Assembly (NCBI GenBank): GCA_011391865.1
Contig: JAABPV010000011.1
Span: 62,001-126,000, forward strand
DNA: 64,000 nt
Reading direction: 5' to 3'
Source of the DNA: Desulfobulbaceae bacterium
GTDB lineage: Bacteria; Desulfobacterota; Desulfobulbia; Desulfobulbales; Desulfobulbaceae
Under the pieces are notes generated by a model. It was not told the DNA's origin and searched no databases. It saw nothing but the letters and a program-made list of their open reading frames with translations. The translations under genes and the position numbers were made by a program. Shown here one piece after another: positions 1 to 64,000 of this stretch; the first letter of the stretch is position 1, and each line of letters begins with the position of its first letter.

Positions 1-107
1 GCCAACACCATCGTCTCCGAACACAACGGCTCCATCCGGGTGCAGGACAACGCCCCGACCGGCACGACGGTCATCGTGGAGCTGCCCTTTCTCTGCGATG
101 AGCCAGC

Positions 108-126
<19 letters not shown>
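1..126 (+). CDS. ntrY: NtrY-like sensor histidine kinase, C-terminal end only
   Basis: An open frame enters from the left edge and stops at 124-126. It encodes the last ~41 residues of an HATPase_c domain, including the end-of-domain pattern GTTVIVELP (G2 box and final strand). It overlaps the start of the next gene, an NtrX-type response regulator, by 19 bp, so the two are probably co-translated. NtrY kinases normally sit directly upstream of NtrX and phosphorylate it in nitrogen or redox signalling. The sensor part is outside the window, so the name rests on the partner gene. Confidence 0.7.
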
Positions 127-1475
<1,349 letters not shown>

Positions 1476-1517
1476 GGTGCGCTGCCTGACGGGGTGGTAC
1501 GGTCGGAACTGACTAAG

Positions 1518-1561
1518 GCAAAAAAAAGTGGAGATGTGTGCAGAAGCACACATCTCCACTT
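1518..1561 (-). terminator. Rho-independent terminator, minus strand
   Basis: A perfect 15-bp inverted repeat (1527-1541 and 1546-1560) has a 4-nt loop. On the minus strand it is followed by a run of eight T. It sits 30 bp beyond the stop of the repeat protein at 1590-2876 and probably also serves ntrX from the other side, although the plus strand lacks a strong T run. Confidence 0.85.
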
Positions 1562-1589
1562 TCAGAGACTTGACACGAGGGGCTGTTCT

Positions 1590-2876
1590 TTACTCGTAGA
1601 TGCCCATTGCCTCAAGCGTCTCGATGGTCAGACCGCCGCCTTCCGGCAGGCCCTTGGAGCGCTGGTAAGCGCGGACTGCCTGCTGGGTCTCGGTGTTGAA
1701 ATTGCCATCGACTGCGCCGCTGTAGAAGCCTTCTTGTGACAGAGACTTCTGCACGCTGATGATCTTGGTGTCTTTGATCTGGTCTTCGCAGAGCACTGAC
1801 CGCCAAACGATCTTGCTGTCGCTGACTTTCACGCGCTTGGTGATGGTCTGGTACTCAGCAGGAACCGGAACCCGGCGCTCGCTGGCCTCCTGAACCACTT
1901 CCTTGACACGGATGGTCTTGTACTCGGCAGGAACCGGAATTTTGCTGGTCTTGGCCGGCTCGACCATGACTTTTTTGCGCACGGTCTGGTACTCGGCGGG
2001 AATGACCTCGCGCTCGACACGGGCCGGAGAAACAACCACGTCTCTGGTCACGGTCTCGAACTCAGCCGGGATGGTGACGGTCTGCTCCCGCGCCGGTTCC
2101 ACCAGAACCTTTTTGATCACGGTCTTGTACATGGCCGGAGATTCGACCAAGCACAGGGTCTCGCAGTCGGTCAGGCCCAGTTTCACATCGTCATCAGTAC
2201 AAGGTGTGGCCATTCTGACCCACTTTGTGGAGGCAGCCTGCACCAAAACCCGGCTACGCTCAGTTTTGAAGACCGGCGGGGTTGTGACGATCCGGGTAGA
2301 GCCAGGCTTGACAACAACCTGCTCCTGACGGGTCTCGTACTTGGCCGGAATGGCCCGCAGCCGCTCGGAAGCGGGACGGAGCACGATGCGCTCGGTGCGC
2401 CATGCGAACTTCGGCGGGGTGGTCTCAATGCGCTCGGAAGCGTCTTTGGCCACAATGCGCTTCTCAACGGTTCTGTAGCGGGCCGGAATGGTCTCAATCC
2501 GCTCGGTGGCCGGCTTTACCAGAACTTTCTCGGTGACATTCTTGTACTTGGCCGGAGCAATACAACGGGAGTAGCACTCGCCAGGCTTGGCGTTGACGGG
2601 CACATCCGGCGCGCCGCTGCCGCTGCCCAGCATCTGGTCAGGACCAACGTTCTGAGACACATCGTCAACATACTGCCCTGCATCCTGATCGCCAGAATCC
2701 TGCACTTCCACCTGATCGCCGGTGTCCTGAATCGGCTCATACTGCCCTGCATCATCCTGCTGTCCCGGATTCTGGGACGGATCATAGCCGCCGCCGAAAT
2801 CCTGAGCCTGAACAATGCCAGCCAAAGCTAATACAGCAGCCGCTCCAAGAACAACCACGCCATCCTTCTTCTTCAT
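1590..2876 (-). CDS. Secreted protein with ~10 repeats of 23 residues and a C-terminal peptidoglycan-binding domain
   Basis: The 428-residue protein starts with a signal peptide (MKKKDGVVVLGAAAVLALAG, cleavage near AQA). An acidic Gln/Asp/Gly-rich linker (~25-95) precedes about ten repeats of roughly 23 residues with the pattern Y-x-T-V-x3-V-x-V-x-P-A-x6-I-P-A-x, for example YRTVEKRIVAKDASERIETT. A Cys-containing insert divides repeats 5 and 6. The last ~65 residues look like a PG_binding_1 domain (SVQKSLSQEGFYSGAVDG, then TQQAVRAYQRSKGLP). The likely site is the periplasm or cell wall, with the alternating repeats forming an extended beta structure. I recognise the end domain, not the repeat family. 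The RBS AAAGGAGG sits just before ATG 2876, and a strong terminator follows the stop. Confidence 0.75.
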   Translation of the reverse strand: MKKKDGVVVLGAAAVLALAGIVQAQDFGGGYDPSQNPGQQDDAGQYEPIQDTGDQVEVQDSGDQDAGQYVDDVSQNVGPDQMLGSGSGAPDVPVNAKPGECYSRCIAPAKYKNVTEKVLVKPATERIETIPARYRTVEKRIVAKDASERIETTPPKFAWRTERIVLRPASERLRAIPAKYETRQEQVVVKPGSTRIVTTPPVFKTERSRVLVQAASTKWVRMATPCTDDDVKLGLTDCETLCLVESPAMYKTVIKKVLVEPAREQTVTIPAEFETVTRDVVVSPARVEREVIPAEYQTVRKKVMVEPAKTSKIPVPAEYKTIRVKEVVQEASERRVPVPAEYQTITKRVKVSDSKIVWRSVLCEDQIKDTKIISVQKSLSQEGFYSGAVDGNFNTETQQAVRAYQRSKGLPEGGGLTIETLEAMGIYE

Positions 2877-3429
2877 TACCTGCCTCCTTTCAATTTTTCA
2901 TTGCCGCAACGACAGTCCATGACACACCTGAAAACAACAGATTGGTTTTGCTTCACGCTGCGCTGCTCATGCGGCAGCGGAACAATCTGCTCTGCGGCAC
3001 CCGCCGCAGCAGGAAAAATCTACGCTGATGCGCATCAAACCTTCTTTCTATACAATGAAGAAGCTGCGCTGTCAAGCGGCAGGATGCATCATTCAACATT
3101 TATCTTCCCTGAAATTACTTCTTACTATAGCACCTGCTGGGTAAAATGACAATACAAAAAATTGCACCGTGCCGAAAAATGTTTAAAAAATACTTTTCAG
3201 TATAAATTCAACATCTTCCCCCCCCCCGTAAGACCGCTTCAGCAGGAAACAGCACCAAACATTTTCCACCGTTTTTTGTACCGGTCGCATAAAAGAAGAA
3301 AGGCCGCAGCAGCGGGCCAGCGGATAACACATAATAATGAACAGTAACAAGCAGCGCAAGCATTTTATGCGCGGCTGTGTTGCGAAACAGTTAGAAAATG
3401 GTGAAAATTACCTGCCGACATTCCGCCGC
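2877..3429. other. Gene-free spacer
   Basis: This 553-bp gap lies between the start of the repeat protein and the end of the aldolase/dehydrogenase gene. It is more AT-rich than its surroundings and has a run of nine C near 3220. The short frames inside it have no RBS or recognisable protein. It probably holds the promoter of the minus-strand gene ending at 1590, but no convincing -35/-10 pair stood out. Confidence 0.5.
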
Positions 3430-5397
3430 TCATACCACTCTGTCGTTGCCGCCGTCCACCGGCAGCTGGGCGGCGGTGGTGCAGGCGAAGAGCGGGCCGC
3501 ACATTTCAGCAGACATTTCAGCTACATCGCTGCTGCGCACCTCTACGCCGAGCAGGTTGTTTGTTTTGTACGCCGCCACGCTCAGGCCGTAGTGCGCGGC
3601 ACGCGCCTGCAAAACTTCGTCAGTCCAGATGCCGGTGTCAAAAACTGCGTTCGGATGGAGGGCGTTGATGCGGATGCCGTCCTTGCCCCATTCCAAAGCC
3701 GTGACCCGCATGAGCTGGGTCAGCGCGGCCTTGGCGGCGGAATAGGCCGCCGCGCCGGGGCCAGGCGCAGGCACGTTTTTTGAGCCGATGACGACCACGC
3801 GGCCCTTGCCGGGCGCAGCCTTGAGCAGCGGATGCGTCTCGCGCAGCAGAGTCAGGTTGGCATCAAGATTCACGGTCATCACCTGCCGCCACAGCTCGCC
3901 GGGCAGCTCGGCAACTGCCTTGCTGGGCGGAAAAATCCCGGCGTTCAGCACCAGCATGTCTATGCCGCCGAAGTGCAGCGCGGTCTGGTCGAGAGCCGCC
4001 GCGACCTGCTTTTCATCGGTGATGTCGCATTGCAGGCCGAGGAAGGCGGACGATGCGGACACTTCACTGATTTTTGGCGAAATATCCAAGCCGACCACTG
4101 CCGCGCCGCGCTTGAGAAACGATTCCACGCAGGCTTTGCCGATGCCCGATGCCGCGCCGGTGATCAGGGCGATTTCCCCCTTGAAGAGCGGAGCCTTGCC
4201 GCCTTTCTTCAGCTTGGCCTGCTCCAAGTCCCAGTATTCCACAGCAAAGAGGTCGCCAAGCGGCAGAGGCCGCCATCCTCCGAGCCGTTCAGCCCGGAGG
4301 ATGCAGCCCATCGTATGCTCATAAATATCGGCGATGATGCCAATTTCGGCGGCGGACGCGCCGACGCAGCACAGGCCCAAGTCTGGGTCGAGCAGCACAC
4401 GCGGGGCCGGGTCGAGCATGACCTTACGCTCCTTGGCCGCTGGCTCATGCGCTTCAAAATAACGGCGGTAGTCCTCCGCGTACTGCTCAACATCCCGCCC
4501 GATCAGCGGCAGGGCTTTGGTGCGGAGGACATGATCCGGCGTGGCCGGGCCGCAGGCCAGCTCACGGACATCGGCCCGGCGGGAAAAGTCCAGCTCGCGC
4601 TGGCTGCCGGTGACATGCAGCAGCATCGGCCTGCCCGCTTTGTTGGAAATCGTCTGCCGCAGTTTGGCGATTTCGCGGCGGTCAAAGCGCGGCTCCGCTG
4701 CTGGCGGCCCGTTCAGCTCCCAAGCGTCATGCTGGCGCAGATGCTCTTCGGCCATGCTCACCAAGCGGATCATCCGCTCGTAGGATTCCTGCGCCGTGTC
4801 GCCGAAAGAGAAGATGCCGTGATTCATCAGCACCATGCCGATGGTCTGCGGCCCGGCCTGCGCGGCGAAGAGGCGGCCTGCCTTGCGGGCGAGATCAAAG
4901 CCGGGCATGATATAGGGCACGATCACCGCCACGCCGCCGTACAGCTCCTCAATCCGCCGCAGACCGTCCGGCGTGTTGCAGATAGTCACCACCGCGTCGG
5001 CGTGGGTGTGATCGACATAGCGGAAAGGCAGCAGGGCATGAAGGATGGTCTCCACTGAAGGCGCGGGCGCATCAGCGCGAATGAGCTGGGTTTGCAGCCC
5101 GTTGACCATCTGCGGATCGGTCAGCCGCTTCAGCTTGGCCAGCGCGAGCATGGGCCGCAGCCGCACCGGCGCGAAACCGGCGGCCTCAATTGCCGCCAAA
5201 TCCCAGCCGCTGCCTTTGACATACAGAATCTCCTCCTCGTCGCCGAGCAGGTTTTTCTCCGTGATCTTCACCGAGGTGTTGCCGCCGCCGTGCAGCACCA
5301 AGGCAGTCTCGCGGCCCAGCAGGCGGGAGCTGTAAACCCGCAGGGCCAGCTCGTCGGCGCAGGCTGCGGCTTCGCTTTCATTCCATAAATTGCGCAT
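3430..5397 (-). CDS. Bifunctional class II aldolase / short-chain dehydrogenase (RhaD-ADH type)
   Basis: The start at 5397 (MRNLWNESEA...) gives 655 residues; the frame is open further upstream but that part does not look like protein. The N-terminal class II aldolase half has the phosphate-binding GGNTSVK (~38-44), the metal-binding DHTHADA (~130) and MNHGIFSFGD. The C-terminal half is a short-chain dehydrogenase with LITGAASGIGKA, NAGIF and the catalytic Y-x3-K as YSAAKAA. Proteins with this architecture cleave a sugar or sugar-alcohol phosphate and oxidise or reduce the aldehyde product; the substrate cannot be read. It lies 13 bp after livF on the same strand, so it is probably last in that operon. 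Confidence 0.85.
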   Translation of the reverse strand: MRNLWNESEAAACADELALRVYSSRLLGRETALVLHGGGNTSVKITEKNLLGDEEEILYVKGSGWDLAAIEAAGFAPVRLRPMLALAKLKRLTDPQMVNGLQTQLIRADAPAPSVETILHALLPFRYVDHTHADAVVTICNTPDGLRRIEELYGGVAVIVPYIMPGFDLARKAGRLFAAQAGPQTIGMVLMNHGIFSFGDTAQESYERMIRLVSMAEEHLRQHDAWELNGPPAAEPRFDRREIAKLRQTISNKAGRPMLLHVTGSQRELDFSRRADVRELACGPATPDHVLRTKALPLIGRDVEQYAEDYRRYFEAHEPAAKERKVMLDPAPRVLLDPDLGLCCVGASAAEIGIIADIYEHTMGCILRAERLGGWRPLPLGDLFAVEYWDLEQAKLKKGGKAPLFKGEIALITGAASGIGKACVESFLKRGAAVVGLDISPKISEVSASSAFLGLQCDITDEKQVAAALDQTALHFGGIDMLVLNAGIFPPSKAVAELPGELWRQVMTVNLDANLTLLRETHPLLKAAPGKGRVVVIGSKNVPAPGPGAAAYSAAKAALTQLMRVTALEWGKDGIRINALHPNAVFDTGIWTDEVLQARAAHYGLSVAAYKTNNLLGVEVRSSDVAEMSAEMCGPLFACTTAAQLPVDGGNDRVV

Positions 5398-5410
5398 ACA
5401 GTTTTCCTTA

Positions 5411-6124
5411 TCAGGCCCCAAGATAGGCTTTCCGCACATCAGGGCTGTTGAGCAGCTCATCCGCCGCGCCTTCCAGTGCCAGCCTGCCGTTTTCCAGCAC
5501 ATAGCCGCGCTGGGCGAATTTGAGGGCAAGGCGGGCGTTCTGCTCCACCAGCAGGATGGTGGTGCCGCTGCGGTTGATCTCCTTCAGGGCCGCGAACATG
5601 TCGAGCATCAGCAGCGGCGCCAGCCCCATTGACGGCTCATCTAAGAGCATAATTTTTCTGCCGCTGATGTAGGCCCGGCCCACAGCCAGCATCTGCTGCT
5701 CGCCGCCGCTCATGGTTCCGGCGAGCTGATATTTCCGCTCCTCCAAACGCGGGAAGAGATCGAAAACCCACTTCTTGTCACGCGCCACCGCCTCACTGTC
5801 CTTGCGGGCAAAGGCTGCCAGCGCAAGGTTTTCCGCCACAGTCAGGTTGCCAAAAATCATCCGGCCTTCAGGCACATGGGAGATGCCCAGCTGCGACACC
5901 ACCTTGTCCGTCTTGTACGCAAGCAGATTCTCGCCCATGAATTCCAGCGTGGAACCCGGCTCCGCAGGAATCATCCGGGAAATGGCGCGGAGGGCCGTGC
6001 TTTTGCCTGCGCCGTTCGCGCCGATGATGGTGACGATTTCACCCTGAGCGACCGTGAAGCTGAGGCCGTGCAGAGCGCGGATTTTGCCGTAGGAGACAGA
6101 GAGGTTTTGCACTGAGAGCTGCAT
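5411..6124 (-). CDS. livF: LivF-type branched-chain amino acid ABC transporter ATPase (orphan)
   Basis: The 237-residue ATPase has Walker A GANGAGKST (~35-43), signature MSGGEQQM, Walker B IMLLDEP followed by SMGLAPL, and switch LLVEQNA. The MGLAP and VEQNA motifs are typical of LivF. A full Liv system also needs LivG, LivH, LivM and a binding protein; none is next to it. It lies between a zinc-ribbon nuclease-like gene (16-bp gap) and the aldolase/dehydrogenase gene (13-bp gap). It may work with permeases encoded elsewhere or be a relic kept for another use. Confidence 0.85.
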   Translation of the reverse strand: MQLSVQNLSVSYGKIRALHGLSFTVAQGEIVTIIGANGAGKSTALRAISRMIPAEPGSTLEFMGENLLAYKTDKVVSQLGISHVPEGRMIFGNLTVAENLALAAFARKDSEAVARDKKWVFDLFPRLEERKYQLAGTMSGGEQQMLAVGRAYISGRKIMLLDEPSMGLAPLLMLDMFAALKEINRSGTTILLVEQNARLALKFAQRGYVLENGRLALEGAADELLNSPDVRKAYLGA

Positions 6125-6140
6125 GTTGAACCTCTTGGTG

Positions 6141-7142
6141 TCACGCAGTCAGCATCTTCTCAAGATGCTCCAGAAAATTTCCCTCATTGACAAAGGTCAG
6201 CTCATGCATTCCTGTCAACCCCTCGCACTGTTTCTGACTGAGACCCATGACGCAGATCAGAAATCCTGCCTTATCAATCTCCATCCTTTTGCGCAGCGTC
6301 AGATATTTGTCAATATGCTGCTGAAATTCCCCTGATTTGCATTCGATACAGACTGGAATAGATTCATTGACCAAAAAAAAGATGTCCAGCTCGTGAACAT
6401 CCTTATTTGGAAAGGTGATGCATACGTTGCGCAGGCAGGAAACCGGCAGCTTTTTAGCCCGGAGGAACTCCAGCAGTCGGATGAACACCAGCCACTCCAG
6501 CCATTCGCCATTGAAAAAATTGACGATGGCCGGAATGCTCTGAAGTTTCAGACGGATAAATTTATCCTCTTTCTGGTAGAAATACTTGGAGACAAATGAA
6601 TAATCATATAAATCCCGGCAGAAGGCAGTTATTTTCCCAACCTGCTCTTGACTCTTCTTGCCAAGATTCAGTTTCACATCAGCGTAGCCTTTCCTCTGCA
6701 CATACTTAATTTGATCAACGACTTCGTGCAATGTGTCAAAATTATTCCCCAAGGCAAGGGCAATCTCATCAAAAAAGCCAGTGGTGTCCAGAGCTTTGTG
6801 ATTCACATCCACCGCAATTTTGCGCTGCTCAAACCATTGCAGAACAGGGCGATATTGCTCGTCGCTTTTCAGAGCCTCTGTATGGTAGATGTCAACTTCT
6901 TCAAGCGAAGTTTTTTCTGGCGCAGAGGAATTCTCCGGCACCTGCGGCTGGATTTGCTGCTGCTGAAGCTCGCGCAGCGTTTTTGTTTGAATAAAATATT
7001 TCTCAAGCAGCTTGTCTATAAACAGAACAGTGTCATAAATTGTCACCGCCTGCTGGCAGCGCGGACATTTCACTGTTTTGCCGACATGCTCGCTGGGAAC
7101 CTCGCGCAGATGAGCGCATTTGTTGCATCTGAAAATAGCCAT
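6141..7142 (-). CDS. Zinc-ribbon protein with C-terminal PD-(D/E)XK nuclease-like domain
   Basis: The 333-residue protein starts with a four-Cys zinc ribbon (C6, C9, C26, C29), followed by a Gln/Pro-rich linker to ~80 and an all-helical middle. The C-terminal part (~210-300) has an EWLEWLVF helix with E213 and E216, then HELDIFFLV with D253, a strand, and ECKSG with E267 and K269. This E...D...ExK arrangement is that of restriction-endonuclease-fold domains and recalls the nuclease half of DUF1887/Card1 proteins. That likeness is by eye. No CARF domain is visible. The gene is first in a short run with livF and the aldolase. A DNA or RNA cleaving role in defence or repair is plausible but not shown. 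Confidence 0.6.
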   Translation of the reverse strand: MAIFRCNKCAHLREVPSEHVGKTVKCPRCQQAVTIYDTVLFIDKLLEKYFIQTKTLRELQQQQIQPQVPENSSAPEKTSLEEVDIYHTEALKSDEQYRPVLQWFEQRKIAVDVNHKALDTTGFFDEIALALGNNFDTLHEVVDQIKYVQRKGYADVKLNLGKKSQEQVGKITAFCRDLYDYSFVSKYFYQKEDKFIRLKLQSIPAIVNFFNGEWLEWLVFIRLLEFLRAKKLPVSCLRNVCITFPNKDVHELDIFFLVNESIPVCIECKSGEFQQHIDKYLTLRKRMEIDKAGFLICVMGLSQKQCEGLTGMHELTFVNEGNFLEHLEKMLTA

Positions 7143-7172
7143 AGCTTTTGCCGATCGGCAAAATGTTGTTCC

Positions 7173-7694
7173 TTACATGATTTGAAAAATAAACCACGCC
7201 ACCATGATTCCAGCGATCATCATTTTGGCCGCAACTCCGGCGATGAAACCAAGAAAGGAGCCAAAACCGGAATGGAGAGCCTGTCTGATCTGCTCGCCCA
7301 TGAGCAGTTCGCCGATGATTGCGCCGAGCAGCGGCCCGATCAAGATGCCAATCGGCCCGATCACAAAGACGAGCAGGGTGCCGAGCACCGCGCCCCAAGC
7401 CGCAGCTTTGGAGCCGCCGAATTTCCGCACGCCCCACGCTGTGGCCATGAGATCAACCGCATAGCCCAGACAGATCAGTACCCCTTGGCCGACAAAAAAC
7501 CAGACGGAGAGATTGTCAAAACCGGCGATCAGGCCATAGACGAGAAAGCCGCCCGCAATCAGAATGGTGCCAGGCAAGGCTGGAAAAACGATGCCAACAA
7601 AACCGGCGGCAATGAAAGGTAGCGCGGCCAGAAAACCCCAGACATGGGTCTGCGCCAGCATAGTCGCAAAAAGGGATTCAATCCAGTCAAGCAT
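7173..7694 (-). CDS. DUF456 family membrane protein
   Basis: The start is placed at 7694 (MLDWIESLFATM), where GGGAG lies 6 nt upstream; a start nine codons earlier lacks an RBS. The 173-residue protein is almost wholly hydrophobic, with about four membrane segments rich in Gly and Ala. These include a GFVGIVFPALPGTILIAGG stretch and a GPIGILIGPLLGAIIGELL hairpin typical of DUF456. Such proteins are inner-membrane proteins of unknown function whose glycine zippers suggest tight helix packing. A terminator at 7730-7759 separates it from the coiled-coil gene upstream. Confidence 0.75.
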   Translation of the reverse strand: MLDWIESLFATMLAQTHVWGFLAALPFIAAGFVGIVFPALPGTILIAGGFLVYGLIAGFDNLSVWFFVGQGVLICLGYAVDLMATAWGVRKFGGSKAAAWGAVLGTLLVFVIGPIGILIGPLLGAIIGELLMGEQIRQALHSGFGSFLGFIAGVAAKMMIAGIMVAWFIFQIM

Positions 7695-7729
7695 TTGCAG
7701 CTCCCGCCGCTTGGGCGGCAAAACAAGAA

Positions 7730-7759
7730 GGCTCAGGACAGAAGCGCACGTCCTGAGCC
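7730..7759 (-). terminator. Rho-independent terminator of the coiled-coil gene
   Basis: A perfect 10-bp inverted repeat (GGCTCAGGAC / GTCCTGAGCC) has a 10-nt loop and on the minus strand is followed by TTCTTGTTTTG. It lies 25 bp beyond the stop of the gene at 7785-8669. Confidence 0.75.
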
Positions 7760-7784
7760 TGAAAAATCTGCCGCGTCAGCCAAG

Positions 7785-8669
7785 CTATTTCTGCGGAACC
7801 GGCTGCTGTGGAACAGATTTCTGTTGCATCACCGGTGCCTGCTGTTCAGCTTTATTCTTCAGGGTCGGAGCAGTGTTTTTCTTCACCGGCTCCTGCTTGC
7901 CTTGGGCAATCTGGCCGATCAGGATTTCATTATTGAGCTTGCAATTTTCCAGCTCTTTGTCAGCTTTTGCCAAGGACGCGCTGCGCTCCTCAACAATTTT
8001 TTCCAAGCCGATGACTTGGGCGCGCAGGGTGTCGGCCTCGCCGAGCACCTTGTTGCGCTCCTCCTCAAGCTGCTGGCTGGCGGCCTCCAGCTCGTCCAGC
8101 TCGGCCTGCACCCGGTCTAGCTCCGCGACCCGCTCGCCGCAGCTTTTCACCTGCTGCTGCTCGCGCTCGATCACTTTGGCGGCGGAATCCAGCTTCTGTC
8201 CTTGATCCTCAAGAACAGCCTGCTGCTGGGCGATCTGCTGCTCCAGCTCTTCTATCTTGGCCTGCTGCTGGGCGATCTGCTGCTTTTGTTCGGCAGAGAG
8301 CAAATTTTTTGCAGCGGCAGCCGCTTGAAGAGCGTCCGCCTTCTCCTTTTGCAGGTCAGCCAAAACCGTCTCAAGCTCCGCCGCCTTTGTTTCCGCCGCA
8401 GTTTTTGCTTGGTTCAGTTCAGCCAGCTTCTTCTTAGCATTGTTCAGCCGTTCCTCAGACTGCTGTTTTGCCTCCCGCTCCTTGCCGATTTCCGTCCGCA
8501 GGCTGCTGCATGAAGCCGCCGCATCTTTGCCGCTTTCCAGCTGGGCGTGCAGCTCTTCATTTTCTCGGATCAGCTTCTTGTTCTGTCCGGTCTTCATCTG
8601 ACCCCAGATTGCGGAGATCAGCAGCAGCATAACAAGCGCGCCAATAATACGATTTTTGGTGATCTGCAT
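7785..8669 (-). CDS. Membrane-anchored coiled-coil protein
   Basis: The 294-residue protein has one N-terminal membrane segment (IIGALVMLLLISAIWG, ~9-24). A long heptad-patterned coiled coil runs from about 30 to 250, very rich in E, Q, K and A, with several copies of IAQQQAxIEELEQQ. A Gln/Pro-rich tail ends PQQPVPQK. It is probably anchored in the inner membrane with the rod in the periplasm or cytoplasm. It lies 83 bp downstream of a lipoprotein gene on the same strand, so the two may be an envelope pair. I do not recognise a named family. Confidence 0.7.
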   Translation of the reverse strand: MQITKNRIIGALVMLLLISAIWGQMKTGQNKKLIRENEELHAQLESGKDAAASCSSLRTEIGKEREAKQQSEERLNNAKKKLAELNQAKTAAETKAAELETVLADLQKEKADALQAAAAAKNLLSAEQKQQIAQQQAKIEELEQQIAQQQAVLEDQGQKLDSAAKVIEREQQQVKSCGERVAELDRVQAELDELEAASQQLEEERNKVLGEADTLRAQVIGLEKIVEERSASLAKADKELENCKLNNEILIGQIAQGKQEPVKKNTAPTLKNKAEQQAPVMQQKSVPQQPVPQK

Positions 8670-8752
8670 TTTCCAGCTCCTGTTCGTTGAAGTGTTTCCC
8701 TGTTCTGCTCAACCCATGCCGCCGCGCCCGCGAAAAACAGACGCGGATCGAC

Positions 8753-10492
8753 TCACTGCCCCCCGCCGGAGGCGGCCAACTCTTTGGCCACACTGTTCAA
8801 ATTCCGCTTCACTTTGTCCGCGATGCCTGACTGAGGATATTTCCGCAGGGCCTCCTCCAGCAGTGATCGGGAGGAAAGCAGCAGCTCCTTTTTCAATGCC
8901 GGTTCTGCCGCGTTGTTGGCCTGCTGAAAGAGGGCCGCCGCTTTTTTGCGGAGCACCTCGGCGGCCTGCTGCTCGGCCTCCTTAATTTTTCCTTCTGCCT
9001 TCGCATCGAAGGAGGTGTTCCGCAGCTCGGAGAAAAGGGTTATGGCCTTGTCGTGCTCGTCAACCTGCATGGCCGCCATGCCCTTGTCCCAAGTTTCCTG
9101 CAAGGGATCAAGGGACGACAGCGGACTGGCCGTCTGCGGCGGCACCTGTTCTGGGCTACTCTGAACAGAATCGGGTGCGGCACTGGCGGCTTGCTGCTCC
9201 GGTGCCAAGCTCTCCTTTTTCTCGCGGAGTATGTCCTGCTTGTCCAAGGGTAGAATGTCCAAAGGCACCTGCTCCAGCTTCGCCAAAGCGGCGGCAGACT
9301 CCAGCCGGTCGGCTTCCGCCAGCAGGCCGGAGAACCACCGCTCGGCCTGCTGCTCAATGTCCTGCGAGCAGTCCTCGGCATCGTCGACCAGCGGCGAGTC
9401 CGGGAACAGCCGGACGAACTCAGCCGCCTGCTGCACCACAGTGAAACCGTCTTTGTCCGGGTTGTATGTCAGGCAGCCGAGCAGCAGGGAAGAATAAGCG
9501 TCCAGCTCGTCCCGCCGCGAAGACGGCAACTCCAAGGCTTCCAGATTTCTCGCTGCCTTGCCGTCGGATACGCCCAGCCGACGCAGCTCCTCGTATTTTT
9601 TCCGTGCGACGGCATAGTCGCGGCGGCCAAAATCCAGTTCCGCCAGCATCTGAAGGGCGGCGATTTCCTGTTTGCGGTTCGCAGTTTGGCGGGCGGCAGC
9701 AAGCAGTTCATTGAACATGCTGCGGGCCTCCTGCTCCTGTCCCTGCCGCAGCAGCTCCATGCCCTTGCTGCGGAGCGTGCCGGTGTCAGGCGGCGGCTCC
9801 TGCTGCTGCGATGCCGACGGGTCGTCGGCAGGCTGGCTGCGCTCCGTCTCACTGCGGCGGGAATGCTGCTCCGTCTGGCCGCGCCTTGCCGCACCCTCAT
9901 TTTCATCAGGAACTTCGGCAGCTCCGGGCCGTCGGCTGTTCAAGCTACTGAGCGAGCTGTAGAGCCGGGGGCATTCCCCTTCCAGATAGGCGATGTCTTT
10001 CTCTTTGAAATCCTGCAAGGAGCTGAAGAGCAGCTCACGGGAATCCTCGACCGACTGCTCGCGAAGCAGCTGCTCCTGCAAATTTTTGTAGGCATCCTGC
10101 AAATCGGCCACCATGTTGCGGCAGCTAACGATCTGCTCCACCTCCGACGCGCTCAGGCGCAGGGTTTCCCGGCTGCCGCCCAAGTCCTGCCAGTCGTGCA
10201 GCCGCTGCTCATAGGCGGCGATGCGCCCGCTGATGGTGGCAAGAGTTGGCTCCAGCACCTGACGCTGGTAATCGGCCCGCTCCTGAGGCGACATGGCCTG
10301 CTTAGTCTGAACTGGCGGCGGCTCCGACGGCAGCGGAAGAAGCGGAGCCTGCGGCGCAGGAGCGCGGTGCGGATACGGCTGAACTGAAGTCTGGCTGGAA
10401 GGCAGGCAGCCGCTCAGAAGCAGCGGCGCACTCAATCCAAAAAAAAGCAACCCCCGCAGGCAGGGGCGGAAAGCAACTGAGGAAGCATCCAT
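8753..10492 (-). CDS. Lipoprotein with TPR-like helical repeats
   Basis: The 579-residue protein has a signal sequence with lipobox LLSGC at about residues 25-29. A Pro-rich linker, a helical region with two Cys (~120-180), a low-complexity Ser/Glu/Gln linker (~200-250) and helical repeats resembling TPRs (EARSMFNELLAAARQ and AVARKKYEELRRLG) follow. The tail is also helical (DKAITLFSELRNTSF). Tethering to the outer membrane and a scaffold role are inferred from this layout. It shares a strand with the coiled-coil protein downstream. No enzyme motif is visible. Confidence 0.7.
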   Translation of the reverse strand: MDASSVAFRPCLRGLLFFGLSAPLLLSGCLPSSQTSVQPYPHRAPAPQAPLLPLPSEPPPVQTKQAMSPQERADYQRQVLEPTLATISGRIAAYEQRLHDWQDLGGSRETLRLSASEVEQIVSCRNMVADLQDAYKNLQEQLLREQSVEDSRELLFSSLQDFKEKDIAYLEGECPRLYSSLSSLNSRRPGAAEVPDENEGAARRGQTEQHSRRSETERSQPADDPSASQQQEPPPDTGTLRSKGMELLRQGQEQEARSMFNELLAAARQTANRKQEIAALQMLAELDFGRRDYAVARKKYEELRRLGVSDGKAARNLEALELPSSRRDELDAYSSLLLGCLTYNPDKDGFTVVQQAAEFVRLFPDSPLVDDAEDCSQDIEQQAERWFSGLLAEADRLESAAALAKLEQVPLDILPLDKQDILREKKESLAPEQQAASAAPDSVQSSPEQVPPQTASPLSSLDPLQETWDKGMAAMQVDEHDKAITLFSELRNTSFDAKAEGKIKEAEQQAAEVLRKKAAALFQQANNAAEPALKKELLLSSRSLLEEALRKYPQSGIADKVKRNLNSVAKELAASGGGQ

Positions 10493-10606
10493 TGTTGTGT
10501 TCTGGTAGTCGTATGTGTCTGCGGATTCCTGCGAGGAACAGGAGCCGGGAAGAAAATTATCAGAAAAATGCCGCCGCTACAACGGCTTTTTGCAAAAAAC
10601 CGCTTT

Positions 10607-11287
10607 TCAGCCCGGAAGATGCCAGCGCGGCTGCGGCTGAACCTGCCGGATCAACCGCTCCAGCAGCTCGTGAAAGGCTGGCCTGTCCAGCTCGCGGCTG
10701 CCGAAGCGGAGCATATGCGCGGTGGTCATCTGACAGTCTATGGCTGCAATGCCGCTTTGCCGTGCATGGCTGACCAGCGCGGCCAGCGCGACCTTCGAGG
10801 CATCGTCGCGCAGGGAGAACATGGATTCACCGAAGAACATTCTGTCCAAGCAGACTCCGTACAGCCCGCCGACCAGCTCACCCTCAAAGCGGCATTCCAC
10901 CGAATGCGCGAAGCCCAGCTCGTGTAGGCGGATGTAGGCGGCCTGCATCTCCGTGCTGATCCACGTGCCGGTTTCCTGCCGCACAGCGGCGCAGGCGGCG
11001 ATGACCTCAGCAAAGGCGGTGTCCGAGCTGACCTGATAGATGCCCCGTCGGATGGTGCGGGCAAGACTACGCGGCAGATGGAATTCCTCCGGGAAGAGCA
11101 CCAAGCGCGGCGAGAGCGACCACCACAGGATCGGTTCATCGCCGGAATACCAAGGAAAAATGCCCTGCTCGTAGGCGGCCAGCAGGCGGGCAGGCGAGAG
11201 GTCGCCGCCCACCGCCAAAAGGCCGTCCGGCTCGGCCAGCTCCGGCGGCGGAAAGACTAATTCCTTGGTCAGGCGGAAGACAGGCAT
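10607..11287 (-). CDS. aat: Leucyl/phenylalanyl-tRNA--protein transferase
   Basis: The 226-residue protein matches Aat in length and motifs: FPPPELAEPDGLLAVGGDLS near the N-terminus, then AYEQGIFPWYS, PILWWSLSPR, CRFEGELVGGLYGV and MFFGESMFS. Aat adds Leu or Phe to N-terminal Arg or Lys, marking proteins for ClpAP through the N-degron route in the cytoplasm. The start overlaps the upstream acetolactate-synthase-like gene in TGATG, so translation is probably coupled. clpS and clpA are not nearby. Confidence 0.95.
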   Translation of the reverse strand: MPVFRLTKELVFPPPELAEPDGLLAVGGDLSPARLLAAYEQGIFPWYSGDEPILWWSLSPRLVLFPEEFHLPRSLARTIRRGIYQVSSDTAFAEVIAACAAVRQETGTWISTEMQAAYIRLHELGFAHSVECRFEGELVGGLYGVCLDRMFFGESMFSLRDDASKVALAALVSHARQSGIAAIDCQMTTAHMLRFGSRELDRPAFHELLERLIRQVQPQPRWHLPG

Positions 11288-12936
11288 CAGCCGATCAGGC
11301 AGGTCTTGCGGCGCAGCTCCTCGATCAGAACCGACTCATTTTCCGCATAGTCAATCGGCAGCTCGATCAGGTGCACGCCGGGCGTGTTCAGGCAATGGTC
11401 GAGTGTCTCCGGCAGCTGATGCTCCGCCGAAATCCGCCAGCCCGACGCGCCGTAGCTCTCGGCATATTTGACAAAATCCGGGTTGCCGAAGTCAAGGCCG
11501 AACTGCGGCAGATTCATGCCTGCCTGCTTCCATTTGATCATGCCGAGACCGTCATCGCGAAGAAGAAGCACGGTCAGGTCGAGCTTGAGGCGGATGGCGG
11601 TTTCCAGCTCCTGCGAGTTCATCATGAAGCCGCCGTCGCCGCAGATCGCAATCACCTTGCGCTGCGGGAAGAGCATCTTGGCCGCGATAGCCACCGGCAG
11701 GCCTGCGCCCATCGTCGCCAGCGCGTTGTCGAGCAGTACCGAGCTGGGATCCGCCGACTTGTAATTGCGGGCAAACCAAATCTTGTACATCCCGTTGTCC
11801 AAGGAGAGAATGGTCTCTTGGTCGGTCAGCTCTTGCAGCACCTTGGTGAGCTGCTGCGGCGTGTAGGGGAAGGTGGTCGGCAGGGTGCAGCGGTACACGT
11901 TCTTCTCAATTTCCTTCTTCAGTTTGCTGAAATAGCCGTCGCCAGCGAGCGAATCTGAGCCAATCAGCCCAGACAGGCGGCTGACTGAATCGGCGATGTC
12001 GCCGATGATCTCGCGCTGCGGAAAATAGACCTCGTCAAAGACCGCGCTAAAGTAATTGATATGAATGACCTGCACGCCGTCCCGATGCATGAAGAAGGGC
12101 GGTTTCTCCACCACATCATGGCCGACGTTGATGATCACATCCGCTTTACCGATGGCGCAGTGCAGATAGTCGTGATCAGACAGCGCGGCGGTGCCAAGGC
12201 AGCGGGAATGGAACTCGTCCGCCGTACCCTTGCCCATCTGGGTGGAGAAGAAGTGGATGCCCGTGCGGTCAATGAACTGCTGGAGGGCCGCGCCGGTCTG
12301 GCGGCGGTTGGCCACCGCAGCAATGAGCAGGAGCGGATTCTTCGCTTGGCTGATGATCGCTGCCACGTGACGCAGGGCCTCATCCGAAGCCAAAGGCACC
12401 GGCACATCCGTCACCGGGAAAGGCCGGGCCGTTTCTGAGACCAGCTCCGCCGCGATGTCCTCCGGTAGCTCCAGATGCACTGGCCCGGCCTTCTCCTGCA
12501 CCGCAGTGCGGAAGGCTTCACGGGTGAGAGCGGCGATGGAATCCGCGCTGACAATCTGCCGGGTCAGCTTGGTGATCGGGGCCATCATTGAGACCACGTT
12601 GATGATCTGAAAGCGGCCCTGCTTCGAGCTTTTGATCGGCTTCTGCCCAGTGATGAAAAGGCAGGGCATTCCGCCCAGATAGGCGTAGGCCGCGCTGGTG
12701 ACAAAGTTGGTCGCGCCCGGTCCCAAAGTGGCAAGGCAGACTCCCGGTTTGCCGGTCAGACGGCCATAGGCTGCGGCCATGAAGCCAGCAGCCTGCTCGT
12801 GCCGGGTCAGGATCAGCCGGATTGTGGAAGTCCGCAGCGCTTCCAGAAAGGCGAGGTTCTCCTCGCCGGGTATGCCAAAGATATATTCCACGCCCTCGTT
12901 TTCGAGGCAGCGCACTAAGAGTTCAGCACCGTTCAT
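11287..12936 (-). CDS. Thiamine-diphosphate enzyme, acetolactate synthase-like (catabolic AlsS type)
   Basis: The start at 12936 (MNGAELLVRCLENEGVEYIF) gives 549 residues. The N-terminal pyrophosphate-domain motif GIPGEENLAF, catalytic Glu in RHEQAAGFMA, and the GDGGFMMNSQELETA motif that binds Mg-ThDP place it in the acetolactate synthase/pyruvate oxidase family. No regulatory small-subunit gene (ilvN) is adjacent. AlsS-type enzymes join two pyruvates to acetolactate. A related activity such as pyruvate oxidase or glyoxylate carboligase cannot be excluded. The stop overlaps aat by one base. No strong RBS is visible, and an in-frame ATG 18 codons upstream (12990) is an alternative. Confidence 0.85.
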   Translation of the reverse strand: MNGAELLVRCLENEGVEYIFGIPGEENLAFLEALRTSTIRLILTRHEQAAGFMAAAYGRLTGKPGVCLATLGPGATNFVTSAAYAYLGGMPCLFITGQKPIKSSKQGRFQIINVVSMMAPITKLTRQIVSADSIAALTREAFRTAVQEKAGPVHLELPEDIAAELVSETARPFPVTDVPVPLASDEALRHVAAIISQAKNPLLLIAAVANRRQTGAALQQFIDRTGIHFFSTQMGKGTADEFHSRCLGTAALSDHDYLHCAIGKADVIINVGHDVVEKPPFFMHRDGVQVIHINYFSAVFDEVYFPQREIIGDIADSVSRLSGLIGSDSLAGDGYFSKLKKEIEKNVYRCTLPTTFPYTPQQLTKVLQELTDQETILSLDNGMYKIWFARNYKSADPSSVLLDNALATMGAGLPVAIAAKMLFPQRKVIAICGDGGFMMNSQELETAIRLKLDLTVLLLRDDGLGMIKWKQAGMNLPQFGLDFGNPDFVKYAESYGASGWRISAEHQLPETLDHCLNTPGVHLIELPIDYAENESVLIEELRRKTCLIG

Positions 12937-13076
12937 TTTTTGAATGCCTGTCGTGACCTTGTTGTTTGAGCAGGAGGCAGGAGCTTGCATGGCCCGTTCA
13001 GCTAATGTACCGCATTTGCCCGCTCTGGGGGTAGGGAAAAACTCGAAGCAGGGTACAGGCGCATCTCGGCAGGAGC

Positions 13077-13343
13077 TTACGGGACAAAGGGCTTCAGCAT
13101 GAGTTCTTTGATCACTCTGAATTTCCTCAAAGCAGCCAATTCCTCAAGCACAGACCGTCCATCCTCCTGCGCTGACATGCCAAAAAAAGGGTGTGAGGTG
13201 ATTTTGCCCGGCTTTTTCCGGGGCGGCGGAATGAGTATCCCTCTGACCTTGCCACGGTGCATGAGCGTCACCTCCTCATTCCGGTCGAGGGCCTTGAGCA
13301 CGTCGTGCATTCTGCACCGCAAATCTGTTGTCGTCGCCTTCAT
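13077..13343 (-). CDS. Phd/YefM-like antitoxin (orphan)
   Basis: The 88-residue protein begins MKATTTDLRCRMHDVLKALD and continues EEVTLMHRGKVRGILIPP. This helix followed by a two-strand pattern, with 'R-G-K-x-x-G-I-L', is the Phd/YefM antitoxin fold that binds operator DNA. The Pro/Lys-rich segment (PPPRKKPGK) and helical tail would contact a toxin. No PIN, RelE or Doc gene is next to it on either side, so it may be solitary or have lost its toxin. The RBS GGAGG sits before ATG 13343. Confidence 0.6.
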   Translation of the reverse strand: MKATTTDLRCRMHDVLKALDRNEEVTLMHRGKVRGILIPPPRKKPGKITSHPFFGMSAQEDGRSVLEELAALRKFRVIKELMLKPFVP

Positions 13344-13611
13344 GCTGCCTCCTTTGCGTGTAGTTCCTCAGCAGGATACACAATTCCCCTAAAGCTGCAA
13401 ACTGAAATCCCCGCCCTGCCGAACGAGACATGCCCCGCCGCATCATGTGGCGGAAGAGGACAACGTTATGCTCCGCAAGACCCATACTCTATGCAATGCA
13501 GGATCAGCACGCTGTCGAGGTAGCCGAGAGCCTTGGTTCGAGATTTTCACCAACGCGCTATCGAAGCTCCATCCTCTCCCTTTTCAGCAGATCATCGCAC
13601 CTCAATCCTGC

Positions 13612-14091
13612 TCAAAGGAACGTCCAGTTGGCAAACATGGCCGCCTGCCCGCAGAAGCTGCCCTGCGCATCCGTAAGGTTCCAGACCACAGCCTGTTCGA
13701 TCCGAAACAGCCGCCCGTTTTTGGAGATTCGCACTCCGGCATAATCATCAATAAAGCCAGCAGCAGCCACCCGTGCCAGCAGCCGGGCGCGCTCCTCCCG
13801 CTCTATGGCTTCTGCTGTGCAGCGGGAGGGCATGACGGTCAGTTCCTGCCAAGTCAGCTCGAACAAATCAAGAACCGTGCAGTTGCCGTAAGTGAGCACA
13901 GGATCAGCGGCAGCATTGTGGGACAGGAGAGCAAACGGAGCATGAAAGATGCGCCGTGCCGCCTCTGCTGGCGGGCAGTCCTGTTCCAGCAGGTCACGTC
14001 CGGTTAAGGTGCGGAGGCAGCTCCGCAGCAGCTTGACGTGTTCGGCAAGATAGGCATTGTCTTCAGCAGGATAAGGGAATGCAGGTGTCAT
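13612..14091 (-). CDS. MEKHLA domain protein
   Basis: The 159-residue protein fits the stand-alone MEKHLA family, a PAS-related fold: FALLSHNAAADPVLTYGN, then VLDLFELTWQELTVMPSR and EERARLLARVAAAGFIDDYAG. MEKHLA modules occur at the end of plant HD-ZIP III proteins and as single-domain bacterial proteins of unknown function; small-ligand or redox sensing is suspected. The start overlaps the stop of the ROCO GTPase gene in ATGA, so the two are probably translated together. This makes a sensor-GTPase pairing possible. Confidence 0.75.
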   Translation of the reverse strand: MTPAFPYPAEDNAYLAEHVKLLRSCLRTLTGRDLLEQDCPPAEAARRIFHAPFALLSHNAAADPVLTYGNCTVLDLFELTWQELTVMPSRCTAEAIEREERARLLARVAAAGFIDDYAGVRISKNGRLFRIEQAVVWNLTDAQGSFCGQAAMFANWTFL

Positions 14092-15977
14092 GGTTGTTTC
14101 TTCTCCTTGTTCAGAATATCCTCGGCAATGTTCTGGTAGTTGATTTTCAAGCCGAACAATTCAAGATTGCCTTCAACATACCTGTTCATCTTCTTTATCA
14201 GTCCCCGCAGTCCGCCCGCCTTCCGTTCTCCCTCAGCTAAAGCGAGCATCTGCTTGCCCTCGCTTTCATTGGCGAAATGCACCCGTTCGAGCAGCTCTTT
14301 TACGGTGTATGCTCTTTTCGCGTCTTCCGGGAATACCTTTTCGATGCCCGCTTCTTGGCTCTTGAGCAGGCTTTCATAAGCAACGGTGATGGTTGGCTCA
14401 TCTGGCATTGGCACGCGCTCGCTGACCTTCAAGCCTTCAAAGCCCGTGTTGATTTCCCGTAGGGTGAGCCAAATCAGGGCGAGGAAGATTTTGCGCTCTT
14501 TGCCGGTCACGGCGATATGAATGCGGCGGGCCTCATCATCCACGTTGACCACCGCGCTGGCATCGAGCTGCGCATTCTTCAGGACAACGCCGCTGCGCCA
14601 GCGCAGATTGTCGTGTATCTCCTGATGCCGATTGACAATAAAGCGGGGCATGACAGAGGGCGGCAGGAAGTCCTCATAATGGAGAACAAAGCGCAGGGCA
14701 TTGCTGTAATCGAAGGTGAAGGAAGGCTCAGGCACGGCCAGCAACTGCGGAATAAGCACCTCCTTGTCATTGAGCGCATAGCACAGCTTGAACTTCTTCA
14801 TCAGCTCGATGATGTAATGGTGATCAGCGGGATAGTAGCGGTGCTCGCTGTCCTTCTTCTTTGCTAAGATGTCCGCCAGCGCATTGACGTGCAGCAGGCC
14901 CTTGGCATGAGCCACCGACGGCGCGTTGATAATCTTATACACCGCCTCTGTCACCCATTGCGGATTGAGGACGTGATGATCGTTCAGCTCAAACTGATCA
15001 AAGTGAATGACCGTGCCAAGATCGTTGAGGAAGTCAACCAAGACCTGCCGCGTGGTCGCGCCCTTCACTCCGGCTTCAAGGCAGATTTGCTCGAAGCGTT
15101 CGTAGTTGATGCGCGGCTCGTGCAGCTGCTCCAGCTTTTCCTTTGCCCGGAACCACGTTGCGGGCCAGCGGTTCTTGCTCAACGGCACATTGTCTAACTG
15201 CTCGTGCAGTGCTCGCGTGAATTCTGCCATGCCCTGTCCGCTGTGGCAGGAAAGCGGCCAGAAGCCCTTGATGAACGGGTATTTCTTACGCAGAAAAGGC
15301 TGGTTGAGATCAAAGCCGGGATTGATGTCCTGCTTGTTGAGCACCACCAAGACCGGGGATTCGCCGCCGAAGGTTTCAATGTAGCGCAGCCAGTATTCGG
15401 GCCGCTCGTCGCGCCGGTTGTCGAGGACGAGCACATACAGGCTGCGGCGCGAGAGGAAAAACTGGTGCGTGGCGTGCATGATCTCTTGGCCGCCGAAGTC
15501 CCAGACATTGCAGCAGGGCAGCTGGCCTGCGCTTGCGGGCCGCCATTTGTTGATGCTGATGCCGTGCGTCATTGGCTCGTGCGGGTCGAACTGCTGGCCG
15601 CGCAGCCGCTTGACTAATGAGGTCTTGCCCGATGCGCCCTCACCCACAAGGATGATCTTGACCTCCGCCAGCTCCTTGCTCTCGCCTTCCATTTCAGCGA
15701 AGTATTCGCGTATGGCTGAGATGCCTTTTTCAGCAAGTTCGTAAGGAGGGGAGATGAGGGGGTTGCCGCGAAGATAAAGCTCTTTTAACTTAGGTAGGTT
15801 GACGATTTCAGGAGGCAGATAGGAAAGCCGGTTGTATCTGAGGTAAAGCCTTTTAAGGCTTGCGAGCTGAAATACGTCTTGCGGCACTTCGGTCAATCCT
15901 TGCCTCATGAGATTAATAGACGTTGCCCCTGTCTCCGCAGCCTCTTTAATCAACTGCAAGGCTTCTTCTTTGCCCAT
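14088..15977 (-). CDS. ROCO-family protein: LRR - Roc GTPase - COR
   Basis: The 629-residue protein has about three leucine-rich repeats at 20-75 (LASLKRLYLRYNRLSYLPPE). A Roc GTPase follows, with Walker A GEGASGKTS at 112-120, switch T137, DFGGQE at 160-165 and NKQD at 214-217. A COR domain occupies ~290-520, and a helical tail at ~560-629 may be a further effector-binding region. Bacterial ROCO proteins are dimeric GTPases related to human LRRK2; their cell roles are mostly unknown. The LRR block is short for the family. The gene overlaps a MEKHLA gene by 4 bp and is preceded by an array of palindromic words. Confidence 0.9.
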   Translation of the reverse strand: MGKEEALQLIKEAAETGATSINLMRQGLTEVPQDVFQLASLKRLYLRYNRLSYLPPEIVNLPKLKELYLRGNPLISPPYELAEKGISAIREYFAEMEGESKELAEVKIILVGEGASGKTSLVKRLRGQQFDPHEPMTHGISINKWRPASAGQLPCCNVWDFGGQEIMHATHQFFLSRRSLYVLVLDNRRDERPEYWLRYIETFGGESPVLVVLNKQDINPGFDLNQPFLRKKYPFIKGFWPLSCHSGQGMAEFTRALHEQLDNVPLSKNRWPATWFRAKEKLEQLHEPRINYERFEQICLEAGVKGATTRQVLVDFLNDLGTVIHFDQFELNDHHVLNPQWVTEAVYKIINAPSVAHAKGLLHVNALADILAKKKDSEHRYYPADHHYIIELMKKFKLCYALNDKEVLIPQLLAVPEPSFTFDYSNALRFVLHYEDFLPPSVMPRFIVNRHQEIHDNLRWRSGVVLKNAQLDASAVVNVDDEARRIHIAVTGKERKIFLALIWLTLREINTGFEGLKVSERVPMPDEPTITVAYESLLKSQEAGIEKVFPEDAKRAYTVKELLERVHFANESEGKQMLALAEGERKAGGLRGLIKKMNRYVEGNLELFGLKINYQNIAEDILNKEKKQP

Positions 15978-16028
15978 GTCCTCGTTCTCCCTTGGTATGT
16001 GTATCGCAAGCAGTTGTAGTCAAAAAGA

Positions 16029-16088
16029 CCTACCCTAATAGGAACCTCCCTCCTACCCTAATAGGAGGCATCTTCCTATTAGGGTAGG
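16029..16088. repeat. Short-word array in direct and inverted orientation (CCTACCCTAATAGGA)
   Basis: The 15-bp word CCTACCCTAATAGGA occurs at 16029-16043 and 16052-16066 and in reverse at 16074-16088. Partial copies continue to about 16117 (CTGGTAGGAGACC). The second and third copies can form a stem of more than 15 bp. The array is upstream of the ROCO gene on the minus strand, so it may lie in its leader or promoter. Confidence 0.85.
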
Positions 16089-16242
16089 AGAGCACCTCCT
16101 TGCCTGGTAGGAGACCAAAGCCTGGCCTGCATCCTGTTGCAAGCATAAAATCAAAGGAAATGCAATGGGAATGTAGGCAGGCAGGAGGGCAAAGGTGCTT
16201 TGCTCATCACCTGATCCTTCGTGGGTGGTAGTTGCCATAAAT

Positions 16243-16272
16243 CGTAGGGGCGGTTCGCGAACCGCCCCTACG
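16243..16272. repeat. 30-bp perfect palindrome (GGGGCGGTTCGCGAACCGCCCC core)
   Basis: The sequence from CGTAGGGG to CCCCTACG is identical on both strands. Related copies occur at 32496-32515 and, with an A/T-changed centre, at 56001-56028. It lies between two minus-strand genes and is best described as a dispersed REP-like palindrome. A terminator role is possible, but no T run follows. Confidence 0.85.
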
Positions 16273-16302
16273 GATACCTTGCAACCATAGCACAGGGGCG
16301 GC

Positions 16303-18006
16303 TCACTGCTTCGGCGCGGGGCCTGCCACCAGCTCCTGCATCTTGATGACCGTCTTGTCTTTGCTCCAGAAATAGAGCGGGTTGCCGTTGTCGCTGCTTT
16401 CGGCGATGAAGAGGCGGAAGCGGCCCGGCTGCTCGGCATCTCTGAGCACTTGATAATCAACCGTGTAGCCGGAGGAGTGGCCGGTTTCCCAAAGTGTGCT
16501 CATCCGGCTGCCGTCCCAGCTCAGAACAGCCACGGATGATCCCTCGAACCAGCGGAGGTTCTTGAAGTAATCAACATTGGTCACACGGTTGCGGCTGACG
16601 ATGATCTCTGGTTTGCCGTCGCCGGTCAAATCCTGCGCGGCGATGCGCGTGTGGATATAGACCCGCTCGCGGTCGTAGGGCTGATCCAGCTCGGCTTTGC
16701 GCCTACTGGCTAAAGTGCCGAGAACCTCGCGGCTCGCGCCGTAGCTTTCTTCGCTCTTCCACAGCGGCTTGCTGGCCTGATCCTGCACCAGCAGCTTGTT
16801 CTCTTCAGTCAGGCCAATGAATTCGGGCCTGCCATCTTGGTTCAGATCAGCGCGGATGAAATCATGCAGGCTGAAGCCTTGCGGAATGGCCAGTTCTTCG
16901 CCACGATCCAGCTCGCCGCTCTGATTGACTGCCAGCCGGAAGATGCTGCCGCCCGCTTGACCGAGCAGCGCAGGCTGGCCTGCCGAATCCACATCCGGGC
17001 GGAGATAGAACGGCACCTGCTCATGCAGCTGGTGGAACTTCTTGCCGTCCCATGACAGCACCTGCGAAGAGGGAATGCTGCCGCTGCTGGCAGAGATGCA
17101 GATCTCTGGGCGGCGGTCGCCGTTGATGTCCGCCAAGCTCACAGCATGGAAGGCAAGATGCGAGGGCAGCGGCAGCTCCGCCACCTGCTGGAAGCGATCC
17201 GCGCTGAAACGGGCAAGGATCAGCCGTCCCTGCTCCAGCAGCACCAGCTCCTCTCTACCGTCGCCGTCCAAATCGCCTGCGTCCATCGCCTTTAGCGACA
17301 ATGCCAACTCGCCGCTGCTCAGGCTGTTCAGCTGCCGGAATAGGCTGCTTCCAGCTACCGAAGACGGCAGCGCGGTTTGACCGCTGGCGGTATAGATGCC
17401 GTCGCGCCACGCTTTGTCCGGGTGAGCGGTCTGAAAGCCGCTTATGCCGTCCTTGCCGAGAGCGTCAGCAGCTGTCTGCTCCTCTTCCGGCTCTTGATGA
17501 AAGACCTTTGCCGCTATTTCCGCAGACAGTGCATCAATGGCCGGGATCGTTTTATCTAAGGTGTCAATAGTGCGGGAGAACGAGGCGGGCGCGGCCTTGC
17601 TGCCGCTAAAGGCATGAATTCGGACCTCGTAGCCCTTTTCACGCTGCTCCAAGCTGCCAAGCAGCAGCCAGTCGCCGCCAAGCTGGCGGAGGAGCTGCCG
17701 CGCCTCCTGCTGGCGGCCCTGCTGGAGCTGCGCTTCCAAGCTACCGGTTTTGTCCGACCCATGCACGGCGGCAAGGCCGGTGCGGTCGGCCATCCGGGTG
17801 GCGAGGACGCTGGTCAGTCCGGCGCGGAGATGCTCCTGCGGCGGCTGGGTTTTCACAGTGAAGGGCAGGAAGACTATCGCGCCGACTTTCGCTTTGGCCG
17901 CCGCTTTTTTTTCAGCAGCAAAAACTGCTGGCGGCAGGGTGGTGAGAAGCAGGGCAAGGAAAAGGGCAAGGCCGCCGCCGGAGAGCCGGACTGGGAAGCC
18001 TTTCAT
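16303..18006 (-). CDS. Exported FG-GAP/VCBS repeat protein
   Basis: The start is set at 18006 (MKGFPVRLSGGGLALFLALL), which gives a clear signal peptide ending AVFA and 567 residues. The first ~180 residues resemble an exported nucleotide- or PG-associated domain (GAIVFLPFTV, then GDWLLLGSLE). The rest carries four or more Ca-binding FG-GAP loops: DLDGDGREE, DINGDRRPE, DLNQDGRPE and DLTGDGKPE. It probably forms a beta-propeller in the periplasm or on the surface. Similar proteins are found across Desulfobacterota. The substrate is unknown. Confidence 0.8.
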   Translation of the reverse strand: MKGFPVRLSGGGLALFLALLLTTLPPAVFAAEKKAAAKAKVGAIVFLPFTVKTQPPQEHLRAGLTSVLATRMADRTGLAAVHGSDKTGSLEAQLQQGRQQEARQLLRQLGGDWLLLGSLEQREKGYEVRIHAFSGSKAAPASFSRTIDTLDKTIPAIDALSAEIAAKVFHQEPEEEQTAADALGKDGISGFQTAHPDKAWRDGIYTASGQTALPSSVAGSSLFRQLNSLSSGELALSLKAMDAGDLDGDGREELVLLEQGRLILARFSADRFQQVAELPLPSHLAFHAVSLADINGDRRPEICISASSGSIPSSQVLSWDGKKFHQLHEQVPFYLRPDVDSAGQPALLGQAGGSIFRLAVNQSGELDRGEELAIPQGFSLHDFIRADLNQDGRPEFIGLTEENKLLVQDQASKPLWKSEESYGASREVLGTLASRRKAELDQPYDRERVYIHTRIAAQDLTGDGKPEIIVSRNRVTNVDYFKNLRWFEGSSVAVLSWDGSRMSTLWETGHSSGYTVDYQVLRDAEQPGRFRLFIAESSDNGNPLYFWSKDKTVIKMQELVAGPAPKQ

Positions 18007-18164
18007 TGCGGAACTCCGGGAGGGCAGCTGCTGCATGAATGTGTTCATCATCTGGGCGATAGGGTGGAGGAAGCGCAAAGAAGTTTCTCTGCAAGGTATA
18101 CCCCGCCCTTGCTGCTCGCGCAATTAGAAACGCACTGGCGGCCTCTTGTCTTCTGCTGTCTCAG

Positions 18165-18581
18165 TCATGCCGACGCGCCTGCCTCACGCCGCGCCGCCGC
18201 CGGGCTTTTGCCGCACCAGCGGCGGAAGGCCTTGCGGAAGCCGCGCTCGCTTTCAAAGCCCAGCTGAAAAGCCACTTCATCCACGCTCAGGCCGCTGTCC
18301 GCCAGCAGGCCCAAGGCGTTGACATGCCGGGCTTCGTCAATCAGCCTGCTGGCACTGGAGCCAGCGGCGCGGAGATGCCGCTGGAGGCTGCTCAGGCTCA
18401 TGCCCAAGCTCTGCGCCAGCCCGGAGGCGGTGTAGTCGCCCTTCAGCGCGTTCCGCATTACAACCTGACGGATTTTCGCGACCTCATTTCCCTCGCTGGC
18501 CAACCCGATATCGCGGCGCAGACCGTCAAGGTGCTGGGCCAGAACTTCCTTGCTCTCCGCCCTCCGCGCCTGACTGGGCAT
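18165..18581 (-). CDS. AraC-type DNA-binding domain protein (short, possibly truncated)
   Basis: The 138 residues hold a complete two-HTH AraC domain: YTASGLAQSLGMSLSSLQRH, then SVDEVAFQLGFESERGFRKA and the closing WCGKSPAAARR. Typical AraC regulators have 250-300 residues with an N-terminal sensor domain; here only ~45 residues precede the HTH. The start abuts, head to head, a 5'-truncated peptidase fragment (18588-18914). Both may have been cut by one deletion. It could still work as a sensor-less regulator. Confidence 0.7.
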   Translation of the reverse strand: MPSQARRAESKEVLAQHLDGLRRDIGLASEGNEVAKIRQVVMRNALKGDYTASGLAQSLGMSLSSLQRHLRAAGSSASRLIDEARHVNALGLLADSGLSVDEVAFQLGFESERGFRKAFRRWCGKSPAAARREAGASA

Positions 18582-18587
18582 GTCTAA

Positions 18588-18914
18588 AATCTTGCTGTCG
18601 AAAATCAGGGCATTGAACTGCTGGACCGCCTGCCTTTCAGCAGCGACGTACCCACGCTGAACAAAGAGGATTTCAGCAAGTTCTTCTGCTCGGAATTAGT
18701 TGCCGCCGCCTTTGAGGAAGCGGGCGTGACCGGGCCAGTCAACGCCTCAGAGGTAACGCCCGTTGACCTGTGCCGCTGGCGCATCTATCAGCTCAAGGGC
18801 GATTCTCAGAAAAGAATATCCCGTTTCAACACGGCCTCGCCCGCAGACTGGAACATCAGCGGGCAGCAAGGCTGCGATGAAGGCGGCGGGCCGCCGGTTT
18901 TGCAAGGGAAATAA
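18588..18914 (+). pseudogene. 3' fragment of a YiiX-like permuted papain amidase
   Basis: A plus-strand frame is open from a TAA at 18585 to the stop at 18914 with no plausible start. It reads FSKFFCSELVAAAFEEAGV and then NASEVTPVDLCRW. This is the C-terminal half of the permuted NlpC/P60-papain (YiiX/C92) family, including the FCSELVA motif that carries the catalytic Cys. The N-terminal half with the catalytic His is absent: the sequence upstream is the divergent AraC-type gene. It is therefore a remnant. The low-complexity end (GGGPPVLQGK) may be non-native. Confidence 0.65.
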
Positions 18915-18986
18915 AAACTGGAACGTACGCGGCGGTGCGGAGAAGAGGGCGGGCGCAGCGACCCGCCCTTCAAAGCGGGCGGAGGC

Positions 18987-19769
18987 TCACTTCTTTTTAT
19001 CCGCGCCTGCGACTTCCACGTACAGCGATGTCACTTCATCAGCGATCTGGTTGATGTCGTCAGTGCTGGACAGAACCAGCGCAGGATTGCCTTTTTCACG
19101 AACCTTAAGGAAATACGGCGCGACCCGCTCCCAGTTGCTCTGCATTTTATTCAGCAGCATGTTGATCCGGTCATTGTTTCTCTTCTCCGCGCGTAGAAAT
19201 TTAAGCGCACTCTCAAACTCAGAAGTAGCGGCTTCTAATTTCTGGATAGAGCTTTCATCTTGAAAACCTGCCTGATAGGCAATGTAGTGTTTGGCGATTC
19301 GCTGCGAGAGCATCCGTTGCCGCCCGGAAATATTGATGATGTTGTCAATTTTTGCCCCTGACAGCTCCTCCAGCTTCAGCACCACATTCTGGCTAGCCTC
19401 CAGCAGTTGCTCGCTCAAATCCAGAACAGCGACTGAATTTTCCTTTTTATACGGTTTTGTCACCAATGCCTTATAGCTGGAAAAGGCAGTCTCAACTATG
19501 CCAAGCAGCTCCTGCATTGTGCTGTCGTTGACTTTTTTCAGCGCGTCATGGTTGTATTGAAAACGGGTGACGGCGATGCTGAGCTGATGACTGGCCTCTT
19601 GCTGTGAAACGCCTTGGCCGTTGTAGAGATACGCCTTGGCGATCCGCTGCGAAAGCATCCGCTGCATTCCCGCACGGTTCATCAGCTCAGAATAATTCTC
19701 AGCCGCTTGCATGGGTGCTGCAAGGAGAGCCAGAAAAAGTGCTGTCAGCAGAATGTTGAATGTGCGCAT
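18987..19769 (-). CDS. Exported protein with two PilJ/NarX-type sensor domains
   Basis: The start at 19769 (MRTFNILLTALFLALLAAPM) follows AAGGAG with 6-nt spacing and gives 260 residues. A signal peptide ending MQA precedes two similar helical domains, each beginning with the nitrate-sensor P-box-like motif: AGMQRMLSQRIAKAY and SGRQRMLSQRIAKHY. These belong to the PilJ_2 type used as ligand-sensing modules in NarX/NarQ and PilJ. No membrane anchor or signalling output follows, so it would be a free periplasmic binding protein. A kinase or MCP partner is not adjacent. Confidence 0.8.
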   Translation of the reverse strand: MRTFNILLTALFLALLAAPMQAAENYSELMNRAGMQRMLSQRIAKAYLYNGQGVSQQEASHQLSIAVTRFQYNHDALKKVNDSTMQELLGIVETAFSSYKALVTKPYKKENSVAVLDLSEQLLEASQNVVLKLEELSGAKIDNIINISGRQRMLSQRIAKHYIAYQAGFQDESSIQKLEAATSEFESALKFLRAEKRNNDRINMLLNKMQSNWERVAPYFLKVREKGNPALVLSSTDDINQIADEVTSLYVEVAGADKKK

Positions 19770-20171
19770 AAGAAGCTCCTTCAAACGGTTGGGCAGCGCG
19801 GCTGCGGAATGAAAAACACGGGATAGATGAGGATATTAAAACAAAACCAAGTCATTTTTGCAAGAAAGCTGACATGATTGCGCCGAGATTTCTGCTGCGG
19901 AGGAACAAGTCCGCGCAGCTCTTGGTGCCCTCTGCGCCGCCGGGCGTGCCATTCGTCGTTGTCATCAATCGGCTGCTCGCTGCTCGGCCTTTAGCTGAAG
20001 CGGCTGTACTCTGTCGAGCAAAATTATCGTGCAATGCGTTGAATCTTTGAGTACTGTTCAAAGCAGTCCGCCAATATGCCGGATTCATGCCGATGCCGCT
20101 TCAGCGGTGCCGCGTTTGGCGGGCAGGCAGGGCCTGCATAATTCCCGCGCAGAATTTATGCAAATTCTTCT
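19770..20171. other. Gene-free spacer
   Basis: This stretch lies between the divergent PilJ-like gene and the redox-protein gene. Frames of 60-78 codons on either strand lack ribosome sites and family features, so I call none of them. It should contain the promoter of the PilJ-like gene, and its right end merges into the promoter at 20172-20201. Confidence 0.5.
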
Positions 20172-20201
20172 TTGAGTTTGCTGCGCGGAGCATGGTATAA
20201 T
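20172..20201 (+). promoter_or_regulatory. Sigma-70-type promoter of the C_GCAxxG_C_C gene
   Basis: TTGAGT at 20172-20177 and TATAAT at 20196-20201 are separated by 18 bp. Transcription would begin near 20208, just before the RBS AGAGGA at 20217-20222. Confidence 0.7.
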
Positions 20202-20226
20202 AGACAAAAAATTGCCAGAGGAAATG

Positions 20227-20706
20227 ATGAGCGAAGAACGGGAAAAAACAGCGGCACGGGCAGCCGGGCTGTTCGAGGAAGGCTTTCATTGCAGCCAAGC
20301 GGTGCTGACCGCCTGCGCCGGGCTGTTCCGCGAGGAGCCGCCGCCGCCGGAGCTGACAGCGGCAATGGCCGCCTTTTCAGGCGGCATGTTCGGCAGCGGC
20401 CAGACCTGCGGTGCCTTGTCCGGTGCCTTGGCGGCGATCGGCTTCGCTTTGGGCAAGACTGCGCCCAAAGGAGAAAATCATAAGCAGATGAACAAGATCG
20501 GCCAAGAGATGGTCAAAGAGTTTGCCCGACTGACTAACGAATACGGCGGCATGAGCTGCACCGACATCGCCAAAATCAACTGGCAGGACGGCGAGGCGGT
20601 GCGGCAGTTCCGCACGGATCCGAACAGCACACGCAGGCATTGCGTCCACGTGGTGCGGGAAACAGGCGGCTGCCTGCATGAGCTGGCCAAGAAGCATCTG
20701 CTCTGA
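20227..20706 (+). CDS. C_GCAxxG_C_C family redox protein
   Basis: The start is set at the second of two adjacent ATG (20227), which is better spaced from AGAGGA; 20224 is the alternative. The 159-residue protein has the family pattern: HCSQAVL near the N-terminus, a Gly-rich FSGGMFGSGQTCGALSGAL with the CGA core, MSCTDIAKINW, and Cys in RHCVHVVRETG and GGCLHE. These proteins are small cytoplasmic putative metal- or redox-binding proteins common in anaerobes. A Cys-rich lipoprotein gene follows 101 bp downstream and may share its transcript. Confidence 0.85.
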   Translation: MSEEREKTAARAAGLFEEGFHCSQAVLTACAGLFREEPPPPELTAAMAAFSGGMFGSGQTCGALSGALAAIGFALGKTAPKGENHKQMNKIGQEMVKEFARLTNEYGGMSCTDIAKINWQDGEAVRQFRTDPNSTRRHCVHVVRETGGCLHELAKKHLL

Positions 20707-20807
20707 AACAAACAGGCCGCAGGGAAGTGTCTTCCAGCGGCGCATAGGCTGCTTGATCTGAATGATGCCAAGCAGCGCAGTTCAACCACCAAATGGAGGG
20801 AAGAAAG

Positions 20808-21248
20808 ATGAAGACAGGGAAACAGGGACTTGTGGGATTGGCAGTCTGCATTTTGGCGGCAGCGGTCTTGGGCGGCTGCGCAAAGCCTATGCCGACCACA
20901 TGTAAAACAGAATACGAATTTCATCCGCCGACCAGCTATGAGGGCAAGATGTGCCTCATGAAATGCGAGAAGGACAGAAAGCAGTGCCGCGACGACAAAG
21001 AGCTGCAATATAAAAACTGCGAGCATCATGGCCGGATGGTACGGCTGGAGTTCGAGCGCTGCATCGCCTCTGGCGCGACCAACTGCTACAGTGCTGTAGC
21101 TCCGCCCTGCGAGCGGCCTTGCGACAGCTCCGGCCCGTGCAGTGACTCATGCAACATGGAGTACCGGCATTGCTATGAAAGCTGCGGCGGCAGCGTCACC
21201 AGCAAAGAAGTGTGCAGCAACGGCTGCGATAGCTGGTCTTGCGACTGA
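20808..21248 (+). CDS. Cysteine-rich lipoprotein
   Basis: The start at 20808 follows GGAGG with good spacing; an ATG 5 codons upstream is less likely. The 146-residue protein has a lipobox VLGGC and more than fifteen further Cys, many in CxxxC or CxxxxxC pairs (CLMKCEKDRKQCRDD, CSDSCNMEYRHCYESC). It should be attached to the outer or inner membrane in the periplasm and held by disulfides or by metal or heme-free cofactors. No CxxCH heme motif is present. I recognise no family. Confidence 0.75.
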   Translation: MKTGKQGLVGLAVCILAAAVLGGCAKPMPTTCKTEYEFHPPTSYEGKMCLMKCEKDRKQCRDDKELQYKNCEHHGRMVRLEFERCIASGATNCYSAVAPPCERPCDSSGPCSDSCNMEYRHCYESCGGSVTSKEVCSNGCDSWSCD

Positions 21249-21298
21249 GCTGCGGCTTCGGCCCCTTCTTGGCGGGACAGACGCAGCACGCCTGCTGA

Positions 21299-22516
<1,218 letters not shown>

Positions 22517-22567
22517 CCGCGAAAGCCAGCGGTTTGCGCAGCAGCATCGACAGGAGGAGGAAAACTC

Positions 22568-23710
22568 ATGGAGCGGTCAAAAATTGTTGTCATCAGCGAC
22601 GTGCATCTGAGCGATGCACAGAGCTGGAGCTGGTTCAACCAGCAGAGCGGCGAGCGGCTGAAGGGATTTTTCAAGCAGACCGCCAATGATTCCCAAGTCA
22701 AAGAGCTGGTGCTGCTGGGCGATATTTTTGAGCTGTGGCTCTTTCCCATCGATGTCATGCCGTGGAGCGCGGCCCAGATCATCCAGTATTGGGCCAGCGG
22801 CCCGGACTCGGTCATCGCCGCGCTGCGGGAATGCGCGGACAGGCTGCCGCAGGTCAGCTTTCTCTGCGGCAATCATGACATGGGCATGACGCAGGCGGAT
22901 ATTGATCTGATCAGCCCAAAAATCAAGCTGATCAGCACAGAGCATCACACTGCCGGACATCCCGGTCTGCATTTGGAGCACGGGCATTTAGTCGACATCT
23001 TCAATGCCCCGGACATCTCCGGCGACCCGATTGAAAACCTGCCCTTCGGATATTTCGTCACCCGCTTGGTGGCCAGCGCAGGCGGCGGTAACGAGGTCTG
23101 GCGAGCGGTCTCCCAGCGGGTTGAGGCGGAATTCGCCGCTTTGTTCAGCTTCAGCCGCCTGTCCCGCCGAACAGGATTCGGCATGACCGACCTGCTTGGC
23201 TTTGATTTTTTCCTTGAGCATGTCGTGGCAGCCGCAGGCTCCTCGTTGATCAAGGGTCTTATTGACGTGCTGCTCTGGTATGTTAAATTAGTCATTCCTT
23301 CTGTCAACGAGAACAGCCGGATTATTTTGCCCAGCGGCGACAGCGTCGCTGTCGGCGAGGTGAAAAAGCATTATCACCGCCTGCTGGTTCGCTGGTTCAG
23401 GCTGCACGGGCTGGACGGCCTGCACCGGACAGCACTGGCCGCAACAGATCTCGACTGGCGCGCGCGGCAGCTGCTCAGTCAGGGCGATGTGCAGATCGCT
23501 GTCACCGGGCACACGCATCAGGGAAAAGTGCTGCCGATGGAGCAGGGCAGATACGCCAACTCCGGCACGTGGCGCGACGGCGTGGGTGCCACGTATTTGG
23601 AGATCACCGCTCAGTCCGCGCTGACAGTGTCGGTGAAAGCCTATCCCAGCAACGCCTCCCTGCCGCCGCTCAGTCCGGCTCAGGCAGTGCCGGAGAAGAA
23701 GGCGAGTTGA
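22568..23710 (+). CDS. Calcineurin-like metallophosphoesterase
   Basis: The 380-residue protein has the metal-site motifs in order: ISDVHLSD near the N-terminus, LLGDIFELW, LCGNHDMG, EHGHLVD and VTGHTHQG. A central insert of about 120 residues contains hydrophobic helices (SSLIKGLIDVLLWYVKL), which may bind membrane. The N-terminus resembles UDP-2,3-diacylglucosamine hydrolase (LpxH) folds, but the protein is longer and lacks a clear LpxH pattern, so the substrate is open. The RBS AGGAGGA is 6 nt before the ATG. It follows tgt by 51 bp on the same strand. Confidence 0.8.
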   Translation: MERSKIVVISDVHLSDAQSWSWFNQQSGERLKGFFKQTANDSQVKELVLLGDIFELWLFPIDVMPWSAAQIIQYWASGPDSVIAALRECADRLPQVSFLCGNHDMGMTQADIDLISPKIKLISTEHHTAGHPGLHLEHGHLVDIFNAPDISGDPIENLPFGYFVTRLVASAGGGNEVWRAVSQRVEAEFAALFSFSRLSRRTGFGMTDLLGFDFFLEHVVAAAGSSLIKGLIDVLLWYVKLVIPSVNENSRIILPSGDSVAVGEVKKHYHRLLVRWFRLHGLDGLHRTALAATDLDWRARQLLSQGDVQIAVTGHTHQGKVLPMEQGRYANSGTWRDGVGATYLEITAQSALTVSVKAYPSNASLPPLSPAQAVPEKKAS

Positions 23711-23839
23711 CGCGCCGCGTCGTTTGAATTTTGCCGGGGCCGGGCGGGAATCGCTTGCTGAACAGGGAGCGGCGCGTTATATCAGAACAACCGGCGGCCC
23801 GCCGCCCGGATCCCTGAGACTCCTCAACCCGAAGCGCAA

Positions 23840-25300
23840 ATGAATCTGAACAACAAGAGCCTGCTCCGCAGCCGCTGCTTAGTCGGCGGCGGCTGGACAG
23901 AGTCTATGACAGGCCGGACCATCGAAGTGCGCAACCCGGCCACTGGCGAGCTGCTCGGCGCAGTGCCGTCCTTGGGCCGCGAAGAAACCCGCCAAGCTGT
24001 CGCCGCTGCTGAAGCCGCTTGGCCTGCTTGGCGGAACCGCACCGCCCATGAGCGCAGCCGGATCATCCGCCGCTGGCACGAGCTGATTGTGAGCAACATG
24101 CACGATCTGGCCATGATCATGACTGCCGAGCAAGGCAAGCCGCTGGCCGAGGCGCAGGGCGAAGTCCTCTACGGGGCCAGCTTTGTCGAGTGGTTCGCGG
24201 AAGAGGCCAAGCGGGTGTACGGCGACACCATTCCCATGGCCCAGCCGGGCAAGCGGATCATTGTCCTCAAACAGCCGGTCGGGGTCTGCGCCCTGATCAC
24301 GCCGTGGAATTTCCCCTCCTCGATGATCACCCGCAAGGCTGCGCCTGCCTTGGCCGCAGGCTGCCCGGTGGTGATCAAACCCGCAGCCCAGACACCGTTC
24401 TCCGCCCTCGCTTTGGCCGCGCTGGCCGAAGAGGCGGGCTTTCCGCCCGGCGTGTTCAATGTCATCACCGGCCCGGCAGAGGAGATCGGCGGCGAACTGT
24501 GCGATAGTGCGGCGGTGCGCAAACTGAGCTTCACCGGCTCGACGCGGGTGGGCAAGATCCTGATGCGCCAGTGCGCGGACACGGTGAAGAAGGTCTCGCT
24601 GGAGCTGGGCGGCCATGCCCCGTTCATTGTCTTTGACGACGCTGATCTCGACGAGGCCGTGACCGGGGCAATCGCCTCGAAGTACCGTAACTCTGGCCAG
24701 ACCTGTGTCTGCGCCAACCGCTTCATCATCCAGAAGGGCATCTACAAGAAGTTTGCCGAGCGCTTGATTCAAGCAGTGCAGGAGCAGCTCCGGGTCGGCA
24801 GCGGTTTTGACGAAGGCGTGACACAGGGGCCGCTGATTGACCTCAACGCGGTCATGCGCATGGAGGCCCAAGTTAAGGACGCGCTGGACAAAGGCGCACG
24901 CCTCGGCTGCGGCGGCAGGCGTGTTGACGGGACCGGCTTCTTCTTCGAGCCGACCGTGCTTTTAGACGTAACCCCGGCCATGCGCATCGCTCAGGAGGAA
25001 ACCTTTGGCCCCATCGCGCCGCTGTTCTCCTTTACCACGGAAGAAGAGGCGGTGACGCTTGCCAACGACACGCCCTACGGCCTCGCCTCCTATTTCTACA
25101 GCCGTGACATCGGCAAATGCTGGCGGGTGGCGGAGAACTTGGAATACGGCATGGTCGGGGTCAACACTGGCATCATGTCCACAGAGTCCGGGCCTTTCGG
25201 CGGCATCAAGGAATCCGGCATCGGGCGGGAAGGCTCGAAGTACGGCATTGACGAGTATCTGGAGATGAAGTACCTCTGCATCGCCGGGATAGAACGATAA
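23840..25300 (+). CDS. gabD: Succinate-semialdehyde dehydrogenase (NADP-type aldehyde dehydrogenase)
   Basis: The 486-residue aldehyde dehydrogenase has PWNFPSSMITRKAAPALAAG, the NAD(P) motif SFTGSTRVGK, the catalytic Glu in LELGGHAPF and the nucleophile Cys in NSGQTCVCANRF. The SGQTCVCANR active-site pattern is characteristic of GabD-type enzymes. It oxidises succinic semialdehyde to succinate. No gabT or 4-hydroxybutyrate gene is adjacent, so the source of its substrate is unclear. Confidence 0.88.
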   Translation: MNLNNKSLLRSRCLVGGGWTESMTGRTIEVRNPATGELLGAVPSLGREETRQAVAAAEAAWPAWRNRTAHERSRIIRRWHELIVSNMHDLAMIMTAEQGKPLAEAQGEVLYGASFVEWFAEEAKRVYGDTIPMAQPGKRIIVLKQPVGVCALITPWNFPSSMITRKAAPALAAGCPVVIKPAAQTPFSALALAALAEEAGFPPGVFNVITGPAEEIGGELCDSAAVRKLSFTGSTRVGKILMRQCADTVKKVSLELGGHAPFIVFDDADLDEAVTGAIASKYRNSGQTCVCANRFIIQKGIYKKFAERLIQAVQEQLRVGSGFDEGVTQGPLIDLNAVMRMEAQVKDALDKGARLGCGGRRVDGTGFFFEPTVLLDVTPAMRIAQEETFGPIAPLFSFTTEEEAVTLANDTPYGLASYFYSRDIGKCWRVAENLEYGMVGVNTGIMSTESGPFGGIKESGIGREGSKYGIDEYLEMKYLCIAGIER

Positions 25301-25418
25301 GCTCCAGCGTTTTCCTCCGACCGCCCTCCCCTCCCTCCGCCGCTTGACCTAAACGGCTTGACCGCTCCGCGCCTCAGGCGCGGCCTCATGCTGTCAAGCC
25401 GCAGCCGTCCGGCCAGCG

Positions 25419-26480
25419 TCACGCCGTCTGCACCACCAACACATCCACTACCCGCCCTGAATACCCGTTCCTAATCATCTGCACCAGCTTGCTAAAGCTG
25501 TTCACGGTCAGACTGAGGCTGCTCAGGGCCGAGTCACTAAAGCCAGCCAGCGTCAGTGGCCCGTTGCCAGTGACAGTGACAGCCGGGCCAGTCTTGCCGC
25601 CCTCCTGCATATCGAGCAGGCTGAAGGCCAGGCTGCCTTCATGCAGATCAAGGACTGCCTGGATGCGCACGGTCTCGTTTGCGCTCAAGCTGCCGCCAGT
25701 GACCGTGACATGCGGTGTAGTGCTTTTGTCAGTCAGGATACCCGCGTTGCCGCTCAAGGTCAGAGTCAATGGGGTGCGCAGCCGCCTGCGGTAGATGCTG
25801 GTGCGCAGTGTGCCGTTCTCGGTGTAGCGGGTGGCGACGGCAAGCCGGTACTCGTTGTTCCACGGGTCGGGCTGGGCCGGGATGTCAGGCAGGATGGTGA
25901 CTTCCGTATTGGCGATGCCGACAAAGCGGGTCTGCTTGCGGCTGCCGCTGCGGGTGCCTTCGAGCACGCAGCCCTCGTCCGCCCGCGTTTGATTAAAGAG
26001 CATGTTGCTGCCAGTGAGCTGGAGTGCGCCCGCGCTGTGCAGCACGTCGTTCAGGCCGAGCACCGTGTCTTCCGCCGCCGTGACCAACGGGGCCTTTTCA
26101 ATCATGGTCAGCCGTTCGAGCTGCATGTCCTGCCCCAATGCCTCCACGCAGGCTCTGGACGCATGGGCGCGGACATTGAGCATTTCCTCGACCGGCGGCA
26201 GCGGCGCATCCGGCGAGTCCAGCTTGGCAGAGAAGGAGAGGTTGAAGGTGAAGAAATCAGGCAGGACAATTTGGTTGCCGTTGGTCAGGTTAACGCCGAT
26301 CCGCTTCATCGCCGCCATGATGATGGTCTTGGCATCTTCTTGGGCGTAATTGGGGTGCATCTGCACCACCTCGGCGGCCAGCTCGTCATAGCCGAGCGTG
26401 TCTCTGGGGATGAAACGGAGGGAGTAGGACTGCGGCGTGGTCAGGGCGTTGACTTCGGGCCGAACTTGCACTGAGGGCAT
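25419..26480 (-). CDS. HU-like/DUF4469 protein with C-terminal Ig-like strands
   Basis: The 353-residue protein has an N-terminal ~130 residues with the layout of HU-related DUF4469 proteins (YDELAAEVVQMHPNYAQEDA, then NGNQIVLPDFFTFNLSFSAK). A middle segment resembles a binding domain (LHSAGALQLTGSNMLFN). The C-terminal ~120 residues are rich in Thr, Ser and Leu, with beta strands like an immunoglobulin-type fold. It lacks a signal peptide. Its role is unknown; DNA binding is possible from the HU likeness. The first codons lie inside a 304-bp repeat that is found again at 29047-29350. Confidence 0.65.
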   Translation of the reverse strand: MPSVQVRPEVNALTTPQSYSLRFIPRDTLGYDELAAEVVQMHPNYAQEDAKTIIMAAMKRIGVNLTNGNQIVLPDFFTFNLSFSAKLDSPDAPLPPVEEMLNVRAHASRACVEALGQDMQLERLTMIEKAPLVTAAEDTVLGLNDVLHSAGALQLTGSNMLFNQTRADEGCVLEGTRSGSRKQTRFVGIANTEVTILPDIPAQPDPWNNEYRLAVATRYTENGTLRTSIYRRRLRTPLTLTLSGNAGILTDKSTTPHVTVTGGSLSANETVRIQAVLDLHEGSLAFSLLDMQEGGKTGPAVTVTGNGPLTLAGFSDSALSSLSLTVNSFSKLVQMIRNGYSGRVVDVLVVQTA

Positions 26481-26774
26481 GGCTGTTCTCCTTATGACAG
26501 GCTTTCAGGTGGATGCGCGGCAAAATCGCTACAAAGAGGCTGCCTATCAGCGTAAAGCGGGCTGCGGCTTCTGTCAACAGGAAAGATAAGGAATTCAGCG
26601 GGCCATAGGAGGGCACCAGTGTGCGGCGTGGCTGGACACTGGTATGCGGAGCGGCTGCGCACCAGTATCCGGCGTGGCTGGATACTGGTGTCGGCGATGG
26701 CTGCATACCAGTGTCCGGGCGCGGACATCACTGGTGTGCAGCGTGGCTGGATACTGGTGTCGGGAGGGAGAGAT
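26471..26774. repeat. 304-bp direct repeat, copy 1
   Basis: This segment is repeated at 29047-29350 with the same length and about four base differences. It holds the first three codons and leader of the DUF4469-type gene, then an array of ACTGGT/ACCAGT words (seven in ~150 bp). Outside the two ends the sequences diverge at once. Confidence 0.95.
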
Positions 26775-28893
26775 CACCAGTGCGCGGGGCGGCTGCGCTC
26801 CCAGCTTGTCCGTCAGCATCTCCACCTGCTGGCGGACGCTGCTTTTCTGGGCGATGACCGTCTTGATGGCGCAGCGTGCCGACTGTTTCCGGCAGGAGAA
26901 TGCCGCAGGAAGCATCCGTCTCCTGCGCCGCCAGATCCGCTTCCGCTGCCGGGGCGACGGAAAGGGCATGGGCCAAGCGCAGCTCGCGCAGCATGGCCCG
27001 CTTCTTGGTCTGGTGGCTGTGCATCCGCCGGAGGATGCTGTCCAAAGTCCGCACCGCGCTGAGGACGTGCGGCCCCTTGTTGAGCATCACGCATTCGGCC
27101 CGGTCGCCCATGGCCGCGTCGCTGATTTCGGCGCGGGAGGGCATTCCGTCCTTGGCCAGTGCCTCCAGCACCTGCGTGGCCCAGATCACCGGCACATGCG
27201 CGGCCTCGCATATCCAGAGGATTTCCTCCTGCACCTCAGCCAGCCGCTCGAAGCCGCATTCAATGGCTAAATCGCCCCGTGCGATCATCACCCCGCAGCA
27301 GGGCGACTGCATGGCCGCGAGGAGTATGTCCGGCAGATTCTCAAAGCCTGCCTTGGTCTCGATTTTCAGCACCAAGGCAGGCTGTCTGCCGCCGAGACGG
27401 GCCAGCTGGCTGCGCAGCTGCTCCACGTCGGCGGCGCAGTTGGCGAAGGACAGCTCGACCACGTCGGCATGAACAACGGCAAAGGCCAAGTCTTCGATGT
27501 CCTTGGCGGTCAGCGCGTCCAGACGCAGCCTGCTCTCCGGTAGGTTGATGCCCTTGTCGCCCCGCAGTCTGCCGCCGCCGGGCTTGGTCTGGGTGATGCG
27601 GACAAAAACCTCCGCCGCCTCCACCTTGTCAATGATGCCGCCGATCTTGCCATCGTCGAACCAGACCGGCTCGCCTGGCCTGACTTGGTCGAAGACTTCG
27701 GGTATGGTGCAGCCGATCATGGCCGGGGTGAGCAGGCGGCCCGCGCTGTCCAGTGCCGCCGGACGGCCTGGGCGGAGGTCGCGGGTGATGAGAAGCTGGT
27801 CGCCGGGCAGAAGGAGCAGGGCGTTCTCTGCCATCGGCAGCTCGCCGACCACGCATTCCCGCTTCCGTCTCTTGGCCGGGCCGCGTTTGTGGCGGAGGAT
27901 CGTGCCGGGAGCGATGTAAACGGTTTTCACTGTCTCGGCCCAGCAGCCCTTGGTGGTCACGTCAGCGATGAGCAGCAGCCGCTTGGCACCGCGCACATCG
28001 CGGAGGCTGATCTGCCGTCCCGACCGGGCGACGGCCAGCCAGTCCTCTGGCACCGGCAGGCAGAGATCTGCCGCTGAAGGCGGCGGCTGGGGATCGGTCT
28101 CGGCAGTCAGCCAGATCCGCCCCGGCGCGGTAACATTACCGCAGGCATCGCGGCAGGGCCGGACGCGGGCCGCTGCCAATCCCGGCTCCACCGGCCCGGT
28201 GCGCAGCTTCGGCCCGGCCAAGTCCATCACCACCTTGCAGGAGCGGCCCTGCGCCTGCTCGGCCTGCCGCAAGTGGTCGATCATCCGTAGCCACGCCTCT
28301 GGCCCGTCGTGGGCGCAGTTGACCCTCATGCAGTCCATGCCCTGCCGGAGCAGCTCCTCCACCAAGGCGGAGTTGTCCGCCGCCTCGCTCGGCATAGTGA
28401 CCATGATCCGCACTCCGCGCCCGGCAGCCGCCTCGCCGAGCAGTGCCTCAGCGTGCTCGGCAAGGAGCCGCTCGCCGACGGCAAAGGCCACGCCCCGGTT
28501 TTCCGGCGGCTGAAGCGGTTGACCGGTGAGACGGCGGAGCATGTCCAGCACCGCGTCCACGGTGGCCAGAACATGGGACTCCGCCCGTCCCAGCGAGGAG
28601 AAGCCGAGCGCGGCCAGCCGCCTCTGCAAGGGGCGGAGGTCGCGGCGGCGCAAGGCCAGATAGTGAAGAAGGTTGCGCGCGCTTTCCCGGTAATGGGGGT
28701 GGGCCGTGGCGAGGCGGGCTTCTGTCCGCTCATCGGCGGCGGCCAGCTCCGCCCGGATAGCAGCCAGCTGGTCGCGGACGCTTTGCAGCTCTGCGTCGTC
28801 CTCTGTCAAAGCCAGCGGCGGCAGGTGTTCCTGCGGCTTATTTTCTTTCGTGTGCTTCCGCGTGTCCTCGTGCTTGTGCGCCATCATCATCAT
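26728..28893 (-). CDS. pyk: Atypical pyruvate kinase with altered C-terminus
   Basis: Four adjacent ATG codons (28893, 28890, 28887, 28884) follow GGAGG; 28887 has the best spacing, and a start at 28953 has no RBS. The ~720-residue protein has an N-terminal helical region of ~100 residues, then a pyruvate-kinase barrel: RVNCAHDGPEAW, KVVMDLAGPKLRTG, VLKIETKAGFENLPDIL with the catalytic Lys, GVMIARGDLAIECG and WATQVLEALAKDGMPSRAEI. The usual C-terminal allosteric domain is missing, as in other atypical pyruvate kinases. The last ~45 codons run through a displaced dnaA fragment in another frame and into a repeat array, so the true end may have been replaced. Confidence 0.8.
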   Translation of the reverse strand: MMMMAHKHEDTRKHTKENKPQEHLPPLALTEDDAELQSVRDQLAAIRAELAAADERTEARLATAHPHYRESARNLLHYLALRRRDLRPLQRRLAALGFSSLGRAESHVLATVDAVLDMLRRLTGQPLQPPENRGVAFAVGERLLAEHAEALLGEAAAGRGVRIMVTMPSEAADNSALVEELLRQGMDCMRVNCAHDGPEAWLRMIDHLRQAEQAQGRSCKVVMDLAGPKLRTGPVEPGLAAARVRPCRDACGNVTAPGRIWLTAETDPQPPPSAADLCLPVPEDWLAVARSGRQISLRDVRGAKRLLLIADVTTKGCWAETVKTVYIAPGTILRHKRGPAKRRKRECVVGELPMAENALLLLPGDQLLITRDLRPGRPAALDSAGRLLTPAMIGCTIPEVFDQVRPGEPVWFDDGKIGGIIDKVEAAEVFVRITQTKPGGGRLRGDKGINLPESRLRLDALTAKDIEDLAFAVVHADVVELSFANCAADVEQLRSQLARLGGRQPALVLKIETKAGFENLPDILLAAMQSPCCGVMIARGDLAIECGFERLAEVQEEILWICEAAHVPVIWATQVLEALAKDGMPSRAEISDAAMGDRAECVMLNKGPHVLSAVRTLDSILRRMHSHQTKKRAMLRELRLAHALSVAPAAEADLAAQETDASCGILLPETVGTLRHQDGHRPEKQRPPAGGDADGQAGSAAAPRTGDLSLPTPVSSHAAHQ
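26801..26871 (-). pseudogene. Displaced 3' fragment of dnaA
   Basis: This 71-bp stretch matches 30171-30250, the end of dnaA, with few changes and one 9-bp deletion. In the dnaA frame it reads AIKTV-IAQKSSVRQQVEMLTDK, then departs. It is read in a different frame by the end of the pyruvate kinase gene. Confidence 0.85.
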
Positions 28894-29046
28894 TTCCTCC
28901 GCGTGCAGCGGCAGATTGGATTGATCGGCTCCGGCTGGTTGATGTTCAGGCAACTGCGAAGAAAAGTACCTGCGCCAAGCCGGTCTGTCAACGAGAACCG
29001 CAGGGCAGCGGCTCAGGACTGCTGCGCTCCCAGTGTGGTGCAGCCG

Positions 29047-29350
29047 CTGAGGGCATGGCTGTTCTCCTTATGACAGGCTTTCAGGTGGATGCGCGGCAAA
29101 ATCGCTGCAAAGAGGCTGCCTATCAGCGTAAAGCGGGCTGCGGCTTCTGTCAACAGGAAAGATAAGAAATTCAGCGGGCCATAGGAGGGCACCAGTGTGC
29201 GGCGTGGCTGGACACTGGTATGCGGAGCGGCTGCGCACCAGTATCCGGCGTGGCTGGACACTGGTGTCGGCGATGGCTGCACACCAGTGTCCGGGCGCGG
29301 ACATCACTGGTGTGCAGCGTGGCTGGATACTGGTGTCGGGAGGGAGAGAT
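29047..29350. repeat. 304-bp direct repeat, copy 2
   Basis: It is about 99% identical to 26471-26774. Read on the minus strand it lies upstream of the pyruvate kinase gene, so that gene and the DUF4469-type gene share a leader. The copied start codon (29056) runs into a stop after about 22 codons here. Confidence 0.95.
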
Positions 29351-29416
29351 GAGTGATTACCTCTGTCAACCGAGAAAAGTTTCCGGCGGCAGGCGGAACG
29401 CAGCTCGGCCCGCGCC

Positions 29417-29554
29417 CTATCGTCCTTTCTTGGAAGGGGTCATCGGCTTGGGCGGTGGCGGCGCGACATAGCCTCCGGCCTTGCCTTTTTTCTGACGGCC
29501 CGGCGACGGGGTTGGGCGTGGCGGCGTTGCTGCGGGCGGTTTCTTCTCGCTCAT
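29417..29554 (-). CDS. Small basic, proline-rich protein
   Basis: The start at 29554 follows AAGGAG with 6-nt spacing and gives 45 residues. Composition is dominated by Pro, Lys and Ala (MSEKKPPAATPPRPTPSPGR at the start, PPPPKPMTPSKKGR at the end). It should be disordered and cytoplasmic. No family is recognised; the clear ribosome site is the main reason to call it. Confidence 0.55.
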   Translation of the reverse strand: MSEKKPPAATPPRPTPSPGRQKKGKAGGYVAPPPPKPMTPSKKGR

Positions 29555-29656
29555 GGTGTGCTCCTTGTGGTTGATGGGATGTTCCGGCGGCGCGGATGCT
29601 GCGTTCAACTATACGCCAACTGCGGAAAACCGCAAGCAAATTGGCGGCGGCTGGAC

Positions 29657-30160
29657 TTAGGGAAGGGTTGCGCTTTCTGCTGCAAGCAGCGCGTCAAGCT
29701 CGGCCCAGAGCGGCTGGCAAAGATGAGGCCGCCAAGCCGCCGTTCTGAATGCGGCCTGCTCGCTGCGGTAGATTTGCAGCAAGTCGAGCCTGCGGTCGGC
29801 AAGGCAGGCGCGGACGTTGGCGAGCCGGTCAGCGGCCTTGACAAGCAGGGCCAGCTCTAAGGCTTCCTGCGCTGCTGCCAACTTCGCATAGGTCTTGGCC
29901 TTGCGCTCCTTCCGGCTGGCTCCTGGCTCATCTGTCAGCAGGGCAACACAAGCTGCCACGTGCGGCCCGAAACGCTGTTCAATCTCGGCACGGGTTGCGG
30001 CTGTGTCTTCCACCGTATCGTGCAGATAAGCGACTGCTACGGCCTCATCGCCGTATGGCACCACCAAGGCCGCGACCGCGTCAAGATGGTACGAATAAGG
30101 GTGGCTGCCATACTGCTGCGCCCCGTGCGCCGCAACAGCAAAGGCGCGGGCTGAGGTCAC
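29657..30160 (-). CDS. HD-domain hydrolase, SpoT/MESH1-like
   Basis: The 167-residue protein has HGAQQYGSHPYSYHLDAVA, then YLHDTVEDT and VKAADRLANVRA. These His/HD/D positions match the single-domain HD_4 family related to the ppGpp hydrolase half of SpoT (MESH1). Cleavage of (p)ppGpp or a related nucleotide is therefore possible but not shown; other HD_4 proteins have unknown substrates. The start overlaps the dnaA stop in ATGA, indicating translation coupled with the replication initiator. Confidence 0.75.
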   Translation of the reverse strand: MTSARAFAVAAHGAQQYGSHPYSYHLDAVAALVVPYGDEAVAVAYLHDTVEDTAATRAEIEQRFGPHVAACVALLTDEPGASRKERKAKTYAKLAAAQEALELALLVKAADRLANVRACLADRRLDLLQIYRSEQAAFRTAAWRPHLCQPLWAELDALLAAESATLP

Positions 30161-31491
30161 TGCTGCACTTCCAGCTTGTCGGTCAGCATCTCCACCTGCT
30201 GGCGGACGCTGCTTTTCTGGACGATGTCACGGCTGACCGTCTTGATGGCGTAGAGCACCGTGGAGTGGTCGCGGTTGTAGAGGCTGCCGATGTTGGCAAG
30301 GGATTCCTCGGTGTACTTGCGGGTGAGGTACATGCCGATCTGGCGGGGGAAGGAGACTGCCTGCTTGCGCGAGCGGGAAAGGAGATCGTCAACAGAGACG
30401 CGGAACTGGCTGCTGACCACGTTGCGGATGGACTCGCCACTGAGGCGTTTGCTCTTCTCCTGCTCCATGCTGACCAAGCCCTCCAGCACCTCGCGCACCA
30501 TGTCCATGTCCGGCTGGGTGTTGCAGAGGCTGGCCTTGGCCCGCAGGCCGAGCAGTGCGCTCTCTATGCGGCGGATGTCGCCCTGCAAATGCTCGGCGAG
30601 CAGATGGACGTGCTCATCACCCAGCGGCAGGCTGCCGAGAGCGGCCTTGTGCCGGATGATCGCTGATCTGGTGCTGTAGTCCGGGGCCTTGATGTCCGTG
30701 ACCAAGCCGGAGGTCATGCGCGAGCGGAAGTCATCGTCCACGCCGCTGAGTGCGCGCGGTGCCACTGCCGAGGTGAGGATGACCCGCTTGCCTGCCTTGA
30801 TCAGGTAATCAAGGATGTTGTTCAGCTCTTCCTGCGTCTTGGTCTTGCCGCTGAGGGTGTGGACATCCTCGATCAGGAGCAGGTCGCAGCCCTGAATGAA
30901 CTTGCCAGAGAACTGCTCCATGCTATTCTCTCGGATGCACTTGACCATCTCGGCAGAGAACTGCTGGGCCGTGAGGTAATGCAGACGGGTCTGCGGCGCG
31001 CTGCGCATGACCTGATGCACCACGGCCTGCGTCAGGTGGCTCTTGCCCAGACCGGTGCCGGAGGTGAGGAAGAGGCTGCTGCCGAAGGACATGTCTGCGT
31101 CGGCGATGGCCCGGCAGGCGGCGCGGGCCATCAGGTTGGACTGGCCCACCATGAACTGCTCAAAGGTGTAGCCCGGATGCAGCGAGCGCACCGAGGCTTT
31201 AAAGGTGCTCATCCCCGGCAGACGGAGCTGGCCAGAGCCGTTCCGCTCCGGCTGCGGTGCAGCGGCGACAGTGAGGGAGACTGCGGGCGGGCTACCGGTC
31301 AAACTGCTTAGGCTGGCCTCAATCAGCTTCAAGTAGCGGTCACGCACCCAGGCGCAGAAGAAGCGGTCTGGGCAGGCGATCTCCAGCACTTGCTTAGTCT
31401 CCCGCACACAGGTGATCGGCGTGATCCAGAGGCTGTACTCGCTGGCTGGCAGGGCAGAGGACAGAGCTTGTTTGACAGTTTCCCAAAGCAT
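30157..31491 (-). CDS. dnaA: Chromosomal replication initiator DnaA
   Basis: The 444-residue protein has the DnaA layout: N-terminal domain (~1-75), short linker, AAA+ core with FMVGQSNLMARAACRAI, Walker A GTGLGKSHL and Walker B LLLIEDVHTL, and the C-terminal box-binding domain SFPRQIGMYLTRKYT followed by NRDHSTVLYAIK. Walker B has IEDV where IDDI is common. Neither dnaN nor rpmH is adjacent, and no cluster of TTATCCACA-like boxes was seen in the 446 bp upstream. It may be the only dnaA or one of two. An HD hydrolase gene overlaps its end. Confidence 0.93.
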   Translation of the reverse strand: MLWETVKQALSSALPASEYSLWITPITCVRETKQVLEIACPDRFFCAWVRDRYLKLIEASLSSLTGSPPAVSLTVAAAPQPERNGSGQLRLPGMSTFKASVRSLHPGYTFEQFMVGQSNLMARAACRAIADADMSFGSSLFLTSGTGLGKSHLTQAVVHQVMRSAPQTRLHYLTAQQFSAEMVKCIRENSMEQFSGKFIQGCDLLLIEDVHTLSGKTKTQEELNNILDYLIKAGKRVILTSAVAPRALSGVDDDFRSRMTSGLVTDIKAPDYSTRSAIIRHKAALGSLPLGDEHVHLLAEHLQGDIRRIESALLGLRAKASLCNTQPDMDMVREVLEGLVSMEQEKSKRLSGESIRNVVSSQFRVSVDDLLSRSRKQAVSFPRQIGMYLTRKYTEESLANIGSLYNRDHSTVLYAIKTVSRDIVQKSSVRQQVEMLTDKLEVQQ

Positions 31492-31937
31492 AGAAGCGGT
31501 TCCGGCGGCAAGAAAGAATGAGGCTGAGGCAAGGCTGCTATTTGTACCTGAAAAGCACTGAGGCCGTCAAAAACGATACAGGCCGATTTGCCTTGGCGCA
31601 GGCCGTTTGCCAAGCCGGACTGCCGCCGCTGGATTATCACCGTCTTGCGTGGCGGAATGCAGGGAAAGCCTGTGGAATGCTGTCCTTTTGTCTGCATCTG
31701 AGACATCCGCTCTCATTTCAGCTCCTTGCCTTGACGCAGCCTGCTTCGCCCTCTGCTTGCCGCCAAAGGAAAGCTCCGCCGCGCTCATCCAATCTCAACT
31801 GTTCTCTGAAAAGCGGCCTTTTCCGCCGCAGCTACGGGTAAAGCCGGACAGATGCCCAACCCCTTGCGCAAGCTGCGGCTGTCTGCTACAAGATAAACAG
31901 AGGCGGCGCACAGCAGGAACATAACAGGAGGGGAGAA
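31492..31937. other. Gene-free spacer between dnaA and TPR gene
   Basis: This divergent intergenic region contains only short frames without ribosome sites. Clear DnaA boxes, palindromes or a tRNA were not seen. It should hold promoters for dnaA (minus) and the TPR gene (plus). Confidence 0.5.
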
Positions 31938-32492
31938 ATGGGACGCGCAATCAGATGGAACATGTTGGCGGGCTGCTTGCTGGCAGCTCTGCTCTGTCCG
32001 GCAGCAGGCTGGACCAAGGCGAATTCTCTGGCAGGAGGGGCGTTCATGCCGCCGACGGCGCATCCGTCCGCCGCTGTGGTCTTGAGCGAGCAGGCCGGGC
32101 GGCTGAAGGCGCAGGGCAGGCTGGACGAGGCGGAAAAGCTCTATCTGCAAGCCTTGGCGGTCTGGACGGCCTCGTTGGGCAAGGATCACCCGGCTGCGGC
32201 AATGGGCTGGAGCAATCTGGCGGAACTCCGCAAGGAGCAGGGACGGCTGGATGAGGCCGAGGTACTGCACCGCCGCGCTTTGGTCTTGTGGGAGAACGCG
32301 TTTGGCGGAGCGCATCCGTCGGTGGGGTTTGGCCTGCGCAATCTCGCCCTGCTGCATGAGACGCAAGGGCGGCTGGCTGAAGCGGACGCAGTCTGCCGCC
32401 GCGCTGAGCATATCCTCACCAACTCGCTTCCGGTCATGCCGGACGAGCTGCTGGCGGACTGCCGCCGCATCCGGCAGCGGCGGACCAAATAG
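31938..32492 (+). CDS. Exported TPR (kinesin light chain type) protein
   Basis: The 184-residue protein has a signal sequence (MLAGCLLAALLCPAAGWTKA within the first 30 residues). Three tetratricopeptide repeats of the kinesin-light-chain kind follow (QGRLDEAEKLYLQALAVWTA, QGRLDEAEVLHRRALVLWEN, QGRLAEADAVCRRAEHILTN). It probably mediates protein contacts in the periplasm. The RBS is AGGAGGGGAG just upstream. A palindrome of the GGGCGGTTCGCGAACCGCCC type begins three bases after the stop. Confidence 0.75.
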   Translation: MGRAIRWNMLAGCLLAALLCPAAGWTKANSLAGGAFMPPTAHPSAAVVLSEQAGRLKAQGRLDEAEKLYLQALAVWTASLGKDHPAAAMGWSNLAELRKEQGRLDEAEVLHRRALVLWENAFGGAHPSVGFGLRNLALLHETQGRLAEADAVCRRAEHILTNSLPVMPDELLADCRRIRQRRTK

Positions 32493-32495
32493 GAA

Positions 32496-32515
32496 GGGCG
32501 GTTCGCGAACCGCCC
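32496..32515. repeat. 20-bp perfect palindrome, second copy of the dispersed family
   Basis: GGGCGGTTCGCGAACCGCCC matches the centre of the palindrome at 16243-16272. It sits between the convergent TPR and HIT genes. Confidence 0.85.
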
Positions 32516-32534
32516 CTGCGGGAGGCACCGCTGG

Positions 32535-32876
32535 TCAGCCTGGCGGCCAGTTCAGGTCGCGTCCGCCGAGAATGTGCATGTGGATGTGAAACACGGTCTG
32601 CCCGGCCTGTGCGCCGTTGTTGAAGACCACGCGGAAGTCCTCGATGCCTTCCTTCTTCGCGGTCTCGCTGCCGATGCGCAGCATCCTACCGATCAGCCGC
32701 TCGTCTTCGGCGGTCACGGCGGCAGGCCCGCTGATGTGTTTCTTGGGAATGACAAGAAAATGCAGCGGCGCGGCGGGACTGATGTCCCGGAACGCCAGCA
32801 GCTCCTCGTCCTCATAGAGCTTGGCCGCAGGAATCTCCCCTCGGACGATCTTGCAGAAAATGCAGTTGTCAGCCAT
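32535..32876 (-). CDS. hinT: HIT-family nucleotide hydrolase (HinT type)
   Basis: The 113-residue protein starts NCIFCKIVRGEIPAAKLYED and ends with the active-site triad HIHMH in VFHIHMHILGGRDLNWPPG. These are HinT hallmarks. It hydrolyses nucleoside phosphoramidates in the cytoplasm. CIFC may bind zinc, as in related members. The RBS GGAG is 6 nt before the ATG. Confidence 0.93.
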   Translation of the reverse strand: MADNCIFCKIVRGEIPAAKLYEDEELLAFRDISPAAPLHFLVIPKKHISGPAAVTAEDERLIGRMLRIGSETAKKEGIEDFRVVFNNGAQAGQTVFHIHMHILGGRDLNWPPG

Positions 32877-32918
32877 ATGCGTTCTCCTGAAAAAGATTAA
32901 AAAGAATGAGCGGGCGGA

Positions 32919-33605
32919 TCAGGGCCTCTTCCCGGCCACAGGCCGCAGCCGCAGAGTCACTGCGCCGTCCTCAGCCCGGATGTCAAGCGGCTCCATGCGC
33001 AGATGCACCTTGGCGGAGCCGATCTCGCCGTTGATCGGCATGATGTTGCGCAGCGGCACCTCGTACTGCTTGCTCAGGCTGTTGAGCAGGGCCAGCAGCG
33101 GCTCATCCGCGTCGCCATTGCCGCGAGCTGAACGCTGAAAGCGGGGCGTGAGCAGCAGTAACTGCTTGGCCGGATCAAAGCGCAGCGCGGTCTCGCAGAC
33201 GACCGGCAGTACCAAGCTGCCCAGCCGTATTTGGATGCTCTGCCCGCCGACATCAGCGTTCATGCTCATGTTGCGGCCTGACAGCTGGCCGCTGATGATG
33301 ATCTGCCCATTGTCCACAGACAGACTGCTGATGGAGTCAAACGTGATTTCGCCTTTGAACTGCTTGCTGGCATCATGCTCTATCGGCAAGGGCAGAAGAC
33401 CGCTCAAAGTGTGGAAGAGGGCGGATTCCGGCAGAACAATCGTCACCGGCTGGGCTTGGGCTTTCGGCTTTTTCGCAGCAGGTTTGGCCTGCGCTGCGGG
33501 CGGCGGATTTTTCGGTGCTCTGGCGGCAGGCTCCGGCGCGGCGGCGGCAAGAGCAGGAAGGCTAATAAAACAGAGCAGAGCGGCGGAACAAAGCAGACGG
33601 GTCAT
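32919..33605 (-). CDS. Exported protein of unknown function
   Basis: The 228-residue protein has a signal peptide (MTRLLCSAALLCFISLPALA), an Ala/Pro/Lys-rich linker (to ~55) and a C-terminal domain. The domain is built of short beta strands (SVDNGQIIISGQLSGRNMSM) with an amphipathic barrel or lipid-binding look. A periplasmic site is likely. I do not recognise the family. It shares the minus strand with the HIT gene downstream (42-bp gap). Confidence 0.65.
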   Translation of the reverse strand: MTRLLCSAALLCFISLPALAAAAPEPAARAPKNPPPAAQAKPAAKKPKAQAQPVTIVLPESALFHTLSGLLPLPIEHDASKQFKGEITFDSISSLSVDNGQIIISGQLSGRNMSMNADVGGQSIQIRLGSLVLPVVCETALRFDPAKQLLLLTPRFQRSARGNGDADEPLLALLNSLSKQYEVPLRNIMPINGEIGSAKVHLRMEPLDIRAEDGAVTLRLRPVAGKRP

Positions 33606-33661
33606 GGCGGCATAGGGTTGATTGCAAGGATGAGCGGCCCTTTCAGCAGGGCCTGCTTATA

Positions 33662-34543
33662 CTAAATACGTTTTGCGCGAATGGCAACTGACCAGACAGC
33701 GATGAGCAGAAAAATGCCCAGCAGCGAGCGCAGGTCGCGTCCGCTGCGGTGGAGATGCCAGTCTGCCAGCAGGACGGTTTGATGATCAAGAAAACGCCCG
33801 CGCACGGACAGCGTGCCGTCCTCTTCGGGCAGGCTGCCGAAGGGAACTTCCAGCTGCAGCGTCTCTCCTGAATATGCAAGGATGCTTTGCTGTTCGGCCT
33901 GATACGGTCTGCGGTCGAATTCAATCCAACGGCCTTTGCGGTTCTCAGCCAGCAGGGTGGCGGCGAAGTGATTGTCCGCCGCCAGCGGGCCGCTGAACAG
34001 GGCGCAAGGCAAGAGCAGATACATCAGCAGAAGCAGCAGGCCCGCGCCCTGCCGCTCTTTGCTGTGGATGAAATGGATTTCCCGCTGCCGGTCCAGCCAA
34101 GCAGCGGCGGGAAAGAGCAGCAGGCCCAGCAGCGCAAGCAGCCGGGACGGCAGTTCTTCCGGCCAGAACAGGGCGAAGCTGGTCAACTGCCAAGAGAACG
34201 GCGCGAAGAGCAGGCTGCCGTTGCCCCATTTGATTTCCAACGGATCGAGCAGCAGGTGCAGGAGGCAGTTCCATGCCAGCAGGAGGAAGATGCGGCGGCT
34301 CTGCGCGGCTTGCAGGCTGAGGGCAGCGGCCAGAAGCAGGCTGAAAAAGAGGCTGGACTGAACAATGGCATAGAGGCGCAGGCTAACCGGATCAGCCCAG
34401 CCTAAGGCCAGCGTGGCCCGCTGAAGAATCCACGGCAGGTCGGGCAGCAGGCAGCCGAGGCCGATCCAGCGGGCATCCGCATCCCGGAACAAGGCTTTGC
34501 TGGCGATGATCTGAACGCCGAAATGGGCGAGGGTGTCGGGCAT
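33662..34543 (-). CDS. Membrane-bound metal-dependent hydrolase (YdjM/DUF457-like)
   Basis: The start at 34543 (MPDTLAHFGVQI) gives 293 residues. The N-terminal motif with His in LAHFGVQI, LGCLLPDLPW, and HLLLDPLEIKWGNGSLLFAP is the pattern of the YdjM/DUF457 family, in which His and Asp residues bind metal near the membrane. Four or more membrane segments follow, then a soluble beta-rich region and a final segment (LLGIFLLIAVWSVAI). Membrane-lipid or cell-wall repair is suspected for this family. Confidence 0.7.
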   Translation of the reverse strand: MPDTLAHFGVQIIASKALFRDADARWIGLGCLLPDLPWILQRATLALGWADPVSLRLYAIVQSSLFFSLLLAAALSLQAAQSRRIFLLLAWNCLLHLLLDPLEIKWGNGSLLFAPFSWQLTSFALFWPEELPSRLLALLGLLLFPAAAWLDRQREIHFIHSKERQGAGLLLLLMYLLLPCALFSGPLAADNHFAATLLAENRKGRWIEFDRRPYQAEQQSILAYSGETLQLEVPFGSLPEEDGTLSVRGRFLDHQTVLLADWHLHRSGRDLRSLLGIFLLIAVWSVAIRAKRI

Positions 34544-34598
34544 GGCGGATTTTCGCACATCGCCGGACTGCCGTCAAGTGCTTCCCGGCATTCAACGC

Positions 34599-34627
34599 TT
34601 GACCATCTGCTGAAATTTCCATAGACT
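34599..34627 (+). promoter_or_regulatory. Sigma-70-type promoter of uppP
   Basis: TTGACC (34599-34604) and TAGACT (34622-34627) are 17 bp apart, 44 bp upstream of the uppP start, which has the RBS AGGAG. Confidence 0.55.
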
Positions 34628-34670
34628 GGCCCCGACTTGCCTTTCAAATCCCCTTTATATAGGAGCCGCC

Positions 34671-35486
34671 ATGACGTTGCTGCAAGCCTTTGTCCTTGGC
34701 CTTGTCCAAGGCCTGACCGAGTTCATCCCCGTGTCCAGCTCCGGCCATTTGGTGCTGGTGCCGCATCTGCTCGGCTGGCATTTCCCAAAAGAGCAGGCTT
34801 TTGTCTTTGATGTGCTGGTGCAGATGGGCACTTTGGTGGCCGTGCTGGTCTATTACCGCCAAGATTTGACCGCAATCACGACGGCCTTCCTGCGCGGCAT
34901 AGCCCGACGGCAGCCCTTTGCTGAAGCCGATGCCCGCATGGGCTGGTGGCTGATTCTCGCCACGCTGCCTGCGGTGGTCATCGGCCTGCTGGGCAAAGAT
35001 TTGATTGAGCAAGCCTTTGCCAGCCCGCAAATGACCGGCGTGTTCCTGCTCTGCACTGCCGGGCTGCTGCTCATCGCCGAGCTGGCGGGCCGCCGCAGCC
35101 GCACACTGAAGGAGATCGGCTGGAAAGACAGCCTTTGGATCGGCTTCTCCCAAGCTCTTGCTCTGCTGCCTGGTTTATCCCGCTCCGGCGCGACTTTGGC
35201 TGGCGGCATGACCCGGCATCTTGACCGCCCCTCAGCCGCCCGCTTTTCCTTCCTGATGTCCGTGCCGGTGATGATCGGGGCTGGCGTGCTGGCGGTCAAG
35301 GATCTCCTCGGCCTGCACAATGTCAGCGAGTTCCTGCCGCCGCTGCTGGTCGGCTTCCTCACCGCAATGATCTCCGGCTACATCGCCATCCGCTGGCTGA
35401 TCAGCTACCTGAGCAGACATGTGCTGGATATATTCACTGGGTACTGTATTGGAATGGGACTTGCGGTGCTGCTCTTCCTCCGCTGA
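34671..35486 (+). CDS. uppP: Undecaprenyl-diphosphatase
   Basis: The 271-residue, highly hydrophobic protein has the two catalytic regions of UppP/BacA: LGLVQGLTEFIPVSSSGHLV near the N-terminus and LLPGLSRSGATLAGGMTRHL. It recycles the undecaprenyl carrier used for peptidoglycan and O-antigen export at the inner membrane. The last 255 bp are also the end of the convergent permease gene on the other strand. An O-antigen ligase lies 1.5 kb away, consistent with envelope polysaccharide work. Confidence 0.95.
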   Translation: MTLLQAFVLGLVQGLTEFIPVSSSGHLVLVPHLLGWHFPKEQAFVFDVLVQMGTLVAVLVYYRQDLTAITTAFLRGIARRQPFAEADARMGWWLILATLPAVVIGLLGKDLIEQAFASPQMTGVFLLCTAGLLLIAELAGRRSRTLKEIGWKDSLWIGFSQALALLPGLSRSGATLAGGMTRHLDRPSAARFSFLMSVPVMIGAGVLAVKDLLGLHNVSEFLPPLLVGFLTAMISGYIAIRWLISYLSRHVLDIFTGYCIGMGLAVLLFLR

Positions 35487-36563
35487 CCTTTGCCCAACAA
35501 GCTCCCCCACCTCCGGCAGGTAGTCGCGGAAGGCGGTGCCATACATCTCCCAGATGGTGATGAACAGCGCGGCGACAATCGGCCCGATGATGATGCCGAG
35601 GATGCCGAAGAGCGCGATGCCGCCAAGGGTGCCGAAGAGCACGAAGAGATCGTGCATCTCGGTGTCCTTGCCCACTAAACGGGGCCGGAGCAGGTTGTCC
35701 AAGTTGCCCGCCACCGCGCCGCAGACGACTGCCAGAATGATCACCCCGGTAAAATCGCCCTTCACTGCAAGGACGATCAAAGCCGGAACCCAGATCGCCG
35801 CCGCGCCGACCGCCGGAATGATGGACAGCATCGCCATCACCGTGCCCCAGAAGGCCGCTCCCTGTATCCCTGCGAAAGCAAAAGCCAGCCCGCACAGCCC
35901 GCCTTGCACGAAGCCGATGATCAGAGTTGATTTCATCGTCGCTCCAGCCACCGAGGTGAAGCGGCGCAGCAGCCGCTCCTCGTCCTCATGCGCCAAGGGC
36001 AGGTAATAAAGAATCTTTCTCAGCAGCAAATTCCCCTCAGTCAGGAAGTAGAACATCACGTAGAGCATGATCACCGCGTTGAACAGGGCGTTCACGGTCA
36101 TCTTGGTGATCGACGAGAGCGAGTTGATCAGCATGGTGGAGATGTTGCCGACCAGCTCGCCCGCCTTAGCGATGATCATGTCCCGGTAGGGTAGGATCTG
36201 CTCGTAGTAGGGGATTTTCTCCGCGTATTTGCTGAGAAGGCCTGGCTCCTTGACAAAGGAATCCACCCACGGCGTGACGGACTGCCCCACATGGATGGCC
36301 TGGCTGACCACCAGCCCGATGAGGAAGCCGAGCGGCACCAAGATCAGGCAGAAGACCCCGGCCACCACAGCGGCGGAGGCCATGTTCTCGCGGCCTTGCA
36401 GATGCTTGGTCAGCCGCCGGTGCAGCGGCGCGGACATAGCCGAAAACAGTCCGGCCATGAAGGTGGCCATGAGGAACTGCCGGATCATGATCAGGAACAG
36501 GGCCGAGATCAGCACGACCATGATCAGGAGGACGATGGTGTTCAGTTTGGGATGTTTCACCAT
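35232..36563 (-). CDS. AI-2E family permease with an extended C-terminus
   Basis: The 443-residue protein has an AI-2E (TqsA/PerM-like) membrane domain over residues ~1-355, with about seven segments and the typical GVIILAVVCGAVAGNLDNLL and ILGIIIGPIVAALFITIWEM. Members export signals, sodium or other small solutes. The remaining ~85 residues are a His/Asp/Glu-rich stretch translated from the antisense strand of uppP, with no sign of conserved protein. The normal stop may have been lost, or the tail may be genuine. Confidence 0.8.
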   Translation of the reverse strand: MVKHPKLNTIVLLIMVVLISALFLIMIRQFLMATFMAGLFSAMSAPLHRRLTKHLQGRENMASAAVVAGVFCLILVPLGFLIGLVVSQAIHVGQSVTPWVDSFVKEPGLLSKYAEKIPYYEQILPYRDMIIAKAGELVGNISTMLINSLSSITKMTVNALFNAVIMLYVMFYFLTEGNLLLRKILYYLPLAHEDEERLLRRFTSVAGATMKSTLIIGFVQGGLCGLAFAFAGIQGAAFWGTVMAMLSIIPAVGAAAIWVPALIVLAVKGDFTGVIILAVVCGAVAGNLDNLLRPRLVGKDTEMHDLFVLFGTLGGIALFGILGIIIGPIVAALFITIWEMYGTAFRDYLPEVGELVGQRSAEEEQHRKSHSNTVPSEYIQHMSAQVADQPADGDVAGDHCGEEADQQRRQELADIVQAEEILDRQHASPDHHRHGHQEGKAGG

Positions 36564-36716
36564 GAAAGACGCGCAGAGCTAAGAAATAAACGGCGGCGGC
36601 GGAGTACCGCTGCCGACAGTTTATAAAAACTGCGCCATGCTGTCAAACAGTTTGCCGTGCCGCCTTCTGTTTAAAAAACAAGCGGTCTTGCCCGCCTCTC
36701 GCTGCTGCTTCAGAAA

Positions 36717-36827
36717 AAGCATCGAGCGATCCTCCTGAAAAGCATCGCTCGATGCCGCAGGAAGCCCTCGCTCGACCCTTTTTCTTCGGTCGCTCGATGC
36801 CGCACTACGAGATCGAGCGATGCTTTT
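36717..36827. repeat. Array of TCGAGCGA / TCGCTCGA words
   Basis: Five units in 111 bp alternate in orientation: GCATCGAGCGATCC, GCATCGCTCGATGC, CCTCGCTCGACC, GGTCGCTCGATGC and GATCGAGCGATGC. The outermost copies can pair over 15 bp (AAAGCATCGAGCGAT at the left, ATCGAGCGATGCTTT at the right are related in part). It fills the divergent gap between the permease and O-antigen ligase genes. Confidence 0.85.
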
Positions 36828-36872
36828 GTCAGGGACAGCCAGTAGACACGTTTGATCCTCGCACAAAAACTG

Positions 36873-36901
36873 TTGACAAGCGCCGCTGTGCGGCATAGGA
36901 T
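36873..36901 (+). promoter_or_regulatory. Sigma-70-type promoter of the O-antigen ligase gene
   Basis: TTGACA (36873-36878) and TAGGAT (36896-36901) are 17 bp apart, 40 bp upstream of the chosen start at 36942. Confidence 0.7.
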
Positions 36902-36941
36902 AGGCAGCTGTCATCTTTTCCTTTTGCAAACATGCCGCGCC

Positions 36942-38678
36942 ATGTCCTCCGCTCTGCTTCTGACTCTGCTCTGCTTCGCGCCCTTAGCCTTTGGCAGCAC
37001 GGAAACGTGGTCTGTCGCGGCGGCGGAGCTGCTGGCCGCTTTGGCTATTCTGCTCCATTTCCGTCCCGGCGCGAGGACAACTTTTCATCCTGTTCCCGGC
37101 CTGCTGCCGCTGCTCCTTCTGCTGCTCTGGCTGCTCGCGCAAAGCCTGCCGCTGCCGCCCGCGCTGGTGCAAATCTTGTCACCGCAGACAGCGGCGGTCT
37201 GGCAGCCTGTCCTTGACGTGCTGCCGCCGGACACGCGGGTTCCCCTGAGCCTCAATCCGCAGGCCACCTTGACCGAAGGGCTGCGTCTTGGCAGCTATGT
37301 TCTTGCGTATATTCTTGCCGTGCAGCTACTCTGCTCCGGCAGAAGGCTGACCGTTTTCCTCAGCAGTATCGCTGGGCTGACGCTGTTTATAGCCATCGTG
37401 ACGATGCTCCAGCGGGCCTTTGCGCCGGAGAGCCTCTTTTGGCTCAGGCCTGTGCGCAGCGGGCTTGGCTCCTTCGGCCCGTGGGTTTACAGAAACCACT
37501 ACGCCGGATTCATGGTCATGACCTCGCCGCTGCTGCTGGCCGCCTGCCTGCTGCGCTGGCCAGAACGGGACGGCGAGGAAGAGACGCTGCGGCTGCTGCT
37601 GCTGCGCCTCTTCTCTGGCAGCGGCCTGCATCTGCTCTTCGGCTTTGGGGCGATGGCGGCTATTGTCTCAGTTTTTCTGAGCCAGTCGCGCGGCGGCATC
37701 CTCAGTCTGACGGTCTCCCTGCTGGTCTTTGTCCTGCTTTTGGCGTGGCGGTTGCGCGAGCGACGGTTGATCCTGCCCCTGTTGGCTGTACTGCTGGCCG
37801 GGGCATGGTTCAACTGGGACGGCCTGCTGCTGCGGTTTCAATATGCTGTGGATCCAAGCGGCGGCCTGCGCGACGACCGCCTGCTGATCTGGAAGGACAC
37901 GTTCAGAATCATCGCCGACTTCCCGCTGACCGGCACAGGCTTCGGCAGCTTCGCGGCTGTCTTTCCCGGCTACAAGACCTTGGCCGACGAGCTGTTCTAT
38001 GATCACGCTCACAACGACTTTCTGGAGCTGCTGGCCGACGGCGGCGCAATCGGCTTCCTGCTGGCGGCCTGCTTTGTTGGAACAGTGCTGCGCAACGGCT
38101 GGCGGCAGATATTCCTCCGCCACGACCGGCTGGCTGCGCTGACTGCCATTGGCGCGTTCAGCGGTCTTGCCGGGCTGCTCTTCTTCAGCCTGACTGACTT
38201 CAATCTGCACAACTGGGCCAACGGGCTGTATTTCTTCTTCCTCTGCGCCCTGCTGGCCGCTGCGGGCCGCGCTAGGCAGCATCACCGCCGCCCGCTTGAG
38301 ACGGCGGATGCGTATCCGGCTGCCGCTGGCTGGCTGGTCTTTCTTGCCGCCGCCGCGCTGCTGCTGGCCGTGCTGCGGCTGCACGGCGGCGCGCTCAAGG
38401 CGGAAGGCGCATACCGCTGGGCCAAAAGCGCGGCGGCGGAGCAATCTCTCAGCGATGGGGAGAAAATCATGCGGATGACGGAGCTGCTGGAGCAGGCGCG
38501 GCGCAGCGATCCGTGGAACGGGCTATATCCTTATCTGCTGGGGAAAATCAGAATGCGGCAGCGGCAGCCTGAACTGGCACTGCCGCTGCATGTGGAAGCG
38601 GCCCGGCTACAGCCGCTGGAGCAGGAATATCTCCGGGCTGCGGCGCGGGCCACAAAGGTGCTGGAAGGAAGGAAATAG
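36942..38678 (+). CDS. O-antigen ligase / polymerase family protein with helical C-terminus
   Basis: The start at 36942 (MSSALLLTLLCFAPLAFGST) is used because an earlier in-frame ATG (36852) lies before the promoter. The 578-residue protein has about twelve membrane segments. The Wzy_C/WaaL region includes FLSQSRGGILSLTVSL and the periplasmic loop TGTGFGSFAAVFPGYKTL followed by YDHAHNDFLELLADGG, where the His is the usual catalytic candidate. The last ~120 residues are soluble helices resembling TPRs. It should join or polymerise polysaccharide at the periplasmic face. No other LPS-assembly gene is adjacent. Confidence 0.85.
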   Translation: MSSALLLTLLCFAPLAFGSTETWSVAAAELLAALAILLHFRPGARTTFHPVPGLLPLLLLLLWLLAQSLPLPPALVQILSPQTAAVWQPVLDVLPPDTRVPLSLNPQATLTEGLRLGSYVLAYILAVQLLCSGRRLTVFLSSIAGLTLFIAIVTMLQRAFAPESLFWLRPVRSGLGSFGPWVYRNHYAGFMVMTSPLLLAACLLRWPERDGEEETLRLLLLRLFSGSGLHLLFGFGAMAAIVSVFLSQSRGGILSLTVSLLVFVLLLAWRLRERRLILPLLAVLLAGAWFNWDGLLLRFQYAVDPSGGLRDDRLLIWKDTFRIIADFPLTGTGFGSFAAVFPGYKTLADELFYDHAHNDFLELLADGGAIGFLLAACFVGTVLRNGWRQIFLRHDRLAALTAIGAFSGLAGLLFFSLTDFNLHNWANGLYFFFLCALLAAAGRARQHHRRPLETADAYPAAAGWLVFLAAAALLLAVLRLHGGALKAEGAYRWAKSAAAEQSLSDGEKIMRMTELLEQARRSDPWNGLYPYLLGKIRMRQRQPELALPLHVEAARLQPLEQEYLRAAARATKVLEGRK

Positions 38679-38750
38679 AGGATCTTCAGGGTGATGGCAT
38701 CGCCTTAGCAATACTTCTTCTGATGTCGGCGAGAGCACTTTCGACCATTT

Positions 38751-38897
38751 TCACATCACACGTCTCCCTTGAACAACCCTGATCAGCACCACGATAATAG
38801 CAACAACCAGCAGAAGATGAATAAATCCTCCCAAGGTGTAGCTGCTCACTAATCCAAGTGCCCATAGGATCAAAAGTATTACTGCAACAGTCCACAT
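38751..38897 (-). CDS. Small membrane protein, lmo0937 type
   Basis: A 48-residue frame starts at 38897 after AAGGAG with 6-nt spacing and begins MWTVAVILLILWALGLVSSY. Two hydrophobic segments are separated by TLGGFIHLLL, and the end is RVVQGRRVM. This is the compact pattern of the lmo0937/DUF5670 family of stress-linked small membrane proteins. It is the first of a run of small minus-strand genes that ends near 42.9 kb. Confidence 0.85.
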   Translation of the reverse strand: MWTVAVILLILWALGLVSSYTLGGFIHLLLVVAIIVVLIRVVQGRRVM

Positions 38898-38947
38898 GTA
38901 ACTCTCCTTTCAAGCTGATTAGTTGATTATGACCGCCTATTTATTCC

Positions 38948-39406
38948 TCACCTGCGTGGCATCTCACGCAAGAATGCGCCAGAACGAATTTCAAATTCTC
39001 CGATGCTGAAGACAACCCCCCGACGCTGCGGCTCGTACACCTTCACATAGACATGATTCGGACGATTTTTAGGCTGCTGGATGAGCCATGCCCCATGAGG
39101 AGGTGCTTGGTCACATCTGATTCGAGCAGACCGATGCCGGTTTGGATACCAAACGCGGCATTCGCCAGATCGTGGATAGTGCTTTTTCGGAATATTGAGG
39201 TGCGTATACCCATTGTCGTTGAAATACGAGCCGCGTTCCCTTTCCCTCCCATTCCTGTGTTCTTCGATAGGAGGATGCGGATTTTTCCTAATGTAATGAT
39301 ACTCATCTTCATTTCTTTTTGCAGACCCTTCGTCAGCAAAAACAGCATTGAAGCAGCAAAAGAATGCTATCAGAGAGCATGTCTTTGCAAATAGTTGCAT
39401 GTCCAT
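38948..39406 (-). CDS. Exported basic protein with a C-terminal CRVWYPNR-type motif
   Basis: The 152-residue protein has a signal peptide ending VFA and a charged, Arg/His-rich middle. The C-terminal domain starts HLNIPKKHYPRSGECRVWYP and continues APPHGAWLIQ; two Cys (in GECR and IRCDQ) could pair. The HLxIPKGHYPPPGECRVWYP pattern recurs in small exported proteins beside stress genes in Proteobacteria, without known function. AAGGTG precedes ATG 39406; the second ATG (39400) is an alternative. Confidence 0.7.
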   Translation of the reverse strand: MDMQLFAKTCSLIAFFCCFNAVFADEGSAKRNEDEYHYIRKNPHPPIEEHRNGRERERGSYFNDNGYTHLNIPKKHYPRSGECRVWYPNRHRSARIRCDQAPPHGAWLIQQPKNRPNHVYVKVYEPQRRGVVFSIGEFEIRSGAFLREMPRR

Positions 39407-39518
39407 GTTTTTTCACCTTCCTTTGTAAAAAAGGAGTGTAATTTAAGTTGTGAACTTTATCGCGAGATCATCTTAACTGCAAGACAGATGCTATCTACAG
39501 AACAAGTCATAACTTTTG

Positions 39519-39677
39519 CTAAATACGACCAGATAAAATCAGCACAACCAGAACCAAGACAACGAGTCCAAGTCCGCCGCTTGGATAGTAACCCCAGCTT
39601 CTGCTGTGAGGCCATGTTGGCAAGGTGCCGACGAAAAAAAGAATCAGCACAATCGCCAAGATCATTGTGATACTCAT
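39519..39677 (-). CDS. DUF3309 family small membrane protein
   Basis: The start at 39677 (MSITMILAIVLILFFVGTLP) has AGGAG at good distance. The 52-residue protein has two hydrophobic segments around TWPHSRSWGYYPSGGLGLVV, the exact layout of DUF3309. It is probably an inner-membrane stress peptide; its neighbours (BON, CsbD, YtxH genes) fit that role. Confidence 0.9.
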   Translation of the reverse strand: MSITMILAIVLILFFVGTLPTWPHSRSWGYYPSGGLGLVVLVLVVLILSGRI

Positions 39678-39766
39678 GCTGCCGCTCCTTTTAAACTGTC
39701 CGGCGCTTCTCGCCGCCCGACGGCTGACCTTGAAACATGCGCCAGCCGCCAAGCTGCGCCGACAGG

Positions 39767-40546
39767 CTAATTAGTTTTGACCTCTTCGACTGTCATCAGA
39801 TTCTTCACGCTGACCACACCCTGAATATCGTTAACTATTTTGGTGACTAAAGACTTTTCAGCATCGTTCTTCGCAATGCCGGTCAAGGTCACTTCGCCGT
39901 CCTTGGTTGCAATCTTAGTGCTGATAGAGCTGGTCGAATGATGCGTCAGCAAAGCCATTTTGACCTGAGCGGTGACAGATGCGTCATCAATCTTCTCTGC
40001 CATCGTCTGCGTCTCCGGTTTAGGAGTCGCTGCTGTCGTCATTTCATTTCTTACTTCTTTCACGCCGTTAATATCATTTGCATATTCAGCCGTAAGTTCC
40101 TTCTGCGCCTGACTGGCGGCTTCGCCTTTCAGGGTCACAACGCCATCTTTGACGCTGACCTCTGTGTTCATGGCGTTCACATTTCGATGATACATTAGAG
40201 ATCCTTTCACTTTCATGCTGATCCAAATGTCAGATTTCTCGGTAGGACGCTCGCCTGTTATCTCTATGTGATTCTCCACGCTCTTGATGTTTGGCAGGGC
40301 TTCGGCGATGTTCTGGGCCATCAGTTTTCCGCTTTCGTTAGACACGCTGCCTGAGAGAACAACTGCTCCTTCTCTTGAGCTGATCTTGATTTTTTCATCC
40401 TTCAGATATCTTTTATAAATAAAGCTCTGTGTGAATGAAGATTCAATACGGTCATCCATCTCAGCTGACATTGCAGGGATGCTGGTCGCAACCATCACGA
40501 CCGCAGCGGCAGCCACCGTTAAAGCTGAAAAATACATGGTTTTCAT
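39767..40546 (-). CDS. Periplasmic protein with three BON domains (OsmY-like)
   Basis: The 259-residue protein has a signal peptide ending IPAMSA and three BON domains. Each has a helix followed by a strand pair with Gly: SREGAVVLSGSVSNESGKLM, VKDGVVTLKGEAASQAQKEL and TKDGEVTLTGIAKNDAEKSL. OsmY-type proteins bind phospholipid or act as periplasmic chaperones in osmotic and envelope stress. The RBS AAGGATCG is just before the ATG. A stem-loop lies 40 bp upstream, in the gap to the preceding minus-strand gene. Confidence 0.9.
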   Translation of the reverse strand: MKTMYFSALTVAAAAVVMVATSIPAMSAEMDDRIESSFTQSFIYKRYLKDEKIKISSREGAVVLSGSVSNESGKLMAQNIAEALPNIKSVENHIEITGERPTEKSDIWISMKVKGSLMYHRNVNAMNTEVSVKDGVVTLKGEAASQAQKELTAEYANDINGVKEVRNEMTTAATPKPETQTMAEKIDDASVTAQVKMALLTHHSTSSISTKIATKDGEVTLTGIAKNDAEKSLVTKIVNDIQGVVSVKNLMTVEEVKTN

Positions 40547-40585
40547 TACGATCCTTTTTTATCCTTTTCTTCCAGCTCATGCTGG

Positions 40586-40610
40586 GAGAGACAGGAAAGA
40601 CCTGCCTCTC
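40586..40610. repeat. Stem-loop upstream of the BON gene
   Basis: GAGAGACAGG and CCTGCCTCTC pair around AAAGA with one mismatch. It lies between two cluster genes; related hairpins at 40834-40852 and 41121-41144 hold similar positions. It could be a weak terminator or a processing or stability element. Confidence 0.6.
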
Positions 40611-40635
40611 TGATATATCATTTCACGCTCAATAA

Positions 40636-40794
40636 TTACGCGTGATGTCCATGCTTCTTGTCGACTTTTTTGTCAACTGGTGTATCGTGCTTACCTTCCT
40701 TCTTCGTGTGACCATCGTGTTTCGCCGTAGCAGAACTACTTGCTGCTTTTGCTTTCTGCTCGTCACTGCTCATTTTTTCGATATCGTCATTCAT
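40636..40794 (-). CDS. Hydrophilic His/Lys-rich miniprotein
   Basis: A 52-residue frame begins MNDDIEKMSSDEQKAKAASS and ends VDKKVDKKHGHHA. It has no hydrophobic segment and is rich in Lys, Asp and His, so it is likely disordered and might bind metal. The RBS is weak (GAGAGAG). The VDKKxDK tail resembles that of the next miniprotein (VDKKAEK at 40887-41078), which supports a real gene family. Confidence 0.6.
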   Translation of the reverse strand: MNDDIEKMSSDEQKAKAASSSATAKHDGHTKKEGKHDTPVDKKVDKKHGHHA

Positions 40795-40833
40795 TATGAC
40801 TCTCTCTGCTCATTTTCTGTGGATACGCTCGCA

Positions 40834-40852
40834 GAGGCAGACGAGACTGCCT
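40834..40852. repeat. Stem-loop between miniprotein genes
   Basis: AGGCAG and CTGCCT pair around ACGAGA. The flanks resemble those at 41101-41150: GATACGCTCGCAGAGGCAG here and GAGACGCTCTTCGAGACAA there. Confidence 0.55.
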
Positions 40853-40886
40853 GCCCCTGTTGCGTTATCCCTTCATGATGAATCAG

Positions 40887-41078
40887 TTACGCTGCCTGTA
40901 ACTGTGCTTTCTCAGCTTTCTTGTCTACTGAATCTTTATCCTTGTCATGACCCTTCATCTTCTGATGATCAGCTCGCTTCACGTCCTCGCCGTGCTTGTT
41001 CTTAGCTTTGTGCGAGTCACTTTTTGGTTGACAATTATTGTTAGGATTGTTGTCAGGACAAGCTGTGTTTTCGTTCAT
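40887..41078 (-). CDS. Hydrophilic miniprotein with KRADHQKMK motif
   Basis: The 63-residue protein starts at 41078 after AAAGGAG with good spacing. It begins MNENTACPDNNPNNNCQPKS with two Cys and continues KHGEDVKRADHQKMKGHDKD, then VDKKAEKAQLQAA. It is strongly charged and has no membrane segment. The KR(A/T)DHQ(K/R)MK motif is shared with the next gene (41181-41351). Function unknown; a stress-protective or regulatory peptide fits its neighbours. Confidence 0.7.
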   Translation of the reverse strand: MNENTACPDNNPNNNCQPKSDSHKAKNKHGEDVKRADHQKMKGHDKDKDSVDKKAEKAQLQAA

Positions 41079-41120
41079 TTCGACTTCTCCTTTACTGCTC
41101 TTTTTACAGAGACGCTCTTC

Positions 41121-41144
41121 GAGACAAACGAGATTGCCTGTCTC
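41121..41144. repeat. Stem-loop between miniprotein genes, T run on plus strand
   Basis: GAGACA and TGTCTC pair around a 12-nt loop, and TTTTT follows on the plus strand. It is the third hairpin of this group. Confidence 0.55.
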
Positions 41145-41180
41145 TTTTTACTTGTCATTCCCGCGCTGAATCCATTCTAC

Positions 41181-41351
41181 TCACAGTTCAAACGCATCTT
41201 CAACCTTGCCGCTGATCGCATCTTCTTCTCTTGCTCTTGCCTTCATCCTCTGATGATCAGTGCGCTTCCCAGCAGTGTAGTAAATCCTGCCCGGCATTTC
41301 CTGAAATTCTCCTGCGCTCTGACCCTTTCTTCTTGGTTTTTCACTCTTCAT
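41181..41351 (-). CDS. Hydrophilic miniprotein with KRTDHQRMK motif
   Basis: A 56-residue frame starts at 41351 after AAGGAG (8-nt spacing). It begins MKSEKPRRKGQSAGEFQEMP and continues GKRTDHQRMKARAREEDAIS. It shares KR(A/T)DHQ(K/R)MK with 40887-41078, also visible as similar DNA (CTGATGATCAG). It is basic and probably cytoplasmic. No known family. Confidence 0.65.
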   Translation of the reverse strand: MKSEKPRRKGQSAGEFQEMPGRIYYTAGKRTDHQRMKARAREEDAISGKVEDAFEL

Positions 41352-41427
41352 CACAACAACTCCTTTGCTGCTTCGTGAAAAAAAGACAAGTCAGCTTTAC
41401 CTGCTTTTCTTCATTTATCCTTCATCT

Positions 41428-41613
41428 CTATACACCTAACACTTTCTCGGCTTGGCCGATCTTATCCTGAACTTTGCCTGACAAGTTTTCTCTCCTGCCC
41501 TCGGCTTCCAGTTCTTGATTACCAACCAACCTCCCAGCATATTCCTTGATCTTTCCGTTCATTTGATGCAACTTCCCTTCTGTGCGATCTTTCACGCTTG
41601 AATGCTCATTCAT
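41428..41613 (-). CDS. CsbD family stress protein
   Basis: The start at 41613 (MNEHSSVKDRTEGKLHQMNG) has GAGGAATAGAG before it. The 61-residue protein has the CsbD pattern: a helix with Q-M-N-G-K-I-K-E-Y-A-G-R-L, then RENLSGKVQDKIGQAEKVLG. CsbD-like proteins are small, hydrophilic and induced by general stress. It overlaps the end of the gene upstream by 8 bp, so the two are coupled. Confidence 0.88.
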   Translation of the reverse strand: MNEHSSVKDRTEGKLHQMNGKIKEYAGRLVGNQELEAEGRRENLSGKVQDKIGQAEKVLGV

Positions 41614-42019
41614 CTCTATTCCTCGTGTGCTGCGTTTTTTCAGCACTTGTTTTTTTACCATGCATACTGTTAGTAACGGCTTCAACACCTCGCCGCACGC
41701 CGCCAAGGACTGCGGCTAACTGCAAGAGAGTTTCTTCAATGCCCGGTTTGACCTCAGATTGAAACGCTTTCATCCAAGCCGCCATGTCATGAAAGGTTGC
41801 AATGCTGTCTTCAACCCGTTCCGCCTGCTCCTGAATGGACCGCACAAAGCTTTTGACCTCGCTGGAAATCAAACTGACCTCACGGCTGACTGAAGCAAGC
41901 AGTTTCTCGGCTTCGCGGGCGGCCCGGCGCGCTTGAACAAGGGCCAGAATCTCAAAAACAGCCCTCATCACCATGACCGCCGCAATGACTGCGACGCTGA
42001 CCGCCAGCAGTGTTTCCAT
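41606..42019 (-). CDS. Membrane-anchored coiled-coil protein (DUF948-like)
   Basis: The start is 42019 or 42025 (two ATG after AGGAAA). About 137 residues begin with a membrane segment (LLAVSVAVIAAVMVMRAVFE). An amphipathic helical region (EAEKLLASVSREVSLISSEV) and a Lys/Thr-rich tail follow. The layout resembles DUF948 proteins that accompany YtxH and CsbD genes in stress operons. The stop overlaps csbD by 8 bp. Confidence 0.7.
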   Translation of the reverse strand: METLLAVSVAVIAAVMVMRAVFEILALVQARRAAREAEKLLASVSREVSLISSEVKSFVRSIQEQAERVEDSIATFHDMAAWMKAFQSEVKPGIEETLLQLAAVLGGVRRGVEAVTNSMHGKKTSAEKTQHTRNRDE

Positions 42020-42062
42020 TGTCATTTTCCTGCGTTCAAACTTCCGCTGTCATGCCGGAAGC

Positions 42063-42377
42063 TCAGTCATGCTTTTCTTCACCGCTGGCAAAAAGTTCTT
42101 TCACTTTTTTGCGAGCCTCTGAGAGATAGCGTTCCGCTTCCTTCTTCAGGGCTTCCGCTTGATGCTCGGCATCCTCAATGATCTCTTTCGCCTTGGCACT
42201 GACATCAGCGTACATTTCCCTGGTGTCATACACGGCATCACTGCCTTTGCTCCTGAGATCAGCCCGCAGTCTTTTGCCCGACTTTGGGGCAAGGAAAATG
42301 CCTGCCAATGCGCCCAACACGCCACCCGTCAAAAAGAACATCGCAAAATGACTGGGGTGTTTTTCATATTCTGACAT
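42063..42377 (-). CDS. YtxH family protein
   Basis: The start at 42377 (MSEYEKHPSHFAMFFLTGGV) follows AAAGGAG. The 104-residue protein has one membrane segment with the YtxH signature LTGGVLGALAGIFLAPKSGK. A long charged helix follows (DVSAKAKEIIEDAEHQAEAL). YtxH proteins are general-stress proteins anchored in the inner membrane. It is 43 bp upstream of the DUF948-like gene and presumably shares its transcript. Confidence 0.92.
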   Translation of the reverse strand: MSEYEKHPSHFAMFFLTGGVLGALAGIFLAPKSGKRLRADLRSKGSDAVYDTREMYADVSAKAKEIIEDAEHQAEALKKEAERYLSEARKKVKELFASGEEKHD

Positions 42378-42421
42378 AATCATCTCCTTTCCTTTTCGCT
42401 GTCCGCTGAATCGTCTGCGGT

Positions 42422-42862
42422 TCATAAATCTGGTTGAACAATCACGGTGGCACCTCTGCCTCTGTTGCCAGTTGCTCCAGTGTTGCCGGTATTTCCAGTT
42501 CTTCCTTGAGGCCCGGCTGCACCTGTGTAACCAGTGTCTCCGGTGTTGCCTTGATTGCCCTGTGCACCGTCAGCACCAGCTTCACCTTGGTATCCCTGCG
42601 CTCCAGTTGCGCCTGTGTACCCAGTGTCTCCAGTGTTGCCCTGATTGCCTTGCGCGCCATCAGCACCAGCTTCACCTGTGTATCCCGTATTGCCGGTGTT
42701 GCCAGTGTTTCCCGTGTTGCCGGTCATGCCGCGAGGGCCTGGAGGACCAGCGCAGGCACTCAGCAAAAACACAAGGAACGATGCGACAAACAAAGCAGCG
42801 CGGCCGACTGCTTTCTTTGCAACACTGGTGACAGGCGACGAGATGAGAGTATTCTTTTTCAC
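42422..42862 (-). CDS. Collagen-like lipoprotein
   Basis: The start is set at GTG 42862, 8 nt after GGGAG; an ATG at 42895 is possible. The 146-residue protein has a lipobox LLSAC and then about 30 Gly-x-y triplets ([40 protein letters not shown]) up to [13 protein letters not shown]. Bacterial collagen-like proteins form triple helices on the cell surface. The DNA is itself a repeat, so copy number may vary. It is the first gene of the stress cluster on this strand. Confidence 0.85.
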
Positions 42863-43177
42863 GGCAGTTGCTCCCTTAGTGAATGCGATCAGCAATGCAT
42901 TTCATTGCTGAGAGTTTTCTCTCGAATAAGTTCTTCTTCCAAGGCTTTCTCCGGCAGTGGGCCAAATGAACGCAGGGATGCAACCACTATTGCAAACTGC
43001 GGGCCAGTTTGCGGAGAAAATAAAAGATTGTGGTATAAAGAGGAGTTGGGTGCTGCTTGGCGGGGAAAGGAACGGCGCAGCAATGCTGCTGGCCTCAATA
43101 TTTGGCCGAAAACCTCGGCATGTTGCGGGGCAAGGGAGGAAAGACGGACGGGCGGTGCTGGGAAGCGAAGTAGCTGA

Positions 43178-44644
43178 TCAGATTTGGGGACGGCTGATGC
43201 CGAGCTTGTGCATTCGTGCGCGTAAGGTGCTGGCATTGATGCCAAGAATCAGGGCTGCGCCGTCCTTGCCCTCAATCCGCCATCTGGTTGCAAAAAGGAT
43301 CTTGATGATGTGATTCCGCTCTGTCTCCTCTAAGGTCTGCGTGTCAGACGGCAAAACAGGAGGGGCGAGAATCTTCAGCTCGTCAGTCAGATACAGCACT
43401 GGGCCGACGCAAAGAATCACTGCCCGCTCAATGACACCTTCCAGCTCCCGGATGTTGCCGGGCCAAGGATAGTCCTGCAAGGCCCTGATCGTCTCCTTGC
43501 GGACAGAGGTGATTGCTTTGCCCAGCTTTTTGGAGTACCGCTCGGCAAAGGCATGAACCATCAGCGGAATGTCTTCTTTCCGCTGCCGCAAGGGCGGCAC
43601 GATGAGCGGGAAGACGTTGAGCCGATAATACAGGTCGTGGCGGAACCTGCCCTTGCTGGCCTCGTCCTCAAGGTCGCGGTTGGTGGTGGCCACGAGCCGC
43701 ACGTCCACTTTGACCGTGCGGGACGATCCTAACCGCTCAAATTCGTTAAACTGAATGACCCGGAGCAGTTTAGCCTGGAGTTCAAGCGGCAGTTCACCAA
43801 TCTCATCCAAACAGAGGGTGGAGCCGTCCGCGATCTCAAATCGGCCCAACTGCTTGGTGTCCGCTCCGGTGTAGGCGCCTTTCTCACGCCCGAACAGTTC
43901 GCTTTCGATCAGATTGCCGGGCAGCGCGGCGCAGTTGACTGTGATCAGAGGACGTTCCCGGCGCGGACTCATGTCGTGAATGGCGGCAGCAATCAGTTCT
44001 TTGCCAGTGCCAGTCTCACCAAGGATAAGCACCGTGGTGTTGCCGGGCGCGACCTGCTCGGCCATACGGAGAACATCTTTAAGGCCGCTGTTTTGGCCGA
44101 TAATCTGGGTGAATTGATACTTCATCCGCAGCTCTCTGCGGAAAAAGAGATTCTCAGCTTCAGCCTGTTCTTTCAACGTGCTGATTTCAGCAAGAGCTGT
44201 CTGTAGTTCAGCCGTGCGCTCTTCCACGCGATGCTCCAGCTCCGCGCTGGCATTCAGCAAGGCCGCTTCAATCTGTTTCCGTTCGGTGATGTCACGGATG
44301 TTGCACTGAATCACTTCCTCCGGCCCAGCCTGATAGATATTGCTGACAAACTCCACCGCAATCAGGCGACCCTTCTTGGTCTTCAGCGGCAGATCGTTGT
44401 AGCGGACATACCTTTTCTGCTTCAGTTCCAAGAACGCGGCCTTTGATGCCGCAACGTCGTTGAACGCTCCCAGCTCCCAGAGATTTTTACCCAAGAATTC
44501 TTCGTAGGAATACCCCAGCAACTCCACGAGAAAAGGATTCACATCCGTGATCTCCCCTGTCTCGGCATCAAGAATCAGAATGCCGTCTCGTGCCGCTTCA
44601 AAAAGCCGACGATAACGGATTTCAGAAGATTGCATCTGCTCCAT
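43178..44644 (-). CDS. PAS-containing sigma-54-dependent transcription activator
   Basis: The 488-residue protein has a PAS domain at ~5-125 (RYRRLFEAARDGILILDAET) followed by a coiled coil (~130-185). An AAA+ domain has Walker A GETGTGKE, the loop GAYTGA (the Tyr form of GAFTGA) and Walker B LCLDEIGE. A Fis-type HTH ends NASTLRARMHKLGI. There is no receiver domain, so the PAS domain senses its own signal. It lies 316 bp upstream of the collagen-like gene on the same strand and may control the stress cluster. A -24/-12 promoter there was looked for but not clearly found. Confidence 0.88.
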   Translation of the reverse strand: MEQMQSSEIRYRRLFEAARDGILILDAETGEITDVNPFLVELLGYSYEEFLGKNLWELGAFNDVAASKAAFLELKQKRYVRYNDLPLKTKKGRLIAVEFVSNIYQAGPEEVIQCNIRDITERKQIEAALLNASAELEHRVEERTAELQTALAEISTLKEQAEAENLFFRRELRMKYQFTQIIGQNSGLKDVLRMAEQVAPGNTTVLILGETGTGKELIAAAIHDMSPRRERPLITVNCAALPGNLIESELFGREKGAYTGADTKQLGRFEIADGSTLCLDEIGELPLELQAKLLRVIQFNEFERLGSSRTVKVDVRLVATTNRDLEDEASKGRFRHDLYYRLNVFPLIVPPLRQRKEDIPLMVHAFAERYSKKLGKAITSVRKETIRALQDYPWPGNIRELEGVIERAVILCVGPVLYLTDELKILAPPVLPSDTQTLEETERNHIIKILFATRWRIEGKDGAALILGINASTLRARMHKLGISRPQI

Positions 44645-44695
44645 GATCCTATATATGGGAAGAGGATTAACAGTTGCGCACGTCTTGCACTATCT

Positions 44696-45412
44696 TCAAT
44701 CGTTCAGCCAGTTGCGCCCATCCAGCAGACTGCCTTCAGTGGAGATCACCACCTGCCGCACCGGCACCGTGCACTTGGCCTGGTCGTAGGCGTGGCGGAC
44801 GAGCTGGAGCATGGCCCCGCAGCAGGGCACCTCCATGATCAGGATGGTCACGGACTTCAGCTTTCTGGTCTTGAACAGCTCGGTGAACCTGTCCACATAG
44901 AGCTGCTGGTCATCGAACTTGGGGCAGCCCATCATCACCTTGCGGCCTTGCAGGAAGTCGTGGTGCAGATTGGCATAGGCAAGCGCGGCGCAGTCGGCGG
45001 CGATGAGCAGATCACAGTTCTCCAAGAAGGGCGCGGAGACCGGCACCAGACGGATTTGCACTGGCCAGTGACTGAGCGCACTGCCGCTCTGTTCTCCGGG
45101 CGCGTTGGCCGCTGCGCAGGCGGTCGGCTGCTGCATCTTCAGCTGGGCGGACGGGCAGCTCTTCCCCTCTTGGGCAAGGAACACATCCACGGCTTCCTGA
45201 TCAAAGTCCTCGGCCGCGCGCTCGATGATCTTCAGCGCGCCGAGCGGGCAATGGCCCAGACATGCGCCAAGGCCGTCGCAGAGCTTGTCCGCCACCAGCC
45301 TGGCCTTGCCGTCGATAATCCGCAACGAGCCTTCCGCGCAGTTGGGCACGCACTCGCCGCAGCCAGTGCAGAGTTCTTCATCAATCTCGATGATCTTCCG
45401 TGTTGCGTTCAT
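44696..45412 (-). CDS. Ferredoxin-type protein with two [4Fe-4S] clusters and a C-terminal domain
   Basis: The 238-residue protein has two cluster motifs near its start: CTGCGECVPNC and CDGLGACLGHCPLGA. The C-terminal ~120 residues contain more Cys (MMGCPKFDD and MEVPCCGAML) and resemble electron-transfer proteins found beside iron-sulfur flavoproteins in anaerobes. It should be cytoplasmic and pass electrons between unknown partners. It is a single gene without an adjacent dehydrogenase. Confidence 0.85.
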   Translation of the reverse strand: MNATRKIIEIDEELCTGCGECVPNCAEGSLRIIDGKARLVADKLCDGLGACLGHCPLGALKIIERAAEDFDQEAVDVFLAQEGKSCPSAQLKMQQPTACAAANAPGEQSGSALSHWPVQIRLVPVSAPFLENCDLLIAADCAALAYANLHHDFLQGRKVMMGCPKFDDQQLYVDRFTELFKTRKLKSVTILIMEVPCCGAMLQLVRHAYDQAKCTVPVRQVVISTEGSLLDGRNWLND

Positions 45413-45460
45413 GGTCTTTCGTGGGCAGAAATGGAGGGATGGAGCAGGACGGCGGCTGGT

Positions 45461-45796
45461 TCAGCAGGCATCGGGCTGGGCGCATTCCTTGCTGATCCAT
45501 TTTAAATAGCCGGGCAGGCCGTCCGTGATGGGCACCTGAATGATCTCCGGCAGCTCGTAGGCGTGATGGGCGAGAATCGCCTCTTGCACTTGGGGGAACA
45601 GGGAAGGCAGGGTCTTGATCAGCAGCAGCTTTTCCGATGTGCGGCAGATCGTGCCGCGCCAGTGGTACCAGCTCTGAATGGGCATGACCTGCACGCAGGC
45701 GGCCAGCCGCTTGTCTAACAGGGCCGTGATGATATCCGTGCCGTTTTTGTCGTCGGAAAAGGTGGTGATGACGATGCAGTAGCTGTCTTGGTTCAT
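45461..45796 (-). CDS. cutA: CutA1 divalent cation tolerance protein
   Basis: The start at 45796 follows AAGGAG. The 111-residue protein has the CutA1 pattern: TTFSDDKNGTDIITALLDKR, then AACVQVMPIQSWYHWRG and EKLLLIKTLPSLFPQVQEAI, ending with YELPEIIQVPITDGLPGYLK. CutA forms stable trimers; a role in copper tolerance is named but uncertain. A tandem array of 23-bp units lies just upstream (45853-45977). Confidence 0.95.
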   Translation of the reverse strand: MNQDSYCIVITTFSDDKNGTDIITALLDKRLAACVQVMPIQSWYHWRGTICRTSEKLLLIKTLPSLFPQVQEAILAHHAYELPEIIQVPITDGLPGYLKWISKECAQPDAC

Positions 45797-45852
45797 GGCC
45801 AACTCCTTCGGGCGAGCCATTTCAGATTTGTCGCCCGACGTTTTAGAATTTT

Positions 45853-45977
45853 GTCGAGCGAGTCTCAGGGAGACACTCGAGCGAGACTCAGGGAGACACT
45901 CGAGCGAGACTCAGGGAGACACTCGAGCGAGACTCAGGGAGACACTCGAGCGAGTCTCCCTCAGAGACTCGCTCGAC
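45853..45977. repeat. Tandem array of 23-bp units bounded by inverted ends
   Basis: Four units of CGAGCGAGACTCAGGGAGACACT begin at 45855, 45878, 45901 and 45924; the first has one change. A half unit (CGAGCGAGTCT, 45947-45957) then meets its inverse (AGACTCGCTCG, 45965-45975), so the two outer ends form a stem. It lies between cutA and the HD-protein gene and contains the octamer TCGAGCGA also found at 36717-36827. Confidence 0.92.
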
Positions 45978-45999
45978 GTTTGCGCCGGGCATCGCTTAA

Positions 46000-46740
46000 T
46001 CAGCTTTGCACGAACCGCTGCAAGGCGGTCTTGGCCTGCGCTCTGCCCGCCTCAGTCAGCAGCAGGCCGAGCACCTTGTCCAACTGCGCTTGCGTCGGCG
46101 GCTTTTCCTGATACTGCTCGGCCATGTTGACAATCAGATCCGCGTCATAGAGCACCTTGAAGTTGACCGTCTCGGTCTCGCGCGGGCTGTGGTGGTGGCC
46201 GATGATGTCGCAAACCTCGTCAATCAGTTCCGGCTGCGCCTTGAGCGCGGTCAGCAGCTCCCGCGCCACGGGCGGCCCCTCGCTGTGCTGATGCTGGGCC
46301 AAGGAGGAATTGAACTTGCGCTCCGCCTCTTTGATGCCGATGTCGTGCAGATAGGCGCAGGCCATGACCACCATCATGTCCGCCCCGCTGGCCGCCTTGC
46401 CGATCAGCTCCGCCTGCTCGGCCACGGCTTCAGCGTGCTTGATGCGGCGGCTGTCGCTGTCAAAGTAGCTGCGCATGGACGCGGCGACCTTGTTCTTGAA
46501 CAGGCCGCCCTTGGCTGCGGCCAGCTCAGGCGGCAGCGAGCCGAGGCACTGCTCGGCAAAGGGGCAGTAGGAGGCGCAGCCGAAATCCATCTTCGGATTG
46601 AGCAGCTTGCGACCGCAGCTGCGGCAGGTGCGCTGGCTGTCGTCCTTGAAGAACTCCACCGCCTGACCGCAGTGCGGGCATTTGCTCTCAAAGACCGCTT
46701 CGCCGCTCCAGTAGCGGCTGTCCTGTCCTGGGCATTGCAT
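46000..46740 (-). CDS. HD-domain phosphohydrolase with N-terminal zinc ribbon
   Basis: The 246-residue protein has Cys pairs CPHCGQ and CRSCGR (~20-45), then CASYCPFAEQC, followed by an HD domain. The HD part has RRIKHAEAVAEQAELIGKAA, CAYLHDIGIKEAE, IIGHHHSPRE and DADLIVNM as metal ligands. Nucleotide or phosphodiester cleavage is the family activity; the substrate is unknown. Similar zinc-ribbon HD proteins are common in Desulfobacterota. Confidence 0.8.
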   Translation of the reverse strand: MQCPGQDSRYWSGEAVFESKCPHCGQAVEFFKDDSQRTCRSCGRKLLNPKMDFGCASYCPFAEQCLGSLPPELAAAKGGLFKNKVAASMRSYFDSDSRRIKHAEAVAEQAELIGKAASGADMMVVMACAYLHDIGIKEAERKFNSSLAQHQHSEGPPVARELLTALKAQPELIDEVCDIIGHHHSPRETETVNFKVLYDADLIVNMAEQYQEKPPTQAQLDKVLGLLLTEAGRAQAKTALQRFVQS

Positions 46741-46767
46741 GTATAATCCTCCTCCGTTCCTGTTATG

Positions 46768-47940
46768 TCAAGCCGTTGTTAGCAAAATCACCGCATGGCT
46801 GCTGATGCCCTCGCCGCGTCCGGCGTAGCCCATGCCCTCGGTCGTGGTGGCCTTGATGTTGACAGCCTCAGTCCCGCAGATCGCGCAGAGCCGTGCCCGC
46901 ATCGCCGCCATGTGCGGGGCGAGCTTGGGCCGCTGGCAAATCACGGTGATGTCCGCGTTCAGCAGGCGCATCCCTTTTGCCTTGACCAAATCCATCACCC
47001 GCGCCAGCAGCTGGCAGCTGTCCGCGCCCCGGTACTGCTCGTCGCTGTCCGGGAAGTGGCGGCCAATGTCGCCTTGGCCAAGCGCGCCAAGCAGCGCGTC
47101 CATCAGGGCGTGCACCAGCACATCTGCATCAGAATGGCCGTCCAAGCCAAGGTGATAGGGAATCTCCTGCCCGCCAAGAATGAGCCTGCGTCCCGCAACC
47201 AAGCGGTGCGCGTCAAAGCCGTGGCCGATCTGCATGATGCTCTCCTCCTGCCAGAGCAGAGCGGCGGCCAAGGCCAAGTCCTCTGGCTGGGTGATTTTCA
47301 AGTTACGCCCGCTGCCCATGACCACGCTGACCGGAATGCCCGCATGTTCAAGCAGCGAAGCCTCGTCCGTGCCGACAAAGCCGTCGGCCTCGGCCTGACG
47401 ATACGCCTGCTCCAGCAGAACGCGGGACGCGCCCTGCGGGGTCTGCGCCTGCCAGAGCCGCTCGCGGTCAACCGTGCGGAGCACCGTGCCGCCCGCAGCT
47501 TCCTTGAGCGTGTCCTTGACCGGCACAGCCGCGATCACCGCGCCGTGCTCGGCAATGCCTGCTATGCAGCGGTCAATGAGCGTAGCTGTGACCAAAGGCC
47601 GTGCGCCGTCATGCACCAAGACTTGGCCAATGTCCGCAGGCAGGGCAGCGAGGCCGTTGCGCACGGACTGCTGACGGGTAGCACCACCTGCGGCGAAGCA
47701 AAGCTTCTCACGCTGGGAAGGGGAAAGAAAAGGGAGGATCAGAGCCGCGCCGGACTGAAGCTGCTCCGGCGGCAGCACGGCGACTGTAGCAGCTACCGTG
47801 GGATGATTGAGAACGGCCCGCAACGTGCGGGCCAGCACCGGCATTCCGGCCAGCTCAAGGAACTGCTTGGGCTGGGCCGTTCCCATCCTGCTGCCAGAAC
47901 CAGCAGCAGGGATAATGATGCCAGTGCTGGTCTTTCTCAT
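46768..47940 (-). CDS. ispDF: Fused 2-C-methyl-D-erythritol 4-phosphate cytidylyltransferase / 2,4-cyclodiphosphate synthase
   Basis: The start at 47940 (MRKTSTGIIIPAAGSGSRMG) is used because the longer open frame runs into RNase P RNA. Residues ~1-230 are IspD, with the nucleotide loop GSGSRMG and VHDGARPLV. Residues ~232-390 are IspF, with MQIGHGFDAHRL (metal His/Asp), LDGHSDADVLVHALMDALLG and ITVICQRPKLAPH. The two catalyse steps 3 and 5 of the MEP isoprenoid route. It begins 14 nt after the end of rnpB with no clear RBS. Confidence 0.93.
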   Translation of the reverse strand: MRKTSTGIIIPAAGSGSRMGTAQPKQFLELAGMPVLARTLRAVLNHPTVAATVAVLPPEQLQSGAALILPFLSPSQREKLCFAAGGATRQQSVRNGLAALPADIGQVLVHDGARPLVTATLIDRCIAGIAEHGAVIAAVPVKDTLKEAAGGTVLRTVDRERLWQAQTPQGASRVLLEQAYRQAEADGFVGTDEASLLEHAGIPVSVVMGSGRNLKITQPEDLALAAALLWQEESIMQIGHGFDAHRLVAGRRLILGGQEIPYHLGLDGHSDADVLVHALMDALLGALGQGDIGRHFPDSDEQYRGADSCQLLARVMDLVKAKGMRLLNADITVICQRPKLAPHMAAMRARLCAICGTEAVNIKATTTEGMGYAGRGEGISSHAVILLTTA

Positions 47941-47954
47941 GGGAAAGTGAAAAA

Positions 47955-48328
47955 TTGGGGCGGCCTGTAAGCCGAATTCTGTTCCTGCGATGCTGCTGCA
48001 GGCCATGATCATTTGACTGGGACACCGGTCGCCCGGCACCTCGTGCAACCCACCCGGAAACCTTGGACGGGCAGTCCTCAAGCGTTTCCCTATTTGGTCT
48101 TGCACCCAGCGGGGTTTTCCTTGCCTTGCCTGTCGCCACGCAAGCGGTGAGCTCTTACCTCGCCATTTCAACCTTGCCTGTGAACGGTCGCCCGTCCCAT
48201 CGGCGGTGTCTTTTCTGTGGCACTGTCCTCCGGTTGCCCGAAGTTCCTGTTAGGAACCGCCGCGCCCTGCGGTGTTCGGACTTTCCTCTCCGGCCCAAAG
48301 ACCGGAGCGATCATGCGTCCGCCCCAAA
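47955..48328 (-). ncRNA. rnpB: RNase P RNA, bacterial class A
   Basis: Read on the minus strand the sequence holds the conserved GAGGAAAGTCCGAACACCGC, then ACAGAAAAGACACCGCC, GGTAAGAGCTCACCG and AAATAGGGAAACGC. It closes with GGCTTACAGGCC. The ends TTGGGGCGG and CCGCCCCAA pair as helix P1, which sets the limits within a few bases. TTTTT follows the 3' end. It is the catalytic RNA that trims tRNA 5' leaders. Confidence 0.95.
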
Positions 48329-48342
48329 ACTTGTTGTCCTGT

Positions 48343-48552
48343 TCACTGAAACGAGAGTTTCCGCCGGGATGTCACGCATTCCCGGAGATAGAAATTGATC
48401 AGGCGCTGATACGGAATGCCTGTTTCTCGTTCCATGTTTTGAAAGTATTCAAGGGTGTCGCGCTCCACCTCAACAGCCGCTTGCTCTTTCAGCTGCTGCG
48501 CAAAAGGGTTGCTGCGTTTGCTCATCTTTGCAAGATCATACTCTTTTTTCAT
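48343..48552 (-). CDS. brnA: BrnA-type antitoxin
   Basis: The 69-residue protein ends with the ribbon-helix-helix-like part of BrnA/CopG antitoxins: TGIPYQRLINFYLRECVTSR. Basic residues are abundant near the N-terminus (KMSKRSNPFAQQLKEQ). It follows the toxin gene with a 4-bp overlap (ATGA), the usual brnT-brnA order. It should neutralise BrnT and repress the pair. Confidence 0.85.
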   Translation of the reverse strand: MKKEYDLAKMSKRSNPFAQQLKEQAAVEVERDTLEYFQNMERETGIPYQRLINFYLRECVTSRRKLSFQ

Positions 48553-48842
48553 GGTACGCCGCCATCATATTCTGTCTGCTCATGTTCTGTGGCCGCTCTT
48601 GCCGAGATGATCCTGATGATCGAATCATCGTCACGATAGCAATGCACAACAAGGAGAAGCCGAGATATGCCGCTCATTCCGAGCATCAGAAAACGATCTT
48701 CCAGGCTGGAATGATCTTCGTCCCAGAATTGTACGGCATGTTCATCAAAGAAGACTGTTTTCGCCTCTTCAAAAGACACGCCGTGCTTCTTGAGATTCTT
48801 CTTAGCCTTAGTTGCATCCCAAGCAAATGCAAGTTTTTTCAT
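48549..48842 (-). CDS. brnT: BrnT-type toxin (ribonuclease)
   Basis: The 97-residue protein begins MKKLAFAWDATKAKKNLKKH and has GVSFEEAKTVFFDEHAVQFW, RFLMLGMSGISRLLLVVHCY and IRIISARAATEHEQTEYD, all BrnT landmarks. BrnT has a RelE-like fold and cuts RNA. The start overlaps the RNase HI gene by 4 bp, so the toxin is translated with a housekeeping gene rather than from its own promoter alone. Confidence 0.9.
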   Translation of the reverse strand: MKKLAFAWDATKAKKNLKKHGVSFEEAKTVFFDEHAVQFWDEDHSSLEDRFLMLGMSGISRLLLVVHCYRDDDSIIRIISARAATEHEQTEYDGGVP

Positions 48843-49258
48843 GCCGCCTGCTTTGCCCCTGCCCCTTCGTCAATTCCTTTGTTCGCGAGCTGATCCGCTC
48901 GCTTGTTCTGCTCACGCGGCACATGGGCGACTGACCAGCTCTCCAGCCGAACCAGCAGTTGCCGCACCTCCTCGAAAAGCGGCTTCAGCGTCTCGTGCTT
49001 GACCTTGTAGCGGCCCTGAAGTTGACGGACGATCAGCTCGGAATCAAGGCGGATGTCCAAGCGGGCACCGCCCAGCTCCAAGGCGGTCTGAAGGCCAAGG
49101 AGTAGGGCGCGGTATTCCGCCGCGTTGTTGGTGCAATGGCCAAGACCAAGCGAACGGGCCGCCAGCTCGCGGCCCTCTGCGTCAAAGATCGCCGCGCCCG
49201 CGCCTGCCGGGCCGGGATTGCCTCGCGACGCGCCGTCCGTGAAGAGCGTCCAGCTCAT
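48839..49258 (-). CDS. RNase HI family protein
   Basis: The 139-residue protein has the RNase H acidic residues in order: LFTDGASRGNPGPAGAG, NNAAEYRALLLGLQTALE, IRLDSELIVRQLQGRYKVKH, and NKRADQLANKG. It degrades RNA in RNA-DNA hybrids. It resembles the short type without an N-terminal hybrid-binding domain. It overlaps the DUF164 gene before it and brnT after it by four bases each. Confidence 0.92.
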   Translation of the reverse strand: MSWTLFTDGASRGNPGPAGAGAAIFDAEGRELAARSLGLGHCTNNAAEYRALLLGLQTALELGGARLDIRLDSELIVRQLQGRYKVKHETLKPLFEEVRQLLVRLESWSVAHVPREQNKRADQLANKGIDEGAGAKQAA

Positions 49259-50061
49259 TCGTCGTTCAGCAGATCATCCTCGCTTTCCTCGTCGTCCGCC
49301 TCCTCGTAGAGGTCTTCTTCAGGACGGGGCCGCACGGTCTGAACCGGCTCGTTCTCATCAGCAATGTAGAAGATGATGCGCTGGCAGGCCGGGCAGGCGC
49401 AGATTTCGCCGCCTTTGCGCGCTTGATTGAACAGCTGCGGCGGCACGGTCATGAAGCAGCCTTGGCAGACCCCGCCGGAAACCCTGACCACGGCCAAGCC
49501 CTTCCGTTTGATCAGCAGCTTCTCGTAGCGTTTTCTCTGGGCTTCGGGCAGCGCCAGCGCGAGCTGGTTGCGGCTGGCGAGCACCTCAGTGCGGCGGGCT
49601 TCAATCTGCCGCACCGCCGCCGTCGCCTTGGTGGCCTCCTCGGCCAGCAGCTTCCGCTCGCCCTTGCTGAGTTTCTCCAGCTCCTCGGCCTTCTTCAGCT
49701 CGGCCTCAGCGTCCTCCATCACTTGGAGCAGCTGCTCCTCTGTGTCCTTGATCTGCCTTTTCGCGTCCTCAATCTCTTTGAGCAGGGCCTGATGCTCGCG
49801 GCTGGTCTGCACCTGCATCATCTTGACCTGCCGCTCTTTGATCCGCTCCGCCGCCTCTTCTCCTGCGGCCTTGATCGTCTCGCGGCTCTGCTCCAAGTCA
49901 ACAGCCTTGGCGCGGCAGCTGCCCGCCTGCGCCTCGCGGTTGGCGACCGCCTTTTCTCGGTCGGCCTGCGCCTGCCGGATGCCCTCCGTGTCCCGGCCCA
50001 GCCCGGCCAGCTCGCTGTCCAGCTCCTGCAAGGCGATCAGCCTGCTTAGTTCTTCGCTCAA
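49255..50061 (-). CDS. DUF164 coiled-coil protein with C-terminal zinc ribbon
   Basis: The 268-residue protein has a long coiled coil (~1-180; KEIEDAKRQIKDTEEQLLQV) and then a four-Cys zinc ribbon (VCQGCFM and CACPACQRII). An acidic tail follows (DEESEDDLLNDE). The CT398/DUF164 family usually sits beside nif3 and rnhA, as here; a nucleic-acid or envelope-assembly role is suspected. It overlaps RNase HI by 4 bp and is 33 bp after nif3. Confidence 0.88.
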   Translation of the reverse strand: MSEELSRLIALQELDSELAGLGRDTEGIRQAQADREKAVANREAQAGSCRAKAVDLEQSRETIKAAGEEAAERIKERQVKMMQVQTSREHQALLKEIEDAKRQIKDTEEQLLQVMEDAEAELKKAEELEKLSKGERKLLAEEATKATAAVRQIEARRTEVLASRNQLALALPEAQRKRYEKLLIKRKGLAVVRVSGGVCQGCFMTVPPQLFNQARKGGEICACPACQRIIFYIADENEPVQTVRPRPEEDLYEEADDEESEDDLLNDE

Positions 50062-50094
50062 AATGCTCTCTCCTTTCTTTGCAAGTGGTCGTCG

Positions 50095-50913
50095 TTATTC
50101 TTTGAAAAAATCCTGAAGCACCAGCCGAAGCGGGCTTTTCTGAACGGCGAGATGAATCCGCACGTCCATGCCCGCCTGCCGCGTCCGCTCGGCAAGATAC
50201 TGCTGGAGGCGGCGCATGGCTGGATTCTCTGTGGCAAAATGACCGCCGTCCAGCAGCCACAGCCCGGCCTCCTCGGCCCAGCGGGCGACATGATGCTTGA
50301 TTTCCGCTGTGATGAAAACATCGGCGCCTGCGGCTAAAGCTGTCTCAGCAAGATCCGCGCAGGAGCCGCCGCAGACCGCCGCCCTAAGCACCGCCTCTGG
50401 GCGCGGCCCGGCCTCAAGCAGCCACGGCAGGGGCAGTGCCGCCCGCAGCCGGGCGAGAAAATCTTCAGCGGCAAGCGGCTCCGGCAGGCTGCCGATCCGC
50501 CCTATGCCGCAGCAGGGATCGGATTTGTCCGCAGCCAGCGGCGCAGTTGCCACCAAGCCCAAGGCATCGACCAGCGTGTCGCTGACTCCGCCGGACGCAG
50601 CGTCGAAGTTGGTGTGGCAGCCGATGACGCTGATGCCCGCCCGCAACGCGGCGGCAAGAAACGCTCCGCCCGGCTGGTCAGTGCGCAGCCGTTTCAGCGG
50701 CTGAAAAATAGCCGGATGATGAGTGATGAGCAGGTCAGCGGCGAGAGACTGGGCTTCGGCGATCAGGGCCAGCGTAGGATCAAGAGCCAGCAGCGCAGTG
50801 CTGACTTTGCTCTGCGGGCTGCCGACGAGCAGACCGACATTGTCCCAGCTCGCCGCCAAGGCAGATGGAGATGATTCCTCAAGGATGTCAAGAAACTGCT
50901 GAACGTTCGCCAC
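50095..50913 (-). CDS. Nif3-like dinuclear metal protein (GTP cyclohydrolase I type 2-like)
   Basis: The start is GTG at 50913. The 272-residue protein has WDNVGLLVG, LITHHPAIFQPLKRLRTDQP with metal His, GCHTNFDAASGGVSDTLVDA, and FITAEIKHHVARWAEEAGLW followed by GHFATENPAM. These are the Nif3 metal residues. The biological role is not settled; metal-ion handling or nucleotide hydrolysis is proposed. A terminator sits directly upstream, so the promoter must lie inside or very close to it, or transcription reads through. Confidence 0.92.
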   Translation of the reverse strand: MANVQQFLDILEESSPSALAASWDNVGLLVGSPQSKVSTALLALDPTLALIAEAQSLAADLLITHHPAIFQPLKRLRTDQPGGAFLAAALRAGISVIGCHTNFDAASGGVSDTLVDALGLVATAPLAADKSDPCCGIGRIGSLPEPLAAEDFLARLRAALPLPWLLEAGPRPEAVLRAAVCGGSCADLAETALAAGADVFITAEIKHHVARWAEEAGLWLLDGGHFATENPAMRRLQQYLAERTRQAGMDVRIHLAVQKSPLRLVLQDFFKE

Positions 50914-50922
50914 GGAATGAAA

Positions 50923-50954
50923 AAGAGGCGCATCCGGGGTAGGATGTGCCTCTT
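50923..50954 (-). terminator. Rho-independent terminator downstream of the tRNA gene
   Basis: AAGAGGCGCATCC and GGATGTGCCTCTT pair around GGGGTA; on the minus strand TTTTT follows. It is 145 bp after the tRNA and ends 10 bp before the nif3 start. Confidence 0.8.
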
Positions 50955-51102
50955 CAGGAATTATGACTTCTGCGCCGCTGTCTGAGAACAGATTCTATGC
51001 CAGCAAAGATTCCAGAACCGGATGCGTTTAAATTCAAAAGACTGCCGCGCCGTGGATGAGTTCGTCAAGGCAGGTGCTAATCCTACCGCCTGATCATGCT
51101 GG

Positions 51103-51176
51103 TGGGCCTACCTGGACTCGAACCAGGGACAGACCGGTTATGAGCCGGTGGCTCTAGCCAACTGAGCTATAGGCCC
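51103..51176 (-). tRNA. tRNA with CAU anticodon (probably Ile2, otherwise elongator Met)
   Basis: The minus strand folds into a complete cloverleaf of 74 nt with an encoded CCA (51102-51100). The acceptor GGGCCTA pairs with TAGGCCC. The anticodon stem is ACCGG/CCGGT around CTCATAA, and the T-loop is GGTTCGAGTCC. The acceptor stem starting GGGCC with discriminator A resembles the isoleucine tRNAs of these bacteria, favouring lysidine-modified Ile2 over elongator Met. The initiator is excluded by the paired 1-72 position. Confidence 0.9.
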
Positions 51177-51251
51177 GCACGCAACGCAAAAGTGCATATA
51201 ATACCAGCCAAGCTGCGCAGGTCAATCAAAAAACGGCAAAACCCGGTTTTT

Positions 51252-52586
51252 TCAGCAGCTCGCTCTGTCCAGAACAGCGCAGACCTTATCCCCGGCAATA
51301 TCCTTGCCAAAGACCGCTGCACCTTGCTTCATGGCGCAGAAGTCGCCGCACATGGTGCAGGTTTCGCTGCATTCCGGCATTCTGCTCCGGCGCAGATTCT
51401 GAGCGATTTCTGGGAAGAGGAGATGTTTGTCTAAATCCGTCCAGCGCATGTCCCGCCGCGCCTTGGCCGCCGCCTTCTCGTTGTCGCGGCGGTCAGGATA
51501 TTTGGCGATGTCGCCAGCCCGAACAGCCAAGCGGGCCGCACGCACGCCTTGACGGACATCCTCTTCATTGGGCAGGGCCAGATGCTCCGCCGGGGTGATG
51601 TAGCAGATCAAATCCGCGCCGTGGCGGGCGGACTGCGCCGCGCCAATGGCCGCGCTGATGTGGTCATAGCCTGCGCCGCTGTCCAAGGGCAGCGGGCCGA
51701 GCACATAATACGGCGCGTTGCCACTCATCCGTTTTTCGAGCAGGATGTTGGCGGCGATATCGTCCAGCGGCACGTGGCCGGGGCCTTCGACCATCATCTG
51801 GCAGCCCATGTTCCGTCCCAGCTCGGCCAGCTCACAGTTGATCACCATCTCCGCCACCTGCGCCCGGTCGTGGCTGTCATGAATAGCCCCGGCGCGGATG
51901 CCGTTGCCAAGCGAAAGCACGGCATCGTATTTCTTCATCAAGGCGCAAACCCGGTCGAACTGCTCATAGAGTGGATTCTCCTTGCCGGTGCTGTCCATCC
52001 ACGCAACCATAAAGGTGCCGCCTTTGGACACCAGCCCGCCGTAGCGGTAGCCCTGTTTGCGCAGGCGTTCGATTGTCCAGCGGTTGATGCCGCAGTGAAT
52101 GGCCATGAAGCTGATGCCGTCGGCAAGCTGCCGCTCGATGATCTCAAACAGCCGCTCCGGGTCGAGTTTGCCCGGATTGCGGTGTTGCAGCGCGGCTTCC
52201 CGGAACGCCTGATAGAGCGGCACCGTGCCCACCGGCAGCCGCGTCGCGGCCAGCACATTCCGGCGGACTGCGTCCAAATCACCGGCGGCGGACAGCTCCA
52301 TCAGAGTGTCCGCGCCTTCCTCTTCGGCAATCCGCGCTTTCCGCACTTCCAAGGCCATATCGCAGATGTCGGACGAAGTGCCGATGGAGGCGTTGACTTT
52401 CGTCCGCAGGCCCGTGCCAATGCCCACCGCCTTCTGCTGCGGTCGCTGCCGATGGCCGAGAATGACGATTTCGCCTGCCGCGACACGGCTGCGGACCAGC
52501 TCCGGCGCAAGGACCTCGTTCCGGGCGACCATGCTGATCTGCGCAGTGATGATGCCCTCGCGGGCTGCTTCCAGTTGGGTTTTCAT
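51252..52586 (-). CDS. bzaF: ThiC-family radical SAM enzyme, probably 5-hydroxybenzimidazole synthase BzaF
   Basis: The start at 52586 (MKTQLEAAREGIITAQISMV) gives 444 residues. ThiC-family motifs are clear: LRTKVNASIGTSSD, EEGADTLMELSAAGDLD, GTVPLYQAFREA, FMAIHCGINRWTIERL, MVEGPGHVPLDDI, PLDSGAGYDHISAAIGAAQS, and the C-terminal cluster motif CTMCGDFC with C-x2-C-x4-C. ThiC makes HMP phosphate for thiamine, while the paralog BzaF turns the same aminoimidazole ribotide into 5-hydroxybenzimidazole, the lower ligand of cobamides. Control by a cobalamin riboswitch, not a TPP one, favours BzaF. The segment SLGNGIRAGAIHDS also differs from the usual ThiC SLGDGLRPG. ThiC remains possible. Confidence 0.75.
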   Translation of the reverse strand: MKTQLEAAREGIITAQISMVARNEVLAPELVRSRVAAGEIVILGHRQRPQQKAVGIGTGLRTKVNASIGTSSDICDMALEVRKARIAEEEGADTLMELSAAGDLDAVRRNVLAATRLPVGTVPLYQAFREAALQHRNPGKLDPERLFEIIERQLADGISFMAIHCGINRWTIERLRKQGYRYGGLVSKGGTFMVAWMDSTGKENPLYEQFDRVCALMKKYDAVLSLGNGIRAGAIHDSHDRAQVAEMVINCELAELGRNMGCQMMVEGPGHVPLDDIAANILLEKRMSGNAPYYVLGPLPLDSGAGYDHISAAIGAAQSARHGADLICYITPAEHLALPNEEDVRQGVRAARLAVRAGDIAKYPDRRDNEKAAAKARRDMRWTDLDKHLLFPEIAQNLRRSRMPECSETCTMCGDFCAMKQGAAVFGKDIAGDKVCAVLDRASC

Positions 52587-52832
52587 GCTCCACCTCATTG
52601 TTTTTGCCCTGCCGGAAACAATGAGGCCCGGCAGAGCAGTACGCTCCCCGGAACCCTTTGCCATCGCGTTCCAATCCTGTTTGCAATCTTCAGTTCGTCT
52701 TCTGGCTTCCCCGCCTGTCCAGCGGCCTTCCCATTTTTCTGGTGAAAAACAGTGGCTGCAAACTGCTGAACAGGCATCTACGGGGTCACAGCATTGGGAA
52801 TGCCACGGATTCGCACCGTGTTCCGTTCACTG
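52587..52832 (-). promoter_or_regulatory. Cobalamin riboswitch with translational expression platform
   Basis: Read on the minus strand, conserved aptamer parts occur in order: GGTGCGAATCCGTG, GCTGTGACCCC, GCCACTG, TGGGAAGGC and GAAGCCAGAAGACG, ending near 52690. Downstream, an 11-bp perfect inverted repeat (52616-52626 with 52593-52603) hides the GAGG ribosome site. Its left arm also lies in the loop of another 7-bp stem (52628-52634 with 52609-52615), so the two hairpins exclude each other. This fits switching of translation start by an adenosylcobalamin-type ligand. Confidence 0.88.
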
Positions 52833-52841
52833 AATTGTCAT

Positions 52842-53294
52842 TTATAATTTAATTAAGTTCCACGCTTCTAAGAATTGTTTCTGAGTATCCTTGAAATTCC
52901 GTATTGCAGAGTCTTTCCGAGGAGAGCCATCGCTTTTGCAGCCTTTAAGCCACTCTGAATGAGTCGATGATACGTAATTAGCAACTATTTTACTTGGAAC
53001 GACATAATAATCAGGTCTTTTTCCGATTTCTTTTAAAGAAACAAAAACATAGTAATGGCTATCCGAGTGAAAATCCTCGGATTTTTTATTTAGAATCCAC
53101 TTGTCGCTTCCAAAATTATTTGTTTTCACTTGTATACTTACTGATCGAGCAGCATCCGCATCGCTGGCAATGATATCTATCCCCTTGCTGTTCCTTAGTG
53201 TTATTGATGCAATATAGCCTCTTAGACTAAGCTCTCCAGCAACAAGATACTCTCCAGCCACTCCTACCAATGTTGATGCTAATTTATTTTTCAT
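52842..53294 (-). CDS. Restriction-endonuclease-fold protein of unknown function
   Basis: The 150-residue, AT-rich gene encodes GVAGEYLVAGELSLRGY with E15, NSKGIDIIASD with D40, and VSIQVKTNN with Q55 and K57. The E...D...QxK spacing is that of PD-(D/E)XK nuclease-like domains of DUF4365 or similar type. It may be a nuclease or a remnant. Base use is lower in GC than neighbours, suggesting transfer. It lies between two copies of a riboswitch segment along with vapBC. Confidence 0.6.
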   Translation of the reverse strand: MKNKLASTLVGVAGEYLVAGELSLRGYIASITLRNSKGIDIIASDADAARSVSIQVKTNNFGSDKWILNKKSEDFHSDSHYYVFVSLKEIGKRPDYYVVPSKIVANYVSSTHSEWLKGCKSDGSPRKDSAIRNFKDTQKQFLEAWNLIKL

Positions 53295-53346
53295 TCTTCC
53301 TTGCTAACAGGAAGTTGTTGCAAAATCTATAATATTGCTGGTACGT

Positions 53347-53760
53347 TTAATTCGGAATGCTCGCCGCCCAGTTCTCAATTTGCAGACCGGGGATTCTCTG
53401 AAATTCCTTCTCGTTGTTGGTGACGAGGATCAATCCGCCGCTCAGGGCCTGCGCGGCAATCAGCATGTCTAACGGGCCGATGGGCTGCCCTTTTTTCTCC
53501 AGCTCCGCCCTGATGCCGCCATACGCCGCAACCGCTTTGGCATCATAAGGAAGAATGTCAAAAGGAGCAAGGAAAGCGTCCAGCCGTTCCTGATTTTCCT
53601 TTTTCCGGGAGCTTTTTGCCACGCCGTACTGCAACTCTGACGCAGAGATGACAGAAATGCCAATCTCGCCGGGCTGATGCTGTTTAAATTTACTGATGAG
53701 CGGCAAAGGTCGTTTGTTGAGCAGATAAATGCAGATACAGGTATCAAGCAAATAAATCAT
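53347..53760 (-). CDS. vapC: VapC-type PIN-domain toxin
   Basis: The start at 53760 (MIYLLDTCICIYLLNKRPLP) gives 137 residues. The PIN acidic residues are present: D6 in LLDTC, E in ISVISASELQYGV, D in IGPLDMLIAAQA and an NNEKEF end. VapC toxins cut tRNA or rRNA. It overlaps vapB by 17 bp. GGGAAGGG precedes the start. Confidence 0.92.
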   Translation of the reverse strand: MIYLLDTCICIYLLNKRPLPLISKFKQHQPGEIGISVISASELQYGVAKSSRKKENQERLDAFLAPFDILPYDAKAVAAYGGIRAELEKKGQPIGPLDMLIAAQALSGGLILVTNNEKEFQRIPGLQIENWAASIPN

Positions 53761-53992
53761 CAAGCCCTTCCCGTTTTTGCTGCTCATTTGGTTGGCTGCG
53801 TTCAGCAAGCAGCGGCTCCCCGCCCTTGAGCAGCATTTCCTCCCACGCATCCCAGACAGATTGATTTTTCGGCAGAATCAGGATACCAGCCCCGGCTCTC
53901 TTGATGAAGACTTCTTTACCTTCCAAGCGGAACTCCTTGGGCAGGCGGACTGCTTGGCTGCGGCCATTGGTGAACAATTTTGCGGTTTCCAT
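53744..53992 (-). CDS. vapB: VapB-type antitoxin (AbrB fold)
   Basis: The 82-residue protein begins METAKLFTNGRSQAVRLPKE, the swapped-hairpin AbrB DNA-binding motif, and continues RLEGKEVFIKRAGAGILILP. The C-terminal half would cover the VapC active site. The RBS GGGAG is 8 nt upstream. A truncated riboswitch copy lies 75 bp before it, so vapBC may now be read from a different leader. Confidence 0.9.
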   Translation of the reverse strand: METAKLFTNGRSQAVRLPKEFRLEGKEVFIKRAGAGILILPKNQSVWDAWEEMLLKGGEPLLAERSQPNEQQKREGLDDLFA

Positions 53993-54067
53993 GTGTCGGC
54001 TCCCTTTTACAGGCGAAGATTGATCTATATTTTACAGTATAGACCAATTGCGGCAAAAGTCAACATG

Positions 54068-54150
54068 CAGTGGCCACAACCTGCTGAACAGGCATCTCTG
54101 GGGTCACAGGATCGGGAAGGCCACTGATTTGCACTATGTTCCGTTCACTG
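54068..54150 (-). pseudogene. Truncated cobalamin riboswitch copy (5' part)
   Basis: These 83 bases match 52750-52832 without gaps at ~86% identity and contain the 5' half of the cobalamin aptamer, including GATGCCTGTTCAGCAG and ending at GCCACTG. The 3' half (GAAGCCAGAAGACG part) is missing. It begins right after the stop of the gene at 54151-54438 and is followed on the minus strand by vapB. Confidence 0.85.
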
Positions 54151-54438
54151 TTAACGCCAATGCGTTAAATACCATATCAACGACAAAGCAATTAGCAGAA
54201 GAACCGCATAGAGACATCGTTTCAATCCATTTCCTGAATTCGATCTAGGAAATGGGCTATATTGAGGTGTAGAGCTATATTTAGGCGCAGTAAATGTAGT
54301 GCAAGAACTTCTGTAACTTATACATTTATGCCTGCCACTGTTATCCAGTTCAAATGGCAGCCATTTGCCATTGCTCATTTCAGCCATGCGAATAGGATTT
54401 CCGCAATATTCGCAATCTCTTTCAAAATGATTTGCCAT
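54151..54438 (-). CDS. Small zinc-ribbon-like membrane protein
   Basis: The 95-residue protein begins MANHFERDCEYCGNPIRMAE and has KCISYRSSC, giving four Cys that could hold zinc. A Ser/Pro-rich linker leads to a C-terminal membrane segment (LYAVLLLIALSLIWYLTHW). I recognise no named family. The RBS AGAGG is near the start and gatA lies downstream of this position on the other side (15 bp). Confidence 0.55.
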   Translation of the reverse strand: MANHFERDCEYCGNPIRMAEMSNGKWLPFELDNSGRHKCISYRSSCTTFTAPKYSSTPQYSPFPRSNSGNGLKRCLYAVLLLIALSLIWYLTHWR

Positions 54439-54453
54439 TTTTTACCTCTTGTT

Positions 54454-55914
54454 TCATATCTCTGGCATTCTACCTTTCACTCCCGCCCGTTGCTCCAAAT
54501 TCCACGCAGCTTGGAACAGCGCGGTCTCGTTGAAATGACTGGCCTGCATCTGCATTCCAATCGGCAGCCCTTCTGCGGAGAAACCGCAAGGCACGGACAT
54601 GCCGGGAATTCCGGCCAGATTGGCGGAAATGGTGAGAATGTCTGACAGATATAAGGCGAGCGGATTGTCCGCCTTCTGGGCAAGCGGCCACGCCGGGGTC
54701 GGCGTGACCGGCGAAACCAGCACGTCACACTGGGCAAATGCCTTGGCGAAATCCTCGCGGATCAGCGTCCGCACCTGCGAAGCCTTTTTGTAATAAGCAT
54801 CGTAATACCCAGCAGAAAGCGCGTAGGTGCCAATCAAGATGCGCCGCTTGACCTCATCACCAAAGCCCTGCGAGCGGGTCTGCCGGTACATGTCAATCAG
54901 ACTGTCCGCCGCCGCCCGCCTGCCGTAGCGCACGCCGTCATAGCGGGCGAGGTTCGAGCTGGCCTCCGCCGATGCGATCAGATAATAGACAGCCACGCAG
55001 TATTCCGTGTGCGGCAGCGAAACCTCCACCAGCTCCGCACCTGCCTCCTTGAGCATGGCGATTCCGGCGCGGATGCTTTTCTCCACTTCCGCGTCTAATC
55101 CTTCGCCGAAATACTCGCGGGGAATGCCAACGCGCAGACCCGCCACGCCGTCCTGCAAGGCCGCGCTCCAGTCCGGCACGTCCTTTTTCGCCGATGTGGA
55201 ATCGCGCTCGTCATGCCCGCCGATGGCCTGCATCAGCAGGGCGCAGTCAGCCACATCTTTGGTCAGCGGCCCGACCTGATCCAGCGAGGAGGCGAAGGCC
55301 ACCAAGCCGTAGCGCGAAACCCGCCCATAGGTGGGTTTCATGCCGACCACGCCGCAGAGGGAGGCTGGCTGGCGAATTGAGCCGCCGGTGTCCGAGCCAA
55401 GCGAGGCCAAGCATTCGCCCGCTGCCACCGAGGCTGCCGAGCCGCCGCTGGAGCCGCCCGCCACGTAGCCGAGTTTCCACGGATTATGCGGAATTTTGTC
55501 CTTGTAGGCGCAGTTCTCGTTGGTCGAACCCATCGCGAATTCGTCCATGCTGACCTTGCCTATAATCACCGCGTCTTCAGCCAGCAGCTTCTCCACCACG
55601 GTGGCGTTGTAGGGCGGGATGAAGCCTTCCAGCATTTTCGAGCCGCAGGTGGTGGGCATGGTCGCGGTGCAGAGCACGTCCTTGATGGACAGCGGCAGTC
55701 CGCAGAGCAGTCCGCCTTGGCCTTGCGCCAGCTTCTTGTCCGCCTGCTCGGCTGCGGCCATCGCCTGCTCCGGGTGCAGGCTCAGATAAGCCCTGACCTT
55801 GTCTTCCACGTGGTCAATTCGGGCCAGCAGCGATTCGGTAAGGGCTGTCGCGGTGATTTCCCGCGCCGCCAGCTTCTGCTGCGCCTGCCGCAGGGTGAGG
55901 GTGTGCAAATTCAT
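54454..55914 (-). CDS. gatA: Glutamyl-tRNA(Gln) amidotransferase subunit A
   Basis: The 486-residue amidase has the Ser-Ser-Lys triad: K78 in LPLSIKDV, S155 in GGSSGGS and S179 in GSDTGGSIRQPA. Family blocks NKPSYGRVS-like (MKPTYGRVSRYG) and PTPAWPLAQKAD follow. GatCAB converts Glu-tRNA(Gln) to Gln-tRNA(Gln). gatB and gatC are not adjacent. yajC lies upstream by 119 bp. Confidence 0.95.
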   Translation of the reverse strand: MNLHTLTLRQAQQKLAAREITATALTESLLARIDHVEDKVRAYLSLHPEQAMAAAEQADKKLAQGQGGLLCGLPLSIKDVLCTATMPTTCGSKMLEGFIPPYNATVVEKLLAEDAVIIGKVSMDEFAMGSTNENCAYKDKIPHNPWKLGYVAGGSSGGSAASVAAGECLASLGSDTGGSIRQPASLCGVVGMKPTYGRVSRYGLVAFASSLDQVGPLTKDVADCALLMQAIGGHDERDSTSAKKDVPDWSAALQDGVAGLRVGIPREYFGEGLDAEVEKSIRAGIAMLKEAGAELVEVSLPHTEYCVAVYYLIASAEASSNLARYDGVRYGRRAAADSLIDMYRQTRSQGFGDEVKRRILIGTYALSAGYYDAYYKKASQVRTLIREDFAKAFAQCDVLVSPVTPTPAWPLAQKADNPLALYLSDILTISANLAGIPGMSVPCGFSAEGLPIGMQMQASHFNETALFQAAWNLEQRAGVKGRMPEI

Positions 55915-56000
55915 GAGGGTGCCAGCGAAAAACTGTATTTTAGGACAGCCGCAGCGGCCTGTCTTGATGACGAAAAGATGTCGCCTCCATGCAACGTGTT

Positions 56001-56028
56001 GTAGGGGCGAAAAATTTTTCGCCTCTAC
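56001..56028. repeat. 28-bp near-perfect palindrome, third member of dispersed family
   Basis: GTAGGGGCGAAAAATTTTTC is followed by GCCTCTAC; one mismatch breaks symmetry. Ends match those at 16243-16272 while the centre is AT-rich. It sits between gatA and yajC. Confidence 0.8.
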
Positions 56029-56033
56029 ATCAT

Positions 56034-56381
56034 TCAGGCTTTTTTGGCCGACGTCGCCTGCTTGTCCTCAGCCGGGGGCACGGCGAGGATGTAGCCGCGA
56101 TGCACCTTGATGCGGACATTGTCCGCGATTTCAAGGGTTGCGGTGCTGTCGGTCAGGCCGGTGATGGTGCCATGCACCCCGCCGCCGGTCATCACTTTAT
56201 CGCCTTTTTGCAGATTGCTGAGGAAACTCTGCTGCTCCTGCGCCTTTTTCTGCTGCGGGCGGATGAGCAGGAAATAAAAGACGACGAAAATCAGGATGAG
56301 CGGGACAAACTGGCCAAAGGCGGCCATGCCTCCTGCCGCCGGGGCCGCTGCTGCGGATTGGGCGTAGGCTATTCCAGCCAT
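56034..56381 (-). CDS. yajC: Preprotein translocase subunit YajC
   Basis: The 115-residue protein has one membrane segment (FVPLILIFVVFYFLLIRPQQ) and the C-terminal YajC domain QKGDKVMTGGGVHGTITGL. YajC is an auxiliary part of the SecDF-YajC complex in the inner membrane. secD and secF are not adjacent. Confidence 0.93.
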   Translation of the reverse strand: MAGIAYAQSAAAAPAAGGMAAFGQFVPLILIFVVFYFLLIRPQQKKAQEQQSFLSNLQKGDKVMTGGGVHGTITGLTDSTATLEIADNVRIKVHRGYILAVPPAEDKQATSAKKA

Positions 56382-56409
56382 TGCGTGTTCTCCAAGTGAG
56401 GGTTAAAAA

Positions 56410-57369
56410 TCAGCAGGTTGACTGCTGCGAAGCATAGCAGGCCGCGCCAAACAGCCCGATTCGCTCATCGCGGATCAGCGAAACCGAGATATGGGCCAGC
56501 ACGTCCTGCGCTGTGTCTGAGCCTTGCAGAAATTCTTTTCTGAAGGCATCGTTATCTACTAAGAAAGGATTCTTAATCGCCACGCCGCCGGAAATGAACA
56601 ATTTGCCGCCGCCTGCCAAGGTGCTGAGGGCATAATTTCGGCAATCTCTGGCGTAAAACTTGGCGAACCACTGCGTTGTTTCAGATGTGGCATCAAGTTC
56701 AGGGGCGACATCGCTGGGAGGTAGCTCTTTTCCAGTGATGAACTGATGCAGCAGGGCCAGCCCTCTGCCAGAAACCACATTATCGCCAACTGGATGCGTT
56801 ATTCCGTTTTGCTGAACAAGGAAAGTTCGGTATTGCTGTTCAAATTCATCGCTTGTAAACGGAAAAGGAATTTGTCCAGATTCAGAAGGAAGATGCAGAT
56901 AACAGCCTTGCGCTGTTTTTTTCAGCGTACCGTGGCCAAGTCCTGTGCCTGCACCAACAATAGCAATATCATCCCGTGCCTGCTCTGTTTTGATTAACGG
57001 CAGCGCGTTATCCACCGCCTCAGTAAGGCAGCCGTATGCTTGCGCGGTGAAATCGTTGATGAAGGAAATTTCCGTGTCAGGATAAAGCTTCTTCAGGCTG
57101 GATTTGCTGATTTCCCATTTTACATTTGGGAAAGAGAGCGCATATGCTGGAGTCACCGGGCCTGGAATGGCAATAATAAACTTGCTGTGCTGCTGCACGT
57201 CAAATTGATTGTCATTTTTTTTCAGCGCGTCAAGCAATTTCTCAAAAGAGGAAAAATCGTTTGTCTTGACCGAGGCAACTATTTCAAGCAGAAAATTGTT
57301 GCCGTCCTGCTGGAAACAGGCAAACCTGCTGTTGGTTCCGCCGATGTCGCAGGCTAATAACATATTCAT
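56410..57369 (-). CDS. glk: Glucokinase
   Basis: The start at 57369 (MNMLLACDIGGTNSRFACFQ) gives 319 residues. The phosphate-binding DIGGTNSRFA, catalytic Asp in SFINDFTAQAYGC, GAGTGLGHGTL and the ESGQIPFPF region match bacterial Glk. It phosphorylates glucose with ATP. The RBS is weak. An AT-rich gene of unknown function lies 19 bp upstream. Confidence 0.92.
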   Translation of the reverse strand: MNMLLACDIGGTNSRFACFQQDGNNFLLEIVASVKTNDFSSFEKLLDALKKNDNQFDVQQHSKFIIAIPGPVTPAYALSFPNVKWEISKSSLKKLYPDTEISFINDFTAQAYGCLTEAVDNALPLIKTEQARDDIAIVGAGTGLGHGTLKKTAQGCYLHLPSESGQIPFPFTSDEFEQQYRTFLVQQNGITHPVGDNVVSGRGLALLHQFITGKELPPSDVAPELDATSETTQWFAKFYARDCRNYALSTLAGGGKLFISGGVAIKNPFLVDNDAFRKEFLQGSDTAQDVLAHISVSLIRDERIGLFGAACYASQQSTC

Positions 57370-57388
57370 GCCGTATTCTTTTCCATAG

Positions 57389-57916
57389 TTAGATTGGAAC
57401 ACTGATACAGCTTGCCCGCCATTGGCTGACTTTCTGGTGACCCTTTCTTTTTCCTAAAAGAATAAACTCAATGTCACATGTTTCATTTTTTGGCACAATT
57501 ATACGACACGAAAAATTCGATTCTTCTCCGGGAGAGAAATTTAAAAAAGGAGACTTCTCGCTCCGTTTCTCCCAGTTTATTTTCTTTATTTCTTTATCTG
57601 ATAAAGATTCTGTAGTGAAACTACGTCGATCTATACCTAACAGTGGCTGCATAATAGCTTTGCCATTAAAAGTAGCCTTAATTTGCGCATCGTGTAACTC
57701 TATAGTGCCTCGGTCTCCTTTTTTTAATAATATATCAACAATAACAACATCTTCGTTTTTTCCTTCTATTGAAGAACGATGGCAACTTGCCGCCAGTGAA
57801 AGATTAACAATCAATTGACCTACAAAAAGTTTATATAAAAAATATGCGCCAGTAGATAAAAGAGCTACCACCTGAGCAACATCTTTGACCGTAGAGATTT
57901 CCATATTAAATGGCAT
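57389..57916 (-). CDS. AT-rich gene for a membrane-anchored protein of unknown function
   Basis: The 175-residue protein has one N-terminal membrane segment (VVALLSTGAYFLYKLFVGQL), then a domain of strands (EDVVIVDILLKKGDRGTIEL, SFTTESLSDKEIKKINW). The gene is clearly lower in GC than its surroundings, suggesting transfer from elsewhere. It is next to a displaced tgt fragment. No function can be named. Confidence 0.6.
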   Translation of the reverse strand: MPFNMEISTVKDVAQVVALLSTGAYFLYKLFVGQLIVNLSLAASCHRSSIEGKNEDVVIVDILLKKGDRGTIELHDAQIKATFNGKAIMQPLLGIDRRSFTTESLSDKEIKKINWEKRSEKSPFLNFSPGEESNFSCRIIVPKNETCDIEFILLGKRKGHQKVSQWRASCISVPI

Positions 57917-58020
57917 TTATATAGATGAGATCATTCACGTTAAACGCATTTTTTGGTAAAAAAGTTGCGAGTTATTTCATTCGCATCCCTTGAATCCTGT
58001 CAAAAACCGGCCAGCTCAAG

Positions 58021-58320
<300 letters not shown>

Positions 58321-58332
58321 TTATTCCAGACA

Positions 58333-61300
58333 TCATCGGCTGTTCCGTCCGCCGTCTGGCCCGCAGCCTGACGCGAAGGCCGCCCGACGTGCCGCTGCGG
58401 AGCCGAAATCTTCCGGCGCGGCCTCCTGCCGGGCGGCGGCGATGCAGCGGGCCATAGCATTGTACATTTCCTGCGCGTTGAAGGGCTTGCCGATGTGGTC
58501 GCTCATACCTGCGGCCCGGCTCTTCTCGCGGTCATCGGCCATGACGTTGGCGGTGAGGGCTATGACCGGCAGATGCTGGTGCTGTGGCTGCTTCCTGATT
58601 GCCGCGCAGGCGGTGTAGCCGTCCATCACCGGCATCTGAATGTCCATCAGGACGCAGTCGAAGCTGCCGTTCTCCAGCTTTTCAAGGGCCTCTTCGCCGT
58701 TGCCGGCAATGGTCACTTTGATGTCCTTGCGGCAGAGGAGAATTTTCGCCAGCTCCTGATTGAGCAGGTTGTCCTCGACCAGCAGCACCTTGGCACCATG
58801 TAGGATGGAGTAGTCCTGCTCCCCGTTCTCCTCGTCCCGCTCCTTGCCCTGATGCAGCACCAGCTCAAAGGGCAGGGTGAAGTGGAAGCGCGAGCCGTTG
58901 CCCGCCTCGCTTTCCAGCCATATTCTGCCGCCCATCAGCTCGACCAATTGTTTGCTGATCGATAGGCCGAGGCCGGTGCCGCCGAATTTGCGCGTGGTGG
59001 AGCTGTCCGCTTGGCTGAAGGACTGGAAGAGCTTGGCCTGCTGCTCCGGGGTCATGCCGATGCCGGTGTCAGCGACGCAGAACTGGAGCAATATCCGCCC
59101 CTCTTCCTCGTCCCGCTCCAGCAGTCCGACGCTGACCTTCACGCCGCCCCGGCTGGTGAATTTCACCGCGTTATTGCCAAGATTGATCAAAATCTGACCG
59201 AGGCGGAGCGGATCGCCTTTGAGCCGGGCTGGCACATTGTCCGCCACTTCGATGTCCAGCACCAAACCCTTTTCCTCCGCCTTCAGGCCGATGATGTCCG
59301 CGAGGTTGTCAAAGACCTTTTGCAGGCAGAAAGGTATCTGCTCAATGTCCAGCTTGCCCGCCTCAATTTTCGAGAAATCAAGGATGTCGTTGATGATGCC
59401 GAGCAGCGACTGGGCGGAGTTATGGACTTTCTGAATGTAGTTCTCCTGCTCCGGCGTGAGCTTGGTCTCCAAAGCCAAGCTGGACATGCCGATGATCGCG
59501 TTCATCGGCGTGCGGATCTCGTGGCTCATGTTGGCGAGAAATTCGCTCTTAGCCCGGCTGGCTGCTTCGGCCCGCTCCTGCGCCTCGGCCAGCTTCTGGT
59601 TGATAAACTCGTATTCAGTGATGTCTTCGAGGATGCCGTCTATGGAGAGTAGCTCGCCGCCGGGGCCGCGCACCGGATGCGAGGCGACCCGGATGGTGCG
59701 CAAACTGCCGTCCGGGTGGATGAACTGCATGTCGTGCTGAATAAAATCGCTCTTGCCTTCGCGGATGCGGGAAAGATGCAGGTGGACCTGCTCCAGCGAT
59801 TCCGGCAGCCACTCGACCCGCTCTGCCCAAGAAAGCCCGCCGGTCAGCTCCTCCTTGGCGCAGCCGAAGACCGACACCGCGCCGTCGCTGGCGTAGGTCC
59901 ATTCCTCATGGTCGGGCTTCTGGCTGAAGACAACGAATTTTTCGCCGATGTCATCCACCAGCCGCTGGTATTTCTCCTGATTTTCCTTGAGCAGCCGCTC
60001 CTCAATCTTGCGCTGGGTGATGTCGCGCACTACCTGAATGATGGCCGCGCCGCCGCCGCTGTCGGTGAAGCGGGCTGCCGCGACCTCGAAAATTCGTCCG
60101 TCAAAGGTGCCAGGCAGATAGCAGACCGATTTTTCTCCGGCCAGAGCCTCGCTCACCTGCGCCTGGCACCACGGATAATGGCCTTCCTTGGCCAGCCCGC
60201 AGCAGCCGCACTCAGTCAGGTCGCCGAACCAGTCCTTCATGGTCTGGTTCATGTAGCGCACCTTCTGTCGCTCGTCGATGATGATCAGGCCCAGGCCGAT
60301 GCGGGCCAGCGCGTCAATGATCGCTGAAGATTGGCTCTGCGCGGTTTTCAGTTCCGCCAGCCGCGCCTTCAGCTCGGCGGTGCGCTCGCACACCTGCCGC
60401 TCCAGCCCGGCGTTGATCCGGCGGATGGCGCCCTCGGCCCGCGCCAGCTTCCACGCGCTGAAACAGATCACAGCGGCCAGCAGCAAGGAGACCCAGATAG
60501 TTCTTTTGATGATGCCCAGCTTGATTTCCGCCAGCACCGCCCCATCCGTGCGGGAAACCACCTTCCAGAGGCCGCTGCGGTCCGGCGGCAGCAGCCCGTT
60601 CCGGTCTTTGAAGGGGCAGACTGTCGCCCAGACCCAGAGACTGCCCTTGCGGAACAGCGCGCCTTCTTGTTTGCGGAGGACATCTTGCCACTCTTCCGGC
60701 GCATAGTCGGACAGAGTCTGCTCCTCGACCGGCTGCTGGCTGCCAGCGGCCAAGGCAGGCATGGCTAACCGCTGGCCGGAGCTGCTGAAAATAGAGACGT
60801 GATCTCTGATTATGGCGGTGCTTTCAGCAAACTCAAGCAGCATCTCCTCGACCGAGCACGTGAGCGTCAGCGCACCCAGCTTGCGGCCTTCCGCGCTGAT
60901 CAGGGGCGCGGCAGCCCGGATAATCAGTTTGGCATCCTCGTCCGCGCTGATTTCCGGCTCTGAGAAGTAGACTTGGCCTGCTTGCAGCTTGACGGTCTCG
61001 GTAAAATAAAGCTGGTCAGCCTTGTTGCGCAGGACTCCCGGCGGCATGAGCTGCGGCCCGCCGGGCAGGCTGTCCACCCGCGCCCGTTCCATACCTGCGC
61101 TATCAACCCATCGGATCTGCTGACATATCCTTACCTGATCATAGATGTGCTTGTTGAGCAGGAACAGGACAAGCTCATTGCCCAGCCGCGCCTGATTTTC
61201 CTCAGCCGACGCGGCGGCCAGCTCCAGCAGCTCCTTTTTCTCAGCCAAATGGAGCAGGTCGGCACTGATGTTCCGCAGGCTGGCGGTGAGCAGGGCCGCG

Positions 61301-61473
61301 CCGTGGCTGACATGCAGAGTTTCCTGGGTTTTTAGGCTGTCCAGCTCGCTCTCCAGCTCAAGGCTGGCATAGAACCACGCACCTGCCAGCAGCAGCAGGA
61401 AGGCCGGAACTATCCGTTTGACAAAAAGCGCGTCTTGGACACGCCTGACGGCCTGCGCATATATCCGTTTCAT
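58333..61473 (-). CDS. Hybrid sensor histidine kinase with PAS domains and receiver
   Basis: The start is 61473 ([11 protein letters not shown]) or 61488; both follow weak ribosome sites. The ~1046-residue protein has a membrane segment ([18 protein letters not shown]), a large periplasmic sensor (~35-315) and a second segment ([17 protein letters not shown]). A coiled coil, two PAS domains (~390-640), HisKA with [15 protein letters not shown], HATPase with [19 protein letters not shown], and a receiver with [14 protein letters not shown] follow. No partner regulator is adjacent. The first PAS domain contains a Cys-rich [20 protein letters not shown] insert that could bind a cofactor. Confidence 0.9.
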
Positions 61474-61788
61474 CGTCCTGTCTTCCATCTGTCCGCCGTT
61501 CCGGCGTTGGTGGCTGAAATAAGCTGCCAGATGAGCAAGATGCACTATGTCATGCTTTGGCGAGGGCCGTCAACACAAATTTTAGCCGCAAACGGCACGG
61601 CGGCACGGCCTACGGCAGCGCAGGCAAGGCAGCCGCCTGATTGGGAAGTATTTTTTTCCGGCAGGCAGCAGATGGATTTCCTGCGCCAGCTTGTCCATCT
61701 CGCAGGGGCCTGCCCCTGCGGCGCAAAGGCTGTAGGAGAAACATTTCATGCTGCTCCTGCTATCCATGCGTTGCTACACGCCGTTTGT
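61474..61788. other. Spacer between lpxB and the kinase gene, left part
   Basis: No gene is supported. It should hold the kinase promoter. The stretch 61731-61760 (GGAGAAACATTTCATGCTGC) recurs in altered form at 61916-61943 (GGAGAAACATGGTATGCTGC), so the word array between them is bounded by near-repeats of ~30 bp. Confidence 0.5.
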
Positions 61789-61907
61789 TTTGAGAATCAA
61801 AATACTCCCATTTTGGGAATCAAAATGGCACCATTCTGCATGTCAAAATACTCCCATTTTGAGAATCAAAATGGTGCCATTTTGCATGTCAAAATGGATC
61901 CCTTTTA
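61789..61907. repeat. Array of CAAAAT-N6-ATTTTG palindromes
   Basis: Four units of CAAAAT-N6-ATTTTG (one with ATTCTG) occur in 119 bp. Six-base loops alternate between ACTCCC and GGCACC or GGTGCC. Spacers are alternately GAGAAT/GGGAAT and CATGT. A further CAAAAT ends the array before GGATCC. Each unit can form a 6-bp stem or more. Confidence 0.9.
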
Positions 61908-61975
61908 AAAGGTTGCAGGAGAAACATGGTATGCTGCTTTGGCTGTACCACTGCCGCAAGGGCTGGCGGAGGAAT

Positions 61976-63148
61976 TCAGCTTGTCATGCATGACAAGGCC
62001 AGAACCGCCGCCCGTTCGGCGCAGCCCGGCGGGCCGAGCTTCTCTGTGACTTCAGCCAAGCCGCGCAGCGTTTCACGGCGGCAGGCGACATCGTCAAGGA
62101 GCAGGCGCAGCTTGGCGGCAAGGGCTGCGGGACTAACCTGCTCTTGCAGCAGCTCCGGGATCACTTCGCGCCCAGCTATCAGGTTTACCAAGGAGAAATG
62201 GCGAAGATGCCGGACGAGCAGGCGGCCCAGCCGGTAGGTCCACGGCGAGAAGCGGTAGGCAGTAACAGAAGGAACGCCGAGGATGGCCAGTTCCAAAGTC
62301 ACAGTGCCGGACGCGGCGGCGGCGGCATCGCAGGCGGCCATCAGGGCGTAGCGCGCGTCGCCGTCAATAACGCGGATATTAAGCCGATTTTGATACAGAG
62401 CAAGGCCGCTCTCTGCAAGCAGCTCCTGCGTGATGGTGGAAGCGCGGGGCAAGAGAAAGAGCCAGTCTCTGCTCTTGTCTTCAGTCGTGAGCAGCTCGGC
62501 GGCGGCGAGGAAGTCCGGCAGCAGCGAGCGGATCTCCTTGGCCCGGCTGCCGGGAAGCAGACCGACCACGCGGCAGTCCGGCGCAAGATCCAAACCATGC
62601 GCTTGGAAGAATTCATCGCGGGAAGGGAGGCGTTCGGGTCGCACTGTGTCCTTGAGCGGATGGCCGACAAATTCAACCGCCACGCCGCGTTTGGCGTAAA
62701 ACTCCTGTTCAAAAGGCAGGATCACCGCCACCCGGTCAGTCAGCCTGCCGATCTTCCGCACCCGTCCGCTGCGCCACGCCCAGACCTGTGGGCTGATGTA
62801 GTAAAAGACCGGGATGCCGAGCTGTTTGGCCTTGGCCGCCAGCAGGAGATTGAAATCCGGGTAGTCAATCAGAATCAGCAGGGCGGGCCGGTCAGCCTGC
62901 ATTCGTTCAATCATCGCCTTGCGGGCGGTAAGGATATCGCCAAGATGACTGAGCACCTCTGTGAGGCCAACCACCGCGATTTTTGAAGCGTCACAGAGCA
63001 GCTCCACCCCGGCAGCGGCCAGCTCTCTGCCGCCGATGCCAGAAAAGCGCAAACCGGGCCGCAGGCGGCGCATCGCTTCAACTAAATGCGCTCCGTGCAT
63101 GTCGCCAGAAGCCTCTCCGGCGACAATCATCACGTGCCGTTCATTCAT
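61976..63148 (-). CDS. lpxB: Lipid-A-disaccharide synthase
   Basis: The start at 63148 (MNERHVMIVAGEASGDMHGA) gives 390 residues. Motifs AGEASGDMHG, LILIDYPDFNLLLA, VFYYISPQVWAWR and GLLPGSRAKEIRSLLP are those of LpxB. It joins UDP-diacylglucosamine and lipid X in lipid A synthesis at the inner membrane. It is last in a run with the HsdR_N-type and KefF-like genes (4-bp gap). Confidence 0.95.
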   Translation of the reverse strand: MNERHVMIVAGEASGDMHGAHLVEAMRRLRPGLRFSGIGGRELAAAGVELLCDASKIAVVGLTEVLSHLGDILTARKAMIERMQADRPALLILIDYPDFNLLLAAKAKQLGIPVFYYISPQVWAWRSGRVRKIGRLTDRVAVILPFEQEFYAKRGVAVEFVGHPLKDTVRPERLPSRDEFFQAHGLDLAPDCRVVGLLPGSRAKEIRSLLPDFLAAAELLTTEDKSRDWLFLLPRASTITQELLAESGLALYQNRLNIRVIDGDARYALMAACDAAAAASGTVTLELAILGVPSVTAYRFSPWTYRLGRLLVRHLRHFSLVNLIAGREVIPELLQEQVSPAALAAKLRLLLDDVACRRETLRGLAEVTEKLGPPGCAERAAVLALSCMTS

Positions 63149-63152
63149 GGCT

Positions 63153-63707
63153 TCACCCGCACCGCTCCTTCCGGCAGCAGACTTCCAGATCAAAGGCGTT
63201 CAGCACCCGCAGGTTGCGCTCCCGCTCCGCGCCGGTGAGCGGCGGACGGGGCGGATGCTGCGCGGTCAGCTCGGCCAGCCGGGCGCGGTCAGGAATGGCC
63301 GTCATGCCAACAGCCAAAACCTTGCCTGCCGCTGTCTCCAGCAGCTCGGCATCCAGACCGTTGGTGACAACCGCCAGAGGAATACAACATGCCGTGTCCA
63401 GCAGCCGCGCCGCTGCCAAAGCTGGTTTTTCCCGCGTGACTAAGGAGCCTGGCCCGTAGCGGAGAATCAGCAGCCGCTGGCTGTTCAGCGAGACGGTCAG
63501 ATCAATCACCGAGCGGACAAAGATGCTGTTGAACAGCGTCTCAATGACCAAGCGCGGCTCCAGCTCGGATTTGGCAAAGCCTTTTTCCTCGACCAAGAGC
63601 CGGGCAAGTTGCTGCCGGAACCGCTCGTCGTCGGTGTCCGGCAGCTCTTCACCGGTGAGATAATCGCGCAGGCTGCCGTAAACGAAATGATGGCCGCGCT
63701 GCTCCAT
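63153..63707 (-). CDS. HsdR N-terminal-domain-type protein (DUF/HSDR_N_2)
   Basis: The start at 63707 (MEQRGHHFVYGSLRDYLTGE) gives 184 residues. The core has ERFRQQLARLLVEEKGFAKS with E, PRLVIETLFNSIFVRSVIDL with D, and LLILRYGPGS. This is the small stand-alone HSDR_N_2 domain, related to type I restriction subunit R but lacking helicase parts. Such genes often lie beside lpxB in Desulfobacterota; the role is unknown. It overlaps the KefF-like gene by one base (TGATG). Confidence 0.78.
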   Translation of the reverse strand: MEQRGHHFVYGSLRDYLTGEELPDTDDERFRQQLARLLVEEKGFAKSELEPRLVIETLFNSIFVRSVIDLTVSLNSQRLLILRYGPGSLVTREKPALAAARLLDTACCIPLAVVTNGLDAELLETAAGKVLAVGMTAIPDRARLAELTAQHPPRPPLTGAERERNLRVLNAFDLEVCCRKERCG

Positions 63708-64000
63708 CAGCCATTTGCAATGGCGATGCCATCCAGCAGGACGCGGTACTCCTCCGCCTGCCGGGCCAGTTCCTCGTCGCTGATGCCGCCCATCGTCACC
63801 GGCAGGATGCTGTGGACGACAAAGGGCGGCAGCCACGTCATGCCGCAGAACGTGGCGGTCTGCTGGAAAGGCCGCAGCAGTTCGCTGATGGTGAAATTGT
63901 TGCTCCCACCGGAGCGGTAGGCATCCTGCGGCCCGCCGGTGGTGACCGCCGTGAGCCAATATTTGCCGTTCATCTTGTCGCCCACGCCCGGAGGATAAGC
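63707..64000 (-). CDS. NAD(P)H-quinone reductase/KefF-like protein, C-terminal part
   Basis: The frame enters from the right edge and ends at 63707. The ~97 visible residues include KYWLTAVTTGGPQDAYR and FQQTATFCGMTWLPPFVVHS. This is the C-terminal half of flavodoxin-like NAD(P)H oxidoreductases such as KefF/KefG, which activate potassium efflux. The flavin-binding N-terminus is outside the window. Confidence 0.82.
   Translation of the reverse strand, partial: AYPPGVGDKMNGKYWLTAVTTGGPQDAYRSGGSNNFTISELLRPFQQTATFCGMTWLPPFVVHSILPVTMGGISDEELARQAEEYRVLLDGIAIANG

Follow-up and report, generated by a model that had tools for sequence, protein, structure and literature searches.

Insertion with a long, variable target duplication of ~100 bp is described for restriction-modification (RM) systems in the accessible portions of two papers (PMC3874152; PMC3031569), which attribute it to Nobusato et al. 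2000 and Furuta et al. 2010. The accessible portion of a 2009 review, which cites the same RM work, states that RM systems have an apparent mobility like that of toxin-antitoxin (TA) systems (PMC2654758). Among the described processes, this RM insertion appears to be the closest to the one proposed here for a vapBC locus in the window, the whole stretch of 64,000 nucleotides that was analyzed. As far as those portions go, the likeness lies in an addictive gene pair, no transposase, variable direct repeats of ~100 bp and single-copy relatives, whereas the cargo here is a type II TA pair and one of the targets is a riboswitch. We found bracketing repeats of 83 nt and 86% identity at the locus, relatives with a single copy, and seven unlike targets of vapBC.

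Such a footprint was not found for TA pairs in the accessible portions of PMC3874152, PMC3031569 and PMC2654758; only the open literature was covered, and a prior report is possible. Literature titles and abstracts held nothing relevant on riboswitches as integration sites.

Layout of the gatA-riboswitch interval

The protein of the ThiC-family gene in the window had its best matches in Candidatus Electronema aureum GS (GS), Electronema sp. KV (KV) and Desulfobulbus sp. F5 (F5), followed by Electrothrix; the record named Desulfobulbus sp. F5 was placed in the window's genus by a genome tool. Judged by these matches, the source genome is assigned to a cable bacterium of the genus Candidatus Electronema. 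With curated models, the ThiC-family gene scored over the cut-off for ThiC and under that for BzaB. Since a B12 riboswitch lies upstream of it and a second ThiC is found elsewhere in the genome (contig C33), the gene is probably bzaF (B12 lower ligand). The features of the locus are as follows.

54454..55914, minus strand: gatA (amidase), the left border of the variable interval; Pfam Amidase, 511 bits
54151..54438, minus strand: ORF95, a small cargo gene from the ORF list, at this place in the window only
54068..54150, minus strand: putative left target-duplication copy, a decayed riboswitch 5' half; 86% ungapped repeat
54036..54063, minus strand: predicted vapBC promoter, TTGACT-16-TATACT; promoter scan, 10/12 matches
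53744..53992, minus strand: vapB antitoxin; Pfam MazE_antitoxin, NCBIfam TA_anti_VapB 66.8 (cut-off 60)
53347..53760, minus strand: vapC toxin, PIN domain, tRNA(fMet)-endonuclease type; Pfam PIN, 75 bits
52842..53294, minus strand: ORF150, a PD-(D/E)XK-like gene; GE...D...IQVK motif
52675..52849, minus strand: full cobalamin riboswitch; RF00174, 62 bits, E 6e-13, cut-off 31.5
52750..52832, minus strand: putative right target-duplication copy, within the intact riboswitch; P3/P4 pairs all intact
51252..52664, minus strand: ThiC-family gene under riboswitch control, probably bzaF; Pfam ThiC_Rad_SAM, 565 bits

The order on the minus strand is gatA, ORF95, the 83-nt fragment, vapB, vapC, ORF150, the cobalamin riboswitch and the ThiC-family gene. 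The gatA neighbour is also present in GS, F5 and a further Electronema genome, G002. ORF95 had zero matches in Pfam and NCBIfam.

Both the PIN toxin and the VapB antitoxin scored over curated cut-offs (for the toxin, 180.7 against 140 with NCBIfam NF047863). The proteins are those of known VapBC systems, type II TA pairs with a tRNA(fMet)-specific VapC. The promoter, which is kept in F5, G002 and KV, looks autoregulatory, and a near-palindrome overlaps and follows its -10 element. The proteins are ordinary, and the insertion footprint is the unusual feature here.

An earlier reading of the sequence only had made the nuclease-like ORF150 a part of the vapBC module. This did not hold, as ORF150 is missing from F5 and G002, both of which have vapBC with the fragment. 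No homologue of ORF150 was found in the other four Electronema genomes; therefore it was not part of the vapBC insertion and would have arrived separately. Its motif is retained in five homologues, and it matched Mrr_cat_2 at 15 bits, under the cut-off; a single-sequence structure model (pLDDT 47) was too poor for a fold search. Relatives of ORF150 were found neither in phage records nor in viral contigs. The same reading had described the DNA between the copies as lower in GC, which is correct for ORF150 (0.37) and incorrect for vapBC (0.52; whole window, 0.59). ORF95, upstream of the fragment, has a GC content of 0.39.

Riboswitch copies in the window and in relatives

The 83-position ungapped match between 52750-52832 and 54068-54150, put at ~86% in the sequence-only reading, was confirmed, as was its remark that both copies lie near stop codons: one ORF ends at 52842, and ORF95 ends at 54151 with its stop codon abutting the fragment. 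In a whole-genome BLAST, the riboswitch 5' region matched two places only (E 4e-58 and 2e-21; next match, E 1.9), which rules out a dispersed family of riboswitch fragments in this genome. The full copy, at 62 bits, is like the RF00174 riboswitches known before thiC/bzaF, and the same arrangement is found in Electrothrix and KV. The second copy differs from them in being a decayed half aptamer under the cut-off. It scored 17 bits and, as had been read from the sequence, keeps only the aptamer 5' half and precedes vapB.

Compared with the full copies of GS and the window, the fragments of the window and F5 have five derived sites in common, including one that breaks P4. In the window and G002 fragments, P3 is also broken, and the G002 fragment carries an internal deletion. 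Both P3 and P4 are unbroken in all full riboswitch copies. With 17 bits in the window, 24.8 bits for RF00174 in F5 and P4 broken, the fragment does not qualify as a second functional or tandem cobalamin riboswitch; it is a decayed relic and not a working riboswitch.

In three species, the fragment directly precedes vapBC, as might be expected of a working regulator, either a truncated aptamer or a small RNA, that couples B12 status to vapBC. However, the fragment stops 4 bases short of the -35 box in the vapBC promoter and is therefore outside any transcript that starts from this promoter. In addition, it lacks the aptamer 3' half, P3 or P4 is broken in the fragments of all three species, and vapBC elsewhere is without such an element. 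A regulatory role is thus extremely improbable in our judgment, and the stranded fragment probably does nothing.

In F5, the order is gatA, a different 269-aa ORF, the fragment, vapBC, the riboswitch and bzaF. In G002, it is gatA, a 333-aa ORF, the internally deleted fragment, vapBC and a cut-off riboswitch start; bzaF was not found in this 78% complete genome. GS has gatA, a 166-aa ORF and a single riboswitch, with vapBC absent here. KV has a single bzaF riboswitch, with gatA absent at this place, and the Electrothrix genomes have one bzaF riboswitch apiece. Where the fragment meets vapBC, the sequence is GGCC(A/G)CTGC(A/T)TGTTGAC in the window, F5 and G002. Draft genomes may misplace repeats; the three assemblies agree at the riboswitch locus.

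This comparison bears out the earlier proposal that an insertion had duplicated part of the riboswitch: GS, KV and Electrothrix, which lack vapBC here, have one riboswitch, and F5 and G002 have vapBC together with a fragment at the same junction. No relative carried both copies without the module, the pattern that the proposal had itself named as speaking against it; this empty-site comparison covers the riboswitch target only. Since five derived sites are common to the window and F5 fragments, the duplication appears to be older than the species split and not specific to the window. The same vapBC in KV is at a different site that has no riboswitch sequence, with a 5' fragment of hemB on either side (a name that comes from reading a short translated fragment, with no family search behind it). 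KV and Electrothrix vapBC occur without the riboswitch fragment, and a travelling leader of vapBC itself was rejected on this ground.

The interval between gatA and the riboswitch holds a different, mostly unknown ORF in each Electronema genome: a zinc-ribbon membrane protein (L041 5247-5747), an unknown protein (L043 3983-4792), a CoiA-like protein (L159 1009-2010) and, in the window (54151-54438), the small unknown ORF95. In G002 (L159, contig C40, 2821-3850), the cut-off riboswitch is fused to the gene of a Tae4-type amidase effector and to proC. In relatives, the Tae4/proC segment before which this second riboswitch fragment breaks off is located elsewhere; a cassette array was rejected, and the fragment is best read as a rearrangement. 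In the Electrothrix genome G021, the promoter and first ~50 nt of the bzaF riboswitch lie apart from bzaF (L204, contig C139, 2160-2250), and this displaced start runs up to a repeated CTGGGGTAAA tract. At locus L042, the tandem repeats that precede the riboswitch are an unrelated minisatellite.

Identity between GS and F5 was 96.7% and 92.5% at two other loci and 78% at bzaF, and identity between the window and GS was 92% at bzaF and gatA and 77% at proC-nadK. The gatA-bzaF region (window 51252-55914 compared with L041 and L043) is mosaic, which makes exchange between species likely; such exchange could also have spread the fragment. The mosaic locus, together with the identity of the F5 and GS riboswitches over their first 51 nt, would also fit homologous integration, in which a DNA circle or donor fragment of a related strain, with vapBC beside riboswitch sequence, entered by a single crossover within the riboswitch and left the repeat as a by-product. 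However, such integration needs a donor in which vapBC already stood beside a riboswitch, and it does not account for the recurrence of this footprint at unrelated targets such as hemB and fabD. We regard it as unlikely.

Direct repeats around TA loci

Homologues of vapB were collected from 258 Desulfobulbales genomes, and the surrounding DNA was compared by matching the 400 nt upstream of vapB against the 600 nt downstream of vapC. A repeat was scored if it reached 33 nt and 85% identity, thresholds that had been set after the first cases had been seen. Direct repeats bracketed vapBC at 10 of 51 loci (the window, F5, G002, KV, G021, G087, G022, G213, G191 and G044); two further cases were weak and short. 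When shared events were counted once, there were seven targets among about 46 loci: the riboswitch, the hemB 5' end, the 5' end of an AlbA-type gene, the 3' end of the upstream gene in G022, the fabD 3' end, the 3' end of a permease gene, and the target in G044.

Repeat lengths around vapBC spanned 33-554 bp, and the identity between copies was at least 85%. In G087, an intact downstream gene has its 5' end repeated as the left copy; in G213 and G191, it is an intact upstream gene whose 3' end recurs as the right copy (fabD-like and permease-like, respectively, as named from reading the sequence). A whole target on one side and a piece of it on the other are as long target duplication predicts. 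The repeat sequences at different targets have no mutual similarity and therefore do not represent one dispersed repeat.

The recurrence at unrelated targets also bears on the claim of the sequence-only reading that the riboswitch might be a special landing site. In a fuller version of that claim, the riboswitch 5' half would be an att-like, site-specific landing pad, with cargo arriving as cassettes before riboswitch copies. Differing ORFs before the riboswitch copies in the window, F5, G002 and GS, as well as the further 5' fragment elsewhere in G021, could be taken in its favor. However, no recombinase or integrase was seen at the locus, the window genome has no other fragment, and any insertion that spared the riboswitch would give similar joins between cargo and riboswitch. 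The same footprint flanks vapBC at many targets other than riboswitches, and the claim was dropped; we give a landing pad little chance.

ParE-type loci, tried as a negative TA control, failed as such, being positive at the same rate as vapBC (14 of 68, or about 11 of 66 on a conservative count, as two loci had been fetched twice and one was a satellite), and the effect is therefore not confined to vapBC. At five ParE-type loci (L318, L347, L289, L338 and L328), the repeats were 57-170 nt long and started 1-73 nt past the toxin gene. Shifted positions in the same loci were positive in 4 of 427 cases at any length. Among 80 loci fetched with bzaF, 9 of 984 positions were positive, and 0 of 984 at no less than 33 nt and 85% identity. 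For ordinary ORFs, the count was 7 of 295, four of them being vapBC cases; about 3 of 291 were left, two of which are the same repeat. With sliding positions as the reference, Fisher tests on the conservative counts gave 2e-10 and 3e-14; with other ORFs as the reference, they gave 5e-5 and 9e-7. These values overstate certainty because the thresholds were chosen after the first cases. The results suggested that two unrelated TA families often have such footprints around them and that other genes seldom do. Roughly one in six to one in five of the related TA pairs, at unrelated places, had a footprint of this kind. Most TA loci surveyed had no repeat, either by decay or by another route of arrival.

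No transposase was seen among the ORFs between the two repeats, and a by-eye comparison of the ends of the vapBC cassettes revealed no common motif. With the transposase absent, no common end motif, and a duplication far longer than usual, the footprint is not that of a classical transposon or insertion sequence.

Proposed insertion and its meaning

From the comparison of these loci, it is fairly likely that vapBC is a transposase-free cassette whose insertion, in the stretch from gatA to the bzaF riboswitch, made a long target duplication and left a decayed, non-working copy. An ancestor of several Electronema species would have gained a bare vapBC at this place. The insertion, without a transposase of its own, would have duplicated 83 bp or more of the target, over the aptamer 5' half, in direct orientation. 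The intact copy would have remained with bzaF, and the other would have been stranded upstream of the vapBC promoter and then decayed. Cargo genes, including ORF150, which now separates vapBC from the right copy in the window, may have arrived and left separately in the gatA-riboswitch interval.

As a general process, two steps may be envisaged. In the first, insertion would yield a target-cassette-target structure, a molecular route that we infer from the footprint. In the second, recombination between the repeats would delete the cassette, but the toxin would punish loss of the TA pair; we infer that addiction blocks the deletion in this way, and repeat structures would then survive more often at TA pairs than at other genes. 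Such survivorship alone, without an insertion route specific to TA pairs, could be the source of the enrichment. That type II TA modules generally move as transposase-free cassettes with long target duplication, and that post-segregational killing preserves the repeats, is a tentative proposal to which we give somewhat less than an even chance.

The riboswitch is incidental as a target, and the point of interest is the general footprint. The riboswitch copy is the footprint of one insertion that can be dated to before a species split. The footprint bears on how bare TA pairs pass from chromosome to chromosome when no transposase is involved, and TA insertion can now be studied by counts over many genomes and by experiments with laboratory strains. 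If the general proposal is true, the VapBC and ParE-type modules of the Desulfobulbales would be the first surveyed cases of TA insertion with long target duplication.
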